DNA of 64,000 nt, taken from NCBI GenBank assembly GCA_002798175.1, contig NWQL01000005.1:260127-324126 (forward strand). The letters run 5' to 3'. The stretch comes from Lysobacteraceae bacterium NML91-0213 (GTDB lineage: Bacteria > Pseudomonadota > Gammaproteobacteria > Xanthomonadales > Xanthomonadaceae). Of this stretch, positions 1 through 64,000 are shown in pieces. The notes under the pieces are model-generated. The model made no database searches. It had not been told where the DNA came from and worked only from the letters and a program-made list of their open reading frames with translations. Positions within the stretch are counted from its first letter, which is position 1. Each line of letters starts with the position of its first letter. A program made the position numbers and the translations under genes.

Positions 1-36
1 GCCCCCAAGCTTCTCAATCGTCTTGCGGTCCAGCAT
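1..36 (-). CDS. partial N-terminus of a probable small DNA-binding regulator
   Basis: Only the first 12 codons lie in the window; the gene runs off the left edge. From the ATG at 36 it reads MLDRKTIEKLGG. A good ribosome site (GGGGTGAGG) stands just before the ATG, and an inverted repeat at 44-74 lies between the gene and an AT-rich patch near 111-125 that could hold its promoter. A short N-terminus ending in LGG occurs in Cro/YdaS-like helix-turn-helix proteins, which commonly repress themselves through such palindromes. Twelve residues cannot settle the family, so the function is an inference. Confidence 0.4.
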   Translation of the reverse strand, partial: MLDRKTIEKLGG

Positions 37-43
37 GACCTCA

Positions 44-74
44 CCCCTGAGCCCTGAAAATCAGGCCTCAAGGG
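44..74. promoter_or_regulatory. inverted repeat upstream of the left-edge gene, candidate operator
   Basis: Two 14 bp arms (44-57 and 61-74) match at 12 of 14 positions as inverted copies around an AAA spacer. Each arm carries two CTGA/TCAG-type half-sites. The repeat starts 8 bp upstream of the ATG at 36, so it overlaps the ribosome-binding region. It lacks a T-run, which argues against an intrinsic terminator and fits an operator or a 5' leader hairpin. Confidence 0.45.
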
Positions 75-430
75 TAAGGGCGGTCCTTGAAGGCTCCCCG
101 CTGATCCGCGAAGAACCATTTAAAAGAGCGGGACCGATGCCGGCAGCAGGCCGGGGGCCACAGAGGGCGCAGTGTTCGTCACGTCGTGCGGGTGACTTGG
201 GCCACGGGAGAGGAGATCCCAGCCGGGACTGTCCACGTTTCGCATGCGTGGCATCACGGGACGCCATCACGCAATGCTCACGCCAGCATTCACCACGTCA
301 TTGCGGAGGCGGGCGTAGGTCCACCCCGGAAACCCCGCGCACCTGGACACCGCGCGCGCGCTGCAGTCGGCCAACCGCTGAGCGCGACCGACATCCACAC
401 GTTGCGCGGATGCGTCTGCGCGACGTATCG

Positions 431-480
431 CCGGTGGTTCGACCGCCGGTGTTGGAAGGGCCCGCTCCGGGCCCTTTTTT
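431..480 (+). ncRNA. candidate small RNA 3' end
   Basis: A 7 bp stem with a TTCGA loop (431-449) is followed after 6 bases by a strong intrinsic terminator (456-480). No protein-coding gene ends upstream on this strand, so the transcript that stops here is probably short and non-coding. The 5' end is unknown and I recognise no named RNA family. The call rests only on the orphan terminator. Confidence 0.25.
456..480 (+). terminator. intrinsic terminator
   Basis: A perfect 9 bp GC-rich stem (456-464 with 468-476) with a CTC loop runs into a six-base T tract. The shape is that of a strong Rho-independent terminator for rightward transcription. Confidence 0.8.
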
Positions 481-651
481 CTGTCCGGATATCGGCGATG
501 TGTCGCGTCGTGCCGGTGTGTGGTTGCAGCAACCGCACCACGTTCGTAAACCCCCTACATAAGCCATTACGATGCCAGTGCGACGGCATGGGGATGCGCG
601 TCGCGGGGCTGCCCGATGCAGCGCTCCACAACGGATGTCGGGGGGAAGGGA

Positions 652-1152
652 ATGGTCAGGAAACTACTGGTCGTGCTGGTGCTGGCAGTGCTCGCGCTGG
701 TGGCGCACGACAATGGACGGCGCATCTCGGAGGCCGACGTGCATGCGCATTTCCGCGAACAGATGCAGGCGCTCGCCGCCTTCGACAGCGAGGCGATCTG
801 CAAGGCGATGGCCGCCGATTACGGGGTCCGAAGCGTCGAGCACGCAGGGGGCGCAGTGCTGCGCCAGACGTGGGACCGCACGACCGGCTGCGGACAGATG
901 AAGGACGCGGTGGCGCTGATGCAGGTGATCCACAACCAGACCGGCGGCATGCTGGGGATCGACTTCAGCTACGAGATCACCCGTATCGAGATCGCACCCG
1001 GTGGGCGCCGCGCCACGGTGGAGTCGGTCGCGACGGCGCGGATCGCGGGGCGGCTGCTGTCGCGCACCCGGTCGAAGAGTGAGCTGTCGCGTGCGTGGTG
1101 GCACGTGCGCGATCACGGCGGACAGACGCAGACCTGGAATTACGCGGGCTGA
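652..1152 (+). CDS. hypothetical exported or membrane-anchored protein
   Basis: A 166-residue protein of no family I recognise. It opens with MVRK and one hydrophobic helix (about residues 4-19), which could be a signal anchor, followed by a soluble, mostly helical region. Two cysteines (in AICKAM and TTGCGQ) could form a periplasmic disulphide. I chose the ATG at 652 over the one at 616 because GGGGGAAGGG stands directly before it and it puts the hydrophobic segment at the N-terminus. The C-terminal half reads like a small NTF2-like or lumicin-type periplasmic fold, but nothing diagnostic is visible. It converges with the Gly/Ser-rich gene. Confidence 0.65.
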   Translation: MVRKLLVVLVLAVLALVAHDNGRRISEADVHAHFREQMQALAAFDSEAICKAMAADYGVRSVEHAGGAVLRQTWDRTTGCGQMKDAVALMQVIHNQTGGMLGIDFSYEITRIEIAPGGRRATVESVATARIAGRLLSRTRSKSELSRAWWHVRDHGGQTQTWNYAG

Positions 1153-1173
1153 ACTGACAGGGTACCCGGAACG

Positions 1174-1202
1174 GCACCCGCCCGGCGGAGCCGGGCAGGT
1201 GC
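1174..1202. terminator. hairpin between convergent genes
   Basis: Thirteen-base arms (1174-1186 and 1190-1202) pair with one mismatch around a GGA loop. It sits between two convergent stop codons and may end transcripts from both sides, although no T-run follows on either strand. Confidence 0.4.
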
Positions 1203-1210
1203 GGGATAAC

Positions 1211-1906
1211 TCAGATCCGGCTGCCGGACCCCGTGCTGCTGGAACCACCGCTGGTGCTGGAGCCGCTGCTGCTGGTCGAGCCGCCGGTGCCGGAGCTGCT
1301 GCCCGAGCCGCCGGTCGTGCCGGAGCCGCTGGACCCGGACGCACCACCGGTGCCGGAGCTGGAGCCACCACTACCGCTGGAGCCGCCGCCGGTCGAGCTG
1401 CTGGAGCCCAGGCCGCTGGTGCCAGCCCCGCCCGATGCGCTGCCGCCGGAGACACCGGCGCCACTGCCGGAGCCCATGCCGGACCCCGAGCTGCCCGACC
1501 CCGAACTGCCCGACCCCGGGCTGCCGGACCCGGAACCCGTGGAGCCCGAACTGCCGGAGCTGCCGCCGGAGCCGGAGCTGCCCGACCCGCTGCCGCCGGA
1601 CCCCGAAGAACCATAGACGCCGGACGATCCGGAACCGCTGCCCATGCCGCCGCCCGCGGACGTCGCGCCCGACCGGCTGCCGCTGCTGCCGGCCTGGCCA
1701 CCGTTGCCGGACGACCCACCCGACCTGCCGTAGGTCGATCCTTCCGTGTCACCCGCCGGGTCGCCGTGCGGCGGGGTCCGGTCGCCATGATCCTGGCTGC
1801 CGCCCTTGCTGGAGAACATCGAGCCGCCGGTGCCCTGGCGACGTTGCCACGCACGATAGGCAACCATGCCCACCGCGCCTGCTGCGATCAAACGGAAGAG
1901 TCCCAT
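1211..1906 (-). CDS. Gly/Ser-rich low-complexity protein with N-terminal membrane helix
   Basis: A 231-residue protein. The start at 1906 is preceded by AAGGAGG and gives MGLFRLIAAGAVGMVAYRAW, a short hydrophobic anchor. After a polar linker (about residues 25-65) nearly the whole chain to the C-terminus is Gly and Ser with scattered Thr and Ala, in irregular GSGSSG and SSGGS units. The sequence gives no catalytic signature; an envelope-attached, disordered linker is the simplest reading. The repeat invites slippage, so length probably varies between strains. The opposite strand of the repeat gives a false Pro/Leu/Glu-rich reading frame. Function unknown. Confidence 0.65.
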   Translation of the reverse strand: MGLFRLIAAGAVGMVAYRAWQRRQGTGGSMFSSKGGSQDHGDRTPPHGDPAGDTEGSTYGRSGGSSGNGGQAGSSGSRSGATSAGGGMGSGSGSSGVYGSSGSGGSGSGSSGSGGSSGSSGSTGSGSGSPGSGSSGSGSSGSGMGSGSGAGVSGGSASGGAGTSGLGSSSSTGGGSSGSGGSSSGTGGASGSSGSGTTGGSGSSSGTGGSTSSSGSSTSGGSSSTGSGSRI

Positions 1907-2428
1907 GTCGGCCTCCTTGTATTGGATGGGTGCGCAGAATGGGCACGGCAGCGGTGATCCCGACGTGACTTCGCGGGGGCTGCGTTTAGGCACCGCTCAA
2001 CCCGACCGGCGCGCGCGCCGCAGCCCGGTCGTGTTCAGCCGCGCCGGGCGCTTCGATGCGGACCGGATGTCCACCGTGCGTGGTGGCGAATCCAGCTCCC
2101 CGCGGCGCCCGCGGTGCCGGCAACAGGCTGTCGCCCAGGGGGTAGCGTCCTGGCAGCGGGCGCATCGCATCGTGGTCCCCCTCGGGGATGTGTGCCCGGC
2201 CGCCGCAAGCCGGAACGGGCGATCGCGCAGCCACCCGGCCGGTTCGCATCCGAGGCGATCACCGGCGCGTGCAGGTAGGATTCCGGGCATGTGCCGGGGG
2301 TGTCGTCCGATCCTGCTGCAGGGAACGCATCGATGATCAAGAAAGCCGCGTCCAGCCCGATACCGCCATGGCGATGGCCCGCGGGTGGCCGCGGGAGCGA
2401 CCGGTTGGCCTGATGGCCACCCAAAGAC
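1907..2428. other. intergenic region between divergent genes
   Basis: About 520 bp upstream of both the Gly/Ser-rich gene and the GGDEF-EAL gene, so it should hold both promoters. A short leftward open frame (1986-2249) crosses it, but it has no ribosome site and no recognisable protein. I see no repeat or RNA gene. Confidence 0.5.
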
Positions 2429-5095
2429 ATGCGTACCCAGGGCACACAGGACGCTTCCACCTCGCACCCGCCGCATGGCGGATGGGCGGCCGGGCAGGGC
2501 CTGTTCCAGATGCTGCCGCCCGTGGGCTGGGCGCTGCTGGTGCTGGTGGCCGGCCTGCTGCTCACCGCCGAGCTGGCACGACGCGAACTGCGCGCCAGCC
2601 ATGAACGCGCCGACGCCCTGCACAACTCGCTCGCCGATGCGGCGCAGGTGCGCCTCGACGATGCGCTCGACACCGCCGCGGTGGCGCTGCGGGCGATGCA
2701 GACGGTGCTGCTGTCGGCGGGCGAGATCGACCAGACCACCTACGCGCACTACCACGACAACCTGCGCGCGGTGGATGACCTGCCCGGCTATCTCGTGACC
2801 GCGTTCGCGCGGCGCCGCAGCGGTCCGGACGGCGCGCCCCTGTATCGCTACGAGTTGCTGGCGCCGCTGCAGGGCAACGAGATGCTGCTGTGGCTGGATA
2901 TCGGCACCCAGCCCGACAACCTTGCGGCACTGGAGCGCGCGCGCGACGCCGACGAGCCGTCGATGTCGGCACCGTTCCAGCTCACCCAGTTCAGCGATGC
3001 CGATGCCGACGGCCTTGGCATCACCCTGCGGCTGCCGGTGTATTCGCACGGCAGGGTGCCGCAGACCGTCGACGAACGCCGGGCACGCGAGACCGGTGCG
3101 CTGGCGATGAGCCTGCGGCTCGAGCCGCTCGTGCGCACCGCGCTGCAGGGGCGGATCCTCGAATACATGCACGTGGCGCTGCGCGACACCGGTACCGCGG
3201 ACACCGGCCCCGTGTTCGCCAGCGGCACGCCGGCGGCGGGTACCGGTGCACCCGCCTATACGCGCATGCTGGAATTCGGCGGCCGCCGCTGGGAGCTGCG
3301 CATGCAGCCGCTGCATGCGCCGGATGGGCGTGCCCGCGCGCAGGCGATCGCCCTGCTCGGGGCCCTGATCAGCGTGCTCGCCGCGCTGCTGCTGTGGTCG
3401 ATCGCCGGCACCCACCGCCGCGCGCTGGCGCTGGGACAGCGGATGAGCGCGCGTTTCAGCGAGAGCGAGGCGCGGTTCCGCACCCTCAACGAACTGCTGC
3501 CGGCGCTGGTGCTGCTGGCCGATGCCGACGGCACGATCACCTATGCCAACCAGTTCGCCCGCCGCCGCCTGGGCGAGGTGACCGGTACCCGGCTCGACGC
3601 GCTGTACCGCCACCCGGGCCCGCGCATGGCGGTGGCCGACGCCAGCGGGCGCGAGGCCGGCTGCGACGAACGCGAGATGGAGATCACCACCGGCCAGGGC
3701 AGTTTCTGGGCACGGGTGTCGCTGGCGCCGGTGGTCGTGGATGGCCGGCCACACATGCTGCTCACCGCCACCGACATCAGCGAACAGCGCGAACTCAACG
3801 CACGCCTGCGCTACCAGGCCTCGCACGATGCGCTCACCGAGCTGTGCAACCGCCGGGAGTTCGAACGGCAGCTGGCGCTGGCACTCGGCGAACGGCGCGC
3901 CCACCCGGACACGCCGCCGTTCGCGCTGCTGTACTTCGATGTCGACCAGTTCAAGCTGGTCAACGACCTGTCCGGGCACCGCGCCGGCGACCAGATGCTG
4001 GTGGAGATGGTGCTGGCGATCAGCCAGAACCTGCGCGAGGGCGACCTGTTCGCGCGCCTGGGCGGCGACGAGTTCGGCCTGCTCGCCTACGGCGTCAACG
4101 AGGCGGAAGCGCTGGCCCTGGCGGAGCGCCTGCGCCGCTGCATCGACAGCGTGCGCTTCGTCTGGCAGGGCCGTACCCATTCGGTGAGTGCCAGCATCGG
4201 CGTGGTGATGTCCGACCGCGCCGGCGCGACCCTGCAGGACGTGATGGCCTGGGCCGACAGCGCCTGCTACCAGGCCAAGGAGAACGGGCGCAACCGCGTG
4301 CACCTGTACCGCGAGGACGACGACAGCACGCGTCGCCACAGCGAGATGGAGTGGGCCAACCGGATGCGCAGCGCGCTGGAGCAGGGGCGCCTGCTGCTGG
4401 ACTACCAGGAAGTGGTGCCGCTGACCTCCGCGGCCGCCGATGGCCCGCATATCGAACTGCTGCTGCGCCTGCGCGACGAGAGCGGTGCGGAGGTGCTGCC
4501 CGGTGCCTTCATGCCGGCCGCCGAACGCTACGGGCTGATGCCCACGGTCGATCGCTGGGTGATCGGCACCGTGCTTGCGAACTTCGCGCGGCTGCACCCG
4601 GCCGGCGCCGAGTTGCAGACCTGCGCGATCAACCTGTCCGGCGCCAGCATCGACGACGAGGATCTTGCCGACTTCATCCTCGATTGCATCGCGCGCCATG
4701 AGGTGCCGGCGCAGCGCGTCTGCTTCGAGATCACCGAGACGGTGGCCGTGCGCAGCCTGCTGCGGGTGACCCGGGTGATCGAGCGCCTGCGCACGGCCGG
4801 CTGCCGGATCGCGCTCGACGATTTCGGCTCGGGCATGTCCTCGTTCGGCTACCTCAAGAACCTGCCGGTCGACGTGATCAAGATCGACGGCAGCTTCATC
4901 CGCGAAGTCGACACCGACCCGATGAGCCGCACCATCGTCAGCGCGATCGTGCAGATCGGCCACCAGCGCGGCCTGAAGGTGGTGGCCGAATGGGTCGACA
5001 GCGACGGTGCGCGCGCGGTGCTGGACGGACTGGGCGTCGATTACGGCCAGGGCTTCGCCCTGCACACGCCGGAACGGGTGATGTTCCAGCGTTGA
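2429..5095 (+). CDS. membrane GGDEF-EAL protein, cyclic-di-GMP synthase/phosphodiesterase
   Basis: An 888-residue inner-membrane signalling protein. Helices at about 31-49 and 304-328 flank a periplasmic CHASE-like sensor. A PAS domain (about 350-450), a GGDEF domain (460-625) and an EAL domain (640-885) follow in the cytoplasm. The cyclase motif is intact (GGDEF at 545-549). In the EAL domain the signature is ELL at 676-678, DDFG is present (D797, D798), as are NLSG, ITET and VIKIDGSF, but the usual AEGVE is AEWVD. Hydrolysis is plausible but less certain than synthesis. By family knowledge it tunes c-di-GMP and hence motility and biofilm. The ATG at 2429 has a weak ribosome site. Confidence 0.9.
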   Translation: MRTQGTQDASTSHPPHGGWAAGQGLFQMLPPVGWALLVLVAGLLLTAELARRELRASHERADALHNSLADAAQVRLDDALDTAAVALRAMQTVLLSAGEIDQTTYAHYHDNLRAVDDLPGYLVTAFARRRSGPDGAPLYRYELLAPLQGNEMLLWLDIGTQPDNLAALERARDADEPSMSAPFQLTQFSDADADGLGITLRLPVYSHGRVPQTVDERRARETGALAMSLRLEPLVRTALQGRILEYMHVALRDTGTADTGPVFASGTPAAGTGAPAYTRMLEFGGRRWELRMQPLHAPDGRARAQAIALLGALISVLAALLLWSIAGTHRRALALGQRMSARFSESEARFRTLNELLPALVLLADADGTITYANQFARRRLGEVTGTRLDALYRHPGPRMAVADASGREAGCDEREMEITTGQGSFWARVSLAPVVVDGRPHMLLTATDISEQRELNARLRYQASHDALTELCNRREFERQLALALGERRAHPDTPPFALLYFDVDQFKLVNDLSGHRAGDQMLVEMVLAISQNLREGDLFARLGGDEFGLLAYGVNEAEALALAERLRRCIDSVRFVWQGRTHSVSASIGVVMSDRAGATLQDVMAWADSACYQAKENGRNRVHLYREDDDSTRRHSEMEWANRMRSALEQGRLLLDYQEVVPLTSAAADGPHIELLLRLRDESGAEVLPGAFMPAAERYGLMPTVDRWVIGTVLANFARLHPAGAELQTCAINLSGASIDDEDLADFILDCIARHEVPAQRVCFEITETVAVRSLLRVTRVIERLRTAGCRIALDDFGSGMSSFGYLKNLPVDVIKIDGSFIREVDTDPMSRTIVSAIVQIGHQRGLKVVAEWVDSDGARAVLDGLGVDYGQGFALHTPERVMFQR

Positions 5096-5102
5096 CCGGA
5101 CG

Positions 5103-5939
5103 TCAGCGGCGGGTGGCGGACACGCCGTCGAGTTGCGGACGCGCCTGGAAGCCGCAGGCCTGCAGCCGGCGCACCACCTCGCGCGGCACGTCGCGGCCGC
5201 TGGTCAGCCGGTTGGGGCTGCCGGTGTAGTGGAACAGGCGGCCGCCGCGGCGCAGCACCCGCGCGAGCTGCGTGTAGAACGCGGTCGAATAGAGTTCACC
5301 GGCGATCCCGAAGCGTGGCGGATCGTGCAGCACCGCATCCACCGACGCGTCGGGCAGCGTGGTGATCGCCGCCGTGACATCGGCGTGGGCGAGCTGCAGC
5401 CGGCCGCCGGCCTGTGCGGATGCTGGATCCGGCGACCACGGATTGATGCTGCGCAGCCACAGCACGTCCTCGTTCTTCTCGAACGACTGGATGCGCGCCA
5501 CGTCCGCCTCCAGGCAGCACGCCGCGAAGTAGCCGAGCCCCCCGCAGGTATCCAGCACCACCCTGCCGCGCGGCGCCACCAGCGCGACCTTGCGCCGCGC
5601 ATCGTCGAGCGGCGATTCGCGCGCGGTGGGCAGCATCTTGATGCCGTCGATCTCGAACGTCGGCACGCCCCAGGGCGTCGGCACCAGCTTGATCAGCGAA
5701 CGCGCGTAGCGCGACGCCTGCAGCCAGTCGTCGCCGTCGCGCAGGTAGATGGTGCGGTCCTTCAATGCCACCGGATAGGGCTGCAGCTGGCCGCGCCACA
5801 GCCAGTGATCGGTGCCGAGCGTCACGGTGTCTTCGCTGACGCCCAGGTCGAACGAGCCGGTCCAGCTGCCGGAGGTCCGTGCCGCCACCAGTGCGGTCGC
5901 GATTTCGCGGGTCAGCAGCGGGCCTGCGTAGCGATGCAT
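5103..5939 (-). CDS. class I SAM-dependent methyltransferase, COG2521-like
   Basis: A 278-residue Rossmann methyltransferase. The SAM-binding motif I is DTCGGLGYFA near residue 140, the acidic motif II follows in SFEKNEDV, and HDPPRFGIAGELYS is the catalytic-loop region. The chain ends in the usual RVLRRGGRLFHYTGSP strand. This combination, including INPWSPD after motif II, resembles predicted archaeal methyltransferases of COG2521 more than common bacterial families; that is recalled family knowledge. The substrate is unknown. The start at 5939 (MHRYAGPLL) begins the conserved region; ATGs at 5966 and 6032 would add N-terminal residues. It converges with the GGDEF-EAL gene, 7 bp away. Confidence 0.75.
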   Translation of the reverse strand: MHRYAGPLLTREIATALVAARTSGSWTGSFDLGVSEDTVTLGTDHWLWRGQLQPYPVALKDRTIYLRDGDDWLQASRYARSLIKLVPTPWGVPTFEIDGIKMLPTARESPLDDARRKVALVAPRGRVVLDTCGGLGYFAACCLEADVARIQSFEKNEDVLWLRSINPWSPDPASAQAGGRLQLAHADVTAAITTLPDASVDAVLHDPPRFGIAGELYSTAFYTQLARVLRRGGRLFHYTGSPNRLTSGRDVPREVVRRLQACGFQARPQLDGVSATRR

Positions 5940-6215
5940 GGGTGGATCCGGATGGCGGGCGCGCATCGTAAACCGCCACGCCGCCGTCGACGTGATGTGC
6001 CGGCGGTCACGCCGTGCAGTGTGCGGGCGCACACGCCGCGCTCATCGGTTTGAACATCGCTTGAACGTTTCCGTTAGCGGCGCGTGGCGAAGGCGTCAAC
6101 GTTGTGACGCGCTTCAGTTGGCGGCCCCTTAACTGCCGGCCGCGGTTGGCCACCTGCACCACCGCCCGGCCCGGCATCCCCCACGGGTCGCGTCATAAAA
6201 AACAGGAGAGTCCCG

Positions 6216-6926
6216 ATGAAGAAAGCCCTGCTCCCGGTCGTGCTTGCGGCCGTTGCCCTCAGCCCCTCCGCATTCGCGCAGTCGCGTGGTGGCGATACTT
6301 ACCGTCCGGACCTTGCCGTCGGCGAAGGCAACTGGTTCCTGTCCGGCAACGTCGGCCGCACCGATGGCGGCACTGCCGACCGTTTCGGCTCCGGTGACTT
6401 CAACGTGTTCGAGAGCCGCGAGGGTCGCCGCACCGGCTACGGCCTGGCCACCGGCTACCGCTGGAAGCTGGCGCCGAGCTTCGGTCTGGGCGTGGAAGGC
6501 GGTTACACCGACCTCGGCAATCTCGAGGTGCGCAACGCCTTCAACGACGACGACGTCAACCAGCGCGACGACGAGAACGCCCTGCGCGGCTGGCACGTCG
6601 GTGGCAACGCGCGCTGGCACGTCACGCCTGCCTGGTACGTCGGCGCGCGGGGTGGCTACTTCCGCGCCTCGGACAACAACGCCACCTACTACAACTCGGT
6701 CGGCCAGGACCTCGGCCTCGAGAGCGGCGGCCGCGACGGTCGCAACAGCTGGTATGCCGGCATCGGCACCGGCTGGAATGCCACCGAGAATTTCAGCATC
6801 GGCGTGCACTACGACTATTTCCGCGCCAAGTCCGGCGACCTGCGCGATCCGGTGAGCGGAGTGACGTTCGAAGGACCGAAGCGTTCCACGGCGCTGCTGG
6901 GCCTGACCGCCGAATACGCGTTCTGA
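6216..6926 (+). CDS. outer membrane beta-barrel protein, Ax21-like family
   Basis: A 236-residue protein with a clear signal peptide (MKKALLPVVLAAVALS, cleaved after AFA at about residue 21). The mature part alternates polar and aromatic residues and ends in AEYAF, the C-terminal phenylalanine read by the BAM machinery. The size fits an eight-stranded barrel. Repeated GYR/GVEGGY/YVGARGGY hairpins resemble the Ax21/OmpA-like barrels of xanthomonads. CAGGAGAG precedes the ATG and a good terminator follows at 6951-6972, so it is probably monocistronic. The ligand is unknown. Confidence 0.8.
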   Translation: MKKALLPVVLAAVALSPSAFAQSRGGDTYRPDLAVGEGNWFLSGNVGRTDGGTADRFGSGDFNVFESREGRRTGYGLATGYRWKLAPSFGLGVEGGYTDLGNLEVRNAFNDDDVNQRDDENALRGWHVGGNARWHVTPAWYVGARGGYFRASDNNATYYNSVGQDLGLESGGRDGRNSWYAGIGTGWNATENFSIGVHYDYFRAKSGDLRDPVSGVTFEGPKRSTALLGLTAEYAF

Positions 6927-6950
6927 CCGCGACGCATTCATGGGTCAGCG

Positions 6951-6980
6951 ACGGGCGCCTGCGGGCGCCCGTTCTGCTTT
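6951..6980 (+). terminator. terminator after the Ax21-like gene
   Basis: A perfect 9 bp stem (6951-6959 with 6964-6972) and TGCG loop are followed by a loosely T-rich tail. It lies 25 bp after the stop codon at 6926. Confidence 0.65.
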
Positions 6981-7111
6981 GCGGTCCCCCCGACGGGTGG
7001 CGACCGGGCAACTCCGGTCCGGTTTCCGGATGATCGCCACCAGCCGCACCTGCACGATGCCGTGACCGGCGCCGCCGCAGTCTGCGATCGAACCGTCCAG
7101 GGAGCACGCCG

Positions 7112-8275
7112 ATGTCCGCAGCCGATGCGCAACGCTATGCGCGCTATGACGATCGCCTGGCCGAGCCGCGCGAGGACGAGGCCGCACTCGAACTCGAACT
7201 GGGCCATGTGCTGATGGATATCGTGCGCACCACCTGGCAGGACGAGGGCCGCGCACTGCGCGCGGTGCATGCCAAGAGCCATGCCCTGCTCGAGGCCGAG
7301 GTCGAGGTGCCGGTGCTGCCACCGGAACTGGCGCAGGGCGTGTTCGCAACGCCGGCGCGCTACCGGGCGGTGATGCGGCTGTCCACCACCCCCGGCGACC
7401 TGCTGCCCGATCGGGTGTCGACGCCCCGCGGCATCGCATTGCGGCTGCTGGAGGTGCCCGGTGAACGCCTGGACGGAGCGCACCACCTGCGCAGCCAGGA
7501 CTTCCTGCTGGTCAATGCGCCGCGCTTCAACGCGCCCGATGGCCATGCGTTCCTGCGCGGGCTGCGGCTGCTGGCGAAAACCACCGACCGCGTGCCGCGC
7601 ACCAAACAGCTGGTTTCCGCGTTCGCCCGTGGCGCGGAGCGCACGCTGGAAAGCCTCGGCGGCGAGAGCAGCGCGCTGAAGATGATGGGCGGCCAGCTGC
7701 CGGTGCATCCACTGGGCGGGACCTACTTCACCCAGGTGCCGCACCGCTTCGGCGACCACATCGCCAGGCTGCAGCTGGTGCCGGCGACCCCGGTGATGCA
7801 GGCGCTCGCCGACCGGCAGGTCGACCTCGCCGACGACGATGCCCTGCGCGCCGCACTCATCGGGCATTTCGCCGGCGATGGTGCCGTGTGGGAACTGCGC
7901 GCGCAGCTGTGCACATCGCTGGAGGAGATGCCGGTGGAGGATGCCAGCGCCGAGTGGGACACCGACCTCAGCCCGTACCGCACGATCGCCACCGTGCGGG
8001 TGCCGGCGCAGACCGCGTGGAGCGAGGCGCGCAGTGCGGTCATCGACGATGGCATGGGCTTCAGCCCGTGGCTCGGCGTGGAGGCGCATCGCCCGCTCGG
8101 GCAGATCATGCGCCTGCGCCGCCGCACCTATGAACGCTCGCAGGCATTCCGCGAGGACCGCATGGGGCCGTTCGTCACCGGCTGTCCATTCGCGACGCTG
8201 CACGACGCCGGCTCACGGGATCTGGACGGCAGCAGCCCTAGCGTGGTCACCCCCCATCGTCCGGAGGCGACATGA
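7112..8275 (+). CDS. catalase-family haem protein
   Basis: A 387-residue protein of the catalase-like superfamily, shorter than classical catalases (about 480 residues). The haem-pocket His region is HAKSHALLEAEVEV (about residues 53-66). The proximal haem-ligand helix is near the C-terminus in MRLRRRTYERSQAFR, with Tyr as probable axial ligand. A long stretch on substrate of this family is poorly known; members can be peroxidases or catalases of low activity, so peroxide detoxification is an inference. Its stop overlaps the ATG of the downstream SDR by 4 bp, which implies translational coupling and a shared stress role. The start at 7112 follows GGGAGCACGCCG. Confidence 0.8.
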   Translation: MSAADAQRYARYDDRLAEPREDEAALELELGHVLMDIVRTTWQDEGRALRAVHAKSHALLEAEVEVPVLPPELAQGVFATPARYRAVMRLSTTPGDLLPDRVSTPRGIALRLLEVPGERLDGAHHLRSQDFLLVNAPRFNAPDGHAFLRGLRLLAKTTDRVPRTKQLVSAFARGAERTLESLGGESSALKMMGGQLPVHPLGGTYFTQVPHRFGDHIARLQLVPATPVMQALADRQVDLADDDALRAALIGHFAGDGAVWELRAQLCTSLEEMPVEDASAEWDTDLSPYRTIATVRVPAQTAWSEARSAVIDDGMGFSPWLGVEAHRPLGQIMRLRRRTYERSQAFREDRMGPFVTGCPFATLHDAGSRDLDGSSPSVVTPHRPEAT

Positions 8276-9111
8276 ACCAGCCCGCACAGCAGCAGGAAGT
8301 CCCCGGCGTCGAGAAGAAACTCGACCCGCCGGCCGACCATGGCGAGAAGAGCTACCGCGGCAGCGGCCGGCTGGAAGGCAAGGCCGCGATCATCACCGGC
8401 GGCGACAGCGGCATCGGCCGCGCAGTGGCGATCGCCTATGCGCGCGAGGGTGCCGACGTGCTGGTGAGCTACCTCTGCGAGGACGAGGACGCCGAGGAGA
8501 CCAGGCGCTGGGTCGAGGAGGCCGGCAGACGCTGCGTGCTGGTGCGTGGCGAGCTTGCCGACCCGGCGCACTGCCGCGGGATCGTGCAGAAGGCGGTGGA
8601 CGCATTCGGCCGCATCGACGTGCTGGTCAACAACGCCGCCTTCCAGATGTCGCGCGAATCGCTGGAGGAGATTCCGGACGAGGAGTGGGACTACACCTTC
8701 CAGGTCAACATCACCGCGATGTTCCACCTGTGCAAGGCGGCGGTGCCGCACATGAAATCCGGCGCGTCGATCATCAACACCACCTCGATCAATTCCGACA
8801 AGCCCAACCCCGGCCTGCTGCCCTACGCCGCGACCAAGGGCGCGATCGCCAACTTCACCGCGGGGCTTGCGCAGATGCTGGCGGAGCAGGGCATCCGGGT
8901 GAACTCGGTGGCGCCCGGGCCGATCTGGACGCCGCTGATCCCGGCCACGCTGCCGCCGGAGTCGGTCAAGGACTTCGGCAACCAGGTGCCGCTGAAGCGC
9001 CCCGGCCAGCCGGCCGAGTGCGCACCGATCTACGTGCTGCTGGCGTCCGATGAGGCCAGCTACATGACCGGCGGGCGCTACGCGGTCACCGGCGGCACGC
9101 CGATCCTGTGA
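8272..9111 (+). CDS. short-chain dehydrogenase/reductase, YghA/YhdF-like
   Basis: A 279-residue classical SDR with an N-terminal extension of about 35 residues. The NAD(P)-binding motif is TGGDSGIGR, the NNA motif is VNNAAF, and the catalytic pair is in YAATKGAI, with a Ser/Thr upstream in INTTSIN. The extension plus VAPGPIWTPLIPATLP fit the general-stress SDR group typified by YghA and YhdF; the exact substrate is unknown. Translation is coupled to the catalase-like gene through an ATGA overlap. The first codons (NQPAQQQEVPG) resemble the polar lead of stress-induced relatives. Confidence 0.9.
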   Translation: MNQPAQQQEVPGVEKKLDPPADHGEKSYRGSGRLEGKAAIITGGDSGIGRAVAIAYAREGADVLVSYLCEDEDAEETRRWVEEAGRRCVLVRGELADPAHCRGIVQKAVDAFGRIDVLVNNAAFQMSRESLEEIPDEEWDYTFQVNITAMFHLCKAAVPHMKSGASIINTTSINSDKPNPGLLPYAATKGAIANFTAGLAQMLAEQGIRVNSVAPGPIWTPLIPATLPPESVKDFGNQVPLKRPGQPAECAPIYVLLASDEASYMTGGRYAVTGGTPIL

Positions 9112-9166
9112 ATCCGGTGCGGCCTGCCCGGGGGCGTCCGCTTCCGGCCAGGCCGCGTCGCTTGCG

Positions 9167-10420
9167 CTAGCGGTCCGCGTCGGCGGCTTCGGCGGTCATG
9201 CCTGACGCCAGTTGCTCCTCGATCGCGGTGAACGCCGAACGCACGCCGGGCGCGGCGTCCTGCATGCCGGTGGCGAAGTACACCACGCCGGTCCCGGCGG
9301 CGCGGTCCACCCACAACCCCGACAGCAGGCCATAGGCGGAGCCGGCATGGCCGACTCGCTCGCGGCCATCGCCGAACAGGTCGTCCCGGCACCCGGGGAT
9401 GGCGGTGGCAAGCGTCTGTGCCGCCAGGCCGTACCGGCAGAAGAAACCTTCGCGTGATTGCCCGCTGGCGTCTTCCTCGGCGGTCACGCCGTTGTCGCCC
9501 GCGCGCTGCCACGCGGGCGCCAGCAGGGTGGCGACCGAAGCCGGCGACAGCAGCCGCATGCCGTCCACTTCGCCCTCCCCCAGCAGCAACCGGCCGAGGG
9601 TCGCGAGGTCGCGCGCCGAGATGCGCAGGCCGCCCTGCGGGGAGAACAGCGCGCCATTGAGGCCCGCCTGCCATTGCGCGAGGTCGCAACTGCCGTCGGT
9701 GGCGGCGCGCACCGGGCAGGCGGGGCGCCCACCGCGGGTGTCGTCGGTACCCGACTCGCGCGCTGCGTCGTAGAGGATCACCGCCTGCGCCACCCGCGCA
9801 TCGTCACAGGCGGCCCAGCCGAAGCAGGCCGACAGCCCGAGCGGCCGGAACAGCAGCCGCTGCATCAGCAGGTCGAAGCGTTCGCCGGTGGCGCGCTCCA
9901 TCGCCGCGGCGACGACGGGGAAGTTGAGGTTGGCGTAGCGGAAGTACCGTCCGGGTGCATGCGCGGGGTCCCAGGCGCGCGGGTCGGCCAGCAGCTCGTG
10001 CAGCGCGCCATCCAGCGGCACCTGCCAGTAGCCGGCCGCGTCGGTGAGCCCGGCGCGGTGCGACAGCAGCAGGCGCAGGGTGATCGGCACGTCCGGCCAG
10101 CCCGGGTGGCGCAGCTCCCGGCCGAGCACGTCCGACACGTCGGCGTCGAGGTCCAGCGTGCCGGCCTCGACCAGGCGCATCACCCCGAGCGACACCACCA
10201 GCTTGGAGATCGAGGCGATGCGCACCGGGTCGTCGGCGGTCACCGCACGCGACGCCTGCAGGTCGGCGTGCCCGGTCGTGCGGATGCCGGTGAGCCGTTC
10301 GCGGTCGAAGGCGACCCGCACCGACGCCACCGGCGTCGAGGCATCGGCGGCGGTGGAGGCCAGCGACAGGGCCAGCAGGCCACCGCACAGCAGCCACCGC
10401 CACGGACGTGCATCACGCAT
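9167..10420 (-). CDS. serine hydrolase of the class C beta-lactamase / PBP fold
   Basis: A 417-residue exported enzyme. The start at 10420 follows GGGGGAAACCC and opens a signal peptide (about residues 1-27, ending ASTAADAS). The three penicillin-binding motifs are visible: SISK holds the nucleophile (S-x-x-K), YANLN is the Y-x-N element and VGHAGSAYG supplies the H-x-G triad in place of KTG. This set is typical of the Beta-lactamase Pfam family of esterases and D-Ala-D-Ala peptidases as well as true AmpC enzymes. A role in resistance cannot be claimed. It converges with the SDR gene and is divergent from the histidine kinase. Confidence 0.85.
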   Translation of the reverse strand: MRDARPWRWLLCGGLLALSLASTAADASTPVASVRVAFDRERLTGIRTTGHADLQASRAVTADDPVRIASISKLVVSLGVMRLVEAGTLDLDADVSDVLGRELRHPGWPDVPITLRLLLSHRAGLTDAAGYWQVPLDGALHELLADPRAWDPAHAPGRYFRYANLNFPVVAAAMERATGERFDLLMQRLLFRPLGLSACFGWAACDDARVAQAVILYDAARESGTDDTRGGRPACPVRAATDGSCDLAQWQAGLNGALFSPQGGLRISARDLATLGRLLLGEGEVDGMRLLSPASVATLLAPAWQRAGDNGVTAEEDASGQSREGFFCRYGLAAQTLATAIPGCRDDLFGDGRERVGHAGSAYGLLSGLWVDRAAGTGVVYFATGMQDAAPGVRSAFTAIEEQLASGMTAEAADADR

Positions 10421-10639
10421 GGGTTTCCCCCGGAAACTTCGACCCCGGCATGTATAGCGCAGTGGCTGCCTGCCGACACGCACCATGCCGCACCCGGACC
10501 TGCGGATCGACCTGTGCAGCCGTCGCCGCCGCGTACACGCCGCGTCCGCGGGCGTCGGCTACATTGGCCGTCCTGCCAATGCCAGGCGATGCCGATCACG
10601 CGGTCACGTCGCCAGGTGTCGACGGCTCCAGGACCCGGT

Positions 10640-12532
10640 ATGCCTGCCAACGAACCCATCGAAATGCGCAGCCTTGCCGACGATGCACCGGCGATCCTGT
10701 GGGTGACCGATGCCTGTGGTCACTGCAGCTTCCTGTCGCGCGGCTGGTACGAGATGACCGGACAGGGCGAGGACGAGGCGCTCGGCTTCGGATGGCTGGA
10801 TGCGCTGCATGCCGACGACCGCCCGGTCGTGCGGGCGCGCTTCGCGCGTGCCACGCGTTCGCGCAAGGCGTTCACGCTCGACTACCGCGTGCGCGGCCGC
10901 GACGGCCGGTATCGCTGGGTGCTGGATGCCGCCAACCCCCGCCACGCGGCGGACGGCAGCTTCGCGGGCTTCGCCGGTTCGGTCATCGACATCGACGGCC
11001 GCCGTCGCTCCGAGGACAACTACCGCGCGCTGTTCAACTCGATCGAGGATGGCTTCTGCATCTTCCAGGTGCTGTTCGACGAGCGGCAGCAGGCCCGCGA
11101 CTACCGTTTCATCGAGGTCAACCCGGCGTTCTCGCGCCATACCGGGCTGGTGGACGCGGTCGGGCATACCGCGCGCGAGATGCTGCCCGATCTGGAGGAA
11201 CACTGGTTCGAGACCTACGGCCGGGTAGCGCTGACCGGCGAACCGCACCGTTTCGAGATGGAATCCGAGGCGATGGACCGCTGGTTCCAGGGCTATGCGT
11301 TCCGCATCGGCGATCCCGCCGACCGCATGGTCGCGCTGCTGTTCACCGACGTCAGCACGCGCCGCCGGCAGGAACACGCGCTGCGCGATGCCGAGCGGCG
11401 CAAGGATGAATTCCTCGCCACCCTGGCCCACGAGCTGCGCAACCCGCTGGCGCCGATCCGCACCTCGCTGTACGTGCTCAAGCTCAACGAGGATCCGGAA
11501 ACCACCACCCGCATGCTCGACATCCTGATGCGGCAGGTCGACCAGCTGACCCATCTGGTGGACGACCTGACCGAGGTGTCGCGGATCACCCGCGGCCGCA
11601 TCGAGCTGCGCGCGGTGGACATCCCGCTGGCCGCAGTGCTGCGCAACGCTGCCGAGAGCGTGCAGCCCACGCTCGAGCAGGGCCGCCAGTCGCTGGAGAT
11701 CGACCTGCCCGCGGAGCCGCTGTGGCTGCGCGCCGACCCCGTCCGCCTGGGGCAGGTGTTCGTGAACCTGCTCAACAACGCCGCCCGCTACAGCCGCGAA
11801 GACACCACCATCCGCGTGTCGGCCCGTGTCGAAGGCGGCGAGGCGGTGGTCTCGGTGCGCGACGAGGGCATGGGTATCGCGCGGGAACACCTGCAGAGCA
11901 TCTTCGACCTCTTCACCCAGGTCGACCGCCAGCACAGCGCCGACACCCGCGGCCTGGGCATCGGCCTGGCGCTGGTTCGCAGCCTGGTGCAGATGCACGG
12001 CGGCAGCGTCACCGCGCGCAGCGAAGGGCAGGGGCGGGGCGCGGAATTCATCGTGCGCCTGCCCTTGCAGCGCGCCGGCCATGCCAGCCAGGCGCCGGTC
12101 GAGGAAGCAGCGGCCAGGCCGTTTGCCGGCCTGCGCGTGCTGGTGGCCGATGACAACCGCGACGCGGCGGAGAGCATGGGCGAGTGGCTGAGCGCGTTCG
12201 GCGCCGAGACCATCGTGGTCCACGACGGCCATGCCGCGCTGACGATGGCGCAGATGCACCTGCCGCACGTCGCGCTGCTGGACCTGGGCATGCCGGAACT
12301 GAGTGGTCTGGAGGTGGCGCAGCGCCTGCGCACGGTACCGGGCGCGGCGCGGATGCGCCTGATCGCGATCACCGGCTGGGGCCAGGCACGCGACCGCGCC
12401 GGGACCGAGGCCGCGGGCTTCGACCACCACATGACCAAGCCGCCGGATATCGCGCTGCTGCGCTCGCTGCTGCAGGATGCGCACCGCGAGCTGGCGGTTC
12501 CTGCGTCCGCCAACGGCAGCGCGGTCGACTGA
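10640..12532 (+). CDS. hybrid sensor histidine kinase with PAS sensors and receiver domain
   Basis: A 630-residue soluble kinase with no membrane helix. Two PAS domains come first (about 5-125, with PAC motif YRWVLDAANPRH, and 135-245). A HisKA dimerisation domain follows with phospho-acceptor H264 in LAHELRNPLAP. The HATPase has N-box NLLNNAARYS and G-boxes DEGMGI and GLGIGLAL. A C-terminal receiver (about 497-615) carries D504/D505, phospho-acceptor D548 in LLDLGMPELSG and K in HMTKPPD. The start at 10640 (MPANEP) follows AGGA. No response regulator lies beside it, so its output partner is elsewhere or reached by phosphorelay. The stimulus is unknown. Confidence 0.9.
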   Translation: MPANEPIEMRSLADDAPAILWVTDACGHCSFLSRGWYEMTGQGEDEALGFGWLDALHADDRPVVRARFARATRSRKAFTLDYRVRGRDGRYRWVLDAANPRHAADGSFAGFAGSVIDIDGRRRSEDNYRALFNSIEDGFCIFQVLFDERQQARDYRFIEVNPAFSRHTGLVDAVGHTAREMLPDLEEHWFETYGRVALTGEPHRFEMESEAMDRWFQGYAFRIGDPADRMVALLFTDVSTRRRQEHALRDAERRKDEFLATLAHELRNPLAPIRTSLYVLKLNEDPETTTRMLDILMRQVDQLTHLVDDLTEVSRITRGRIELRAVDIPLAAVLRNAAESVQPTLEQGRQSLEIDLPAEPLWLRADPVRLGQVFVNLLNNAARYSREDTTIRVSARVEGGEAVVSVRDEGMGIAREHLQSIFDLFTQVDRQHSADTRGLGIGLALVRSLVQMHGGSVTARSEGQGRGAEFIVRLPLQRAGHASQAPVEEAAARPFAGLRVLVADDNRDAAESMGEWLSAFGAETIVVHDGHAALTMAQMHLPHVALLDLGMPELSGLEVAQRLRTVPGAARMRLIAITGWGQARDRAGTEAAGFDHHMTKPPDIALLRSLLQDAHRELAVPASANGSAVD

Positions 12533-12554
12533 CCGGGCAGGACCCGGGCTGAAC

Positions 12555-12574
12555 CCTGCCTGCGCGCAGGCAGG
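12555..12574. terminator. palindromic hairpin after the histidine kinase
   Basis: A perfect 20 bp palindrome (arms 12555-12564 and 12565-12574) lies 23 bp after the kinase stop. Its short loop and missing T-run make it a weak terminator candidate. Confidence 0.35.
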
Positions 12575-12593
12575 CGGCGCCTAGGCAGTCACG

Positions 12594-13844
12594 GTGCTGC
12601 ATCGCACAATGACGCGGCCCTCCCCAGCCGCGCCGATGACTCCGACCGCCCTCCACCACCATCCGCTCAGCCCGCGACAGCAGGGCCAGGTGCTGTTCGC
12701 GCTGGCGATCGGCGGCTTCGCCATCGGCACCAGCGAGTTCGCGCCGATGGGGATGATGCCGGACATGGTCGCCGACCTCGGGGTCAGCGAACCGCAGCTG
12801 GGCCATGCCATCAGTGCCTATGCGCTGGGCGTGGTGGTCGGCGCGCCACTGCTGGCGATCCTCGGTGCACGCCTGTCGCGGCGCGCCCTGCTGCTGGCGA
12901 CGATGGCGCTCTACGTGCTCGGCAATCTCGCCAGTGCACTGGCGCCGGGCTACCTGTCGCTCACCGCGATGCGGTTCCTCGCCGGCCTCCCGCACGGGGC
13001 CTACTTCGGCGTGGCGGCACTGGTGGCTGCGTCGATCAGCCCGCCGGGGCGTCGTGGCACGGCGATGGCGCGGGTGATGCTGGGGCTGTCGGTGGCGCTG
13101 CTGGTCGGCAATCCGTTGGCGGCATGGCTTGCGCAGGTCGCGGACTGGCGCTGGACCTTTGCACTGGTGGCGGCGATCGCGGTGGTGACGATGGCGCTGG
13201 TGGCACGGTTGCTGCCGGCCGATCCGCACGAGCCCCGGCACGACATCCGCCGCGAACTGCGCGACTTCAACCGCTCGCAGGTGTGGCTGGCGCTGGCGAT
13301 CGGCGCGATCGGTTTCGCCGGCATGTTCTGCGTCTTCAGCTACCTGGCGCCGACGATGATCGAGGTCACCGGCATCGCCCCGCGCCACGTGCCGCTGGGG
13401 CTGGTGGCGTTCGGTGTCGGGGCGATCGTCGGAAACCTGGTCGGCGGCTGGCTGTCGGACCGTTACCGCTTCCGCGCCGCCGGCATCGTGCTGGTGTGGT
13501 CGCTGCTGGTGCTGCTGCTGTTCCCGCTGGCGACGCGCTCCGCCTGGTCGATCCTGCTGGCGGTGGTGGCGGTGGGCAGCATGGGCGCGCTGGCCACGGT
13601 GCTGCAGGCGCACCTGATGGATGTCGCCGGCGGTGCGCAGACGCTGGCCGCGGCCTCCAACCACTCCGCGTTCAATACCGCCAATGCACTCGGCCCGTGG
13701 CTGGGCGGGCTGGCGATCAACGCCGGCTGGGGCTGGACCTCGACCGGCTATGTCGGCGCCGCCACCGCGGTGGCCGGACTGCTGCTGTACGCCTGGGCCC
13801 GCCATGACGCGCGCCGCCTGCGCGCGCTGGAAGCGGCGGGCTAG
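12594..13844 (+). CDS. MFS transporter, AraJ/sugar-efflux type (DHA1)
   Basis: A 416-residue inner-membrane protein with 12 predicted helices in two halves. The first helix region reads LFALAIGGFAIGTSEFAPMG, a hallmark of the AraJ/SotB/YdhP efflux group. The loop 2-3 motif is LGARLSRRALL and the inter-half linker is RHDIRRELRDFNRSQ. By family knowledge such proteins export arabinose-like sugars or drugs by proton antiport, but the substrate cannot be read here. In-frame ATGs at 12594, 12609 and 12636 all have weak ribosome sites; 12609 or 12636 may be the true start. It converges with the glycine-zipper gene. Confidence 0.85.
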   Translation: MLHRTMTRPSPAAPMTPTALHHHPLSPRQQGQVLFALAIGGFAIGTSEFAPMGMMPDMVADLGVSEPQLGHAISAYALGVVVGAPLLAILGARLSRRALLLATMALYVLGNLASALAPGYLSLTAMRFLAGLPHGAYFGVAALVAASISPPGRRGTAMARVMLGLSVALLVGNPLAAWLAQVADWRWTFALVAAIAVVTMALVARLLPADPHEPRHDIRRELRDFNRSQVWLALAIGAIGFAGMFCVFSYLAPTMIEVTGIAPRHVPLGLVAFGVGAIVGNLVGGWLSDRYRFRAAGIVLVWSLLVLLLFPLATRSAWSILLAVVAVGSMGALATVLQAHLMDVAGGAQTLAAASNHSAFNTANALGPWLGGLAINAGWGWTSTGYVGAATAVAGLLLYAWARHDARRLRALEAAG

Positions 13845-13934
13845 GACCGCGACGCCACGCACCTGCAAGGCTCGACGACCTGCGTCCCGGGCGGCGGCGC
13901 GGGCGTACACCCGCGCCTGCCGGTGTCCGGCCCC

Positions 13935-14711
13935 TCAGCGGCCGTCGCGGTCGGCGTCGCCGGGCAGCGCGCGCTCGACGCGGTGCCAGGCATCGCGCAC
14001 CGCATGCCTGGCCTGTTCCCACGAGAGACGCGAGCCGCCACGCTCGCGCTCCCAGTCGCGCCCGAGCCGCGCCTCGGTGGCATCGTCCCAGCGCGCGTCG
14101 CGGTCGGTGGCGCGCGCGCGGGTGCCGTAGCGGTAGGCCGCGCGGTAGTCGTCATAGCTGTAGTCGTCGCTGTAGTACTCGGCGCGGCTGTAGCGCTCGC
14201 CGTAGTAGGCATCGACGTCGGTATAGGTGCGCCAGGTCCGGTCGGTGCGTTGCCAGGCATCCGCCACCGCGGGCCGTGCGTCGTTCCACGACAGGATCGA
14301 CGCGCCGCGCGCGGTTTCCCAGCGCTCGCGCAGCTCGGACTCGGCCTCGTCGAAGGCGCGGATGTCGGCGTTGCGTGCCTCGGTGCCGTAGCGGTAGGCC
14401 GGGGCATAGTCGCGCTCGTAGTCCGCATCGCTGCGGTAGTAGTCACGCGCGGGCGCGCTGTCGCGCCAGTATTCGACCTCCACCGTGGGATCCACCCGTT
14501 CGGCCACGGCCTTACCGCCCGCGGCACCGCCGAGCGTCCCGATCGCACCACCCACCAGGGTGCCGATCGGGCCGAACAGGCTGCCGACCGCGGCGCCGGC
14601 GACGGCCCCCAGGGTGCCGCCAGCGGCCACGCCACCGGGATGTGCTCCGGGTGCACCGGAGATCGGATCGCGGTTGGCGTCGGGCTGGCGGGGCGTGTGC
14701 TTGTGGCTCAT
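13935..14711 (-). CDS. glycine-zipper protein with duplicated 70-residue domain
   Basis: A 258-residue protein. A polar N-terminus leads to two small-residue hydrophobic segments (about 25-70, with GGTLGAVAGAAVGSLFG and GTLVGGAIGTLGGAAGG), the pattern of glycine-zipper 2TM proteins. Two tandem copies of a roughly 70-residue unit follow: each begins with YYxxD, contains AYRYGT and a W-E-x-x-R turn, then LSW..AR.AV.DAW.R. The first runs near residues 112-175 and the second near 190-250. The function is unknown; stress-induced glycine-zipper proteins often carry such modules. The ATG at 14711 begins MSHKH; its ribosome site is weak. Confidence 0.7.
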   Translation of the reverse strand: MSHKHTPRQPDANRDPISGAPGAHPGGVAAGGTLGAVAGAAVGSLFGPIGTLVGGAIGTLGGAAGGKAVAERVDPTVEVEYWRDSAPARDYYRSDADYERDYAPAYRYGTEARNADIRAFDEAESELRERWETARGASILSWNDARPAVADAWQRTDRTWRTYTDVDAYYGERYSRAEYYSDDYSYDDYRAAYRYGTRARATDRDARWDDATEARLGRDWERERGGSRLSWEQARHAVRDAWHRVERALPGDADRDGR

Positions 14712-14856
14712 GGCGGGGTCTCGCTGCAGGGGAGTTGCCGCCACTGTCCGCCAGCGCCGCGTGCAGGCGACGTGCAGCAGCTGCTCCCTCACGCCATTCA
14801 CCGTCCGGCGGGCATGAGCCGCCCTAAGCTATGCGGTCGTATCCGATCAGCCCGCC

Positions 14857-15414
14857 ATGTCCATGTCCCTTCCGCGCCTTGTCCTGTCCGCCTGCCTCGT
14901 GGCGTCCGTGCTCACCGCCTGTGGGGGTGGCGGGGCCAGCAAGCCGCGGCCCGCCCTGCTGGGCGAAACCTTCGCGTTCGACGAGATGTACTCGCGGATC
15001 TTCGACACCCGGCCGGAGGTGGCCTGCGAGGCCGCGCGGCGCGCGCTGCTCGGCCAGGGCTACGCGGTCGGCCGCGCAGAGGCCGCTTCGGTGGAGGCCA
15101 GCAAGAACTTCCAGCCGGAATCCGATTCGCATCTGCAGCTGGCGGTGCGGGTGTCGTGCGTGCCGCAGGAAGGCAACGCGCTGGTGTTCGTCAGCGCGCT
15201 GCAGGACCGCTATGCCCTGCGCCGCAGCGCCAACTCCGCAAGCCTTGGCGTGAGTGCGCTGGGTTCGGTGTCGCTGCCGATCGGCAGTACCGAGGATTCG
15301 CTGGTGCGGGTGGCCAGCAGCACCGTGCAGGACGCCGATTTCTATGCGCGCTTCTTCGAGCGCGTGCAGGGCTACCTGCCGGCACACGTGCGCACGGTCG
15401 AAGGCGACAGGTGA
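14857..15414 (+). CDS. lipoprotein, DUF2242 family
   Basis: A 185-residue secreted lipoprotein. The signal sequence ends in the lipobox LTAC (about residues 19-22), so it should be acylated and sorted to the outer membrane (no Asp at +2). The mature part contains FAFDEMYSRIF, CEAARRALLGQGY and a C-terminal DADFYARFF motif, as in the DUF2242 family of mostly Betaproteobacteria and Xanthomonadales. That family has no assigned biochemical role. It is divergent from the glycine-zipper gene. The first ATG (14857) gives MSMS; the second Met would also serve. Confidence 0.8.
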   Translation: MSMSLPRLVLSACLVASVLTACGGGGASKPRPALLGETFAFDEMYSRIFDTRPEVACEAARRALLGQGYAVGRAEAASVEASKNFQPESDSHLQLAVRVSCVPQEGNALVFVSALQDRYALRRSANSASLGVSALGSVSLPIGSTEDSLVRVASSTVQDADFYARFFERVQGYLPAHVRTVEGDR

Positions 15415-15418
15415 GATC

Positions 15419-15439
15419 GGCGCGGCGTACGGCCGCGCC
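15419..15439. terminator. hairpin between convergent genes
   Basis: An 8 bp GC-only stem (15419-15426 with 15432-15439) and GTACG loop sit just after the DUF2242 stop and before the EF-hand stop. There is no T-run, so it is a weak bidirectional terminator candidate. Confidence 0.4.
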
Positions 15440-15450
15440 GGTGCAGGGTG

Positions 15451-15828
15451 TCAGCGGATCCAGCCGCGCAGTTCCTCGCGGTCCAGGCGGCCGTCGGCAT
15501 TGGTATCGACGCCTGCGAATTCCGCGGCAAGGGTGGGATGCGCGGCAGCCTCGCGGCGGTCCAGATGGCCGTCGCCGTTGCTGTCGAGCGCGTCGAAGTC
15601 GATCCGGTACTGGTCGCGCAGGATCGAATCGGCCTCGTAGGAGCGCACGATGACCTGCTGCTCGCCGGCATTGCCGAACGTGGCGATGCCGGTCTGCGTG
15701 CCCTGCGAGGTGGCGGGCGCCGGCGTCCGGTCCGCCTGCGGCAGCGGCCGGGTCTGGGTCTGCGCGAGGGCCGCAAGCGGCAGCAGCATGGCAAGGGCAA
15801 GGGCAAGGGCAGGGCGATGCAGGGTCAT
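15451..15828 (-). CDS. exported EF-hand calcium-binding protein
   Basis: A 125-residue protein with a signal peptide (MTLHRPALALALAMLLPLAA, cleaved after ALA). Two EF-hand loops lie close to the C-terminus: DSNGDGHLDRRE and DTNADGRLDREE, both with the canonical D-x-[DN]-x-[DG]-x-x-x-x-x-x-E coordination pattern. It is likely a periplasmic calcium-binding protein; similar short proteins are common in xanthomonads. A partner is not evident. The mature N-terminus is Gln/Pro-rich and low in structure. Confidence 0.8.
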   Translation of the reverse strand: MTLHRPALALALAMLLPLAALAQTQTRPLPQADRTPAPATSQGTQTGIATFGNAGEQQVIVRSYEADSILRDQYRIDFDALDSNGDGHLDRREAAAHPTLAAEFAGVDTNADGRLDREELRGWIR

Positions 15829-16180
15829 GGGCGTGGTCCTGGTGGGTGATGGGTTGCAACGGCGGCGTAGCCCCGCCGTTGCGCGGATGCATGGCTGTGG
15901 CGGTCAACGTTCGTGGGCCCGCGCATGCGGACACCTCGCCTCCGCACGGGCCGCTGCCGGATTGGAACGATCGTCGCCGCACGGGTTTCCGGGTGACATC
16001 CGTATACGGACTGCCGTCAAGGCTTCGTAATCCAGGGGTCCCTTCCCACCACAGGAAGGGGAGCCTCCGTGATCACCAACCCGCTGGCCTGTGCGGCCCC
16101 GGCGTGAACCGCTCGCTGGTGCTGGCGGGCGGAGCGCGAGCGACGCCTGGAGCATCGGCGTGGCCACGCCAGGCTGCGAC
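15829..16180. other. intergenic region with a strong hairpin, no gene
   Basis: About 350 bp between the EF-hand gene's 5' end and the 3' end of the oligopeptidase gene. It holds a 10 bp perfect stem-loop (15856-15865 with 15873-15882) in the EF-hand leader and a second small stem (16040-16046 with 16054-16060). No reading frame has a ribosome site or known protein. Confidence 0.5.
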
Positions 16181-18202
16181 TCAGCCCGCCATGCCGCTGT
16201 GGCGCAGCAGCGCGTCGATCCGTGGCTCGCGGCCGCGGAAGGCGCGGAAGTTCTCCAGCGCCGGGCGGCTGCCACCGCGGGCGAGGATCTCGTGGCGGAA
16301 GCGCGCGCCGGTGTCGGCCAGCGCGTCGGGCTGTTCCTCGAACGCGGCATAGGCATCCGCGCTCAGCACCTCGGCCCACTTGTAGCTGTAGTAGCCGGCT
16401 GCGTAGCCGCCCGCGAAGATGTGCGCGAACTGGTGCGGGAAGCGGTGCCAGGGCGGTGGCCGGTTCACCGCCACCTCGTCGCGGATGCGTTCCAGCAGCC
16501 CCAGCACGTCCGCCGGTGGCTCACCGGCATGCAATTCCATGTCGAACAGTGCGAACTCGAGCTGGCGCACGGTCTGCATGCCGCTCTGGAAGTTGCGTGC
16601 GGCCAGCATGCGGTCGAACAGCGCGCGTGGCAGCGGCTCGCCGGTGTCCACGTGCGCGGTCATCGCCTCGACACGCGGCCACTCCCAGCAGAAGTTCTCC
16701 ATGAACTGGCTGGGCAGCTCCACCACGTCCCATTCCACGCCATTGATGCCGGCCACCGGCAGCTCGCCGACTTCGGTCAGCAGCTGGTGCAGGCCGTGGC
16801 CCATCTCGTGGAACAGGGTCACCACTTCGTCGTGGGTGAACGTGGCCGGAGCACCGTCGACACCGCGGCCGAAGTTGCAGACCAGGTACACAACCGGTGT
16901 CTGCGCACTGCCGCCGGCACGCTGGCGGCGGTTGCGGCAGTCGTCCATCCAGGCGCCGCCACGCTTGCCTTCGCGCGCGTACAGGTCGAGATAGAACTGC
17001 CCGACCAGGCGGCCACCGCCATCGACCAGCCGGTAGAAGCGGACGTCCTCGTGCCACACCGGCGCGCTGTCGGCTTCGACGCGCAGGCCGTAGAGGCTTC
17101 CGATCACGTCGAACAGGCCGGCCAGCACGCGCGGTTCGGTGAAGTAGCGCTTGACCTCCTGCCCGGAGTAGTCGAAGCGCGTCTCGCGCAGTTTCTGCGA
17201 GACCCACATGAGATCCCACGGCTGCAACGTGTCGATGCCGAGCGTGTCGCGGGCGAACGCTTCGAGTTCGGCGCGGTCGCGGCGTGCATGCGGAAGCGCG
17301 CGTGCGGCGAGGTCGCGCAGAAACGCCAGTACCTCGTCGTCGGTGCGCGCCATCCGCGTGGTCAGCGCAAGCGCGGCGTAGTGGGCGTGCCCGAGCAGGC
17401 GCGCCTGCTCGGCGCGCAGCGCCAGGATCGCGTCGATCAGCGGTCCGTTGTCGAGCGCCGCCGGGCCGGCCTCCGATGCGAGCACGCCGTACGCGCGGTA
17501 CAGGCGTTCGCGCAACGCGCGATCGTCGGCCCAGGTCTGCACCGGCAGGTAGCACGGCATCTTCAGGGTCAGGCGCCAGCCGGGCTCGCCGGCGGCTTCG
17601 GCCGCGGCGCGGCACTGCGCACGGACATCCGCCGGCAGGCCAGCGAGTTCGGACTCATCGGTGGTGGTGTACGACCACGCGTCGGTGGCGTCGAGCACGT
17701 GTTCGGAGAACCTTGCCGAGAGCTCCGCCAGTTCCTGCTGGACCTGGGCGAAACGCGCGCGCGCGTCGGGCTCGAGCTCGGCGCCGCCGAGGCGGAAATC
17801 GCGCAGGGCGTTATCGACCACGCGGCGGCGCACGGGGCTCCAGTCAGCGGCGTCGGGCGCGGCGGCCAGGGTGCGGAAGCGTTCGTACAGGGCCTGGTTC
17901 TGCTGCAGCGCGCTGTGGAAGCGCGTCACCTTCGGCAGCGCCGCGTTGTAGGCCTCACGCAGTTGCGGCGTATTGACCACCGCGTTGAGATGGCCGACCT
18001 GGTTCCAGGCGCGGCCAAGGCGTTCGGTGGCGTCGTGGAGCGGTTCGACGAAGCCATCCCACGTGACCGGCGCCGCGGTGGTGGCATGCGCGACAGCCGC
18101 CTCGGCGTCCGCCAGCAGGGTGTCGATGGCGGGGGCGATATGCTCCGGCCGGATTGCATCGAAGCGCGGCAGCGCGGAAAAGTCGAGAAGGGGATTGGTC
18201 AT
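16181..18202 (-). CDS. prlC: oligopeptidase A, M3 family zinc metallopeptidase
   Basis: A 673-residue cytosolic peptidase, near the usual length of oligopeptidase A. The zinc-binding motif is HEMGH (H465, E466, H469), preceded by VVTLFHEMGHGLHQL, with the third glutamate ligand about 28 residues later. The N-terminus reads MTNPLLDFSALPRFDAIRPE, typical of PrlC/OpdA. It degrades short peptides, including cleaved signal peptides. I chose the ATG at 18202 over one further upstream because homologues begin here. The gene stands alone in leftward orientation. Confidence 0.95.
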   Translation of the reverse strand: MTNPLLDFSALPRFDAIRPEHIAPAIDTLLADAEAAVAHATTAAPVTWDGFVEPLHDATERLGRAWNQVGHLNAVVNTPQLREAYNAALPKVTRFHSALQQNQALYERFRTLAAAPDAADWSPVRRRVVDNALRDFRLGGAELEPDARARFAQVQQELAELSARFSEHVLDATDAWSYTTTDESELAGLPADVRAQCRAAAEAAGEPGWRLTLKMPCYLPVQTWADDRALRERLYRAYGVLASEAGPAALDNGPLIDAILALRAEQARLLGHAHYAALALTTRMARTDDEVLAFLRDLAARALPHARRDRAELEAFARDTLGIDTLQPWDLMWVSQKLRETRFDYSGQEVKRYFTEPRVLAGLFDVIGSLYGLRVEADSAPVWHEDVRFYRLVDGGGRLVGQFYLDLYAREGKRGGAWMDDCRNRRQRAGGSAQTPVVYLVCNFGRGVDGAPATFTHDEVVTLFHEMGHGLHQLLTEVGELPVAGINGVEWDVVELPSQFMENFCWEWPRVEAMTAHVDTGEPLPRALFDRMLAARNFQSGMQTVRQLEFALFDMELHAGEPPADVLGLLERIRDEVAVNRPPPWHRFPHQFAHIFAGGYAAGYYSYKWAEVLSADAYAAFEEQPDALADTGARFRHEILARGGSRPALENFRAFRGREPRIDALLRHSGMAG

Positions 18203-18292
18203 CCCCGCGTGGTGGGGGCGGATCCCGGTGTTTCCAGCCGGATTCATTCGCACCGCCCGTGGCCGGTGCAACAGCGGCCTGCGCGCTGTGAC

Positions 18293-18490
18293 TCAGGGCG
18301 CGGCGAGGATCGAGACGATGCGGTTCTGCAGCCAGCTGGTGTCTTCGGCCGACAGCTTGCCGCGCAGCAGGGAGCGGGTCTCGTGGGAGAACGCCGCCCA
18401 GAAATCACTGTCGTGCGGGTTCTGCTGGCGCATCTGCGGCAGGCGCTGGTGGAGATCGCTCAGGCGGCGATCGAGTTCGGGGCGTGACAT
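18293..18490 (-). CDS. small conserved hypothetical protein
   Basis: A 65-residue soluble protein (MSRPELDRRLSDLHQRL at its start). It is charged and predicted helical, with an amphipathic heptad-like N-terminal half and a short hydrophobic C-terminus (LQNRIVSILAAP). The start at 18490 follows GAGGTCC. I recognise no named family. It lies 90 bp upstream of oligopeptidase A on the same strand and could share its transcript. Confidence 0.6.
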   Translation of the reverse strand: MSRPELDRRLSDLHQRLPQMRQQNPHDSDFWAAFSHETRSLLRGKLSAEDTSWLQNRIVSILAAP

Positions 18491-18742
18491 GTCGGACCTC
18501 TGCGCGGGCATCGGCGCGATGGCGATGCCATCGGCCTGCCGGGAAACTGGTCGCGCTGCACGGGACTGGCGGTAGGGAACCGGACGGTCGGGCGCGGCGC
18601 GTCTCCCAACCTAGTGGGTGCCCCTGTAGGGTGGTGTGAAAACTGCCGCGTAATTGCGCGTTTTCGCGCCGTTCCGGGTCATCCCGATGAATGCACGTCA
18701 CGCGTCTCACGGGCTGAGACCTCGACCCGTCACGCTGTCGCG

Positions 18743-19987
18743 GTGGAAACCTCCGACAAGCTCGCCATCCTTGCCGATGCGGCCAAGTACGACGCGTCCT
18801 GCGCGTCGAGCGGCGCATCGAAGCGCCATTCGCTGGGTACCGGGGGGATCGGCAGCACCGAAGGCATGGGGATCTGCCACTCCTACACGCCCGACGGCCG
18901 CTGCGTCTCGCTGCTGAAGATCCTGCTGACCAATTTCTGCATCTACGACTGCGCCTACTGCGTCAACCGCGTCAGCAGCAACGTGCGCCGCGCCCGGTTC
19001 ACCACCGACGAGGTGGTGAAGCTGACGCTGGATTTCTACAAGCGCAACTACATCGAGGGGCTGTTCCTCTCCAGCGGCATCATCCGCTCCAGCGACTACA
19101 CGATGGAGCAGCTGGTGGAAGTGGCCCGCAGCCTGCGCGAGGACCATCGCTTCGGCGGCTATATCCACCTCAAGACGATCCCCGACGCCGCCCCCGAACT
19201 GCTGGCCGCGGCCGGGCAGTACGCCGACCGCCTGAGCATCAACGTCGAATTGCCGACCGAAGCGGGGCTGGCCGAACTGGCCCCGGAGAAGAAGCTCCCG
19301 GGTATCCGCGCGGCGATGGGCGAGCTGCGCTGGCGCATCGAGGAGAACCGTGAGCAGCGCCGCGAGCAGAAGGTGCTGCGTGCGAAGCCGCCGCGCTTCG
19401 CACCCGCGGGGCAGAGCACGCAGATGATCGTCGGCGCCGATGGCGCGAACGACCGCAGCATCCTGCACACCAGCGACAACCTCTACGGCAACTACCGGCT
19501 GAAGCGGGTCTACTACTCGGCGTTCTCGCCGATTCCCGATGCCTCGATCCGCCTGCCGTCGAAGGCGCCGCCACTGGTGCGCGAACACCGCCTCTACCAG
19601 GCCGACTGGCTGCTGCGCTTCTACGGGTTCGGGGTCGATGACATCGCGCCGGCCGACGCCGGCGGCATGCTCGATCTCGACATCGATCCCAAGCTGGCGT
19701 GGGCGCTGCGCCATCCCGAGCAGTTCCCGGTCGACGTCAACCGCGCCTCGCGCGAGCTGCTGCTGCGGGTGCCGGGCCTGGGGACCCGCAACGTCGACCG
19801 CATCGTGTCGTCGCGGCGCACCGGCGCGTTGCGGGTCGACGACCTGGCGCGGCTGCGGGTGCCATTGAGGAAGGCCCTGCCGTTCCTGCTGCTGCCGGGC
19901 CACGTGCCGCGTGGCGGGCTCGACGATCCGGCACGGCTGCGCGCGCAACTGGCGCCACCGCCACGGCAGGCGGACCTGTTCGCATGA
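18743..19987 (+). CDS. putative DNA modification/repair radical SAM protein (TIGR03916-type)
   Basis: A 414-residue radical SAM enzyme. The 4Fe-4S cysteines are C66, C70 and C73 (CIYDCAYC), followed by the barrel. Near the C-terminus VNRASRELLLRVPGLG is a helix-hairpin-helix that would bind DNA. The family is known to pair with a UdgX-type uracil-DNA glycosylase, and that gene overlaps here by 4 bp (ATGA). The reaction is unknown; a damaged or modified base is a reasonable guess. I start at the GTG at 18743 because family members begin close to KLAILADAAKYDASC; an ATG at 18614 gives a longer but unlikely N-terminus. Confidence 0.85.
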   Translation: METSDKLAILADAAKYDASCASSGASKRHSLGTGGIGSTEGMGICHSYTPDGRCVSLLKILLTNFCIYDCAYCVNRVSSNVRRARFTTDEVVKLTLDFYKRNYIEGLFLSSGIIRSSDYTMEQLVEVARSLREDHRFGGYIHLKTIPDAAPELLAAAGQYADRLSINVELPTEAGLAELAPEKKLPGIRAAMGELRWRIEENREQRREQKVLRAKPPRFAPAGQSTQMIVGADGANDRSILHTSDNLYGNYRLKRVYYSAFSPIPDASIRLPSKAPPLVREHRLYQADWLLRFYGFGVDDIAPADAGGMLDLDIDPKLAWALRHPEQFPVDVNRASRELLLRVPGLGTRNVDRIVSSRRTGALRVDDLARLRVPLRKALPFLLLPGHVPRGGLDDPARLRAQLAPPPRQADLFA

Positions 19988-21444
19988 GTGGCGATCTGTT
20001 CGGCGATGCGCCGGGTGCCACCGCGGCCGGGGCCGTGCAGGCGGTCGTGGATCCGCCCTGGGACGGCGACGCGTGGCGCGTGCAGGCGCGCCAGGCCTGG
20101 TGCGCGGGGCTCGCCCCCGAAGACCTGGTCTGGGATGGCGACCCGCAGGCGATGCTGGCAACCGGCCGCGCGTTGGACGCGCTGCCGGCCACGCGACCGC
20201 CACCGCGGGTGGATGCGGAGTTCCCCGCGCTGGCCGCCGCGGTGGCCTGCCATTCCGATCCGCAGCGGTTCGGCCTGCTGTACCGGCTGCTGTGGCGCAT
20301 GGCGTCCGGCCAGCCACGGCTGCTCGAGCGCGCCAGCGATCCCGACGTGCAGCGCGTACGCATGCTGGAGAAGGCGGTGCGCCGCGACAGCCACAAGATG
20401 AAGGCATTCGTGCGCTTCCGCGCGGTGCCGGGGCGCGACGAGCACTACATCGCCTGGTTCGAGCCGGCACACCGCATCGTCGACCGGATCGCCCCGTTCT
20501 TCGCCCGGCGATTCGCGGGCATGCACTGGGCGATCCTCACCCCGTACCGCAGCGTCGCCTGGGATGGCCGGGCGCTGGTGTTCGGGCCGGGCGCCACCCG
20601 CGGTGATGCGCCGGACGACGATGCGCAGGAAGCGCTGTGGCGCACCTACTACGCCAACATCTTCAATCCGGCGCGGCTCAACCCGACGATGATGCGGTCG
20701 GAGATGCCGCAGAAGTACTGGAAGCACCTGCCCGAAGCCGCGTTGCTGCCGGCCCTGCTGCGCGAGGCCGGCCCGCGCGTGCAGGCGATGGCCGAGCGCG
20801 CGCCGGAGCCGCCGCGACGGCGCATCCCCGCGCCCGCACCGGCACCGCTCGGGATGCCCGCGGGGCTGGACGCCCTGCGCGACGCCGCCGCGGCGTGCCG
20901 GCGCTGCCCGTTGTGGGAACCGGCTACGCGCACGGTGTTCGGCGAGGGCCCGCAGGATGCACGGGTGGTGGTGGTCGGCGAACAGCCGGGCGACGAGGAG
21001 GACCTCAGCGGGCGCCCGTTCGTCGGCCCTGCCGGGCGCCTGCTCGACCGCGCGCTGGGCGAGCTCGGCATCGATCGCTCGCGGCTGTGGCTGACCAATG
21101 CGGTCAAGCACTTCCGCTTCGAGCCACGCGGCAAGCGCCGCCTGCATCGCAATCCGGACGTCGCCCACGTGCGCGCCTGCCGGCCGTGGCTGCAGCAGGA
21201 ACTGGCGGTGCTGCAGCCCGACATCGTCGTGTGCCTGGGCGCGACCGCCGCGCAGGCGGTGTTCGGTGGCGGCTTCCGGCTGATGGACGCGCGTGGCCGC
21301 TGGCATCCGCTCGACGGCGCCCGTGGACTGGCCACCGTGCACCCGGCCTGGGTGCTGCGCCAGCGCGACGCCGCTGCGCGCGAGGCGGCCTACGCGGGTT
21401 TCGTCGACGACCTGCGGCTGCTGGTGGGGGCGGTGGCCGCGTAG
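19984..21444 (+). CDS. UdgX-family uracil-DNA glycosylase with N-terminal DUF4130-like domain
   Basis: A 486-residue fusion. The N-terminal half (to about 270) matches the TIGR03915/DUF4130 type found with radical SAM partners. The C-terminal half is a family 4-like uracil-DNA glycosylase: motif A is GEQPGDEEDLSGRPFVGPAG (from G332), then TNAVKHFRFE, and the UdgX-specific loop KRRLHRNP carries H388. Motif B is TVHPAW (H453). In mycobacterial UdgX the loop histidine attacks the abasic sugar and leaves a covalent protein-DNA adduct; the same residue is present here. The start at 19984 overlaps the radical SAM stop. Confidence 0.9.
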   Translation: MSGDLFGDAPGATAAGAVQAVVDPPWDGDAWRVQARQAWCAGLAPEDLVWDGDPQAMLATGRALDALPATRPPPRVDAEFPALAAAVACHSDPQRFGLLYRLLWRMASGQPRLLERASDPDVQRVRMLEKAVRRDSHKMKAFVRFRAVPGRDEHYIAWFEPAHRIVDRIAPFFARRFAGMHWAILTPYRSVAWDGRALVFGPGATRGDAPDDDAQEALWRTYYANIFNPARLNPTMMRSEMPQKYWKHLPEAALLPALLREAGPRVQAMAERAPEPPRRRIPAPAPAPLGMPAGLDALRDAAAACRRCPLWEPATRTVFGEGPQDARVVVVGEQPGDEEDLSGRPFVGPAGRLLDRALGELGIDRSRLWLTNAVKHFRFEPRGKRRLHRNPDVAHVRACRPWLQQELAVLQPDIVVCLGATAAQAVFGGGFRLMDARGRWHPLDGARGLATVHPAWVLRQRDAAAREAAYAGFVDDLRLLVGAVAA

Positions 21445-21578
21445 GCGTGGCTCCCGGGTCCCCGAAGTGCACGCACTGCGTAGCTGCGTGTCGGCCGGGC
21501 GCCTACCCTGCGGCGATTTCACCGTGGATTGGCAAGGGCGGGAGGACACTCCCGTCACCCCATGGAGGAGTGACTTCG

Positions 21579-22067
21579 ATGAAGCAATGTCATGTTTCCC
21601 GCGTCGCGCTGCTGGCACTGGCGCTGGCGCTGCCGGCGGCGGCCGCCGCCCAGCAGACCGGCGCGGCCGGTGCCATGCAGGCCGATACCAGCCACCACGG
21701 TGCCCACCACGCCGCGATGACCGAGGCGCAGGTGCGCAGCGCGCTCGAAGGCGAGGGCTTCCGCAACGTGCGTGACCTCGAGTTCGAACACGGCCTGTGG
21801 AGCGCCGATGTCGACAGCGCCGACGGCAACAAGATCGACGTCCACCTCGATCCCGCCACCGGCGAAGTGTTCCCCGATACCGCCACCGCGCGCATCTCCG
21901 AGAACGAAGTGCGGGCGAAGCTCACCGCCGGTGGTTACCAGCACATCGAGGACGTGGAATTCGACGACGGCATCTGGAAGGCCGAGGCGCGCAACGCACA
22001 GGGCCAGAAACTGAACCTGCGCATCGCGCCCACCGATGGACGGGTGCTGCACGAACGCATCGACTGA
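21579..22067 (+). CDS. exported protein with two PepSY-like domains
   Basis: A 162-residue periplasmic protein. GGAGGAG precedes the ATG at 21579. The signal peptide ends near AAAAA|QQTG (about residue 24). After a His-rich linker (HHGAHHAA) two repeats of about 50 residues follow: MTEAQVRSALEGEGFRNV and SENEVRAKLTAGGYQHI, each ending in a beta-hairpin with D-G and a conserved W (GLWSADV, GIWKAEA). PepSY domains often inhibit or chaperone proteases or bind metals. A perfect terminator follows at 22085-22108, so it is probably monocistronic. Confidence 0.8.
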   Translation: MKQCHVSRVALLALALALPAAAAAQQTGAAGAMQADTSHHGAHHAAMTEAQVRSALEGEGFRNVRDLEFEHGLWSADVDSADGNKIDVHLDPATGEVFPDTATARISENEVRAKLTAGGYQHIEDVEFDDGIWKAEARNAQGQKLNLRIAPTDGRVLHERID

Positions 22068-22084
22068 CGCGTTCGGCTACGAAA

Positions 22085-22108
22085 AATGCCCGGCTTGCGC
22101 CGGGCATT
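22085..22108 (+). terminator. terminator after the PepSY gene
   Basis: A perfect 10 bp stem (22085-22094 with 22099-22108) and TTGC loop. The A-rich left flank and T-rich right arm suit both strands; it also lies 28 bp from the stop of the convergent membrane gene. Confidence 0.7.
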
Positions 22109-22135
22109 CCTGTGTCCAGGCAACGGAGGTGGAGG

Positions 22136-22885
22136 TCAGCGTGCAGCGCGGCGTGTGCGTGGGCGCCCACCGCGACGCAGCCACACGGTCTGCACCACCA
22201 GCGCGAGGGCCAGCGCCAGCGCGGTCCAGCCCGCCATCGGCGCCTCGTCACCGCGTGCCAGTGCCACGGTCACCCCGACGAACCCCCACGCGGCTGCAAG
22301 CGCGTAGCTGAAGGCCCCGTGCATCGCGGCGTTCGCCGCCAGCGCAAGCACCGCCGCCACCGCCAGCAGGACGAAACTCCAGCCAAGCTGGTTGCCGGGG
22401 TCGGCCGGGATCACCCCTTCGCCGAGCAGCGCCTGCGCAAGGTTCAGGATGGCGGCGATCGACAGCCAGCCCGCATGCAGCCCCAGCGCCATGCGCGTCC
22501 ACAGGTCGGCATGGCCACGATGGGCGGTCCACGCGGCCCACAGCAGGGTGGCCAGCGCGACGAAGATCAGCAGCACGCACAGCCACAGCCACTCCTGCGC
22601 GTAGACCGGCATCCACAACGTGGTGCACACGAACCCAAGGGCGGTCGCAGGCGCGATGCGTGCCAGCAGCCGGTCCCGTTTGCGCGCGCCGGTCGCCTGG
22701 CGCAGCGCATACACGATGTCGAGCAGGAAGATCAGGCTCCAGATCGAGAACGCGTAGCCGGCCGGCTGCACCAGCAACGGATAGCGCGAGGAGATCTCGG
22801 ACTGGTCGGGCCCGAACGCCCCCTGGTTGGAGAACCACGCAACCACCGGCATGGCGATCGCGGCAAGCAGGACGAGCAGGCGCAC
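22136..22885 (-). CDS. tryptophan-rich integral membrane protein, TspO/MBR-related
   Basis: A 249-residue protein with about seven hydrophobic helices and 13 or more tryptophans. QPAGYAFSIWSLIFL near residue 42 resembles the TM motif of long TspO/MBR-type sensory proteins (TPAGWAFAIWG in relatives). The N-terminal helix may be a signal anchor. By that resemblance it could bind porphyrins or other ligands, but true TspO is about 160 residues and this is longer, so the assignment is tentative. It lies 65 bp downstream of the CtaG-like gene on the same strand. Confidence 0.6.
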   Translation of the reverse strand: MRLLVLLAAIAMPVVAWFSNQGAFGPDQSEISSRYPLLVQPAGYAFSIWSLIFLLDIVYALRQATGARKRDRLLARIAPATALGFVCTTLWMPVYAQEWLWLCVLLIFVALATLLWAAWTAHRGHADLWTRMALGLHAGWLSIAAILNLAQALLGEGVIPADPGNQLGWSFVLLAVAAVLALAANAAMHGAFSYALAAAWGFVGVTVALARGDEAPMAGWTALALALALVVQTVWLRRGGRPRTRRAAR

Positions 22886-22950
22886 GGGTCGCTCCTTCGA
22901 TGTGGACGCCGCATCGTCGCGGCGTTGCCGCGTTCATGTGGTGAAGGCAG

Positions 22951-23871
22951 TCAACGCGACGTCCCGCGCGACGGCGTGCGGCGTTCGATCCGGCGCAGGC
23001 CCTGCCACAGCAGCCACAGCCCGCCGGCGAGGTAGGGAATGCAGCTCGGCACCCACATCAGGATGCCGGCCAGCTGCTGGTCGGCCAGCGGCGCCAGGCC
23101 GACCCCGGGCGCACGCACTGCGTACACCGGATACAGCGCGCGCTGGGAGAACGCCAGCAGCGCGCCGAGAAAGCCCATCTGCATCATCACCGCCAGCAGT
23201 GCGACCACGCCGGCGCCTGCACCACTGCCGGGGTCGCGCAGCCGCCGCCACGCCGCCGCCCAGAACCACATGCCCGCCAGCAGGAACGACAGGTGCATCA
23301 GGTGGTGCAGCGGCGCGCTGGCCAGCACCGCTTCCAGCGCACCCGGCAGGTGCCAGGCCCACATCACCGCACTGTGGGCGACCGCCGCCGGCACCAGCCA
23401 GGCCGAGATCCGCGTCAGCGGTGCATGCAGGGCGGCGTGCAGTGCCGAGGACCAGCGTCGCGGCAGGGCATAGGCCGCCACGGCGAACGGCTTTCCGGCC
23501 AGCAGCAGCGGCGGCACCAGCGCCAGCAGCAGCATGTGCTGGGCCATATGCGCGGCCAGCGACCAGGCGCCGTACGCATCCAGTGGCCAGATCGCCGCCA
23601 GCGCCAGTGACAGCATTCCCGACCAGAAGCCGGCGACGCCTGCAGGGGTGACGCCGCGACCGATCCCGGCCTGCCGCCACAACCGCGACAGCCCGAATGC
23701 ATACAGCACCGCCAGCAGCACGAACGGCACCAGCACCATCGGCGACAGCGTCCACGCCTGCGCAAGCGTCGGCGGATGCGCATGTCCGTCGTGTGCGAAC
23801 ACCGCTGGCGGCCACAGCAACGCTGCGGCGGCAATGGTCACGGGGGCGATGGAGGGATGGGGTCGACGCAT
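22951..23871 (-). CDS. CtaG-like cytochrome c oxidase assembly protein (caa3_CtaG)
   Basis: A 306-residue polytopic membrane protein. The N-terminal signal ends in FAHDGHAHP, a His-rich periplasmic start typical of copper-handling proteins. About seven helices follow; HMAQHMLLLALVPPLLLAG and the PLHHLMHLSFLLAGMWFWA stretch are CtaG family signatures with conserved histidines. Such proteins help to insert copper (CuB) into cytochrome c oxidase; the oxidase genes are 2.2 kb upstream on the same strand. The ATG at 23871 gives MRRPHP. It is divergent from the CopD-like gene, sharing a 184 bp promoter region. Confidence 0.75.
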   Translation of the reverse strand: MRRPHPSIAPVTIAAAALLWPPAVFAHDGHAHPPTLAQAWTLSPMVLVPFVLLAVLYAFGLSRLWRQAGIGRGVTPAGVAGFWSGMLSLALAAIWPLDAYGAWSLAAHMAQHMLLLALVPPLLLAGKPFAVAAYALPRRWSSALHAALHAPLTRISAWLVPAAVAHSAVMWAWHLPGALEAVLASAPLHHLMHLSFLLAGMWFWAAAWRRLRDPGSGAGAGVVALLAVMMQMGFLGALLAFSQRALYPVYAVRAPGVGLAPLADQQLAGILMWVPSCIPYLAGGLWLLWQGLRRIERRTPSRGTSR

Positions 23872-24055
23872 GGGCGACACCGTAACAACCCAGTGGCCGC
23901 GGTCATGTGGATGCTCCCTACACGCGATGCGCGCGGGTGCTCGTCTAGGGTCGCGACGTCGCTCACCGCTTCTCCCGCCTGCGGGACGGGTGGCCCGAAG
24001 GGCAGGGCGCAACGGGAACGTGTCCCCCGCCCAGCACGCGCGTACCGGAGACTCC

Positions 24056-24520
24056 ATGTACTTCTGGCTCAAGTTCTTCCACATCGCGGCGATGGCCATC
24101 TGGTTCACCGGGCTGTTCTTCCTGCCGCGGCTGTTCGTGGCCTTCCAGCGCAGGGAGGCCGACGGCGAGGCGACGTACTTCAACCCGGTCGCCAACATGC
24201 TGTTCTTCCGTATCGCCACGCCCGCGGCCATCGCCACCATCACCCTGGGGCTGGTGCTGATCGCCTGGCGACCGGATGGCGCCTGGCTGGTCCTGAAGCT
24301 GGTGGTGGTCGCGGTGGCGGTGCTGTTCCACCTCTATTTCGGCCTGCTGCTCTACCAGCTCGGCAAGGGCAACGACCGCCACGGTGCGTGGTTCTTCCGT
24401 GTGCTCGGTTGGGTGCCGCTGGTGCTGCTGCTGGTGATCGCGGCCATCACCGGCGCCAAGCCACGCACCATCGGCGACCTGCCGCCACCGCCAATGCACG
24501 AGGTCAATCGCGAAGGCTGA
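24056..24520 (+). CDS. CopD/HemJ-like small membrane protein
   Basis: A 154-residue, four-helix membrane protein. The first helix reads WLKFFHIAAMAIWFTGLFFLPR with a conserved His, and the C-terminus ends in a Pro-rich tail. This layout fits the CopD family and also UPF0093 (HemJ, protoporphyrinogen oxidase); in both the helix-one His binds haem or copper. The adjacent CtaG and oxidase genes favour a role in haem/copper supply, but the sequence cannot decide between the two families. TACCGGAG precedes the ATG. Confidence 0.65.
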   Translation: MYFWLKFFHIAAMAIWFTGLFFLPRLFVAFQRREADGEATYFNPVANMLFFRIATPAAIATITLGLVLIAWRPDGAWLVLKLVVVAVAVLFHLYFGLLLYQLGKGNDRHGAWFFRVLGWVPLVLLLVIAAITGAKPRTIGDLPPPPMHEVNREG

Positions 24521-24644
24521 GCGGCCTGGTCCGCGGCGGTCTGATTGCGGGGCGGGCGTTGGACGCGTTGGCGGGTCTGCGAGGGCTTCGGGCGATGGCG
24601 ATGTAGTAGTCCTGCGTCGGTGAGCGGCTTTGTTGTGTCGCGCT

Positions 24645-24762
24645 GCCCGTCGCGCGCACCGGGGGGTGTGCTCCCCCGGCCGGAGTCCGCGTCCAGCTAC
24701 CACGGCCGGCCGCCGGCCATCCATGGCCGGCTGTCCGCACACCCCCGGTGCACGCGACGGGC
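24645..24762. repeat. palindromic repeat, arm A of composite element copy 1
   Basis: A 118 bp near-palindrome whose ends are a perfect 10 bp inverted repeat (GCCCGTCGCG at 24645-24654 and its complement at 24753-24762), extended by a further run of G against C. The core contains GGCCATCCATGGCC. A second copy lies at 43143-43262 with over 90 % identity by eye, and arm B downstream is an inverted relative. Confidence 0.9.
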
Positions 24763-24984
24763 TCGGGCATCCGCCGGCTTCGGAATGGAACGTCAGCAGC
24801 GGTGCCGCTGACGGCGTCGTGCACGGGCGGCGGGCGGCGCACCTGCCTGTCCGGGTGCAACCGACCACGCTCGCGCGGCCCGGGTCCGGCATCGAGATCG
24901 GAGCGGCTCGTTGGAGTCACCGGTTGTCGCAACGGCATGCCGGTATTTGCCGTTGGCCTTCTCCCCGACGCGACGACAGTCGGA
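24763..24984. repeat. linker of composite element copy 1
   Basis: About 222 bp between arms A and B. Parts (around 24862-24984) are recognisably related to the linker of copy 2 (about 43320-43445): both hold ACCACGCTCG, then ATCGAGATCG- or ATGGAGATCG-like text and CCGTTG.CCTTCT. No protein is convincingly coded. Confidence 0.6.
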
Positions 24985-25098
24985 GCCCGCCGCGGACGCA
25001 GGGGGATGTCCAGAGCCGGCCATGGATGGCCGGCGGCCGGATGTGGGAGCAGGACGCGGAGATATCCGGCTGGGCATCCCCCTGTGGCCGCGGTGGGC
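24985..25098. repeat. palindromic repeat, arm B of composite element copy 1
   Basis: A 114 bp near-palindrome with 11 bp terminal inverted repeats (one mismatch; 24985-24995 with 25088-25098). Its core is the reverse complement of the core of arm A, so A and B are inverted copies of one element. The twin in copy 2 is at 43446-43558. Confidence 0.9.
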
Positions 25099-25148
25099 AG
25101 CCGCGCCAGTGCCGCCCGTCCTGCAGCCGGGCAGGAACGACCGTGCGC

Positions 25149-25679
25149 CTACTCCGACGGCGGGCTGTCGTCGGCCTCGTGCTCGTGCGGATTGCCTTCG
25201 CCGTAGACGCCGATGCCATGGCGGAAGCTCAGCGTGCCGCCGAGCCAGCCGGCAATCATCACCAGCAACAGCAGCACCGCCGACTGCAGCAGGCCCCAGG
25301 GCCACACCGCGGCGGCGGGGTCGGGCGCGCGCAGCCACACCCCCAGCCCGGCCATCGCCAGCACCATCACCGCGACGATGAAATGGTTCCACGCCGAGAC
25401 ATGCCGGCGCACCACCCGGATCAGGAACATGTCCGCGGTGCCGGCCACCGCGGCCACGAGGCCGATCGCCAGGCCCACGGCGTTCATCCAGAACGCGGTC
25501 TGCGACCAGAACACGGTGTCGAACCACAGCGACAGCAGGTCGGCCGGGAACACCAGGCTCAGCAGCGCCACCGGGTAGACCACCAGCATCGGGTGCAGCG
25601 GATGCTTGGCGACCGCCACCCGGCTGCGCACGGTGTGCGCGGTGGTCTTCGGCTTGGGTTGTTCGAGCGTCTTGCGCAT
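25149..25679 (-). CDS. DUF2231 membrane protein
   Basis: A 176-residue four-helix inner-membrane protein of the DUF2231 type. The cytoplasmic N-terminus is basic (MRKTLEQPKPKTTAH). HPLHPMLVVYPVALL holds the His-Pro pair common to this family, and helices follow at about 40-60, 75-95, 110-130 and 135-155. The C-terminus is acidic and His-rich. Function is unknown, though such proteins often sit in haem or quinone-related clusters. Its ATG (25679) overlaps the stop of the upstream membrane gene by 1 bp, so it is co-translated with the oxidase cluster. Confidence 0.75.
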   Translation of the reverse strand: MRKTLEQPKPKTTAHTVRSRVAVAKHPLHPMLVVYPVALLSLVFPADLLSLWFDTVFWSQTAFWMNAVGLAIGLVAAVAGTADMFLIRVVRRHVSAWNHFIVAVMVLAMAGLGVWLRAPDPAAAVWPWGLLQSAVLLLLVMIAGWLGGTLSFRHGIGVYGEGNPHEHEADDSPPSE

Positions 25680-26050
25680 CAGGCACAGGGCGGCAGCATG
25701 AGGACGGGGATCGTGGTGAACACGATCGCGACGGTGGACAGCAGGCCCGACAGCGCGGCAACCGCGGCGGCAAAGCGTTCGCGGCGGCGGCGGACATCCG
25801 GCTGCACCTCGCGGCGTGCACGCTGCCATGCGTGCAGTCCGCGCAGGCCGAGCCATATGGTGGCCGCCACCGCGGCGATCCCGATCGCGACCAGGAGCCA
25901 GGTGGCGGCCTCGGCGCCGGCCATCTCGTGGCGCAGTACGTCCTCCGCGCAGACCACGCCCTGCAGGCTGTAGACGGTGACGAAGTGCAGCGCCCAGACC
26001 ACCCAGGGCGCGACCATGCCGCTCAGCCGGTGGGGCGACAGGGCCTGCAT
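25679..26050 (-). CDS. small membrane protein of the oxidase cluster
   Basis: A 123-residue protein with three helices (about 11-31, 48-70 and 93-118). It has no copper- or haem-binding motif that I recognise. Two cysteines (VVCAED and LPPCA) could lie on the same side of the membrane. Its start overlaps the stop of the CoxA-C gene as TGATG, and its stop overlaps the DUF2231 start, so it sits inside a tight operon. An accessory or assembly subunit, analogous to subunit IV, is a reasonable inference. Confidence 0.65.
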   Translation of the reverse strand: MQALSPHRLSGMVAPWVVWALHFVTVYSLQGVVCAEDVLRHEMAGAEAATWLLVAIGIAAVAATIWLGLRGLHAWQRARREVQPDVRRRRERFAAAVAALSGLLSTVAIVFTTIPVLMLPPCA

Positions 26051-28581
26051 CAGATGACCCTCGGGAACACGTGGATCACCACCCACGCCACCAGGCCGAT
26101 GCCGACGGTGTAGCGCCAGAAGCCGGCGACCACGCGCGGTTCGAGCGGGCGGCCGGCGTTGACGTACCCGGCGCGCGCACGCGCGGCCACGAACACCGAC
26201 ATCAGCACCGCGATCGCCACGTGCAACATGTGGAAACCGGCCAGCGTCCACACCACCGACGCATAGGCATGCGCCTGCGGAACGCCCACCGGCCCGGCCA
26301 GTGCCCAGGCTTCCATGCCGATGAACGCGGCGCCCAGGCCGGCCGCGGCCAGCAGCGCCATCACCGTGGCACCGGTGGCGCCGCGCTGCATTGCACGCCC
26401 GGCCCACCACGTCGCCGCGCCCTGCAGCAGCAGCAGCGCGAGCGCGGCGAGGGGCAATGCCAGGCCGCCGATCGCGATGCCGGCCGGTGGCCACGCTTCG
26501 GTGCCAAGCCACAGGTAGAAGTAGGCGAACACCAGCGAGGCGAACAGCGAACCATCGATCAGCAGGGTGATCACCAGCGCCCACCAGCCCGGCGCGTTGC
26601 GCGCGCCGTACTGGGTGGGCAGCAGGCGGCCGTCGCCGATGTCCACGGTGGCCGGGGCATGGCGGTCGCCGGTGGTCCACAGCCAGCCGGCGAACGTGCC
26701 CAGCAGCGGCAACACCAGCAGCGCCGCGCCCCAGTAGACCTTGGCGATGAAGCAGGCCAGCAGCGCGGCGATGTTGAGCGCCGCCAGCAACGGCCACCAG
26801 GTCGAATGCGAGATGCGGATGACCAGCTCGGGCTCGGCGCCGAGCATGCTGGTGCCGAGCATCTCGCGTCGGCCGTCGCGCGGGTTGCCGAGCAGGCCAT
26901 CGGCACGCGCGGTGTCGTCGACCAGCGTCGGCTGGGCCCACACCGGGTAGCGGTCATCGACCACCGGCAGCGAGGCGAAGTTGTAGTTCGGCACCGGCCA
27001 GGCCAGCGCCCACTCCAGCGTCCCCGCATCCCAGGGATTGCGCTGCGGGGCACGCCGGCCGAGCCGGAACGACAGGCCGAGGTCGATCAGGATCGCAAGC
27101 ATGCCGACCGCCAGCACGAACCCGGCCGCGGTGGACAGCAGGTTGAGCCATTCGACATCGAGGTCGGCCGGATAGGTGTACACGCGTCGCGGCAGGCCGA
27201 GCAGGCCGGTCAGGTGCATCGGCAGGAAGGCGAGGTTGAAGCCGATGAACACCATCCAGAACGCGGTGCGGCCGATGCTTTCCGACGGCATCCGCCCGCT
27301 CACCATCGGCAGCCAGTAGTACAGCCCGGCGAACATCGGAAACATCAACCCGCCGATCAGCACGTAGTGCAGGTGGGCGACGACGAAGTGGGTGTCGTGG
27401 GCCTGCCAGTCGAAGGGCACGAAGGCGAGCATCACCCCGGTCAGCCCGCCCAGCACGAACACGAAGAAGAACCCGAACAGGTGCAGCATCGGCAGCCGGA
27501 ACTGCGGCCGCCCCGCCCACAGGGTGGCGATCCAGGCAAACACCTGGATGCCCATCGGGATCGCCACCGCCATGCTCGCGGCGCTGAAGAACGCCAGCGC
27601 GAGCAGCGGGATGCCCACCGTGTACATGTGATGCACCCACAGCCCGAAGCTGAGGAACCCGGTGCCGACATAGGCAAGCACAATCCAGGTGTAGCCCACC
27701 ATCGGCCGACGCGCGAACGTGGCCACCAGCATCGACACCACGCCCGACGCCGGCAGGAAGATGATGTAGACCTCGGGATGGCCGAACAGCCAGAACAGGT
27801 GCTGCCACAGCAGCGGGTCGCCGCCGCGCGGCACGTCGAAGAAGGCGAAGTCGAACGCGCGCTGGATCTCCAGCAGGATGCTGGCCAGGATCAGCGGCGG
27901 GAAGCCGAACGCGATCATGAAGGCCATCACCAGGATCGCCCAGCAGAACAGCGGGATGCGCTGCAGCCCCATGCCCGGCGCGCGGGTGATCAGGATGGCG
28001 ACGATCAGTTCGACCGCGGCGGTGACCGCAGCGATCTCGGCGAACGTCACCCCGATCAGCCAGAAGTCCGCGCCCAGGCCCGGCGAATAGGTGCTGTCGG
28101 TCAGCGGCACGTACATGAACCAGCCGCCGTCGGGTGCGGCGTCGAACAGGAAGCTGGAGTACAGGAACAGCCCGCCGAACAGATAGCACCACCAGCCGAA
28201 TGCCGACATCCGCGGGAACGGCAGGTCGCGCGCGCCCAGCATCTTCGGCACCAGGTACATCGCGAAGCCTTCCATGATCGGCACCGCGAACAGGAACATC
28301 ATCGTGGTGCCGTGCATGGTCACGAACTGCGCGTAGCGCTGCGGGTCCAGCACCTCCATGCCGAACCACGCCAGCTGCAGGCGGATGAACATCGACAGCA
28401 TCCCGCCCACCAGCAGGAACGCCAGGCCGGTGACGATGAAGCGCATCGCCACGGTGCTGTGGTTGACCGCGGTCAGTTGCGCCACAAGGCCGCGACCGGT
28501 GCCCCAGATCTCCGCCAGCGCGTCGAGGCGACGCCGGTTCTCGACCGCGTCGATGCGGCCGGGACCATGCGCGGTGGTCAT
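26050..28581 (-). CDS. cytochrome c oxidase subunit I-III fusion (CtaD-CtaE)
   Basis: An 843-residue fusion. Residues to about 560 are subunit I with twelve helices. HGTTMMFLF holds a haem-a ligand; GHPEVYIIFLP carries the CuB histidine and cross-linked tyrosine; HHMYTVG holds the other two CuB ligands; HDTHFVVAHLHYVL bears haem a3 and a ligands. A linker then leads to a subunit III-like domain (about 640-840) with GNxHML-like AGFHMLHVAIA. GHPEVY marks the A1-type proton path. By family knowledge it reduces oxygen and pumps protons. The ATG (28581) overlaps the CoxB stop by 4 bp. Confidence 0.95.
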   Translation of the reverse strand: MTTAHGPGRIDAVENRRRLDALAEIWGTGRGLVAQLTAVNHSTVAMRFIVTGLAFLLVGGMLSMFIRLQLAWFGMEVLDPQRYAQFVTMHGTTMMFLFAVPIMEGFAMYLVPKMLGARDLPFPRMSAFGWWCYLFGGLFLYSSFLFDAAPDGGWFMYVPLTDSTYSPGLGADFWLIGVTFAEIAAVTAAVELIVAILITRAPGMGLQRIPLFCWAILVMAFMIAFGFPPLILASILLEIQRAFDFAFFDVPRGGDPLLWQHLFWLFGHPEVYIIFLPASGVVSMLVATFARRPMVGYTWIVLAYVGTGFLSFGLWVHHMYTVGIPLLALAFFSAASMAVAIPMGIQVFAWIATLWAGRPQFRLPMLHLFGFFFVFVLGGLTGVMLAFVPFDWQAHDTHFVVAHLHYVLIGGLMFPMFAGLYYWLPMVSGRMPSESIGRTAFWMVFIGFNLAFLPMHLTGLLGLPRRVYTYPADLDVEWLNLLSTAAGFVLAVGMLAILIDLGLSFRLGRRAPQRNPWDAGTLEWALAWPVPNYNFASLPVVDDRYPVWAQPTLVDDTARADGLLGNPRDGRREMLGTSMLGAEPELVIRISHSTWWPLLAALNIAALLACFIAKVYWGAALLVLPLLGTFAGWLWTTGDRHAPATVDIGDGRLLPTQYGARNAPGWWALVITLLIDGSLFASLVFAYFYLWLGTEAWPPAGIAIGGLALPLAALALLLLQGAATWWAGRAMQRGATGATVMALLAAAGLGAAFIGMEAWALAGPVGVPQAHAYASVVWTLAGFHMLHVAIAVLMSVFVAARARAGYVNAGRPLEPRVVAGFWRYTVGIGLVAWVVIHVFPRVI

Positions 28582-29297
28582 CGTGCGGCCTCCGCCAGCC
28601 CGCCGGCGTCGCGCCAGCCGCGCCACGCATCGGGCTCCATCACCTCGACGGCAAAGATCATGTGGGTGTGTTCGAGGCCGCAGAACTCCGCGCACTGCCC
28701 GCGCAGCGGGCGCCCGCCGTCCTCGTCGACGCGCAGGCGCAGGGTGTTGATGCGCCCGGGCACCGCGTCCATCTTGCCGCCCAGCCGCGGGATCCAGAAG
28801 CTGTGGATCACGTCCTCGCTGGTGATGTTGAACTCCACCATCTCCCCACGCGGCAGGTGCAGCACCACGTCGCTGGTGGCGCGCACGCGGCCCTCATCGT
28901 CGCGATAACGGAATTCCCACTCCCACTGCCGCCCGACCACGTCGATGACGTGCCGCGGCGTTTGGTCGAGCCCGGTGATGCGACCGCTGGCGGCGGTCCC
29001 CCAGGCCAGCAGGCCCACCAGCACGATCGCCGGCATCAACAGCCCACCGGCCACGATCAGACGGGTGGGCCGCGCCAGCGCCCGCGTGTTGCGGCCGCGG
29101 AACAGCGCCCAGCACACCAGCACCATCACCAGCAGCCAGATCGCCGAGAACAGCGCGAACATCACCCACCAGGTCAGCGCGATGCCCGCGGCGGCGGGGC
29201 CGGCGGGATCAAGGGTCGATTGCGGACCGCGGGTGCAGGCAGCAAACAGCGCGAGCGTGGCGCACGCGATCAGGAAGGAGCGGTGGTGGCGCCGCAT
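28578..29297 (-). CDS. cytochrome c oxidase subunit II (CtaC/CoxB)
   Basis: A 239-residue lipoprotein. The signal ends in a lipobox (LFAAC), and two TM helices follow (about 40-62 and 82-104). The periplasmic CuA domain contains VIHSFWIP and the binuclear motif CAEFCGLEHTHM (two Cys, His and Met ligands). No cytochrome c domain is fused at the C-terminus, so this is an aa3-type rather than caa3-type subunit. It heads the leftward cluster CoxB, CoxA-C, small membrane protein, DUF2231. The ATG at 29297 sets the promoter region at 29298-29397. Confidence 0.95.
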   Translation of the reverse strand: MRRHHRSFLIACATLALFAACTRGPQSTLDPAGPAAAGIALTWWVMFALFSAIWLLVMVLVCWALFRGRNTRALARPTRLIVAGGLLMPAIVLVGLLAWGTAASGRITGLDQTPRHVIDVVGRQWEWEFRYRDDEGRVRATSDVVLHLPRGEMVEFNITSEDVIHSFWIPRLGGKMDAVPGRINTLRLRVDEDGGRPLRGQCAEFCGLEHTHMIFAVEVMEPDAWRGWRDAGGLAEAAR

Positions 29298-29397
29298 CGA
29301 GTTGACTGTCCCCCGGGTCCCCGCGCCGTTGCTGACGCGCCCGACACGCTATCGGCCACCGCGGGCAGGCCGCGTGAATACGCCGCGGATCACCGGC

Positions 29398-31221
29398 TCA
29401 CCGCGTGGATCGCGTATCCGACCCGGCGTCCGCGTCGCCGGCCAGGCGCCGCAACGCGCGCAGCGACTCCGGCTCGGCCGGCTGCAGCAGCAGCGTGCGC
29501 AGGCCATGGTAGATGCGGTCCGCATAGCCGAGGTCGTTCATCAGCGACCCGGCCTCGAGCCCGTCGATGCGGCCGTCGCGCACCATGGCGAACAGCTGCT
29601 GGCGGAACCGGGCCTCGAAACGACGCGCTTCCCGGTCGAGCACGTCCAGCCGCGGCGCGGCATCGGCATCCGCGGACGCACGCACCGCGCGCAGCAGGCG
29701 CAGCAGCTGCGTGCGCAGGTCGAGATAGGCATCGCGCAGTGGCGACGGTGCGTCCTGGAGGCGCTGCCGCAGGTTCTTCTGCAGGTGCTTGGCGGCCTTG
29801 ACCGCCTCGACGATCTGCATCGCGGCCAGCTGGCTGCGGGTCCAGAAGCGCTGGTGCGCTTCGTCGAGCGGCAGTTCCATCCGTCCCATGAAGTCGAGCA
29901 GGTCGCCGTACACGCCCTTGACCTCGCGCCGGTACAGCACGTCGGCATCCGCGCAGGCCGCGGGGCCCGGTGGTGCGGCCAGCGCCGCCGTGTCGGGCAT
30001 CGCCCCGTGCAGCGCATCGGCCGGCAGGCACAGCGCCTGGCGGATCACCTCCAGGCTGCGCTGCCCGAGGTGTTCGAGTTCGAGGCTGACCGCCGCCGCG
30101 GCCGCGTCCACCGATTCCAGCGCCTGCCCGCTGAGGTGGCGCGCGCGGGCCACGACGTCGTCGGCGTGCCCGCTGGCGATGGTCGCCGGGCTGCCGGGGT
30201 GCTCCGGCAGCCAGCGTTGCAGGAGTTCCGCCAGCCGCGCCTGCCATGGCCAGAACAGCGCCACGCCCAGTGCGTTGAACAGGGTGTGGAACAGCGCCAG
30301 CTGCAGCAGGGCGTTGTCGCCGAGGCCGGCCAGCCGGGCCAGCGCACCGACCAGCCAGCCCAGCGGCAGGAGCAGCGCGAGCGCGACACCGGCGGTGATG
30401 CCGTTGAACAGCACGTGCGCGAGTGCCAGCCGCTGGCCACTGCGGTTGCCGCCGAGCGCGCCGACGATGGCGGTGCTGACGCTGCTGCCGACGTTGGATC
30501 CGATCGCCACCGCCAGCGCCTGGTCGAGCGCGAGCTGGCCCCCGGCGAGCGCGGCGAGGGTGAGCATCAGCGTGGCGTGGCTGGACTGCAGCACCAGCGT
30601 GGCCAGCAGCCCGACCGTCACGAACAGCAGCGTGCCGGCGACCCCACCACCGTCGAGGTCACTGAAGTCGAAGTCGCCACCGAATGCGGCGAAGCCGGAC
30701 TTGATCTGGTCGATGCCGAGCAGGATGAAGGCGATGCCCAAGACGATGCGCCCGGCCGCGCGGCCGCGCCCGCCGGCGAACCCGGCCAGCACGCCGAACA
30801 CGAGCATCGGCAGCGCCACGGGCGCCAGGCTGACGTTCTGCCCCGCCAGCGCCAGCAGCCAGATGCCGCTGGTGGCGCCGAGGTTGGCACCGAGGATGAC
30901 GGCGATGCCGCCGGCGAGCTGGATCAGCCCGGAACTGATGAAGGCGATCGTCAGCAGCGAGACCAGCGTGCTCGACTGCAGCAACGCGGTGCCGCCGATG
31001 CCGAACAGCAGGCCACGCGAGGCGGTGCCGGTGCTGCGCGCAAGCAGCTGCTCGAGCCTGCCGCCGGCGAGCTGGCGCAGCCCATCCTCCAGGCATTGCA
31101 TGCCGAACAGGAAGATCGCCAGGCCCACGCACAGCTGCAGCCAGCCCGCACTGCGCCACAGCGACCACGCAAGCGCCACGGCGGCCAGGGCGATGAGGGC
31201 GTTGCGCAGGATGGCGGGCAC
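29398..31221 (-). CDS. Na/Pi-cotransporter family protein with PhoU-like C-terminus
   Basis: A 607-residue membrane protein starting at a GTG with GGGAG upstream. The first half has about nine helices in two inverted Na_Pi_cotrans repeats: FGIGGTALLQSSTLVSL and LATLVLQSSHATLML carry the diagnostic QSS motifs. The second half (about 370-600) is helical, soluble and PhoU-like. Proteins of this type (YjbB) move phosphate across the inner membrane using sodium. No pst or pho gene is adjacent. The C-terminus is Asp-rich. Confidence 0.9.
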   Translation of the reverse strand: MPAILRNALIALAAVALAWSLWRSAGWLQLCVGLAIFLFGMQCLEDGLRQLAGGRLEQLLARSTGTASRGLLFGIGGTALLQSSTLVSLLTIAFISSGLIQLAGGIAVILGANLGATSGIWLLALAGQNVSLAPVALPMLVFGVLAGFAGGRGRAAGRIVLGIAFILLGIDQIKSGFAAFGGDFDFSDLDGGGVAGTLLFVTVGLLATLVLQSSHATLMLTLAALAGGQLALDQALAVAIGSNVGSSVSTAIVGALGGNRSGQRLALAHVLFNGITAGVALALLLPLGWLVGALARLAGLGDNALLQLALFHTLFNALGVALFWPWQARLAELLQRWLPEHPGSPATIASGHADDVVARARHLSGQALESVDAAAAAVSLELEHLGQRSLEVIRQALCLPADALHGAMPDTAALAAPPGPAACADADVLYRREVKGVYGDLLDFMGRMELPLDEAHQRFWTRSQLAAMQIVEAVKAAKHLQKNLRQRLQDAPSPLRDAYLDLRTQLLRLLRAVRASADADAAPRLDVLDREARRFEARFRQQLFAMVRDGRIDGLEAGSLMNDLGYADRIYHGLRTLLLQPAEPESLRALRRLAGDADAGSDTRSTR

Positions 31222-31320
31222 GTCGGCTCCCGGGGACGGGGGACGACATTATCGGCCGGGCGCTGTGCGATGCCTCGCCGGCCACGCCATGCGCCCGGGC
31301 AAGGCACGCGTGCAAACGGA

Positions 31321-31344
31321 ACGCGGCGCCCGGAGGCGCCGCGT
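31321..31344. terminator. hairpin after the BON-domain gene
   Basis: A perfect 10 bp stem (31321-31330 with 31335-31344) and CGGA loop. It lies 39 bp beyond the stop codon of the leftward BON-domain gene (31383). It lacks a T-run but may act as a processing or terminator hairpin. Confidence 0.4.
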
Positions 31345-31382
31345 GGTGGATTGCAGGAGGGCGCCCGCCGGGCACCGGTCGA

Positions 31383-31793
31383 TCAGTTGTCGCGGTCGGT
31401 CGTGGGCTCGCCATCGTCCGTGCGGGTGTCGCGGTCGGCATTCGCGTTGCCCACGGTCAGGCCGGAATCGTCGACGCGCGCCACGCCTTCGATGTCCTGG
31501 GCGATCTGGCGGGCACGATCGGCCTGCACCTGGCTGTCGACATTGCCGGACAGGCCGACCACGCCGTTGGTCGTGACCACGCGGATGTCCATACCGGCAA
31601 CGTCGCTGTCGGCCAGCAGGCTCGACTTCACCTTGGTGGTGATCCAGGTGTCGTTGACCGGCTGGTCGGAATCCGCCGCGGCGAGGCGATCGGTGTTCTG
31701 CGCACGGGTGTCGTCGGCCATCACGTTGCCTGCGGCGAACACGAGGCCTGCCGAAAGGGCGATGGCGAGCGCGCTCTTCGAAGTAAGGTTCAT
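31383..31793 (-). CDS. periplasmic BON-domain protein, OsmY-like
   Basis: A 136-residue exported protein. The signal peptide ends MADD (about residues 1-26). One BON domain (about 45-115) shows WITTKVKSSLLADSDVAG and VVTTNGVVGLSGNV, the two strand-helix turns typical of the family. The C-terminus is a run of Asp/Thr/Arg. OsmY-like proteins are induced by osmotic or stationary stress and bind envelope phospholipid, so an envelope stress role is likely. It is separate from the transporter gene by 161 bp. Confidence 0.85.
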   Translation of the reverse strand: MNLTSKSALAIALSAGLVFAAGNVMADDTRAQNTDRLAAADSDQPVNDTWITTKVKSSLLADSDVAGMDIRVVTTNGVVGLSGNVDSQVQADRARQIAQDIEGVARVDDSGLTVGNANADRDTRTDDGEPTTDRDN

Positions 31794-31922
31794 CGGGTTC
31801 TCCCTGACTGCGAATGTGCAGCCAGTGTTCCGGAGCTTCCGTCCACGCGACGTGACCCGGGCGCGGCGAACATCAACCGCAAACGCTTGCGGCCTTCATG
31901 CAACGCAATCGCGGATAAGCAC

Positions 31923-32321
31923 CTACCCGGATTGCCGGACGCGCACCATCCGTTGCAGCAGGCGTTCCATGGTCGCGCCCAGGTCCACGCAACTGCCCAT
32001 GTGCACCGGCGAGGTCTGGATCACCGCGCTGCGCTGCGCGGTCAGCCAGTGGAAGCGTGCGCGCAGCGGCAGCAGGCCGATCGGGCCGGCATCGCGACCG
32101 CCCGCGCAGATCCGCGGGATCGCCGCCAGTGCGTGCTCCACCGCTTCGACATCGACATCCGGCCACAGTGCGTGCAGGCGTGCGTGGTCGAGCTCGATGC
32201 GTGCCTGCAGCCAGCCGCGTCGTTCGCACGACATCAGGATGCCCGCGTTGATGAACTCCCCGCGCTCAACCCGCGGCACCACGCGCAGCACCGCGTAGTC
32301 GTAGGTCTCAGGCGCGTGCAC
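31923..32321 (-). CDS. DUF3037 protein paired with a HipA-like kinase
   Basis: A 132-residue soluble protein (VHAPETYDYAVLRVVPR at its start, ERGEFINAGILMSC in its centre), which matches DUF3037. The start at 32321 is a GTG and overlaps the upstream HipA-like gene by 14 bp, so the two are translationally coupled. DUF3037 commonly occurs directly beside HipA-like genes, yet its biochemical role is unknown. It is not a HipB-type antitoxin: it has no visible helix-turn-helix. It might be a partner, regulator or substrate. Confidence 0.75.
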   Translation of the reverse strand: MHAPETYDYAVLRVVPRVERGEFINAGILMSCERRGWLQARIELDHARLHALWPDVDVEAVEHALAAIPRICAGGRDAGPIGLLPLRARFHWLTAQRSAVIQTSPVHMGSCVDLGATMERLLQRMVRVRQSG

Positions 32322-33081
32322 GACGGGCCTCCGCAACAAACGTGGCGCGTGCGTCGAGACGCCGGCACAGCCATTCCATGTAGGCGTCGCGTTGCGCTGC
32401 CGGTGGGCCGAATGCGTCGGGGCCCTGCAGCCAGGCGTCAGGCAGGTCGTCGACGATGGCACGCAGCGTCGGGCGGTCCAGGCGTGAGGACAGTTCGGCG
32501 TCGGCGCCGTCGAGGTCATCGGCCCACGGCAGCAGCACGTGGTCGCGCACCAGCGGGAACGCGCCGCCAGCCGCGGAGACGTCGCCGTCCCAGCCATGAT
32601 GGAAGTACAGCGAGGCGCCGTGGTCGATCAGGTACAGCCTGCGGTGCCACAGCATCAGGTTGGGATTGCGCGCGGTGCGGTCGACGTTGCTGATGTAGGC
32701 ATCGAACCAGACGATGCGCGAGGCCAGTGCCGGGTCCGGCTGCCAGGCCAGTGGATCGAAATTGATCGCGCCGGGCAGGTAGTCGAGGGCGAAGTTGAGC
32801 CCGCCGCTGGTCTGGATCAGATGCTGGATCTCGGAATCCCCCTCGGTGCGGGCAAGCACCGGGTCGAGCGCGGCAAACACCAGGTCCGGCACCGGCAGGC
32901 CCAGCACCTGGGCGATCCGCCCGGCGATCCATTCCGCCACCAGCGCCTTGGCGCCCTGGCCGGCGCCGCGGAACTTGAGCACGTACAGGCCGTCGTCGTC
33001 GGCTTCCACCACGGCCGGCATCGAGCCGCCCTCGCGCAGCGGAGTGACGTAACGGGTGACGTGGACGATGCGTGCGGCCAT
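32308..33081 (-). CDS. HipA-like kinase (HipA_2 family)
   Basis: A 257-residue protein, about half the length of full HipA. The nucleotide-binding lysine is K36 in YVLKFRGAG. The catalytic loop DAYISNVDRTARNPN keeps N132, D134, R135 and N141, and LIDHGAS has the metal-binding D153. These match HipA-type Ser/Thr kinases in core residues but without the N-terminal domain of HipA. The gene overlaps DUF3037 and has no HTH antitoxin beside it. Phosphorylation of a cellular target is an inference. The start at 33081 (MAARIVH) was chosen because homologues begin there. Confidence 0.8.
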   Translation of the reverse strand: MAARIVHVTRYVTPLREGGSMPAVVEADDDGLYVLKFRGAGQGAKALVAEWIAGRIAQVLGLPVPDLVFAALDPVLARTEGDSEIQHLIQTSGGLNFALDYLPGAINFDPLAWQPDPALASRIVWFDAYISNVDRTARNPNLMLWHRRLYLIDHGASLYFHHGWDGDVSAAGGAFPLVRDHVLLPWADDLDGADAELSSRLDRPTLRAIVDDLPDAWLQGPDAFGPPAAQRDAYMEWLCRRLDARATFVAEARRARA

Positions 33082-33119
33082 GGGCGCGCAGCATACCGGT
33101 CGCGCGCCGGCCGCAGGCG

Positions 33120-33404
33120 TCAGGGCGCCTCGCCGCGTCCCTGCGCGCGGGCCCGTGCGATCACCGCACGCACCTGTGTGCGGTCGCGATGGCGCGAGAT
33201 CGCCACCGCCCCCAGGGCGACCGCACGTTCGCGCAGTTCGGCCGACACGTCGTAATGCGCGCCGCTGGTGCGGTTCTGGAACGCATGGCGCGGGATGCCG
33301 AGCTGCTGCGCGAAGGCGTGCAGCTCGTCGAGCGTGTCGGCCATCAGGTGCGCCCACCTGCGGCCGCGCCACAGGGTGACCGCATCATCCACATAGACCG
33401 CCAT
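33120..33404 (-). CDS. DUF4031 protein
   Basis: A 94-residue soluble protein that opens MAVYVDDAVTLWRGRRWAHL. The motif YVDD at the N-terminus, AHLMADTLDELHAFA and HRDRTQVRAVI are those of DUF4031, a small family of unknown role; conserved Asp, His and Tyr suggest a metal or nucleic-acid site. The ATG at 33404 lies 8 bp after the stop of the upstream DUF3016 gene, so the two form an operon. Confidence 0.8.
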   Translation of the reverse strand: MAVYVDDAVTLWRGRRWAHLMADTLDELHAFAQQLGIPRHAFQNRTSGAHYDVSAELRERAVALGAVAISRHRDRTQVRAVIARARAQGRGEAP

Positions 33405-33411
33405 CCGCTGC

Positions 33412-33984
33412 TCAGCGCGCCGCGAACTCGCGGCGCACCCAGTCGTCCACCAGGCGCTTCTCGTAATACAGCGCCTCGTTGCCACGCGGCGAACGCACGC
33501 CCGAGGTGAGGTAGGCGGGGTCGCGCAGCACCCGTTCGCCGCCTTCGAGTTCACGGCCATCGGCGCCGGTGCGGCGCAGCTCGAGGGTGATCTGCGGCCA
33601 GTAGATGTCGCGCAGGATCCGCACGTCGTTCATCTGCGGGCCGTGCCAGGGCTCGTAATCGCCGGCGCGGCGGATATCGGTGATGGTGACCTCGGCACGT
33701 TCGCCGGGCGGCAGCGCGCGGGCGACCGACTGCTGCACGTAGGCTGCAAGGTCGCGCACCCAGTCGCCGCGCCTGGATTCCCACCGGTTGGTACTGCGGC
33801 GCAGGTCGGAGAAGCCGGCCGGATCGCTCCACGACACCGCCACGTTCGATGTCGCCGGCAGTGCACGCGGCGCGTCCGGGTCGGTGACGTCGCGCAGGGG
33901 CGTGCCCGCGCACGCGGCGAGCAGCAGGACGAAGGCCAGGAGGATCGCGGACTTCGCGGCGTGCGGGATGGCAGGCGGTTTCAT
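33412..33984 (-). CDS. lipoprotein, DUF3016 family
   Basis: A 190-residue lipoprotein. The signal sequence ends in LLLAAC (residues 20-25). The mature protein has VAVSWSDPAGFSDL and a C-terminal RLVDDWVRREFAAR, which match DUF3016, a periplasmic or outer-membrane family without assigned function. The ATG at 33984 was preferred over that at 34074 because it puts the lipobox within the usual distance. It is followed after 8 bp by the DUF4031 gene. Confidence 0.75.
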   Translation of the reverse strand: MKPPAIPHAAKSAILLAFVLLLAACAGTPLRDVTDPDAPRALPATSNVAVSWSDPAGFSDLRRSTNRWESRRGDWVRDLAAYVQQSVARALPPGERAEVTITDIRRAGDYEPWHGPQMNDVRILRDIYWPQITLELRRTGADGRELEGGERVLRDPAYLTSGVRSPRGNEALYYEKRLVDDWVRREFAAR

Positions 33985-34092
33985 CGCGACGCTCCGGCGG
34001 TGGGTGCAGGCAGTGTGCGAGCGGGGCAGGGGCCTTTCAAGCAATCCGGGCGCGTTGGCAGGTGTCGTCGCCATGCGCGGTTGTCGGCAGGT

Positions 34093-34788
34093 TCAGTCGC
34101 CGATTGCCGCGTCCGCACGTTCGATCATCGGCGCAAGCGAGCGCCACACATGGTCGCGCAATGCCGGCTGCACCTGCGCGGTGGGATGCAGGTTGTCGGG
34201 CTGGAAGCTGCTGCGATCCAGCGCGACCGGCTCGAGCAGGAACGGCAGCAGCTCGACATCAAACAGTTCCGCGAGGTCGCGGTACACGCCTTCGAAGCCC
34301 CGCGTGTAGTCGGCTCCCAGGTTCGGCGGCATGCGCATGCCGACCAGCAGCACGTCGGCGCCGACGAACTGCGAGGCACCGATCATCCGCGCGAGGTTGC
34401 GGCGCATCTCGCGCAGCGGCAGCCCGCGCAGGCCATCGTTGGCGCCCAGCGCGATCACCACCACCGCCGGGCGGTGGCGGACCACCTCGTCCACGACGCG
34501 CGCCGAGCCGCCAGCCGAGGTCTCGCCACTGATGCTGGCGTTGACCACGCCCCAGTCGGGATGGCGTTCGCGCAGCCGGTCGGCCAGCAGGCCCACCCAG
34601 CCCTCGGACGCCGCCATGCCGTAACCGGCCGACAGCGAATCACCCATGACCAGCAGCGTGCGCGTGGGCGGTGGCGGGACTGCGGCGGGCGCGGACTGCG
34701 CGAAACCCTGCAGCGGCACCAGTGCCAGCAGCCAGGCCAGCAGCAGGCCGGTGCGCAGGAAGGTGGCGGGCGACGGGCGTCGGGTCAT
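34093..34788 (-). CDS. tesA: periplasmic arylesterase / multifunctional acyl-CoA thioesterase I
   Basis: A 231-residue exported SGNH hydrolase with a signal peptide ending GFAQS (about residue 31). Block I is VMGDSLSAGYGM with nucleophile S51, block III is LGANDGLRG and block V is PDNLHPT with the catalytic Asp and His. It is longer at its N-terminus than E. coli TesA (182 mature residues) but has the same core. It hydrolyses thioesters and aryl esters in the periplasm. It is divergent from the ybbA-ybbP genes, an arrangement conserved in many proteobacteria. Confidence 0.9.
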   Translation of the reverse strand: MTRRPSPATFLRTGLLLAWLLALVPLQGFAQSAPAAVPPPPTRTLLVMGDSLSAGYGMAASEGWVGLLADRLRERHPDWGVVNASISGETSAGGSARVVDEVVRHRPAVVVIALGANDGLRGLPLREMRRNLARMIGASQFVGADVLLVGMRMPPNLGADYTRGFEGVYRDLAELFDVELLPFLLEPVALDRSSFQPDNLHPTAQVQPALRDHVWRSLAPMIERADAAIGD

Positions 34789-34969
34789 GGGTTCGTTCCA
34801 TTCAGCAGAAGCGCGACAGCTTAGGGGTGCGGCCTGCAACCGCGCGTGGACGCGGCATGGTCCCCACCATTCCATGTGGCACATGCATGGCCGTGCAGGC
34901 CCGCCCGTACACTCGACGCCCCGCATTCCGCGCCGTCGCGTGCGCCGCGCCGCCGCCACAGGATTCCCC

Positions 34970-35698
34970 ATGCCCGACTCTTCAATCGCCACGCTGCCCT
35001 CGCCCGTCCTTCCGTCCTCCGTCGCGACCGGTGCGCCGGTCCTGCGCGTGCAGGGCCTCGGCAAGCGCGTTGCGCTGGCCTCCGGCGAGCTGGTGATCCT
35101 GGACGGCATCGGTTTCGAGATCGCCCGCGGCGACAGCGTGGCCGTGGTGGGGGCCTCGGGCTCCGGCAAGAGCACGCTGCTGTCGCTGCTGGCAGGCCTG
35201 GACGTGCCCTCGTCGGGCACGGTGGAACTGGATGGGACCGAGCTGTCGCGCCTCGACGAGGACGGCCGCGCGCGCGTGCGCGCCGACAAGGTCGGCTTCG
35301 TGTTCCAGAACTTCCAGCTGCTGCCGTCGCTCACCGCGCTGGAGAACGTGATGCTGCCGCTGGAGCTGCGCGGCGACGCCGACGCGCGCGGCCCTGCGCA
35401 GGCGGAACTCGCCCGCGTGGGCCTGGGCGAGCGTCTCGCGCACTACCCGCGGCAGCTGTCGGGCGGCGAACAGCAGCGCGTGGCACTGGCACGTGCGTTC
35501 GTCACCCGGCCGTCGCTGCTGTTCGCCGACGAACCCACCGGCAACCTCGATACCCGCACCGGCCAGGCGATCATCGAACTGCTGTTCGCGATGAACCAGG
35601 ACGCCGGCACCACGCTGGTGCTGGTGACGCATGACGACCACCTCGCCAGCCGCTGCGGTCGCGTGCTGCGCATCGACGGCGGGCGGCTGGTGGCATGA
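34970..35698 (+). CDS. ybbA: ABC transporter ATP-binding protein, YbbA-like
   Basis: A 242-residue ATPase with Walker A GASGSGKST, Q-loop VFQNFQLLPSLTA, signature LSGGEQQR, Walker B LLFADEPTGN and switch His in LVTHD. The LolD/MacB-type linker fits YbbA. Its stop overlaps the start of the permease gene by 4 bp. It faces tesA, as in E. coli tesA-ybbA-ybbP. An AGGA at a suitable distance precedes the ATG at 34970. Confidence 0.9.
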   Translation: MPDSSIATLPSPVLPSSVATGAPVLRVQGLGKRVALASGELVILDGIGFEIARGDSVAVVGASGSGKSTLLSLLAGLDVPSSGTVELDGTELSRLDEDGRARVRADKVGFVFQNFQLLPSLTALENVMLPLELRGDADARGPAQAELARVGLGERLAHYPRQLSGGEQQRVALARAFVTRPSLLFADEPTGNLDTRTGQAIIELLFAMNQDAGTTLVLVTHDDHLASRCGRVLRIDGGRLVA

Positions 35699-38193
35699 GG
35701 ACCGTGCGCCTGGCGTGGACCCAGTTCACCCGCGACCTTGCCGCCGGCGAGGTGCGCATCATGCTGGCCGCGCTGGTGCTGGCGGTGCTGGCGGTGACCG
35801 CGGTCGGCTTCGTCACCGACCGCGCCGAGCGCGCGCTGGCGCAGCAGGCCAACCGCCTGCTCGGTGGCGATGCGATACTGCGTTCGGATGCGCCCATCGA
35901 CGACCGCGTGCGCGAGGCCGCGCGCGACGCCGGCCTGCAGTCCACCGAGACCGTCGCGCTCGACAGCATGATCCGCGTCGGCGACGACCTGCGCCTGGGC
36001 GACCTCAGCGCCCTCGGGGACGGGTATCCACTGCGCGGCGCATTCCGCCTGGTGGATGCGGCCGGCGGTGCCGAGCGCGATGCGTCCGGCATTCCGGAAC
36101 CCGGCAGCGTCTGGCTCAGCCGCGCCGGCGCCGACACCCTCGATGCACAGGTCGGCGACACGGTGACGCTGGGCGAAGCGCAATTCCGCCTGGCTGCGCT
36201 GGTGGCGCAGGAGCCGGATGCCTCGATCGACTATTTCAACGTCGCCCCGAAGGTGTTCCTCAACCTCGCCGACCTGCCCGCCACCGGGCTGGTGCAGGAA
36301 GGCAGCCGCATCCGCTACCGGCTGGTGGTCGCCGGCGACAGTGCCGCGGTGGAAGGTTTCGCCAGTGGAATGCGCGACAGCCTCGAGCGCGGCCAGCGGC
36401 TGGAGACGATCCAGGACGCGCGGCCGGAAGTGCGCTCCGGGCTCGACCGCGCCGGCCGTTTCCTCGGCCTGGCGGCGCTGGTATCGGTGGTGCTGGCCGC
36501 GGTCGCGGTGGCGATGGCGGCGCGCCGGCACAGCGAGCGCCACCTGTCGGGCGCCGCGGTCATGCGTTGCCTCGGCGCCAGCCAGCGCACCCTGGTCGGG
36601 ATCCACGTCGGCGAACTCGTGCTGCTGGGCCTGCTGGCCAGCGCGATCGGCATCGCACTCGCATTCGCGCTGCAGTGGTTCGTCGGGGGGTGGATCGCGC
36701 GCGAACTCGAACTCGACCTGCCGGCGGCCAGCCTGCTGCCGGCGCTGCAGGGCCTGGGCGTGGGGCTGGTGGTGCTGCTGGCGTTCGGCGCGCCGCCGGT
36801 TCTGGCGCTGCGCCGGGTGCCCGCGCTGCGGGTGATCCGGCGCGATCTCGATCCGGTCGAACCCACCGCGCTGGTGGTCGCGCTTGCGGGGTTCGGCGGG
36901 CTGGGCGCGCTGCTGTGGTGGAAGGCCGGCTCGGCGGATCTCGCCGCGGCGATGCTGGCCGGCATCGTCGCCACGCTTGCGGTGCTGGCGCTGCTGGCCT
37001 GGGGGCTGATCCTGGTGGTGCGTCGCCTGCGCGGGCGCCTGCGCGGCGGGCTGCGCTACGGGCTGGCCAATGTGAGCCGTCGTGCCGGCACCAGCATTGC
37101 GCAGGTCGCCGCGCTGGGTCTCGGGCTGATGGCCCTGCTGCTGCTGACCTTCGTGCGCACCGACCTGCTCGACCGCTGGCAGCTGCAGCTGGCGGAAACC
37201 GCGCCCAACCGCTTCATCGTCAACGTGCAGCCGCCGCAGCTCGACCCGGTGCGCGCGTTCATGGCCGACCGCGGGCTGGACGCACCGGAACTGTTCCCGA
37301 TGGTCCGTGCGCGCCTGCTCGCACGCAATGGCGAGCCGATCACCGCCGGGACCTATGCGGACGAGGAGGCGCAGACCCGGCGTCGCGCCGAACGCGAGTT
37401 CAACCTGTCGACCATCGCCGCGCTGCGCGACGACAACCGCGTGGTGGACGGACGCATGTGGCCCGCGGATGCGGTGGCGCCGGAGTTCTCGGTCGAGGAG
37501 AACTTCGCCCGCCAGCTCGGCTGGCAGGTCGGCGACAGCATCCGTTTCGACATCGCCGGGCGCACCGTGGAAGCGCCGATCACCAGCCTGCGCAAGGTGG
37601 ACTGGGAAAGCTTCCGCCCGAACTTCTTCGTGCTCGCCTCGCCGGGCACCCTCGATGGCTTCCCGGCCAGCCATATCACCGCGGTCAACGTGCCGGCGGA
37701 GGATGTGCGCTTCACCGCCGAGCTCGTCGGCGCGTTCCCCAACCTGTCTGTGATCGACATCGACGCGGTGCTGGCCCAGGTGCGCACCACCGCCGACCAG
37801 GTCTCGGTGGTGGTGCAGGCGGTGTTCTGGTTCTCGATGGTCGCCGGCGTGCTGGTGCTGCTGGCCGCGGTGAGCGCGAGCCAGGACGAGCGGCTGCTCG
37901 AGGGCGGGGTCATGCGCGTGCTCGGCGCCAGCCGCGGCCAGCTGCGGTCGGCGCAGGCCACCGAGTTCGCCGCGATCGGCCTGCTGTCGGGACTGGTGGC
38001 GGCGATCGCGGCCTCGGTGCTGTCGGGCGTGGTGGCCACGCGCGTGTTCGATCTGCCGTGGGAGCCGAACTGGGCGATGGCCGCAGTGGGTGGCGTGCTG
38101 GGCATGGCGGTGACGCTGGTCGCCGGGCTGGTGGCCACGCGCCGGGTGATCGACGCGCCGCCGGCGCTGACGCTGCGTGAACTGCAGGGCTGA
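35695..38193 (+). CDS. ybbP: FtsX-like ABC permease, YbbP-like
   Basis: An 832-residue inner-membrane permease with about ten helices: one near the N-terminus, then three (about 260-365), two (about 400-450), a central pair and a final FtsX-like set of three (about 700-810). Large periplasmic segments follow the first helix and fill the mid-section. The arrangement is that of YbbP/YbjZ-type permeases. The ATG overlaps the YbbA stop. By analogy the pair energises an envelope process or exports a substrate that TesA may also act on; the substrate is unknown. Confidence 0.9.
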   Translation: MRTVRLAWTQFTRDLAAGEVRIMLAALVLAVLAVTAVGFVTDRAERALAQQANRLLGGDAILRSDAPIDDRVREAARDAGLQSTETVALDSMIRVGDDLRLGDLSALGDGYPLRGAFRLVDAAGGAERDASGIPEPGSVWLSRAGADTLDAQVGDTVTLGEAQFRLAALVAQEPDASIDYFNVAPKVFLNLADLPATGLVQEGSRIRYRLVVAGDSAAVEGFASGMRDSLERGQRLETIQDARPEVRSGLDRAGRFLGLAALVSVVLAAVAVAMAARRHSERHLSGAAVMRCLGASQRTLVGIHVGELVLLGLLASAIGIALAFALQWFVGGWIARELELDLPAASLLPALQGLGVGLVVLLAFGAPPVLALRRVPALRVIRRDLDPVEPTALVVALAGFGGLGALLWWKAGSADLAAAMLAGIVATLAVLALLAWGLILVVRRLRGRLRGGLRYGLANVSRRAGTSIAQVAALGLGLMALLLLTFVRTDLLDRWQLQLAETAPNRFIVNVQPPQLDPVRAFMADRGLDAPELFPMVRARLLARNGEPITAGTYADEEAQTRRRAEREFNLSTIAALRDDNRVVDGRMWPADAVAPEFSVEENFARQLGWQVGDSIRFDIAGRTVEAPITSLRKVDWESFRPNFFVLASPGTLDGFPASHITAVNVPAEDVRFTAELVGAFPNLSVIDIDAVLAQVRTTADQVSVVVQAVFWFSMVAGVLVLLAAVSASQDERLLEGGVMRVLGASRGQLRSAQATEFAAIGLLSGLVAAIAASVLSGVVATRVFDLPWEPNWAMAAVGGVLGMAVTLVAGLVATRRVIDAPPALTLRELQG

Positions 38194-38323
38194 ACCCTGC
38201 GGGGGCTGGCCCCGTGGAGCCAGGTGCTCGATGCGCGTGATCCGCATCGGGCCTGTTCCGATCCGCGGCAGGTCGGCGCAGTGGGGGTGGCGGTGGTCCG
38301 CACGCCACCCCAATGCGTACGGG

Positions 38324-38584
38324 TCAGTTCTCCAGCGCGGTCTCTTCGGCCTCGAACCGGCGCGCATAGGCCCGTTCCGCGGCAACGCGCTCCACTTCCT
38401 CGGCGGGCAGTTCCTGCGCACCGTAGACCGCGTAGGCGATGACGCCGTCGTGCCGGCCGATCCGCCGCAGGCGATAACGCTGGGTGCCGGTGCCGGTATC
38501 GGGCGGGTAATGGGTCGGCGGGGTCTCGGACTCGATGTCGACTTCGCTGTTGTCGATGGTGCCGCCGACGAAAAGAGCGCGCAT
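38324..38584 (-). CDS. small conserved hypothetical protein
   Basis: An 86-residue soluble protein (MRALFVGGTIDNSEVD at its start). The N-terminal strand and turn MRALFVGGTIDNSE resembles a short nucleotide-like fold but has no diagnostic motif. The C-terminal half is helical, ending in EEVERVAAERAYARRFE. The start at 38584 follows CAGGGAGA. It faces away from rsmC and converges with ybbP. No family recognised. Confidence 0.6.
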   Translation of the reverse strand: MRALFVGGTIDNSEVDIESETPPTHYPPDTGTGTQRYRLRRIGRHDGVIAYAVYGAQELPAEEVERVAAERAYARRFEAEETALEN

Positions 38585-38694
38585 ATGCAGTCTCCCTGTT
38601 GGATGGCTGCAGGGTGCCGCCGCCGACGTTGCCGAACGATGAAAACCCTGCACAGGTCGCGTTGGCGCCGGGCGCCCCGGGTGCGCCGCGTAGA

Positions 38695-39756
38695 ATGTCC
38701 GGCCCCCCGTCTTCCGGTGCCCGCGTGGCCAGTCGTGATTCCGCCCTCGATGCACTGATGCTGCCGTTCGCCGAGGGGCGCGTTGCGCGCGTGCCCGGTG
38801 CATTGTTCCTGCAGGCGCGTGCCGGGGTGGCGCTGCATGCCTCGCAGTGGCCGCAGCTGGCCTGCGTGCAGGCGTTCCGGCCGCAGGCGCAGGCGCTCGA
38901 GCGCGCCGGCTTCGCGGTGTCGCTGGAGGCCGACGCCTCGCGGCGCTGGCCGCTGGTGCTGCTGCTGCCGCCGCGCCAACGCGATGAAGCACGCGCACTG
39001 TATGCGCAGGCGCTGGCACTGGCCGACGAGGGCGCCACGGTGGTGGTCAGCGTCGCCAACGACGAGGGCGCGAAGTCCGCCGAGGCCGATTTCACCCGCA
39101 TCGCCGGCCCGGTCGCGTCGTTGTCCAAGCACAAGTGCCGGGTGTTCTGGGCGCGCGCCGGCGCCGGTGGCGACGCGGAGCTCGCCGCACGCTGGCGCGG
39201 CGCCGATGCCGTGCGCGAAGTCGCACCGGGCTGGTGGAGCCGTCCCGGCGTGTTCGCCTGGGACCGCATCGATGCGGCGACCGCGCTGCTGATCGAACAC
39301 CTGCCGCCGACGCTTGCCGGCGAGGTCGCCGATCTCGGTGCCGGCAGCGGGGTGATCGCCGATGCGCTGCTGCGCCGCTGCGCGGGCGTGCGCGCGGTCG
39401 ACCTGTACGAAGCGGATGCGCGCGCGCTGGCGCTTGCCGAACGCAACCTCGCCGCGCATGCGCAACGCGCGACGCTCGGCTTCCACTGGCATGACGTCAC
39501 CACCGGCCTGCCGCATCGCTACGACGCCATCGTCAGCAATCCGCCGTTCCATGCCCAGCAGCGCGAACCGCGCCCGGAGCTCGGCCAGGCCTTCATCCGT
39601 GCCGCGGCACAGGCGCTGCGCCCGCGCGGCGAACTGTGGCTGGTGGCCAATCGACAGCTGCCCTACGAGGAGGTGCTGGCGGATGGCTTCAGCGATGTCC
39701 GCAGCGTCGCCGGACGCGGTGCGTTCAAGGTCATCACCGCGAGTCGCCGCGCATGA
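38695..39756 (+). CDS. rsmC: 16S rRNA (guanine-N2-)-methyltransferase, RsmC-like
   Basis: A 353-residue protein with the two-domain layout of RsmC: an N-terminal degenerate methyltransferase-like domain (about 1-175) and an active C-terminal one. SAM motif I is VADLGAGSGVIADAL and the catalytic motif is SNPPFH, typical of N2-guanine or N6-adenine enzymes. The ending of the first domain, LSKHKCRVFWAR, is also RsmC-like. RsmC methylates G1207 of 16S rRNA. ATG 38695 and an in-frame GTG at 38725 are both possible starts. The stop overlaps rsuA by 4 bp. Confidence 0.85.
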   Translation: MSGPPSSGARVASRDSALDALMLPFAEGRVARVPGALFLQARAGVALHASQWPQLACVQAFRPQAQALERAGFAVSLEADASRRWPLVLLLPPRQRDEARALYAQALALADEGATVVVSVANDEGAKSAEADFTRIAGPVASLSKHKCRVFWARAGAGGDAELAARWRGADAVREVAPGWWSRPGVFAWDRIDAATALLIEHLPPTLAGEVADLGAGSGVIADALLRRCAGVRAVDLYEADARALALAERNLAAHAQRATLGFHWHDVTTGLPHRYDAIVSNPPFHAQQREPRPELGQAFIRAAAQALRPRGELWLVANRQLPYEEVLADGFSDVRSVAGRGAFKVITASRRA

Positions 39757-40454
39757 AGCTGCTGCGCCTGCTGGCCAACCTCGGCTATGGCAGCCGCAAG
39801 CAGGCGATGCTGCTGTGCCGCCAGGGCCGGGTGACCGATGCCGCCGGCGAGGTGCTGTATGCCGACGACGTGGTCGGGCCCACCGGCGTGTTCGTCGATG
39901 GCGAGCCGCTGGATCCGCCGCAGGGCCTGGCGCTGATGCTGCACAAGCCGGTCGGCTACACCTGTTCGACGAAGGACCCGGGACGGGTGGTCTACGACCT
40001 GCTGCCGCCGCGTTTCCGCCTCCGCAACCCGGTGCTGTCGCCGGTCGGGCGGCTCGACCGCGAGACCTCGGGGCTGCTGCTGATGACCGATGACGGTGCG
40101 CTTCTGCACCGGATCATCTCGCCGAAGTCGGCCCTGCCCAAGGTCTATGTCGCCACCCTCGACAGCGATCTGCGCGGCGACGAGGCGGAACGCTTCGCCA
40201 GTGGCACGCTGCTGCTGGAATCCGACGACAGGCCATTGCTGCCCGCGGAACTCGAAGTGCTTGGCCCGCGGCAGGCGCGGCTGGTGCTGCACGAAGGGCG
40301 CTACCACCAGGTCCGGAGGATGTTCGCCGCGGTCGGCAACCACGTGGTGGCGCTGCATCGCGAACGCGTCGGCGGGCTGGTGCTGGACGGGCTCGCCGAG
40401 GGCGACTGGCGCGCGCTCACGGCCGCCGACGTGCAGGCGCTGTTCGCGCCGTAA
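39753..40454 (+). CDS. rsuA: 16S rRNA pseudouridine(516) synthase
   Basis: A 233-residue pseudouridine synthase. An N-terminal S4-like domain (MKLLRLLANLGYGSRKQ) binds RNA. The catalytic Asp is D102 in GRLDRETSGLLL, followed by KVYVATL. The length fits RsuA better than RluB or RluE. It converts U516 of 16S rRNA. Overlap (ATGA) with rsmC groups two enzymes that modify the same rRNA. Stop at 40454. Confidence 0.9.
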   Translation: MKLLRLLANLGYGSRKQAMLLCRQGRVTDAAGEVLYADDVVGPTGVFVDGEPLDPPQGLALMLHKPVGYTCSTKDPGRVVYDLLPPRFRLRNPVLSPVGRLDRETSGLLLMTDDGALLHRIISPKSALPKVYVATLDSDLRGDEAERFASGTLLLESDDRPLLPAELEVLGPRQARLVLHEGRYHQVRRMFAAVGNHVVALHRERVGGLVLDGLAEGDWRALTAADVQALFAP

Positions 40455-40570
40455 CCGGTGTGGCCGCACCGGTGCCGTTCCGCCGGCCGCGGTGATCGTC
40501 GACATCGACGGGCCGATGCCCGGCACCGGGCGCGCGATGCTCCCGCTGCATTGCGCCAGGTCGCCGGCGC

Positions 40571-41377
40571 TCAGGCGTACTGCATCTTCCGCGACATGCC
40601 GCCGTCGACGATGAATTCCTGGCCGGTGGCGAAGCCCGACAGCGCCGGGGCGAGCAGGTACACCGCGAGCGTGGCGATGTCCTCGGGCGTGCCGACGCGG
40701 CCGGCCGGATGCTGTGCATGGTCGCGCGGGGAGAGCTTCGGCTGCCGGCGCCGCTGCGGCGCACGCCACGCCTCGGTGGCGATCCAGCCCGGGCTGATGC
40801 AGTTCACCCGCACCTGCGGGCCGGCGCTCAGTGCCAGCGCATGGGTGAACGCCAGCAGGCCGCCCTTGGCCGCCGCGTAGGCCTCGCCATGCGGTTCGGA
40901 CTGGTGCGCGCGGGTCGAGGCGATATTGACCACCGCACCGCCGCCCGGGCTGCGCGCCAGGGCCGGCAGTGCATGCCGGCTGCACAGGAAAGCGCCGTGC
41001 AGGCTCGACAGGCGCCGGTTCCATTCGGCGAAGTCGAGTTCCGGCAGCGGCGGTACCTGCGGGTCGACCATGCCGGCGTTGTTGACCAGGCCATCGATGC
41101 GCCCGAAGCGCGCGAGTGCCGCGTCGACGAACGCCCCCACGCTGCGCTCGCGCATGACATCGACGCGCCGGAACAGCGCGTCGTCGCCGGCCTTCCATTC
41201 GGCGAGGCAGGCACGACCGGCGTCCGCATCGAGGTCGCCGATGGCGACCCTGCCGCCGGCACCCAGCACCGCCTGCGCAATGGCGCGGCCGATACCCTGC
41301 GCGCCGCCGGTGACCAGCACCACGCGACCTTCCAGCGGGCGTGCGGGCCAGGGAGTTGCGGCGGGAGTGATCGACAT
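40571..41377 (-). CDS. short-chain dehydrogenase/reductase
   Basis: A 268-residue classical SDR. The cofactor motif is TGGAQGIGRA, and a following Asp (GDLDAD) suggests NAD preference. VNNAG and the pair YAAAKGG (Y, K) with Ser in NIASTRA make the catalytic set. An extra segment, AWRAPQRRRQPKLSPRD, in the substrate loop is charged and unusual. The C-terminus ends VDGGMSRKMQYA. Substrate unknown. The start at 41377 gives MSITPAATPW. It converges with rsuA, 116 bp apart. Confidence 0.85.
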   Translation of the reverse strand: MSITPAATPWPARPLEGRVVLVTGGAQGIGRAIAQAVLGAGGRVAIGDLDADAGRACLAEWKAGDDALFRRVDVMRERSVGAFVDAALARFGRIDGLVNNAGMVDPQVPPLPELDFAEWNRRLSSLHGAFLCSRHALPALARSPGGGAVVNIASTRAHQSEPHGEAYAAAKGGLLAFTHALALSAGPQVRVNCISPGWIATEAWRAPQRRRQPKLSPRDHAQHPAGRVGTPEDIATLAVYLLAPALSGFATGQEFIVDGGMSRKMQYA

Positions 41378-41567
41378 GCAAGCGCCCGTCAGCGGGAGAG
41401 ACCGCAGCGTGCCGCAGCGGATGGCAAGCGGGCGTGCAGGCGGGCGACGTTGGCGACGGGTGCCTGGCATCGGGCGCGATCCAGCGGGGTGCTCCCGGCG
41501 GAATGCCGCGGAGGATTGCCGCATGGACCAGTGCGACGTGTCCGCGATGGGCTGCGGGACTTCGGGC

Positions 41568-41864
41568 TTATGGCGGCTCCGCGGCGTGCTCGAGCATGTC
41601 GACCAGCATGTCGCGGATGTGCGCATCGGCGGTGGTGTAGAAGACCTGCCGCTGGCGGCGTTCGCCGCGCACCAGACGTGCGCCGCGCAACAGCCGCAGG
41701 TGGTGGCTGACCAGCGGCTGGGAAGCGCCAATGCGCGCGGCGATCTCGCCGACCGGCACCGGTGCGTCGAGGCAGGCCAGCAGCACGCGCAGGCGGGTGG
41801 GATCGCCGAGCAGCCGGTAGGTGGCGGCAATGGTTTCGATACGCGGGTCGTCGGTGCCACTCAC
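41568..41864 (-). CDS. ArsR/SmtB-family zinc-type regulator
   Basis: A 98-residue winged-helix repressor. LLGDPTRLRVLLAC and the recognition helix SQPLVSHHLRLLR are diagnostic of ArsR. In the last helix ADAHIRDMLVDMLEHAAE repeats the spacing of the SmtB alpha-5 zinc site: D-x-H, 11 residues to His, 3 to Glu. This points to sensing of zinc (or cobalt, cadmium). The start at 41864 is GTG, overlapping the stop of the CDF gene by 4 bp (GTGA), so pump and sensor share an mRNA. A probable operator lies at 42945-42974. Confidence 0.9.
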   Translation of the reverse strand: MSGTDDPRIETIAATYRLLGDPTRLRVLLACLDAPVPVGEIAARIGASQPLVSHHLRLLRGARLVRGERRQRQVFYTTADAHIRDMLVDMLEHAAEPP

Positions 41865-42919
41865 TGGCCGCACTCCGACGGCGGCGCGGCGTGTGCGGGC
41901 GTGCCGTCGCCATCGGGCCCGCACATGACCTCCACCGTGGCATGGCCGATGCCGAAGCGCGCGGCGAGTTCGCGCTTGACAGCGGCCACGCTGCGGCCCG
42001 GATGCACGCCGCCGGCGAGGCCCAGTTCCAGCGTGGCCATCACCCGCCCGGAGGTGATCGACCACACGTGCACGTGCTGCACCGCGACCACGCCCGGCAC
42101 CGCGGCCAGCAGGTGGTCGCGCAGCGCCGCGACGTCGATGTCCGGCGGCGCGCCTTCCATCAGGATGTGGAACGCGCCGCGCAGCAGCGACCAGGCGCTT
42201 CTCAGGATCAGCAGGCACACCAGCGCCGACAGGATCGGGTCGATCGCCATCCAGCCGGTGGCATGGATCACCACCGCGGCGACGATCGCCGCGACCGAGC
42301 CGAGCAGGTCGCCCAGCACATGCAGCATGGCGCCGCGGATATTGACGTGGTCGCGGTCGCCGCGGTGCAGGATCGCGAACACCGCCAGGTTCACCAGCAA
42401 GCCGGCCACCGCCACCACCAGCATCGGCCCGGCCAGCACTTCCCCGGGTTCGCGCAGGCGCTGCACCGCCTCCCACAGGATCCACGCGACCAGTGCGAAC
42501 AGCGTCAGCGCGTTGACCAGCCCGGCCAGCACTTCCAGCCGCATGTAGCCGAAGGTGCGGCGCGCGTCCGACGCACGACGGCCAATGCGGAAGCCCGCCC
42601 AGGCCAGCGCCAGCGCGGCCGCGTCGGTGAGCATGTGGCCGGCATCGGCGATCAGTGCCAGGGAGCCCGAGATCACCCCGCCGATCACCTCGACCACCAT
42701 GAAGGTCGCGGTCAGCACCAGCGCGGTGAGCACCACCTTTTCGTTGCGCGCCGACACCGCGTGCGCATGGCCGTGATCGTGGCCGGCATGCGGGTGGCCA
42801 ACCGGAGCGTGATCGTGGCCATGGTCGTGGCGGTGCGCATGGCCGTGGTCGCCGCCGCACGGCGATGCCGCGCCGGGGTGGGAGCGAGGGCCGTGCGGCT
42901 GGTGGGGATCGTGGGTCAT
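41861..42919 (-). CDS. cation diffusion facilitator metal efflux protein, zinc-type
   Basis: A 352-residue CDF transporter. The cytoplasmic N-terminus is unusually His-rich (about residues 2-54, many HxH pairs), a probable metal buffer. Six helices follow; ADAGHMLTD and HVLGDLLGSV carry the H-x-x-x-D zinc sites of helices II and V (CzcD/ZitB type). The C-terminal domain includes VQHVHVWSITSG. It exports zinc (and related ions) with proton exchange. The regulator gene overlaps downstream. Start ATG at 42919. Confidence 0.92.
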   Translation of the reverse strand: MTHDPHQPHGPRSHPGAASPCGGDHGHAHRHDHGHDHAPVGHPHAGHDHGHAHAVSARNEKVVLTALVLTATFMVVEVIGGVISGSLALIADAGHMLTDAAALALAWAGFRIGRRASDARRTFGYMRLEVLAGLVNALTLFALVAWILWEAVQRLREPGEVLAGPMLVVAVAGLLVNLAVFAILHRGDRDHVNIRGAMLHVLGDLLGSVAAIVAAVVIHATGWMAIDPILSALVCLLILRSAWSLLRGAFHILMEGAPPDIDVAALRDHLLAAVPGVVAVQHVHVWSITSGRVMATLELGLAGGVHPGRSVAAVKRELAARFGIGHATVEVMCGPDGDGTPAHAAPPSECGQ

Positions 42920-42944
42920 TGGGCGGGCACTGGAGCAGTATCGC

Positions 42945-42974
42945 GATGATATCTACATATGTTTATGTTTCAAC
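42945..42974. promoter_or_regulatory. AT-rich operator/promoter candidate of the zinc efflux operon
   Basis: A 30 bp AT-rich island in GC-rich surroundings, about 26 bp upstream of the CDF start. It holds the palindrome ACATATGT (42955-42962). ArsR/SmtB operators are imperfect AT-rich inverted repeats of similar make-up, so it is the likely site for the coupled regulator; the exact half-sites are unresolved. Confidence 0.5.
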
Positions 42975-43025
42975 GCGTAGGGCGCAGTGTGCGGCGGCGG
43001 ACGTGGGGCGCAGGAGGCGGGGAAC

Positions 43026-43060
43026 GGAAAGCGGAAAGCGGAAAGCAGAAAGCGGCAAGC
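43026..43060. repeat. short tandem repeat of a 7-mer
   Basis: Five consecutive 7-base units: three perfect GGAAAGC copies (43026-43046), then AGAAAGC and GGCAAGC. It lies in a non-coding stretch near the composite repeat. Confidence 0.8.
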
Positions 43061-43142
43061 GGGGGACGTGGCCGGGTTCCGGGTTCCGGGGAGCGGTGTC
43101 GGACCGGGAGGCGGAAGGCCGGCTCCGTCGTGAGTTCGCGCC

Positions 43143-43262
43143 GCCCGTCGCGCGCACCGGGGGGTGTGCTCCCCCGGCCGGAGTCCGCATCCAGCTACCA
43201 CGGCCGGCCGCCGGCCATCCATGGCCGGCTGGGAGCACACCCCCCCGGTGCACGCGGCGGGC
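43143..43262. repeat. palindromic repeat, arm A of composite element copy 2
   Basis: A 120 bp near-palindrome that is over 90 % identical by eye to 24645-24762. Ends are a 10 bp inverted repeat with one mismatch (43143-43152 and 43253-43262). The core GGCCATCCATGGCC is shared. Confidence 0.9.
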
Positions 43263-43445
43263 TCCGACGTTCGTTGGCTTCGGCACATGGGAACAGGAGC
43301 GGGCGGCTGAGGGCCGCGCGACCACGCTCGAGCCCGTCGGGCTGGCATGGAGATCGACAGCGGCGGCAGCCGAAGTCGTCAATCGCCACGACGGCCTGTT
43401 GTTCTCTGGCCGTTGACCTTCTTCCGGACGCCACGCCAGGTCCGA
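43263..43445. repeat. linker of composite element copy 2
   Basis: About 183 bp joining arms A and B. It is partly related to the linker at 24763-24984, more so near arm B. No plausible gene. Confidence 0.55.
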
Positions 43446-43558
43446 GCCCGCCGCGGACGCAGGGGAATGTCCAGAGCCGGCCAGGGATGGCCGGCGACGG
43501 ATGTGGTAGCAGGACGCGAAGCCATCCGGCTGGGCACCCCCCTGTGGCCGTGGTGGGC
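43446..43558. repeat. palindromic repeat, arm B of composite element copy 2
   Basis: A 113 bp near-palindrome, twin of 24985-25098 and inverted relative of arm A. The terminal inverted repeats are 11 bp (43446-43456 with 43548-43558) with two mismatches. The remaining bases to 43694 hold no gene. Confidence 0.9.
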
Positions 43559-43694
43559 CACCCCGGATGCCGAGGGGCTCCCTCCGATCAGGAAGGACCG
43601 GGTGTGCGTCAGCGCGAGGACCGTGACATGGGCCAGCCTCGCCGCTTCGCACACGCTTCCGCCCGGGTATCCATCGCCTCGCGGGCGCGCTTCT

Positions 43695-44291
43695 TCACTC
43701 GGCCTGCGGGTGAGGGGTGAGAGCCGTCGCGTCGGATGCGGTATCCGCGAACAGCTCCCGCCAGCCTTCGTGGCCGAGGCGGTCGAGGGTGCGCACGTTG
43801 CGTTCCACGATCACGTCGGGATCCGGGTAGGCATCGACCGCGCGGCTCACGCTGTCCTCGCGCAGCAGGTGCAGGGTCGGGAACGGCGAACGGTTGGTGT
43901 AGTTGGCGATGTCGTCGTCGGCGGTGCCGTCGAAGCGGTAGTGCGGATGGAAGCTCGCCACCTGCAGCACGCCCTCGAGGTCGAACTCGGCCACCAGTGC
44001 CTCGGCGATGCCGAGGAAATCGTTGTAGTCGAGGAAATCGCCCAGAACCTGCGGATGGATCAGCAGCGTGGTGTCGGTGACCTCGGCGGGGGTGTCGCGC
44101 AGGTGCAGCAGCTCCGCGGCCAGGTCCTCCAGCAGCGCCTCCGCGGTCGTGGCGTCGCTCACCACGAAGCGCACCTGGTCCTTGACCATCACCGCCTTCG
44201 CGAACGGGCACAGGTTGAGGCCGATCACCGCGCGTTCCAGCCAGCGGCGGGTGAGGGCGACCGGATCGGCGGGCAGCGCTGCGTCGGACAT
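43695..44291 (-). CDS. DUF1415 protein
   Basis: A 198-residue soluble protein. RRWLERAVIGLNLCPFAKA near the N-terminus and SFHPHYRFDG with NYTNRSPFP in the centre are signatures of DUF1415, common in proteobacteria. The single conserved Cys in LNLCPFA and the adjacent His residues suggest a redox or metal-related site, but no function is established. Start ATG at 44291. It is divergent from the EamA transporter. Confidence 0.9.
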   Translation of the reverse strand: MSDAALPADPVALTRRWLERAVIGLNLCPFAKAVMVKDQVRFVVSDATTAEALLEDLAAELLHLRDTPAEVTDTTLLIHPQVLGDFLDYNDFLGIAEALVAEFDLEGVLQVASFHPHYRFDGTADDDIANYTNRSPFPTLHLLREDSVSRAVDAYPDPDVIVERNVRTLDRLGHEGWRELFADTASDATALTPHPQAE

Positions 44292-44374
44292 GTGGAAGGC
44301 TCGTGCGGGCGGCGCACGATAGCGCAGCCGCGCGGCCCGGCGCTAAGCTGGCCCGCCCCGTGCGTCTCGCCTGC

Positions 44375-45307
44375 ATGCCCGCTGCGTCCGCATCCAGCTC
44401 CGTCGCACCGCGCGTCGACCCCACCGGCGCCACGCTGTGGATGCTGCTGGCGGTGGCCCTGTTCGCGCTGATGGATGGCGGCATGAAGTGGCTGTCCGAC
44501 GACTATCCGCCGCTGCAGGTCGCCGCGTTGCGTGGCGCCGCCGCACTGCCGCTGGTGTTCGCCTGGGTGGTATGGAGCGGCGCCCTGGGCAGCCTGCTAC
44601 GCGTGCACTGGCGCCTGCACCTGCTGCGCGGCGCGCTCGGCGTGCTGATGATGTGGGGCTTCGTCTACGGCCTGGCGCGGATGCCGATGACCACGGCCTA
44701 CGCGATCGTGTTCGTGTCGCCGCTGATGGTCAGCGCGCTGGCGGTGCCGCTGCTGGGCGAAAAGGTCGGGCCGCGACGCTGGGCGGCGATCGTGGTCGGC
44801 CTGGCCGGCGTGCTGGTGGTGCTGCGGCCCACCGCCGACGGCATCGCCACCGGGGCCGGGCTGGTGCTGGTGCTGGCGGCCGCCTGCTATGCGGGTGCGG
44901 CGATCACCGTGCGCATGCTGGCGCAGCGCGACAGCGTGCAGTCGATGGTGTTCTGGTTCCTGGCGATGATCGCGGTGGGTGCCGGCACGCTGGCGCTGCC
45001 GGACTGGCAGCCGATCGCCCTGCGCGACGTGCTGCCGATCCTGGTGGTCGGGGTGAGCGGCGCGCTCGGGCAGGTGGCGATGACCCATGCATTCCGCCTG
45101 GGCGAGGCCTCGCAGCTGGCGCCGCTGGAATACACCGGGCTGGTCTGGGTGGTGCTGCTGGACCTCGCGGTGTGGGGCGTGCTGCCCGACCGCATGACCT
45201 GGCTGGGTGCGGCGATCATCATCGCCAGCGGCCTGTACCTGCTGCGCCGCGAACGCATCCGCGCGCAGGACCACCTGGCTTCCGGTCCCGCCGACACCCC
45301 GCCATGA
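44375..45307 (+). CDS. EamA-family drug/metabolite transporter
   Basis: A 310-residue membrane protein with ten helices in two EamA repeats. The first repeat begins LWMLLAVALFALMDGGMKWL; the second begins GLVLVLAAACYAGAAITVR. Members export metabolites such as amino acids, purines or S-adenosylmethionine, and the substrate cannot be read. I start at the ATG at 44375 (MPAAS) since the preceding residues are Arg-rich and non-conserved. The following small membrane gene begins 26 bp downstream, suggesting an operon. Confidence 0.85.
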   Translation: MPAASASSSVAPRVDPTGATLWMLLAVALFALMDGGMKWLSDDYPPLQVAALRGAAALPLVFAWVVWSGALGSLLRVHWRLHLLRGALGVLMMWGFVYGLARMPMTTAYAIVFVSPLMVSALAVPLLGEKVGPRRWAAIVVGLAGVLVVLRPTADGIATGAGLVLVLAAACYAGAAITVRMLAQRDSVQSMVFWFLAMIAVGAGTLALPDWQPIALRDVLPILVVGVSGALGQVAMTHAFRLGEASQLAPLEYTGLVWVVLLDLAVWGVLPDRMTWLGAAIIIASGLYLLRRERIRAQDHLASGPADTPP

Positions 45308-45332
45308 CGATCGCCACGACAGGCCGGCCGCG

Positions 45333-45881
45333 TTGCCCTGGCTGCTGATCCCGCTGGCGGTCCTGCTGCTGCCGGTGCTGCTGGTGGCGGCGTGGCCGCT
45401 GTCGTTGTGGTGGCGCTATCGCAGCGGCCCGGTGCTGCGCCCGGTGCGCGGGTGGCAACTTGCGCTGCAGGCGTGGCTGCTGCTGCCCGCGCTGCCGATG
45501 CTGCTGCTCGGCGCATGGCTTGCGCAGTCGTGGTGGGCGCCAGCGGCCACGGCGTGGGCGGCAGCCGGGGCGCTTGCCGGCATCGCGCTGGGGGCGGTGC
45601 GGGTCGCGCTGACGCGGGTCGGCCGGTCACCCGGTGGCCTGCGCTGGTACACGCCGGAACGCTGGATCGCGCTGGGCCTGTCGGTGCTGGTCACCGCCCG
45701 GGTGATCTGGATGCTGTGGCAGGGATGGCAGGCCTGGCAGGGCGTGATGGCGCTCGATGCATGGCGTGCGTCGCGGGCAACGCTGTTCGCCCTCGGCGGC
45801 CTGGTGCTCGGGCAATCGCTCGGCTATGCATGGGGGCTGCGCTGGCGCCTGCGCGAGCGCCCACCGCGACCCGGACGCTGA
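45333..45881 (+). CDS. hypothetical membrane protein
   Basis: A protein of about 182 residues with five hydrophobic helices. It possibly belongs to DUF1453, judging by RSGPVLRPVRGWQ and LRWYTPERWIAL, but this is weak. The start is uncertain: no ATG or GTG lies between the EamA stop and the first helix, so TTG at 45333 (LPWLLIPLAVLL), with AGG upstream, is proposed. A perfect bidirectional terminator follows the stop at 45881. Confidence 0.6.
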   Translation: MPWLLIPLAVLLLPVLLVAAWPLSLWWRYRSGPVLRPVRGWQLALQAWLLLPALPMLLLGAWLAQSWWAPAATAWAAAGALAGIALGAVRVALTRVGRSPGGLRWYTPERWIALGLSVLVTARVIWMLWQGWQAWQGVMALDAWRASRATLFALGGLVLGQSLGYAWGLRWRLRERPPRPGR

Positions 45882-45886
45882 AACGA

Positions 45887-45912
45887 CGGACGGGCCCCGA
45901 AGGGCCCGTCCG
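45887..45912. terminator. bidirectional terminator between convergent genes
   Basis: A perfect 11 bp stem (45887-45897 with 45902-45912) and CGAA loop between the stops at 45881 and 45941. Suited to end both transcripts, though T-poor. Confidence 0.6.
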
Positions 45913-45940
45913 CGATGGCACTGGAGCGGCGTGCCTGCAA

Positions 45941-46564
45941 TCAGAAGCGCGCGCCGATGCCCACGCCGACGGTCCAGGGATCGATCTTCAGATCCTCGGC
46001 AATGGTCTCGCCGGTACTGCCCAGCCGCGCATCCGAACGCGCACGCAGGTAACGCGCGTCGGCACGGGCGAACCAGGTCTCGTTGATGTTCATGTCCACG
46101 CCCACGGTGCCGATGGCGCCGCGCGGAGTGGTCAGCCCGACATGGTCACCACCGCCGGCGATGTCCTCGTTGCTGATATTGGATTCGTACACGCCAAGGC
46201 CCACGAACGGACGGAAGGTGTTGTCCGCCTCGCCGAAGTGGTACTGGCCGCTCAGCGCGATGGGCTGCTGTTCGATCGTGCCGATCTTGCCTTCCGGGCC
46301 GCGCACGCGATGGTTGTACTTGTCCAGCGCGCCCCACAGCTCGACGCCCCAGTTGTCGGTGACGTGGTAGGTGGCGCTCAGCGTGGGCGCCGGGCCGCCA
46401 TCGATGTCGAGACCGGTCGCGGGGTCGGAATGCGGCTCCATCAGGGTCACGCCGCCAACCACGGAGAAGCGTTTGCCGGAGGCGGTACCGGTGTCCTGCG
46501 CGAGCGCGGGTGCCGCGGCAAGTGCGAGCGCGGAAGTGAGCGTCAGGGTGCGGAAAAGGGTCAT
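45941..46564 (-). CDS. OmpW-family outer membrane protein
   Basis: A 207-residue outer membrane protein. The signal peptide (MTLFRTLTLTSALALAAAPA) is cleaved after ALA. The mature part resembles OmpW: TYHVTDNWGVELWG, PFVGLGVYES and a C-terminal VGVGIGARF with the terminal Phe. It is likely an eight-stranded barrel that lets small hydrophobic molecules pass. GAGGAG precedes the ATG at 46564. It is transcribed away from pdhB. Confidence 0.9.
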   Translation of the reverse strand: MTLFRTLTLTSALALAAAPALAQDTGTASGKRFSVVGGVTLMEPHSDPATGLDIDGGPAPTLSATYHVTDNWGVELWGALDKYNHRVRGPEGKIGTIEQQPIALSGQYHFGEADNTFRPFVGLGVYESNISNEDIAGGGDHVGLTTPRGAIGTVGVDMNINETWFARADARYLRARSDARLGSTGETIAEDLKIDPWTVGVGIGARF

Positions 46565-46836
46565 GGGTGATCTCCTCGATCTCTTTGTTGTGTTGCCCCG
46601 GGGAGAGGGCGCAGCCACCCTATCGGCGCGCGGATGAACCGCACTACGCCATTGCATGAATCGCGCAAAACGATTTCACAGGCGCTTCAGCGTTTTCCGC
46701 ACGCTGGCCCTCCTGCCGGCTCGGCGACGCCCGCATGGCCATACGCACGTGTACGCCGCTGCGCACGGTTGCGCGGTTGGCGGGGGCAGCGCGGGGGGAC
46801 ACAATAGCCACCCCCTACGTTTGCGCGGAGCGCCGC

Positions 46837-48567
46837 ATGGCCGACCTCAAAGAAGCACGTGTGCCGGATATCGGCGGCTATGACGACGTGCCCGTGATCG
46901 AAGTGCTGGTGTCGGTCGGCGACCGCGTGGAGAAGGACCAGGGCCTGCTGACGCTGGAATCCGACAAGGCCACGATGGAGGTGCCGGCGCCGTTCGCAGG
47001 CACGGTGCGCGAACTCAGGGTCCGGGAAGGCGACAGGGTCTCGCAGGACAGCGTGGTGGCGATGATCGAATCCGATGCCGCCGGCGCGCCTGCCGCATCC
47101 GCATCCCCGTCCGCCCAATCCACGCCCGTTGCCGCACCTGCTGCGCCGGAATCGCGTGCGGCCACGCCGGCACCCCCGGCCGCGGGCGCAGCGGCGCCTG
47201 CTGCGTCGGGTGGCATCCAGGACGCGGCGGTGCCCGATATCGGCGGCCAGGACGACGTGCCGGTGATCGAGGTGCTGGTGGCCGTGGGCGATCGCGTGGA
47301 AAAGGACCAGGGCCTGGTCACGCTGGAATCCGACAAGGCGACGATGGAGGTCCCGGCACCGTTTGCCGGCACCGTGGTCGAGCTGACCGTCGCGGTCGGC
47401 GACACCGTGTCCGCCGGCAGCGTGGTGGCGCGGATCGAAGCCCGGGGCGACGCGAGCGCGACATCCGGCAAGGGGCCGGCACAGCCGCAGGCACAGGCGC
47501 CGGAGCAGAGCGATGATCCGGCCGTGGAGCCGGCCTCGCCCGGCACCCGTCCGGACAATATCGCCCGCGCCTCGATGGAGCACCGCCCGGCCGGCCGCGG
47601 CGAGCCGCCGGTGCGTTTCGACGCGGAGGCCGTCATGCCCGGCAAGGTGCCGTATGCCAGCCCGGCGGTGCGCCTGTTCGCGCGCGAGCTTGGCGTGGAT
47701 CTGTCGCAGGTCACCGGCAGCGCACGCGGCGGGCGCATCACCCGCGAGGACGTGCAGCAGTTCGTCAAGGGCGCGCTGGCCGGCGGTGCCCCGCAGCCGG
47801 CCGGCAAGTCGGGCAGTGGCGGCGGTGGACTCGACCTGCTGCCGTGGCCGAAGGTGGATTTCTCGAAGTTCGGCGAGATCGAGGAAAAGCCGCTGTCGCG
47901 GATCCGGAAGATCTCCGGCGCCAACCTCGCGCGCAACTGGGCGATGATCCCGCACGTCACCCAGCACGACGATGCCGACATCACCGCGCTGGAAGAACTG
48001 CGCGTGCAGCTCAACCGGGAACACGAGAAGGCCGGCATCAAGCTGACCATGCTCGCGTTCCTGATCAAGGCCAGCGCCTCGGCGCTGAAGACCTTCCCGG
48101 AATTCAACGCCTCGCTCGATGCCTCGGGCGAGACGCTGACCCTGAAGAAGTACTTCCACATCGGTTTCGCCGCCGACACCCCCAACGGGCTGGTGGTGCC
48201 GGTGGTGCGCGACGTCGACCGCAAGGGCGTGATCGAGATCGCGCAGGAGACCTCGGCGCTGGCGAAGAAGGCGCGCGAGGGCAAGCTCGGCCCGGCCGAC
48301 ATGTCCGGTGGCTGCTTCTCGATCAGCTCGCTCGGCGGCATCGGCGGCACCTCGTTCACCCCGATCGTCAACGCGCCGGAAGTGGCGATCCTCGGCGTGT
48401 CGAAGGCGGCGATGAAGCCGGTCTGGAACGGCGAGAAGTTCAAGCCGCGGCTGGTGCTGCCGCTGTCGCTGTCCTACGACCACCGCGTGATCGACGGCGC
48501 CGCCGCCGCGCGCTTCACCGCGTATCTCGCCCAGGTGCTGGGCGACATGCGCCGCGTCCTGCTGTGA
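46837..48567 (+). CDS. pdhB: pyruvate dehydrogenase E2, dihydrolipoamide acetyltransferase
   Basis: A 576-residue E2 with two N-terminal lipoyl domains (about 3-80 and 128-205). Each carries the lipoylated lysine in ESDKATMEVP. Ala/Pro-rich linkers follow, then an E1/E3-binding domain (about 268-306, with YASPAVRLFARELGVDL) and the catalytic core ending in SYDHRVIDG (His and Asp). It transfers acetyl groups to CoA. The E1 gene (aceE) is not in the window. The ATG at 46837 is chosen because the lipoyl domain begins at once. Confidence 0.97.
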   Translation: MADLKEARVPDIGGYDDVPVIEVLVSVGDRVEKDQGLLTLESDKATMEVPAPFAGTVRELRVREGDRVSQDSVVAMIESDAAGAPAASASPSAQSTPVAAPAAPESRAATPAPPAAGAAAPAASGGIQDAAVPDIGGQDDVPVIEVLVAVGDRVEKDQGLVTLESDKATMEVPAPFAGTVVELTVAVGDTVSAGSVVARIEARGDASATSGKGPAQPQAQAPEQSDDPAVEPASPGTRPDNIARASMEHRPAGRGEPPVRFDAEAVMPGKVPYASPAVRLFARELGVDLSQVTGSARGGRITREDVQQFVKGALAGGAPQPAGKSGSGGGGLDLLPWPKVDFSKFGEIEEKPLSRIRKISGANLARNWAMIPHVTQHDDADITALEELRVQLNREHEKAGIKLTMLAFLIKASASALKTFPEFNASLDASGETLTLKKYFHIGFAADTPNGLVVPVVRDVDRKGVIEIAQETSALAKKAREGKLGPADMSGGCFSISSLGGIGGTSFTPIVNAPEVAILGVSKAAMKPVWNGEKFKPRLVLPLSLSYDHRVIDGAAAARFTAYLAQVLGDMRRVLL

Positions 48568-48583
48568 TGCGCGGAGACCTGTG

Positions 48584-50491
48584 ATGGCCAAGACCCAGGA
48601 AGTGAAGGTGCCCGACATCGGCGGCCAGGCCGATGTACCGGTGATCGAAGTGCTGGTCGCCGTCGGCGACACCGTGGCGAAGGACCAGGGACTGGTCACG
48701 CTGGAGTCCGACAAGGCGACGATGGAGGTGCCGTCCCCGGTGGCGGGCGTGGTGCGCGAGCTGAAGGTCGCGGTCGGCGACACGCTGTCCGAAGGGAGCG
48801 TGGTCGCGGTGATCGAGGCGGCCGATGCCGATGACGCGGGCAACCCACGCGGTGCGCCTGATGCCGCGGCCGGGACAGACGGCGGCAAAGCAGGCGGCAC
48901 ACCTCTGCCGCCTGCGGGAGAGGTCGACGCGCGCCGCGCGTCGGGCGAGGGCAACACCGCCGCGGCCAAGGGTTACGGCAGCACGTCGCAGCCCGCCGAT
49001 GCGAAGGCCGGGCGTGCGCAATCGAAGCCGTCCACCGCGGCGCCTTCGAGCGGCCGCAAGGCCGACGTCGAGTGCCGCATCGTCGTGCTCGGCTCCGGCC
49101 CTGGCGGCTACACCGCCGCTTTCCGTGCCGCCGACCTCGGCCTCGATACCGTTCTGGTCGAGCGTTACGACAACCTCGGCGGCGTCTGCCTCAATGTCGG
49201 CTGCATTCCGTCCAAGGCGCTGCTGCACGCTGCCGATGTCATCGACCAGGCGCAGCACGCCAGCGTCTACGGCGTCGACTTCGGCACGCCGAAGATCGAG
49301 CTCGACCGCCTGCGCGCCTACAAGGACAAGGTCGTCGGCCAGCTCACCAGGGGGCTGGCCGGCATGGCCAAGCAGCGCAAGGTGCGGGTGGTGGCCGGCA
49401 CCGGCAGTTTCGTGTCGCCCAACGAGCTCGAGGTGACCGGCGCCGATGGCAATACGCAGCTCGTGCGCTTCGAGCAGTGCATCATCGCCGCCGGTTCGCA
49501 GGCGCTGAAGCTGCCCGGCTTCCCGTGGGACGACCCACGGATCATGGATTCCACCGATGCACTGCAGCTGGCCGAGGTCCCGAAGCGGATGCTGGTGGTC
49601 GGTGGCGGCATCATCGGCCTGGAAATGGCCACGGTGTACCGCGCGCTGGGCGCCGAAGTGACGGTGGTGGAGCTGGCCGACCAGCTGATGCCTGGCGCCG
49701 ACCGTGACCTGGTCAGGCCGCTGGCCGATCGCCTGAAGAAGCAGGGCGTGTCGGTGCACCTGAAGACCAGGGTGGTCGAGGCGAAGGCCGCCAGCAAGGC
49801 CATCGAGGTGAGCTTCGACGGCGAGAACGTCCCGCAGGCAACGCGGTTCGACCGCGTGCTGGTGGCCGTGGGGCGCAGCCCGAACGGTGGGAAGATCGCC
49901 GCCGACAAGGCCGGCGTCGAAGTCACCGAGCGCGGCTTCATCGAGGTCGACCGGCAGATGCGCACCAACGTGCCGCATATCTTCGCCATCGGCGACCTCG
50001 TCGGCCAGCCGATGCTGGCGCACAAGGCGACGCACGAGGGCAAGCTCGCCGCCGAAGTGGCCGCCGGCGAAGGCGATCCTGATAAGAGCCGGGAATGGGT
50101 GGCACGGGTCATCCCGTCCGTCGCCTACACCGACCCGGAAATCGCCTGGGTCGGTGTCACCGAGAACGAGGCCAGGGCCAAGGGGCTCAAGGTCGGCGTC
50201 GGCAAGTTCCCGTGGGCCGCCAGCGGCCGCGCGATCGGCCTCGACCGTACCGAAGGGTTCACCAAGCTGGTGTTCGACGAGGCCACGCATCGCATCCTCG
50301 GTGCCGGCATCGTCGGCGTGCACGCCGGCGAGCTGATCGCCGAGGCCGCGCTTGCCATCGAGATGGGCGCGGAAGTCGCCGATATCGCCCACACCATCCA
50401 CCCGCACCCGACGCTCGGCGAATCGGTGGCGATGGCCGCCGAGGTCTACGACGGAACCATCACCGACCTCTACCTGCCCAGGCGCAAGTAG
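48584..50491 (+). CDS. lpd: dihydrolipoamide dehydrogenase (E3) with N-terminal lipoyl domain
   Basis: A 635-residue E3 fused to a lipoyl domain (residues 2-80, LESDKATMEVPSP). After a Ala/Gly-rich linker comes the flavoprotein part: FAD motif VLGSGPGGYTAAFRAADLG, redox-active cysteines C202 and C207 in GGVCLNVGCIPSK, NAD motif VVGGGIIGLEMA and C-terminal HPHPTLGES with His and Glu. It reoxidises lipoamide using NAD. It follows pdhB by 16 bp, in one operon. GGAG precedes the ATG at 48584; a GTG at 48581 is an alternative. Confidence 0.97.
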   Translation: MAKTQEVKVPDIGGQADVPVIEVLVAVGDTVAKDQGLVTLESDKATMEVPSPVAGVVRELKVAVGDTLSEGSVVAVIEAADADDAGNPRGAPDAAAGTDGGKAGGTPLPPAGEVDARRASGEGNTAAAKGYGSTSQPADAKAGRAQSKPSTAAPSSGRKADVECRIVVLGSGPGGYTAAFRAADLGLDTVLVERYDNLGGVCLNVGCIPSKALLHAADVIDQAQHASVYGVDFGTPKIELDRLRAYKDKVVGQLTRGLAGMAKQRKVRVVAGTGSFVSPNELEVTGADGNTQLVRFEQCIIAAGSQALKLPGFPWDDPRIMDSTDALQLAEVPKRMLVVGGGIIGLEMATVYRALGAEVTVVELADQLMPGADRDLVRPLADRLKKQGVSVHLKTRVVEAKAASKAIEVSFDGENVPQATRFDRVLVAVGRSPNGGKIAADKAGVEVTERGFIEVDRQMRTNVPHIFAIGDLVGQPMLAHKATHEGKLAAEVAAGEGDPDKSREWVARVIPSVAYTDPEIAWVGVTENEARAKGLKVGVGKFPWAASGRAIGLDRTEGFTKLVFDEATHRILGAGIVGVHAGELIAEAALAIEMGAEVADIAHTIHPHPTLGESVAMAAEVYDGTITDLYLPRRK

Positions 50492-50836
50492 GGCTTCGGG
50501 CGGGCCGCCCCCGGCGCGCGCGCCGCAGCTCCAGGCGTCGCGGCTGCGTGTCCCGGCCCCTCCCGCCGTGTGCGGATGGGGTGCCCGCAGGGCCCGCCCC
50601 CGACCTTCCGGTCGCGGGCGGGCACGGGTCGCGGCGGCGCCACTCCACCCTCGTGCGCCACCGGTCCACTGCCCCCATGCGCGACCGCCATCCGCTTCGC
50701 GTGTGCGCACGTCTGCAATTCCGCGCGGACGCGGGTTTACCCGGGTTGTGGCACCTCCTGTGCAGGCGTAAGCCGTCCACAGGGCTCGCGCCCTGCAGGG
50801 GGGACCGCACCGGCGCCACGCGCCACGGGAGGATTC
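50492..50836. other. intergenic region upstream of the amidase
   Basis: About 345 bp with no convincing gene. It contains several GC-rich short inverted repeats; none is a clean terminator with T-run after the E3 gene. The amidase promoter should lie near its right end, where GGGAGGATTC supplies the ribosome site. Confidence 0.5.
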
Positions 50837-52708
50837 ATGGGAAGGATGCATTGGACAGCGGCGCTCGCCGTCGCTGCGGGAATGGCATGGAATGCCGGCG
50901 CGGTCGAGCCGGTTACCCAGGGTGGCGTGGATGCACGCATCGAGCTGCAGCGCAGCGCCCAGCGCGATGCACTGCTGCGCGAGCGTGCGCGCTATCCGGC
51001 ATTGTTCGCGCGCGCCTATCGCGCCTATCCGCAGATCCCGCGCGGCACGCTGGAGGCTGTGGCCTGGGCGCAGAGCCGCTGGCAGCCGCTTGAAGCGGCG
51101 GTCGACGGCGATGCGGGCCACCACCACATGCCCACCGCCTGGGGCCCGATGGGCCTGTATGCCGGCGACGGCTTTGCCGACCAGGTCGGCGAGGCGGCGG
51201 CATTGACCGGGTTGCCGGCGGACCGCGTCAGGCGCGATCCGACCGCCAACATCCTGGCCGCGGCTGCGCTGCTTGCGCGCGAGCTGCGCGGGCTGGATGC
51301 AGAGGAGGATGCCGTGCTCGCACAGGCACTCGCGCGCTATGCCGGCTTCGGCACGCCGCAGGGCACCAGCGCGATCGACGACCATGCGCGCGCCGCGTTC
51401 GCCTTCGACGTGCTGCTTGCGCTCGACCGCGGCATTAACGAGGACGGCGTGCGCGTGCCGGTGCGCCCGGTGGCGTGGGAGGCCGCCTTCGATGCCGGCC
51501 AGCTGGTGCGCCTGCAGGCGCCGTTCGTGCGCCTGGACGTCGCCACCGACAACATCGAGACCGACGGCTATGCGATCGACCCGGTCAGCGAACAGCTGGT
51601 GCGCCGCGAGGCCGGCAAGCGCATCGATGCCGGGATCCGGAGTACGGACTACGGCCCGGCGATCTGGAACCCGGCGCATTCGAGCAACTACAACGCCTCG
51701 CGCAGCGCGGCGGTCAGCGCAGTCACCCTGCATACCGCGCAGGGCAGCTACGCCGGCACCATCAGCTGGTTCAGGAACTCCACGTCCAACGTCAGCGCGC
51801 ACTACGTGATCCGCAGTTCCGATGGACAGGTCACCCAGATGGTGCGCGAGGCGCATACCGCCTGGCACGTGCGCAACCACAACGGCTACACGCTGGGCAT
51901 CGAGCACGAGGGCTACGTCAACAACGCCAGCTGGTACACCAGCGCGATGTACAACGCATCCGCCGCGCTGGTGCGGCACTGGTGTTCGCGCTACAGCGCG
52001 ATCAGCTGCGCCAGCGCGTATCGCGGTGCGGCCAGCAGCGGCATCAACGTGCAGCCCGACAGCGTGCGCATCAAGGGCCACCAGCACTTCAGCGGCCAGA
52101 CCCACACCGATCCCGGCATCAACTGGAACTGGAGCCATTACTACGGCCTGCTCAATCCCGGCAGCGGCGGCGGGACCCGAATCCTCGATTCATTCGAGGG
52201 GGGTGTCGGCCACTTCAACACGCCGCCGGCGTATTCCGGCAGCACCACCGGAATCTCCAGCGCCTCCACGGCGACCCGCGACTGCGCCACCCGCCGCAAC
52301 GGCAGCTGCTCGCTGCGCGTGCTGCTCAGGGACAACGCGTCCTCGTCGGCCGCGTGGGCGGTGCGGCTGCTGTCGGGCACCGGCAACCCCGGCAGCAACA
52401 CCACGCTGTCACGCGCCAACGGCCGCGTCGGCTTCTGGGTCTACACCGGTGGCAGCGGCATGCGCGTCGGCGTCGGCATCGATGACGGCGCCGGCACCGA
52501 ACGCTCGGTAACGCGCAGCGTGCCGGCCAACCAGTGGACGTACGTCGAGTGGAGCCTGACCGACGCCGCGCTGTGGAACGCCTGGGCCGGCAGCGCCAAC
52601 GGCGCCATCGACGCGGCGAGCGTGACCCTGGATGCGATCTGGATCGAGCGCGCGCAGACCAGCTACGACGTCAACGTCTATATCGACGACGTGCAGATCC
52701 GCAACTGA
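50837..52708 (+). CDS. N-acetylmuramoyl-L-alanine amidase with degenerate transglycosylase-like N-terminus
   Basis: A 623-residue secreted protein. A signal peptide ends near residue 22 (NAGAVE). Residues about 50-155 resemble a lytic transglycosylase (SLT) fold: LEAVAWAQSRWQPL, GPMGLY and DPTANILAAAALLA; the catalytic Glu is replaced by Q79. An amidase domain (about 275-435) has SAVTLHTAQGSYAG, AHYVIRSSDGQVTQMV, LGIEHEGYV and GHQHFSGQTHTDPG, the Ami_2 zinc-ligand pattern. The C-terminal domain (about 450-623) is a beta-rich module similar to a carbohydrate-binding domain. It should cleave peptidoglycan amide bonds, possibly of other cells. Confidence 0.85.
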   Translation: MGRMHWTAALAVAAGMAWNAGAVEPVTQGGVDARIELQRSAQRDALLRERARYPALFARAYRAYPQIPRGTLEAVAWAQSRWQPLEAAVDGDAGHHHMPTAWGPMGLYAGDGFADQVGEAAALTGLPADRVRRDPTANILAAAALLARELRGLDAEEDAVLAQALARYAGFGTPQGTSAIDDHARAAFAFDVLLALDRGINEDGVRVPVRPVAWEAAFDAGQLVRLQAPFVRLDVATDNIETDGYAIDPVSEQLVRREAGKRIDAGIRSTDYGPAIWNPAHSSNYNASRSAAVSAVTLHTAQGSYAGTISWFRNSTSNVSAHYVIRSSDGQVTQMVREAHTAWHVRNHNGYTLGIEHEGYVNNASWYTSAMYNASAALVRHWCSRYSAISCASAYRGAASSGINVQPDSVRIKGHQHFSGQTHTDPGINWNWSHYYGLLNPGSGGGTRILDSFEGGVGHFNTPPAYSGSTTGISSASTATRDCATRRNGSCSLRVLLRDNASSSAAWAVRLLSGTGNPGSNTTLSRANGRVGFWVYTGGSGMRVGVGIDDGAGTERSVTRSVPANQWTYVEWSLTDAALWNAWAGSANGAIDAASVTLDAIWIERAQTSYDVNVYIDDVQIRN

Positions 52709-52722
52709 GGCGCGGACATGCA

Positions 52723-52748
52723 AAGGCCCCGGCATCGGCCGGGGCCTT
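52723..52748. terminator. bidirectional terminator between amidase and barrel genes
   Basis: A perfect 11 bp stem (52723-52733 with 52738-52748) and ATCG loop between the stops at 52708 and 52769. The right arm ends in TT and the left begins AA, adequate for both strands. Confidence 0.65.
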
Positions 52749-52768
52749 CGGGCTGCATTGATGGAGGA

Positions 52769-53719
52769 TCAGAAGCGGAAGGTCACGCCCGCCATCGGGC
52801 CGTGCACCTTGAGCTGGCCGCCGACCTCGCCATTGACGTCGACCGGGTCGATGTCGAGTTCGGCCGCACCCTCGAAGCGGGCGGTGTAGTCGTCCTTGAG
52901 CTTGAGGCGGAACCAGTCGTAGCCGACATGCACGCCGACGCGGTCGTTGACCATGTACTCGACCACCAGGCCGGCACGCTCGAAGTGGCCGCGCTCGTCG
53001 AGGAAGTTGCCCCACTCGGTGTCGAGGTACTGCCCTTCCAGGCCCACGCGCCAGCGTTCGGCCGGGGTCCAGGTCAGGCGGGTGTGCAGGCCGGGCGACC
53101 AGCCGGACTTCTTCCACTGGAATTCGGTGTCGCCGGCATCGATCTCGTTGGTGGCGCTCCAGCTGCCATTGGCCCGCGCCTCGAGTTCGGCGTAGGTCAC
53201 GCCCAGGCCCAGGCCCCATCGAAAGGTATCGGTGGAGACCACCGCGTATTCGTAGTTGAGGCTGGCCAGCGAGAACTTGACCCGGCCGGCGAGGTCGACT
53301 TCGGGGACTTCGACCGGGCCGTCGGGCAGTGCATCCGGCACGTCCACGCCGATGTCGCGCAGCAGGCCGCCGGGGTTCAGCCAGTCGCCGTCGAAACTCC
53401 AGTCGTTGTCGCGGCTGTAGTCGTAATAGTTGCCGACGATCGACTGGCGATCGCTGATGCGGAAGCCGAACGCGCCGCGCGGGCGCCATTCGCTGCCGAC
53501 GTCGAAACTCTCGGATCCGCGGAAATCCGCGGTGTCGGTGCCATTGGTGGCGACGCCGTCGCCGGTGAAGCGCAGCTGCGCCTCGGGGTTGAACGCGCTC
53601 AGGCGCAGGGTGAAGCGCTCGTCGCCGCCGGATTGCTGGGCGTGGGCGGGGGCGGCGGCCATGCCCGCGGCGACGGCGAGCAGGGCAACGGCAAGCAGGC
53701 GGGGGGTAGGTGCGGACAT
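52769..53719 (-). CDS. outer membrane beta-barrel protein
   Basis: A 316-residue protein. The signal peptide (about residues 1-28) ends AHAQQSG. The mature sequence alternates short aromatic strands and acidic turns and ends GVTFRF, a C-terminal Phe signature. An insertion with NPGGLLRDIGVDVPDALPDG probably makes a long surface loop. The family is not recognised beyond beta-barrel, and no ligand is evident. The start at 53719 (MSAPTPRLL) follows GAGAAA. Confidence 0.7.
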   Translation of the reverse strand: MSAPTPRLLAVALLAVAAGMAAAPAHAQQSGGDERFTLRLSAFNPEAQLRFTGDGVATNGTDTADFRGSESFDVGSEWRPRGAFGFRISDRQSIVGNYYDYSRDNDWSFDGDWLNPGGLLRDIGVDVPDALPDGPVEVPEVDLAGRVKFSLASLNYEYAVVSTDTFRWGLGLGVTYAELEARANGSWSATNEIDAGDTEFQWKKSGWSPGLHTRLTWTPAERWRVGLEGQYLDTEWGNFLDERGHFERAGLVVEYMVNDRVGVHVGYDWFRLKLKDDYTARFEGAAELDIDPVDVNGEVGGQLKVHGPMAGVTFRF

Positions 53720-53904
53720 CGGTTTCTCGTTATGCGTGGGGAGGGCGGAAAAGCGCCGCCGCGGTCTGCGGCGAGGCGGCAGTGTCCGTTCACGCCGGGT
53801 CTTTCTTCCGTGAAGACGGCAGCGTATGGAACGCAATCACGAGGTCGCCGCGCTTCATTGCGGCCGCAGCGCGCAGGGCGCGCGTGACCGGGAGAGCGGA
53901 AAAG

Positions 53905-53930
53905 AAGAAGCCCCGGCATGCCGGGGCTTC
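53905..53930 (-). terminator. leftward orphan intrinsic terminator
   Basis: Arms 53907-53917 and 53920-53930 pair perfectly over 11 bp. On the minus strand the hairpin is followed by TTCTTTT, a fair T tract. No gene ends before it on that strand; the next leftward start is at 53719. A short divergent RNA from the atp region could end here. Confidence 0.6.
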
Positions 53931-54095
53931 GGTGGGGCCTGCTGGATCGACGAGGAAGAGGCAGACCGCGCAGGAGGTCGGACTGCCGGATCCGTCGGGA
54001 GTTCCCGGAAATGTCCAGGAATTTTCTGAATGCGGAACGGGTGCCGCCGGTTCCTGTGCCCGGCTGCCGCACGGGACGCGCGGGACCTCCGTCGG

Positions 54096-54125
54096 TTGTC
54101 GGTCAAAGTCCGCCGCTGCTATACT
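54096..54125 (+). promoter_or_regulatory. sigma-70 promoter of the atp operon
   Basis: TTGTCG (54096-54101) and TATACT (54120-54125) are separated by 18 bp. They are the closest match to a housekeeping promoter upstream of atpI, 60 bp before its start. Confidence 0.6.
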
Positions 54126-54184
54126 TCGGCGGCTTCGCCGGGCGGTTTCATGGCCCGGGCCGTCCACCGTCACAGGACCCCCAT

Positions 54185-54550
54185 GTGTTGAGCTCCTTCG
54201 CTGCGGGTCGGCGGCTGGCGCAGCGCGCACTCGCCTGGCAGGCGATCGCGGTGGCGCTGACCGCGATCGCCTTCCTCGTCAAGGGATGGCCATGGGCGCT
54301 TGCAGCGCTGGCGGGAGGTGGCTCGGTCACGCTCGGTGGCTGGCTGCACAGTGCGATCGCACTGGGTGGCGGGGTGGCTCCGGCGGGTGGCGCGCTTGCG
54401 CGCGTGCTGGTCGGAGCGCTGGCGAAGTGGGCGGTGGTGCTGGTGGTGCTGGTGCTCGCGGTGGGCGTGGGCGGTCTGCCCCCCGTCGCGGTCGGAGTGG
54501 GCGTCATCGTGGCGCTGGTGACACAGATGCTGGCCATGGCCAGTCGTTGA
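54185..54550 (+). CDS. atpI: ATP synthase subunit I
   Basis: A 121-residue four-helix protein (AWQAIAVALTAIAFLVKGWP, then GSVTLGGWLH). AtpI aids assembly of the c-ring and is the usual first gene of the operon. No ATG fits the frame: the one at 54183 is out of frame, so GTG at 54185 (or TTG at 54188) is the start, with AGGA upstream. It lies 37 bp before atpB. Confidence 0.8.
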   Translation: MLSSFAAGRRLAQRALAWQAIAVALTAIAFLVKGWPWALAALAGGGSVTLGGWLHSAIALGGGVAPAGGALARVLVGALAKWAVVLVVLVLAVGVGGLPPVAVGVGVIVALVTQMLAMASR

Positions 54551-54587
54551 TTCGAACACGTACAGACAGTCAGAGGCGGACAGGCAC

Positions 54588-55770
<1,183 letters not shown>

Positions 55771-55874
55771 TCCAGCCGCAGGAAGGCGGGCAGCCGTGAA
55801 CGGCCGCCCGCTTCCCGGATGACAGCTGGCATGCGCGGCATGCCCGGACCATCACGACAGGCAGTGGCACACCC

Positions 55875-56345
55875 ATGAACATCAATCTGACCCTGATCGC
55901 CCAGGCCCTGGCCTTTGCCGGCCTGATCTGGCTGATCGCGACCTTCGTCTGGCCGCCGTTGCTGCGTGCCATCGAGGAGCGCCAGCAGAAGATCGCAGAA
56001 GGCCTCGCCGCCGCCGACAACAGCCAGCGTGCGCTGGCGCAGGCGCAGGAACAGGTCAACGAGGAACTCAAGGCCGCGCGCACCAAGGCCAACGAGATCA
56101 TCGACCAGGCCCACCAGCGCGCCAACCAGATCGTGGAGCAGGCACGCGCCGAGGCGCAGGCCGAGGCCGCGCGCCAGAAGGCGATGGCGGAAGCCGAGAT
56201 CGAAGCCTCCGCCAACCGTGCCCGCGAGGACCTGCGTCGCCAGGTGTCGCTGCTGGCGGTGACCGGCGCCGAGAAGCTGCTGCGTCGCGAGATCGACGCC
56301 AATGCCCACAAGGCGCTGCTCGACGAACTGGCCGCGGAGATCTGA
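55875..56345 (+). CDS. atpF: ATP synthase subunit b
   Basis: A 156-residue protein with one N-terminal helix (about 4-26, [20 protein letters not shown]) and a long charged coiled coil that links Fo to subunit delta. The heptads are rich in Ala, Gln and Glu ([15 protein letters not shown]). Length and architecture are typical. It is followed after 2 bp by atpH. Confidence 0.97.
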
Positions 56346-56347
56346 GC

Positions 56348-56875
56348 GTGAGCCAGGAGATCACCCTCGCCCGTCCCTATGCGCGTGCCGCATTCGGCCT
56401 CGCCCGCGATGCCGGCGCGCTCGCGGCGTGGTCGGACGCGCTCGCGTTCGCCGCGCGCGTGGCGGTGGATCCGCAGGCGCGGCCGCTGCTTGGCCATCCC
56501 GGACTGGCCCGCGAAGACGCGGTAGCGCTGCTGGCACCCGAAGGTGCGCAGGAAGGTTTCCGTGACTTCCTCGCACTGCTCGCCCGCAATGGCCGCCTGG
56601 CGCTGCTGCCCGAGATCGCCGGCCTCTACGAGGACCTGCGCGCGGACGCCGAACAGGTGGTGCGTGCCACGGTGACCTCGGCGAGCGAGTTGCCCGCGAC
56701 CGAGCTCGACGCGATCCGTGCCGCACTCGCGCGCCGTTTCGGCCGCGACGTGCAGGTGCAGGCCGCGGTCGACGAATCGCTCATCGGCGGTGCGGTGATC
56801 AGCGCCGGCGATGTCGTCATCGACGGCTCCCTGCGCGGCAAGCTCGCACGCCTGCAGTCGGCGCTGAGCCAGTAA
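56348..56875 (+). CDS. atpH: ATP synthase subunit delta
   Basis: A 175-residue soluble helical protein. The start SQEITLARPYARAAFGLARD matches the N-terminal helix bundle, and the C-terminal part has GGAVISAGDVVIDGSLRGKL. It joins the stator stalk to F1. It starts 2 bp after atpF, so the genes are co-translated. Confidence 0.95.
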   Translation: MSQEITLARPYARAAFGLARDAGALAAWSDALAFAARVAVDPQARPLLGHPGLAREDAVALLAPEGAQEGFRDFLALLARNGRLALLPEIAGLYEDLRADAEQVVRATVTSASELPATELDAIRAALARRFGRDVQVQAAVDESLIGGAVISAGDVVIDGSLRGKLARLQSALSQ

Positions 56876-56962
56876 CCAGGATGCGGACGCCTTCCGGCGG
56901 CCGCACCCACCACAGTTTCATTGATCGCGCGTCGTCGAATCCGGCGCGCCGAGGACCCGGAA

Positions 56963-58513
<1,551 letters not shown>

Positions 58514-58616
58514 AGCGGTTGGCTTGTCTGATGGTTTGGTGATTCGACACAGGTGAGGCGAGGGGATGGTCCGGGCAACCGGGCGCCCCGACCGGATCAC
58601 CGCAGCGGAGCGAGCA

Positions 58617-59480
58617 ATGGCTGGCGGCAGAGAAATCAAGACCAAGATCAAGAGCGTGCAGAACACCCGCAAGGTGACCCGTGCGCTGGAAATGGTCTCG
58701 GCCTCCAAGATCCGCAAGGCGCAGGACCGGATGAAGGCATCGCGCCCGTACGCACGGGCGATGAAGCAGCTGATCGGGCACCTGGCGCAGGCGAATTCGG
58801 AGTTCCAGCATCCCTACCTCGTCGAGCGTGCCTCGCCGAAGCGGGTGGGCTACATCATCGTCTCGTCCGACCGCGGCCTGGCCGGCGGCCTCAACAACAA
58901 CCTGTTCCGCAAGCTGCTGGTGGAGATGCGCCAGTGGCAGGAGAAGGGTGTCGAGGTCGATGTGGTGACCATCGGCCAGAAGGCGACGGTGTTCTTCCGC
59001 CGTCTCAAGGTGCGGATGCTGGCCAGCGTCACCCACCTGGGTGACAACCCCGAGGTCGAGCAGCTGATCGGCGTGATCAAGGTCATGCTCGACGGCTATA
59101 CCGAGGGCTCGCTGGACCGCGTGTTCCTGGCCTACAACGACTTCGTCAACACGATGACCCAGCGCGTGGCGTTCGACCAGCTGCTGCCGCTGCCGGCCTC
59201 CGACGAGACGATCGTCAAGCATGACTGGGACTACATCTACGAGCCGGACGCGGAGTCGGTGCTCGAGCACGTGCTGACGCGCTACGTGGAGTCGCTGGTG
59301 TACCAGGCAGTGATGGAAAACGTCGCTTCCGAGCACGCCGCGCGCATGGTGGCGATGAAGGCCGCAAGCGACAACGCGACCAAGCTGATCGACACGCTGA
59401 ACCTGGTCTACAACAAGGCCCGCCAGGCCGCGATCACCCAGGAAATCTCCGAGATCGTGGGCGGCGCCGCGGCCGTATAG
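58617..59480 (+). CDS. atpG: ATP synthase subunit gamma
   Basis: A 287-residue rotor subunit: N-terminal helix [20 protein letters not shown] and C-terminal helix [20 protein letters not shown] form the coiled coil inside the alpha3-beta3 ring, and the Rossmann-like middle follows [13 protein letters not shown]. The start ATG 58617 is typical, preceded by GGAGCGAGCA. Confidence 0.97.
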
Positions 59481-60986
<1,506 letters not shown>

Positions 60987-60994
60987 TCCACGCC

Positions 60995-61075
60995 GCCCTC
61001 CGCGCCTGCGGAGGGCCCCGGCCAGGGCGAGGGCCCGCCGCCGGACTCCTGCCCTCTCCCGTTGCCGGGGGAGGG
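60995..61075 (+). other. two hairpins between atpD and atpC
   Basis: Stem one pairs 60995-61003 with 61008-61016 (9 bp, GCCT loop); stem two pairs 61052-61060 with 61067-61075 with one wobble pair. Neither has a T-run, so they may stabilise or process the mRNA between beta and epsilon, or attenuate atpC. Confidence 0.45.
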
Positions 61076-61100
61076 AGCCACGGCTAGAGAGTGATTTGTC

Positions 61101-61526
61101 ATGACCACCACCATCCGTTGCGACATCGTCAGCGCCGAGGCGGAGATCTTCCACGGCGAGGCCACCCTGATCGTGGCGACCGGCGAGATGGGCGAGCTCG
61201 GCATCGCGCCGCGCCACGCGCCGCTGATCACCCGGCTCAAGCCCGGCAAGGTGGTGATCACCCAGGCCAACGGCGAGAAGCTGGACTTCGCGATCTCCGG
61301 CGGCCTGCTCGAAGTGCAGCCGCAGGTGGTGACGATCCTCGCCGACACCGCGATCCGCGCCGACGAGATCGACGAGGCCTCGGTGCGCAAGGCGAAGGAA
61401 GAAGCCGAGCGCGTGCTGGCCGGCCGCGGCGAGGCGATGGACATCGCCGAGGCGCAGCAGAAGATGGCCGAGGTCGTCGCGCAGTTGCAGGCGCTCGAGC
61501 GCCTGCGCAAGAATCTCAAGCACTGA
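61101..61526 (+). CDS. atpC: ATP synthase subunit epsilon
   Basis: A 141-residue protein: N-terminal beta-sandwich ([19 protein letters not shown]) and a C-terminal helix hairpin (about 90-140). It couples rotor to c-ring and can inhibit ATP hydrolysis. It ends the atp operon and is followed by a strong hairpin. Confidence 0.97.
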
Positions 61527-61557
61527 CGCACCTGCGGGCTTTCGCCGGACGTCCACG

Positions 61558-61580
61558 AAAGCCGCCTTCGGGCGGCTTTC
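61558..61580 (+). terminator. terminator of the atp operon
   Basis: A 9 bp perfect stem (61558-61566 with 61571-61579) with a TTCG tetraloop, TTTC tail. It lies about 30 bp after the atpC stop and suits rightward termination. Confidence 0.75.
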
Positions 61581-61723
61581 TCCGTTATGGCGTTTCGCTG
61601 CACCGGGGGCGTGCATGTGTGGCGTGCGGCCAGGAGAGTGTGCGATGCAGTGCGCGCGCCCCGTGCGGCTTGCCCGGATCCGGCGTGGCGGTTTACGGTC
61701 GTGCGCTCAATGGGGAGTGGGCC

Positions 61724-62917
61724 ATGCGGGGAACTGTTCTGCACGCCGTCGCCGCCGGCGCATTGCTGGCGGTCACATTCGTGGTTCCCGCAGGCGTCGC
61801 CGCGCAGGACGGGGCAACCGCCCGGCCACGCGCGCGCGACCTGGGCATCGCCATCGGCACGCTGCCGACTGGCCCGCGCAACGCGATCACCGACGTGGCC
61901 GGCGTCGCCGTCGGCCATGCCAGCGTCGTCGAGGGCGACCACGTGCGCACCGGCGTGACCGCGATCCTCCCGCATCCGGGCGACCTCTACGCCGAACGCG
62001 TGCCGGCGGCGGTCCATGTCGCCAACGGCTACGGCAAGCTGCTGGGGATCAGCCAGGTGCGCGAACTCGGCGAACTGGAAACCCCGATCCTGCTGACCGG
62101 TACGCTGGGCGTGTGGACAGCGGCCAATGCACTGGTCGACTGGCAGCTGGCGCGTCCGGGGATGCAGGAGGTGCGTTCGCTCAACCCGTTGGTCGGCGAA
62201 ACCAACGACGGCTACCTCAACGACATCCGTTCAAGGCCGCTGCGCGGGAGGCACGTGCTCGAAGCGCTGGGGTCGGCGTCCACCGGCGATGTCGAAGAGG
62301 GCAGCGTCGGCGCCGGGACCGGCACCGTCGCGTTCGGCTGGAAGGGCGGCATCGGCACCAGCTCGCGGGTATTGCCGGCGGCCGACGGCGGCCACGTGGT
62401 GGGCGTGCTGGTGCAGAGCAACTACGGCGGCACGCTGACCGTTGCCGGCGTGCCGGTCGGGCCGCGGCTGCCGGATCCGGCAACGTGGCGCCCGCACGGA
62501 GGCGCCCCCGCATCCGTCGCGCCGCCGTCGGCGGGCGACGGCAGCATCATGATCGTGGTGGCGACCGATGCGCCGCTCGATGCACGCCAGCTCGAACGCC
62601 TCGCGCGCCGTGCAATCGTCGGCCTTGCCCGCACCGGTGCCTCGATGTCGAACGGCTCCGGCGACTACGTGATCGCCTTCTCCACCGCGCCTTCGATGCG
62701 GCGCGTACGCGGCCATGCGGCGTCCGGCGCGGCCGCGCTCGACAACGAGGCAATGACGCCGTTGTTCGTCGCCGTCGCCGACGCGACCGAGGAGGCGATC
62801 CTCAATTCGATGCTGCGTGCCCGCGGCATGCGCGGCCATCGCGGCGAGGTGCCGGCGTTGCCGCTTGAACGGGTGGTGCCGCTGTTGCGCGCCGCCGGCG
62901 TGGATCAGCGCCGGTAG
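61724..62917 (+). CDS. exported P1-family peptidase (DmpA-like, S58)
   Basis: A 397-residue enzyme with a signal peptide (about residues 1-27, ending VAAQDG). The family undergoes self-cleavage before a nucleophilic Ser/Thr: LVQSNYGGTL, about residues 230-240, holds the nucleophile Ser (Gln-Ser here). VGHASVVEGDHVRTGVTAIL lies at the N-terminus. P1 peptidases cleave N-terminal residues or D-amino-acid esters. The start at 61724 follows GGGGAG. Stop overlaps the convergent GtrA-like gene by 13 bp. Confidence 0.9.
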   Translation: MRGTVLHAVAAGALLAVTFVVPAGVAAQDGATARPRARDLGIAIGTLPTGPRNAITDVAGVAVGHASVVEGDHVRTGVTAILPHPGDLYAERVPAAVHVANGYGKLLGISQVRELGELETPILLTGTLGVWTAANALVDWQLARPGMQEVRSLNPLVGETNDGYLNDIRSRPLRGRHVLEALGSASTGDVEEGSVGAGTGTVAFGWKGGIGTSSRVLPAADGGHVVGVLVQSNYGGTLTVAGVPVGPRLPDPATWRPHGGAPASVAPPSAGDGSIMIVVATDAPLDARQLERLARRAIVGLARTGASMSNGSGDYVIAFSTAPSMRRVRGHAASGAAALDNEAMTPLFVAVADATEEAILNSMLRARGMRGHRGEVPALPLERVVPLLRAAGVDQRR

Positions 62918-63300
62918 ACCCACTGCCGCGAGATCACGAAGCCGATCACCCCGAGCGCGATCTCCACCAGCGGCTTGGCCAGCCACGCCCACTTCAGTCC
63001 GAGATAGTCGTCGATATGGCCGATCGCCCAGGTGCTGACCACCGTGGTGGCCACCCACATCACCAGGAAGCGCTGCAGTTGCACGCGCCCGACGGCGGTG
63101 TCCTCGCAGGCGAAGGTGAAACGGCCGTTCATCCAGAAGCCGCACAGCGCGCCGCAGATGCGACCCACCACGTTGGCCTGGCGCACCGGCAATCCGGCAT
63201 GGCTGAGGGCCACCATGACCGCCCAGTCCAGAGCCCACTGCAGGCCACCGATCAACAGGTAACTGCGCGACTGGCGGACGATGCTCAACGCAGGACCCAC
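62905..63300 (-). CDS. GtrA-like membrane protein
   Basis: A 131-residue protein with four helices, matching GtrA, a presumed flippase for undecaprenyl-linked sugars. The sequence has GRICGALCGFWMNGRFTF, the family's central motif, and ends VISRQWVYRR. The start at 63300 is a GTG. It is convergent with the P1 peptidase. No gtrB or modifying enzyme is beside it, so its glycan is unknown. Confidence 0.85.
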   Translation of the reverse strand: MGPALSIVRQSRSYLLIGGLQWALDWAVMVALSHAGLPVRQANVVGRICGALCGFWMNGRFTFACEDTAVGRVQLQRFLVMWVATTVVSTWAIGHIDDYLGLKWAWLAKPLVEIALGVIGFVISRQWVYRR

Positions 63301-63387
63301 GGGCTTTGATCGTGCCGGAGCGGCACGGCGCGAATGCTATCAGCCGCGCCCGTTAGAATTGCGCGATTCCCCCGCACAGGCGATTCC

Positions 63388-64000
63388 ATGACCGCTCCCC
63401 TCCACGTCGTCATCCTTGCCGCTGGCGAAGGCAAGCGCATGCGCTCGGCGCTGCCCAAGGTGCTGCAGAAGGTGGCCGGTCGGCCGATGCTCGCGCATGT
63501 GATCGCGACCGCGCGCGAGCTTGCGCCCGCGGCGATCCATGTCGTCTATGGGCATGGCGGCGACCAGGTGCGCGCGGCGCTCGGCGACCAGACCGACCTG
63601 CTGTGGGCCGAGCAGCGCGAGCGGCTGGGGACGGGGCATGCCGTCCAGCAGGCGCTGGGCGAGGTGCCCGATGGCGCCGAGGTGGTGGTGCTGTACGGCG
63701 ACGTGCCGCTGATCACCGCGGGCACGCTGCAGCGGCTGCTGACCGGCGAGCGCGGCTCGCGGCTGGCGGTGCTGGTCGCGGAACTCGACGACCCGCGTGG
63801 CTACGGGCGCGTGGTGCGTGATTCCGCGGGCCATGTCGCGGCGATCGTCGAGCACAAGGATGCCGACGAGGAACAGCGCCGCATCCGCCTGGTCAATACC
63901 GGCATCGTCGCCGCCGAGGCGACCGCGCTCAAGCGTTGGCTGGGCGCGCTGTCCAACGACAATGCGCAGGGCGAGTATTACCTCACCGACATCTTCGCGA
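63388..64000 (+). CDS. glmU: bifunctional UDP-N-acetylglucosamine pyrophosphorylase / acetyltransferase, 5' part
   Basis: The first 204 codons of glmU; the right edge cuts it. The N-terminal uridyltransferase signature is [18 protein letters not shown], then [10 protein letters not shown] and LYGDVPLIT. It makes UDP-GlcNAc for wall and LPS. Its place after atpC is common in xanthomonads. The acetyltransferase half is outside the window. Start ATG at 63388. Confidence 0.95.

Follow-up and report, generated by a model that had tools for sequence, protein, structure and literature searches.

The intergenic composite at positions 24645-25098 of the window, the 64,000-nucleotide stretch of DNA of Lysobacteraceae bacterium NML91-0213 (genome G000 hereinafter) that was analysed, is probably the core of a non-autonomous miniature transposable element (MITE) with ISL3-type ends that is targeted to the T-tracts of terminators. 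This assignment is well supported for the family as a whole and would extend to the decayed copies in the window. Two palindromes of ~115 bp in each unit remain ~93% alike across dozens of copies that are otherwise nearly dissimilar, which is the main puzzle posed by these elements.

Two inverted palindromes in the window

The composite was initially described as two near-palindromic arms, A (24645..24762, plus strand) and B (24985..25098, minus strand), with B the inverted relative of A, and both statements are borne out. The ends of A (24645-24665 and 24742-24762) form a stem of 21 nt with 95% pairing and those of B (24985-25013 and 25070-25098) one of 29 nt with 86% pairing, and B in inverted orientation matches A at 83% over 60 nt; the terminal repeats are longer than the 10-11 bp originally given. 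The suggestion that the arms form long hairpins holds as well: all four arms in the window fold far below shuffled sequence, with energies 5.5 to 10 SD under dinucleotide shuffles and, for each arm, none of 200 shuffles as good. Each arm consists of a long outer stem and two inner hairpins, that is, a three-way junction, denoted Y below.

Arm A of copy 1 scores 69.1 bits to model R1 (fold z -7.5) and arm B 64.5 bits (fold z -8.2). Both contain hairpin H1, located at 24712..24731 in A by family D1 and the fold, and at 25015..25034 in B by family D1, and they are separated by a linker of 222 nt (24763..24984). The Y-linker-Y core is shorter than the related mobile units, which extend ~80 bp further to the left and ~42 bp to the right. 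The full unit of copy 1 (MITE body) is estimated at 24573..25141, from a left segment model that matches 24573-24647 (E 4.8e-6) and, for the right end, from the usual 41-43 nt spacing in related copies.

The twin composite reported in the preliminary description is present at 43143-43558, with A (43143..43262, plus strand; 56.4 bits, fold z -10.1) and B (43446..43558, minus strand; 47 bits, fold z -5.5) that are 94% and 91% identical, respectively, to their counterparts in copy 1, but the linker said to be related is not clearly so: the copy 2 linker (183 nt, 43263..43445) falls outside the five best linker matches of the 222-nt copy 1 linker. Its full unit is put at 43063..43599, where both ends are uncertain and the outer limits come from spacing elsewhere; the right segment, 43560-43596, matches below inclusion (E 0.04), and the left match, limited to 43121-43142, is not significant (E 0.14).

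Copy 1 lies between convergent genes, with a UPF0093 protein (PF03653) encoded on the left and a DUF2231 protein, followed by COX1, on the right; the CopD-like identity of the left gene is not borne out. No recognisable inverted-repeat ends, duplication or neighbouring terminator were found at window copies 1 and 2; the ISL3-type ends of these copies are decayed.

Copies in Luteimonas genomes

When the 454-bp composite was searched against G000 and its relatives, the check proposed at the outset, it gave 120 matches in its own genome, which amount to ~30 copies given that one match may represent a single arm or the same arm on the other strand, and matches in 26 of the 52 genomes of Luteimonas, the genus to which G000 belongs. 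Many long matches occur in eight of these (G000, G004, G008, G015, G021, G022, G040 and G051). Besides the window, 33 further loci of G000 were examined, and 84 complete A-linker-B units were extracted, 27 from G000, 33 from G021 and 24 from G051.

In 400 random pairs of these 84 units, with gaps counted, the mean identity is 0.926 for A and 0.939 for B, compared with 0.539 for the linker, 0.577 for the 80 bp left of A, 0.535 for the 42 bp right of B, and 0.513 and 0.515 for the background further out. Thus, within the unit, the Ys alone are kept, at ~93% against 54-58% elsewhere and a background of 51%. Matching sites in two species hold units that are scarcely closer than those at unrelated sites. 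For G000 and G021 (16 pairs), matching and unrelated units show identities of 0.948 and 0.932 in A, and of 0.615 and 0.529 in the linker with gaps; for G000 and G051 (13 pairs), the respective values are 0.925 and 0.926 in A, and 0.512 and 0.543 in the linker.

Empty and shared sites

For 35 loci of G000, the matching site is occupied in G021 in 26 cases, in G051 in 21 and in at least one of these two relatives in 31, which is what a fixed intergenic sequence, inherited and never mobile, would look like. Such an origin is nevertheless extremely improbable in view of the target duplications detailed below, the empty sites and the orientation of the elements at shared sites. Empty sites in close relatives, the evidence for mobility that had been called for, were found at both loci examined (L033 and L029), and in G021 as well as in G051; together with L010 and L041, these are the four loci with no partner in either relative. 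At L033, 559 bp separate the flanks in G000, compared with 7 bp in G021 and none in G051; a terminator directly precedes the empty site, and no clean duplication is visible at this locus. At L029, 125 bp in G021 correspond to 718 bp in G000, and 35 bp in G051 to 878 bp in G000, a stretch that includes an insertion-sequence remnant. Elements at shared sites are in opposite orientation in 14 of 67 comparisons (4 of 26 between G000 and G021, 7 of 21 between G000 and G051, and 3 of 20 between G021 and G051), and therefore some of the matching sites reflect repeated insertions or inversions. The site of window copy 1 is occupied in G021 and G051; at the 13 of 29 other loci where it was measurable, the core hairpin was found in none, and the genes are at most 27 bp apart in five.

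Ends, target duplications and terminators

The full unit of L. granuli and two relatives measures 488-630 bp where both ends are seen and is bounded by inverted repeats of the GGTTCTTCTCCC type. It contains no transposase gene, and the linkers are putatively non-coding, judging by their length and variability. The motif GGTTCTTCTCC, shared by the best-preserved unit ends and the insertion sequences of G000 described below, with at most two mismatches, is present at 36 ends, 34 of which are adjoined by an A or T tract. In L. granuli, 32 of 54 sides carry it (mean for permuted motifs 1.9, maximum 24); the corresponding counts are 10 of 56 in G000 (mean 1.7, maximum 7), 15 of 68 in G021 (mean 2.2, maximum 11) and, among further named species, 5 of 28 (mean 0.8, maximum 4), these five belonging to L. 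padinae, L. colneyensis and L. arsenica; the 6 of 48 sides in G051 do not exceed the control (mean 1.5, maximum 11).

Both ends were identified in 13 units, 11 from L. granuli and one each from L. padinae and L. colneyensis. The 8-mers flanking these units match at 5.92 of 8 positions, compared with 3.37 after shuffling, and none of 2000 shuffles was as good, with one base of shift permitted and with the caveat that flanks made of A-T tracts by themselves raise the duplication score. The flanking duplication is perfect at L107 and L143, and at L089 with a one-base shift. In the 12 units that show both ends under a slightly different search span, a hairpin with a T-tract abuts exactly one side in 10 and both sides in none, compared with 6 of 4000 random positions, which were not terminator-matched. 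Such one-sidedness is predicted by insertion into the T-tract of a terminator with duplication of the tract. The family is targeted to terminator T-tracts; all three features (ends, duplications and terminator targeting) are observed in the copies of L. granuli, L. padinae and L. colneyensis.

ISL3 insertion sequences and the candidate mover

The ISL3 transposase domain (PF01610, DDE_Tnp_ISL3) exceeds the cut-off in 18 of the 52 genomes of the genus. Four of the 11 ISL3 loci tested gave an end pair with a duplication, 8 of 8 bases at L330 and 7 of 8 at L332, L333 and L336, and seven ends of these four elements agree with the best unit end in 20-22 of 24 positions. The ends of the ISL3 elements are asymmetric (CCGGGG versus GAGGG), and so are those of the L. 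granuli units, with the CCGGGG type at 14 of 14 A-side ends and the GAGGGG type at 17 of 18 B-side ends, a rule that is followed by only one of the four ends in L. padinae and L. colneyensis. ISL3 elements of this genus carry ends matching those of the units. In a set of eight ISL3 copies (four of this type, four from G000), the duplications extend over 7 or 8 of 8 bases, and seven of the copies have a terminator hairpin on one side only; at L330 there is none.

The G000 insertion sequences start with GGTTCTTC and carry an ISL3-type C-terminal fragment. These four copies (L011, L017, L029 and L344), with ends GGTTCTTCGCGG, lie in terminator T-tracts between identical 8-bp duplications, and their middle is an assembly gap of Ns. 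Three of them, those at L011, L017 and L029, adjoin Y units. Their ends match the unit ends at only 17 of 24 positions.

Among the eight copy-rich genomes, only G000, with fragments at assembly gaps, and G022 pass the PF01610 cut-off, and therefore most of these MITEs look orphaned at present. There is no PF01610 match at all in G004, G008 and G015, and no matching ends were found at the ISL3 loci of G022. None of nine ISL3 loci contains a Y, with two matches at chance level (E 0.11 and 0.78).

The preferred explanation, then, is that a unit of two inverted Y-shaped palindromes and a linker, held between ISL3-type terminal inverted repeats, would be cut at its GGTTCTTCTCCC-type ends by an ISL3-family DDE transposase supplied in trans. 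It would insert into the T-tract of an intrinsic terminator with duplication of ~8 bp, and the hairpin and T-tract kept on one side should leave the old terminator working. The retained terminator would make such sites harmless, which could explain the position of the units behind genes. The decayed copies in the window presumably arose in the same way. If this is true, the family lands in terminator T-tracts that its own duplication restores.

The preliminary description proposed a REPIN- or MITE-like unit spread by a transposase acting in trans. The MITE part of this proposal is supported by a repeated unit devoid of genes, its many copies, the two empty sites and the hairpin arms, but the REPIN part, under which two inverted palindromes would be recognised in single-stranded form and moved by a RAYT (Y1 HUH) transposase, is very improbable. 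An extragenic inverted doublet with a variable spacer and strongly conserved arms does resemble a REPIN, and a Y1_Tnp match, weak or better, was obtained in 5 of the 8 copy-rich genomes. However, the search for a RAYT (Y1 tyrosine) transposase that was suggested as a check found no Y1_Tnp domain (PF01797) in the other three (G004, G015 and G021) and no arm within the flanks of the 12 RAYT loci examined, one of them in G000, and on these grounds RAYT was rejected as the mover. The ~8 bp duplications and ISL3-type ends likewise argue against it, as do the size and fold of the arms, ~115-bp three-way junctions rather than short GTAG/CGTC hairpins.

Gene context

Genes were called by a simple codon-based method, which allowed 182 of the 200 Y clusters to be located relative to their neighbours; the overlap of these 182 with a called gene never exceeds 60 bp. 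These clusters lie between convergent genes in 86 cases, tandem genes in 84 and divergent genes in 12, compared with 75, 432 and 110, respectively, of the 617 remaining pairs of adjacent genes at these loci, counts that include matching sites of related species repeatedly. Ys that stand alone between genes of the same direction show no preferred orientation (14 sense, 13 antisense), which argues against a strand-specific RNA role.

Y palindromes beyond the MITE

The Ys are distributed far more widely than the units. A wider Y pattern was found in 92 stretches of GTDB genomes, and all 80 of those listed are from Lysobacterales. Of the 247 genomes and 54 genera of the family, 73 and 21, respectively, contain Ys according to a model search in which at most 14 candidates were scored per genome. 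In 26 Y sequences, chiefly from Luteimonas, Lysobacter, Pseudoxanthomonas and Thermomonas, 80.5% of the cells are paired, compared with 66.1% in shuffled and 31-44% in slid controls, double changes in pairs number 157 versus 61 after shuffling, and the covariation score is 0.320 versus 0.103 in the control. This covariation could equally come from DNA events that correct palindromes.

When two Ys are neighbours within 700 bp (n=145), their polarity is nearly fixed, with 134 Y(+)Y(-) pairs, 11 direct pairs and no Y(-)Y(+) pair; some of these loci overlap, and 130 distinct pairs are left after removal. A single Y is present at all 12 loci examined in G176. These (L360-L371) are Ys of one type with short conserved flanks, and a TCATTCCCGCGAAGGCGGGAATCC-like repeat is often next to them. 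A pair of the wider type is also present in G000 itself (L304, C11:133418-133864), where it scores above the A and B arms with the model.

In other genera, outside the MITE clade, no side of 13 Y pairs, ten named (L083, L087, L090, L111, L123, L125, L140, L141, L149 and L157) and three further ones, has an ISL3-type end within two mismatches, and for this reason the Y pair seems, as far as sequence can tell, to be older than the MITE.

Several other identities were considered for the Y. A known RNA was ruled out by the search of Rfam release 15 with the window and eight loci, in which there was no match at the gathering threshold and the best weak match, to xerDC, reached 20.1 bits against 72.5. 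Group IIC introns likewise favour terminators, and are covered here through Rfam only. Viral contigs, plasmids and phages yielded no Y in searches with one exact pattern and, by blastn, with the window unit. A gene between widely spaced Ys was considered as an autonomous element, and the predicted protein at L307 is, by eye, no transposase. No description of the Y was found in the open-access literature, a scope that leaves out most subscription papers.

Conservation of the palindromes

Conservation of the Ys inside decayed units needs either homogenisation between copies or selection. Homogenisation through the repair of breaks at palindromes is our preferred reading, albeit unproven, and gene conversion is clearly seen in one example. 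The DNA flanking L011 in G000 and L251 in G021 is 98.4-98.7% alike and identical right beside the unit, A is nearly identical and B identical, and yet the linkers, of 173 and 252 nt, are different. The relatives of the L251 linker (79-89%) are at L257, L268 and L267, also in G021. A new linker within arms that have not changed is most readily explained by non-allelic gene conversion.

Shared sites were also considered as proof of concerted evolution, and this was rejected: at the sites that L. granuli shares, the arms, at 0.892 (A) and 0.902 (B), are no closer than random cross pairs (0.898 and 0.918). By our own reading, 15 comparisons at these sites comprise 8 in the same and 7 in opposite orientation, so that independent insertion is equally likely.

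Alternatively, the Ys might be useful to the host, as RNA 3' ends, bidirectional terminators or DNA-protein sites, and be kept by selection, with the ISL3 ends serving as a vehicle. This reading, which addresses why the Ys stay rather than how they came, is possible, if on the whole somewhat unlikely. It fits arms that are ~93% identical while the rest is near background, the covariation of the Y stems, the fixed polarity of the pairs and the abundance of clusters between convergent genes (86 of 182 versus 75 of 617), but sits poorly with the even split of lone Ys between sense and antisense, with opposite orientations in 14 of 67 same-site comparisons and with copies worn down to one arm or to fragments.

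Returning to homogenisation, we tentatively propose, with considerable doubt, that the Y is an undescribed, family-wide class of three-way-junction palindromes of ~120 nt that spreads singly and as pairs of fixed polarity. One such pair would have been captured between ISL3 ends in a single Luteimonas clade, and the repair, from other copies, of breaks provoked at extruded Ys would homogenise the Ys and swap linkers while the rest decays, with L011/L251 as a trace of this process. Selection, gene conversion and template-switching during replication make differing predictions for resequenced strains.

Relationship to known elements

The closest likeness is to the ISL3 insertion sequences (PF01610). 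Their ends agree with those of the units in 20-22 of 24 bases and show the same asymmetry, A/T tracts are duplicated over 8 bp, and a terminator stands on one side; in contrast, the unit lacks a transposase gene and carries two Ys. The repeat RU-1 is the same as ERIC. As outlined in the report on this enterobacterial small mobile repeat (PMC2759123), it is 127 bp long and, like the Y, an intergenic palindrome of similar length with many copies, a likeness by description only; the Y differs from the RU-1 so outlined in having two inner hairpins and in forming an inverted pair inside ISL3-type ends. REPINs (PMC3116915) and GTAG/CGTC REPs (PMC3733652) are likewise inverted extragenic doublets with conserved arms and variable spacers, often between convergent or co-directional genes. 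REPs are given there as 20-40 bp with a GTAG or CGTC tag (PMC3733652), whereas the unit has ~115 bp arms that form three-way junctions, no RAYT link, ISL3-type ends and ~8 bp duplications. BrickBuilt of Porphyromonas gingivalis (PMC4596501), as summarised in its report, is similarly an intergenic MITE with internal repeats, and terminators and/or polyadenylation sites flank 10 of its 19 instances; unlike the unit, it carries minisatellite cargo, and its duplications vary in length and sequence between copies.

Variant copies and their distribution

Several copies consist of a single arm or of fragments. At L038, L040 and L028 of G000, short forms consist of the left portion of A joined to the right portion of B, as would result from deletion of the span between two matching points of the Ys. 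At L022 of G000 (1172-2429), two B arms surround ~1 kb of DNA that is richer in AT and may encode a secreted protein; the same site holds an ordinary Y pair in the other element-bearing relatives. The G021 unit that matches window copy 1 (L265) has a tandem repeat of ~23 bp, of the CCGGTTCCAGTCGAAACCGACCG type, directly to its right. On the chromosomes of G021 and G051, which share sites, copies seem denser near the contig start, and in G021, by our own count, 28 of 40 loci lie within 0-0.8 or 2.4-3.2 Mb.
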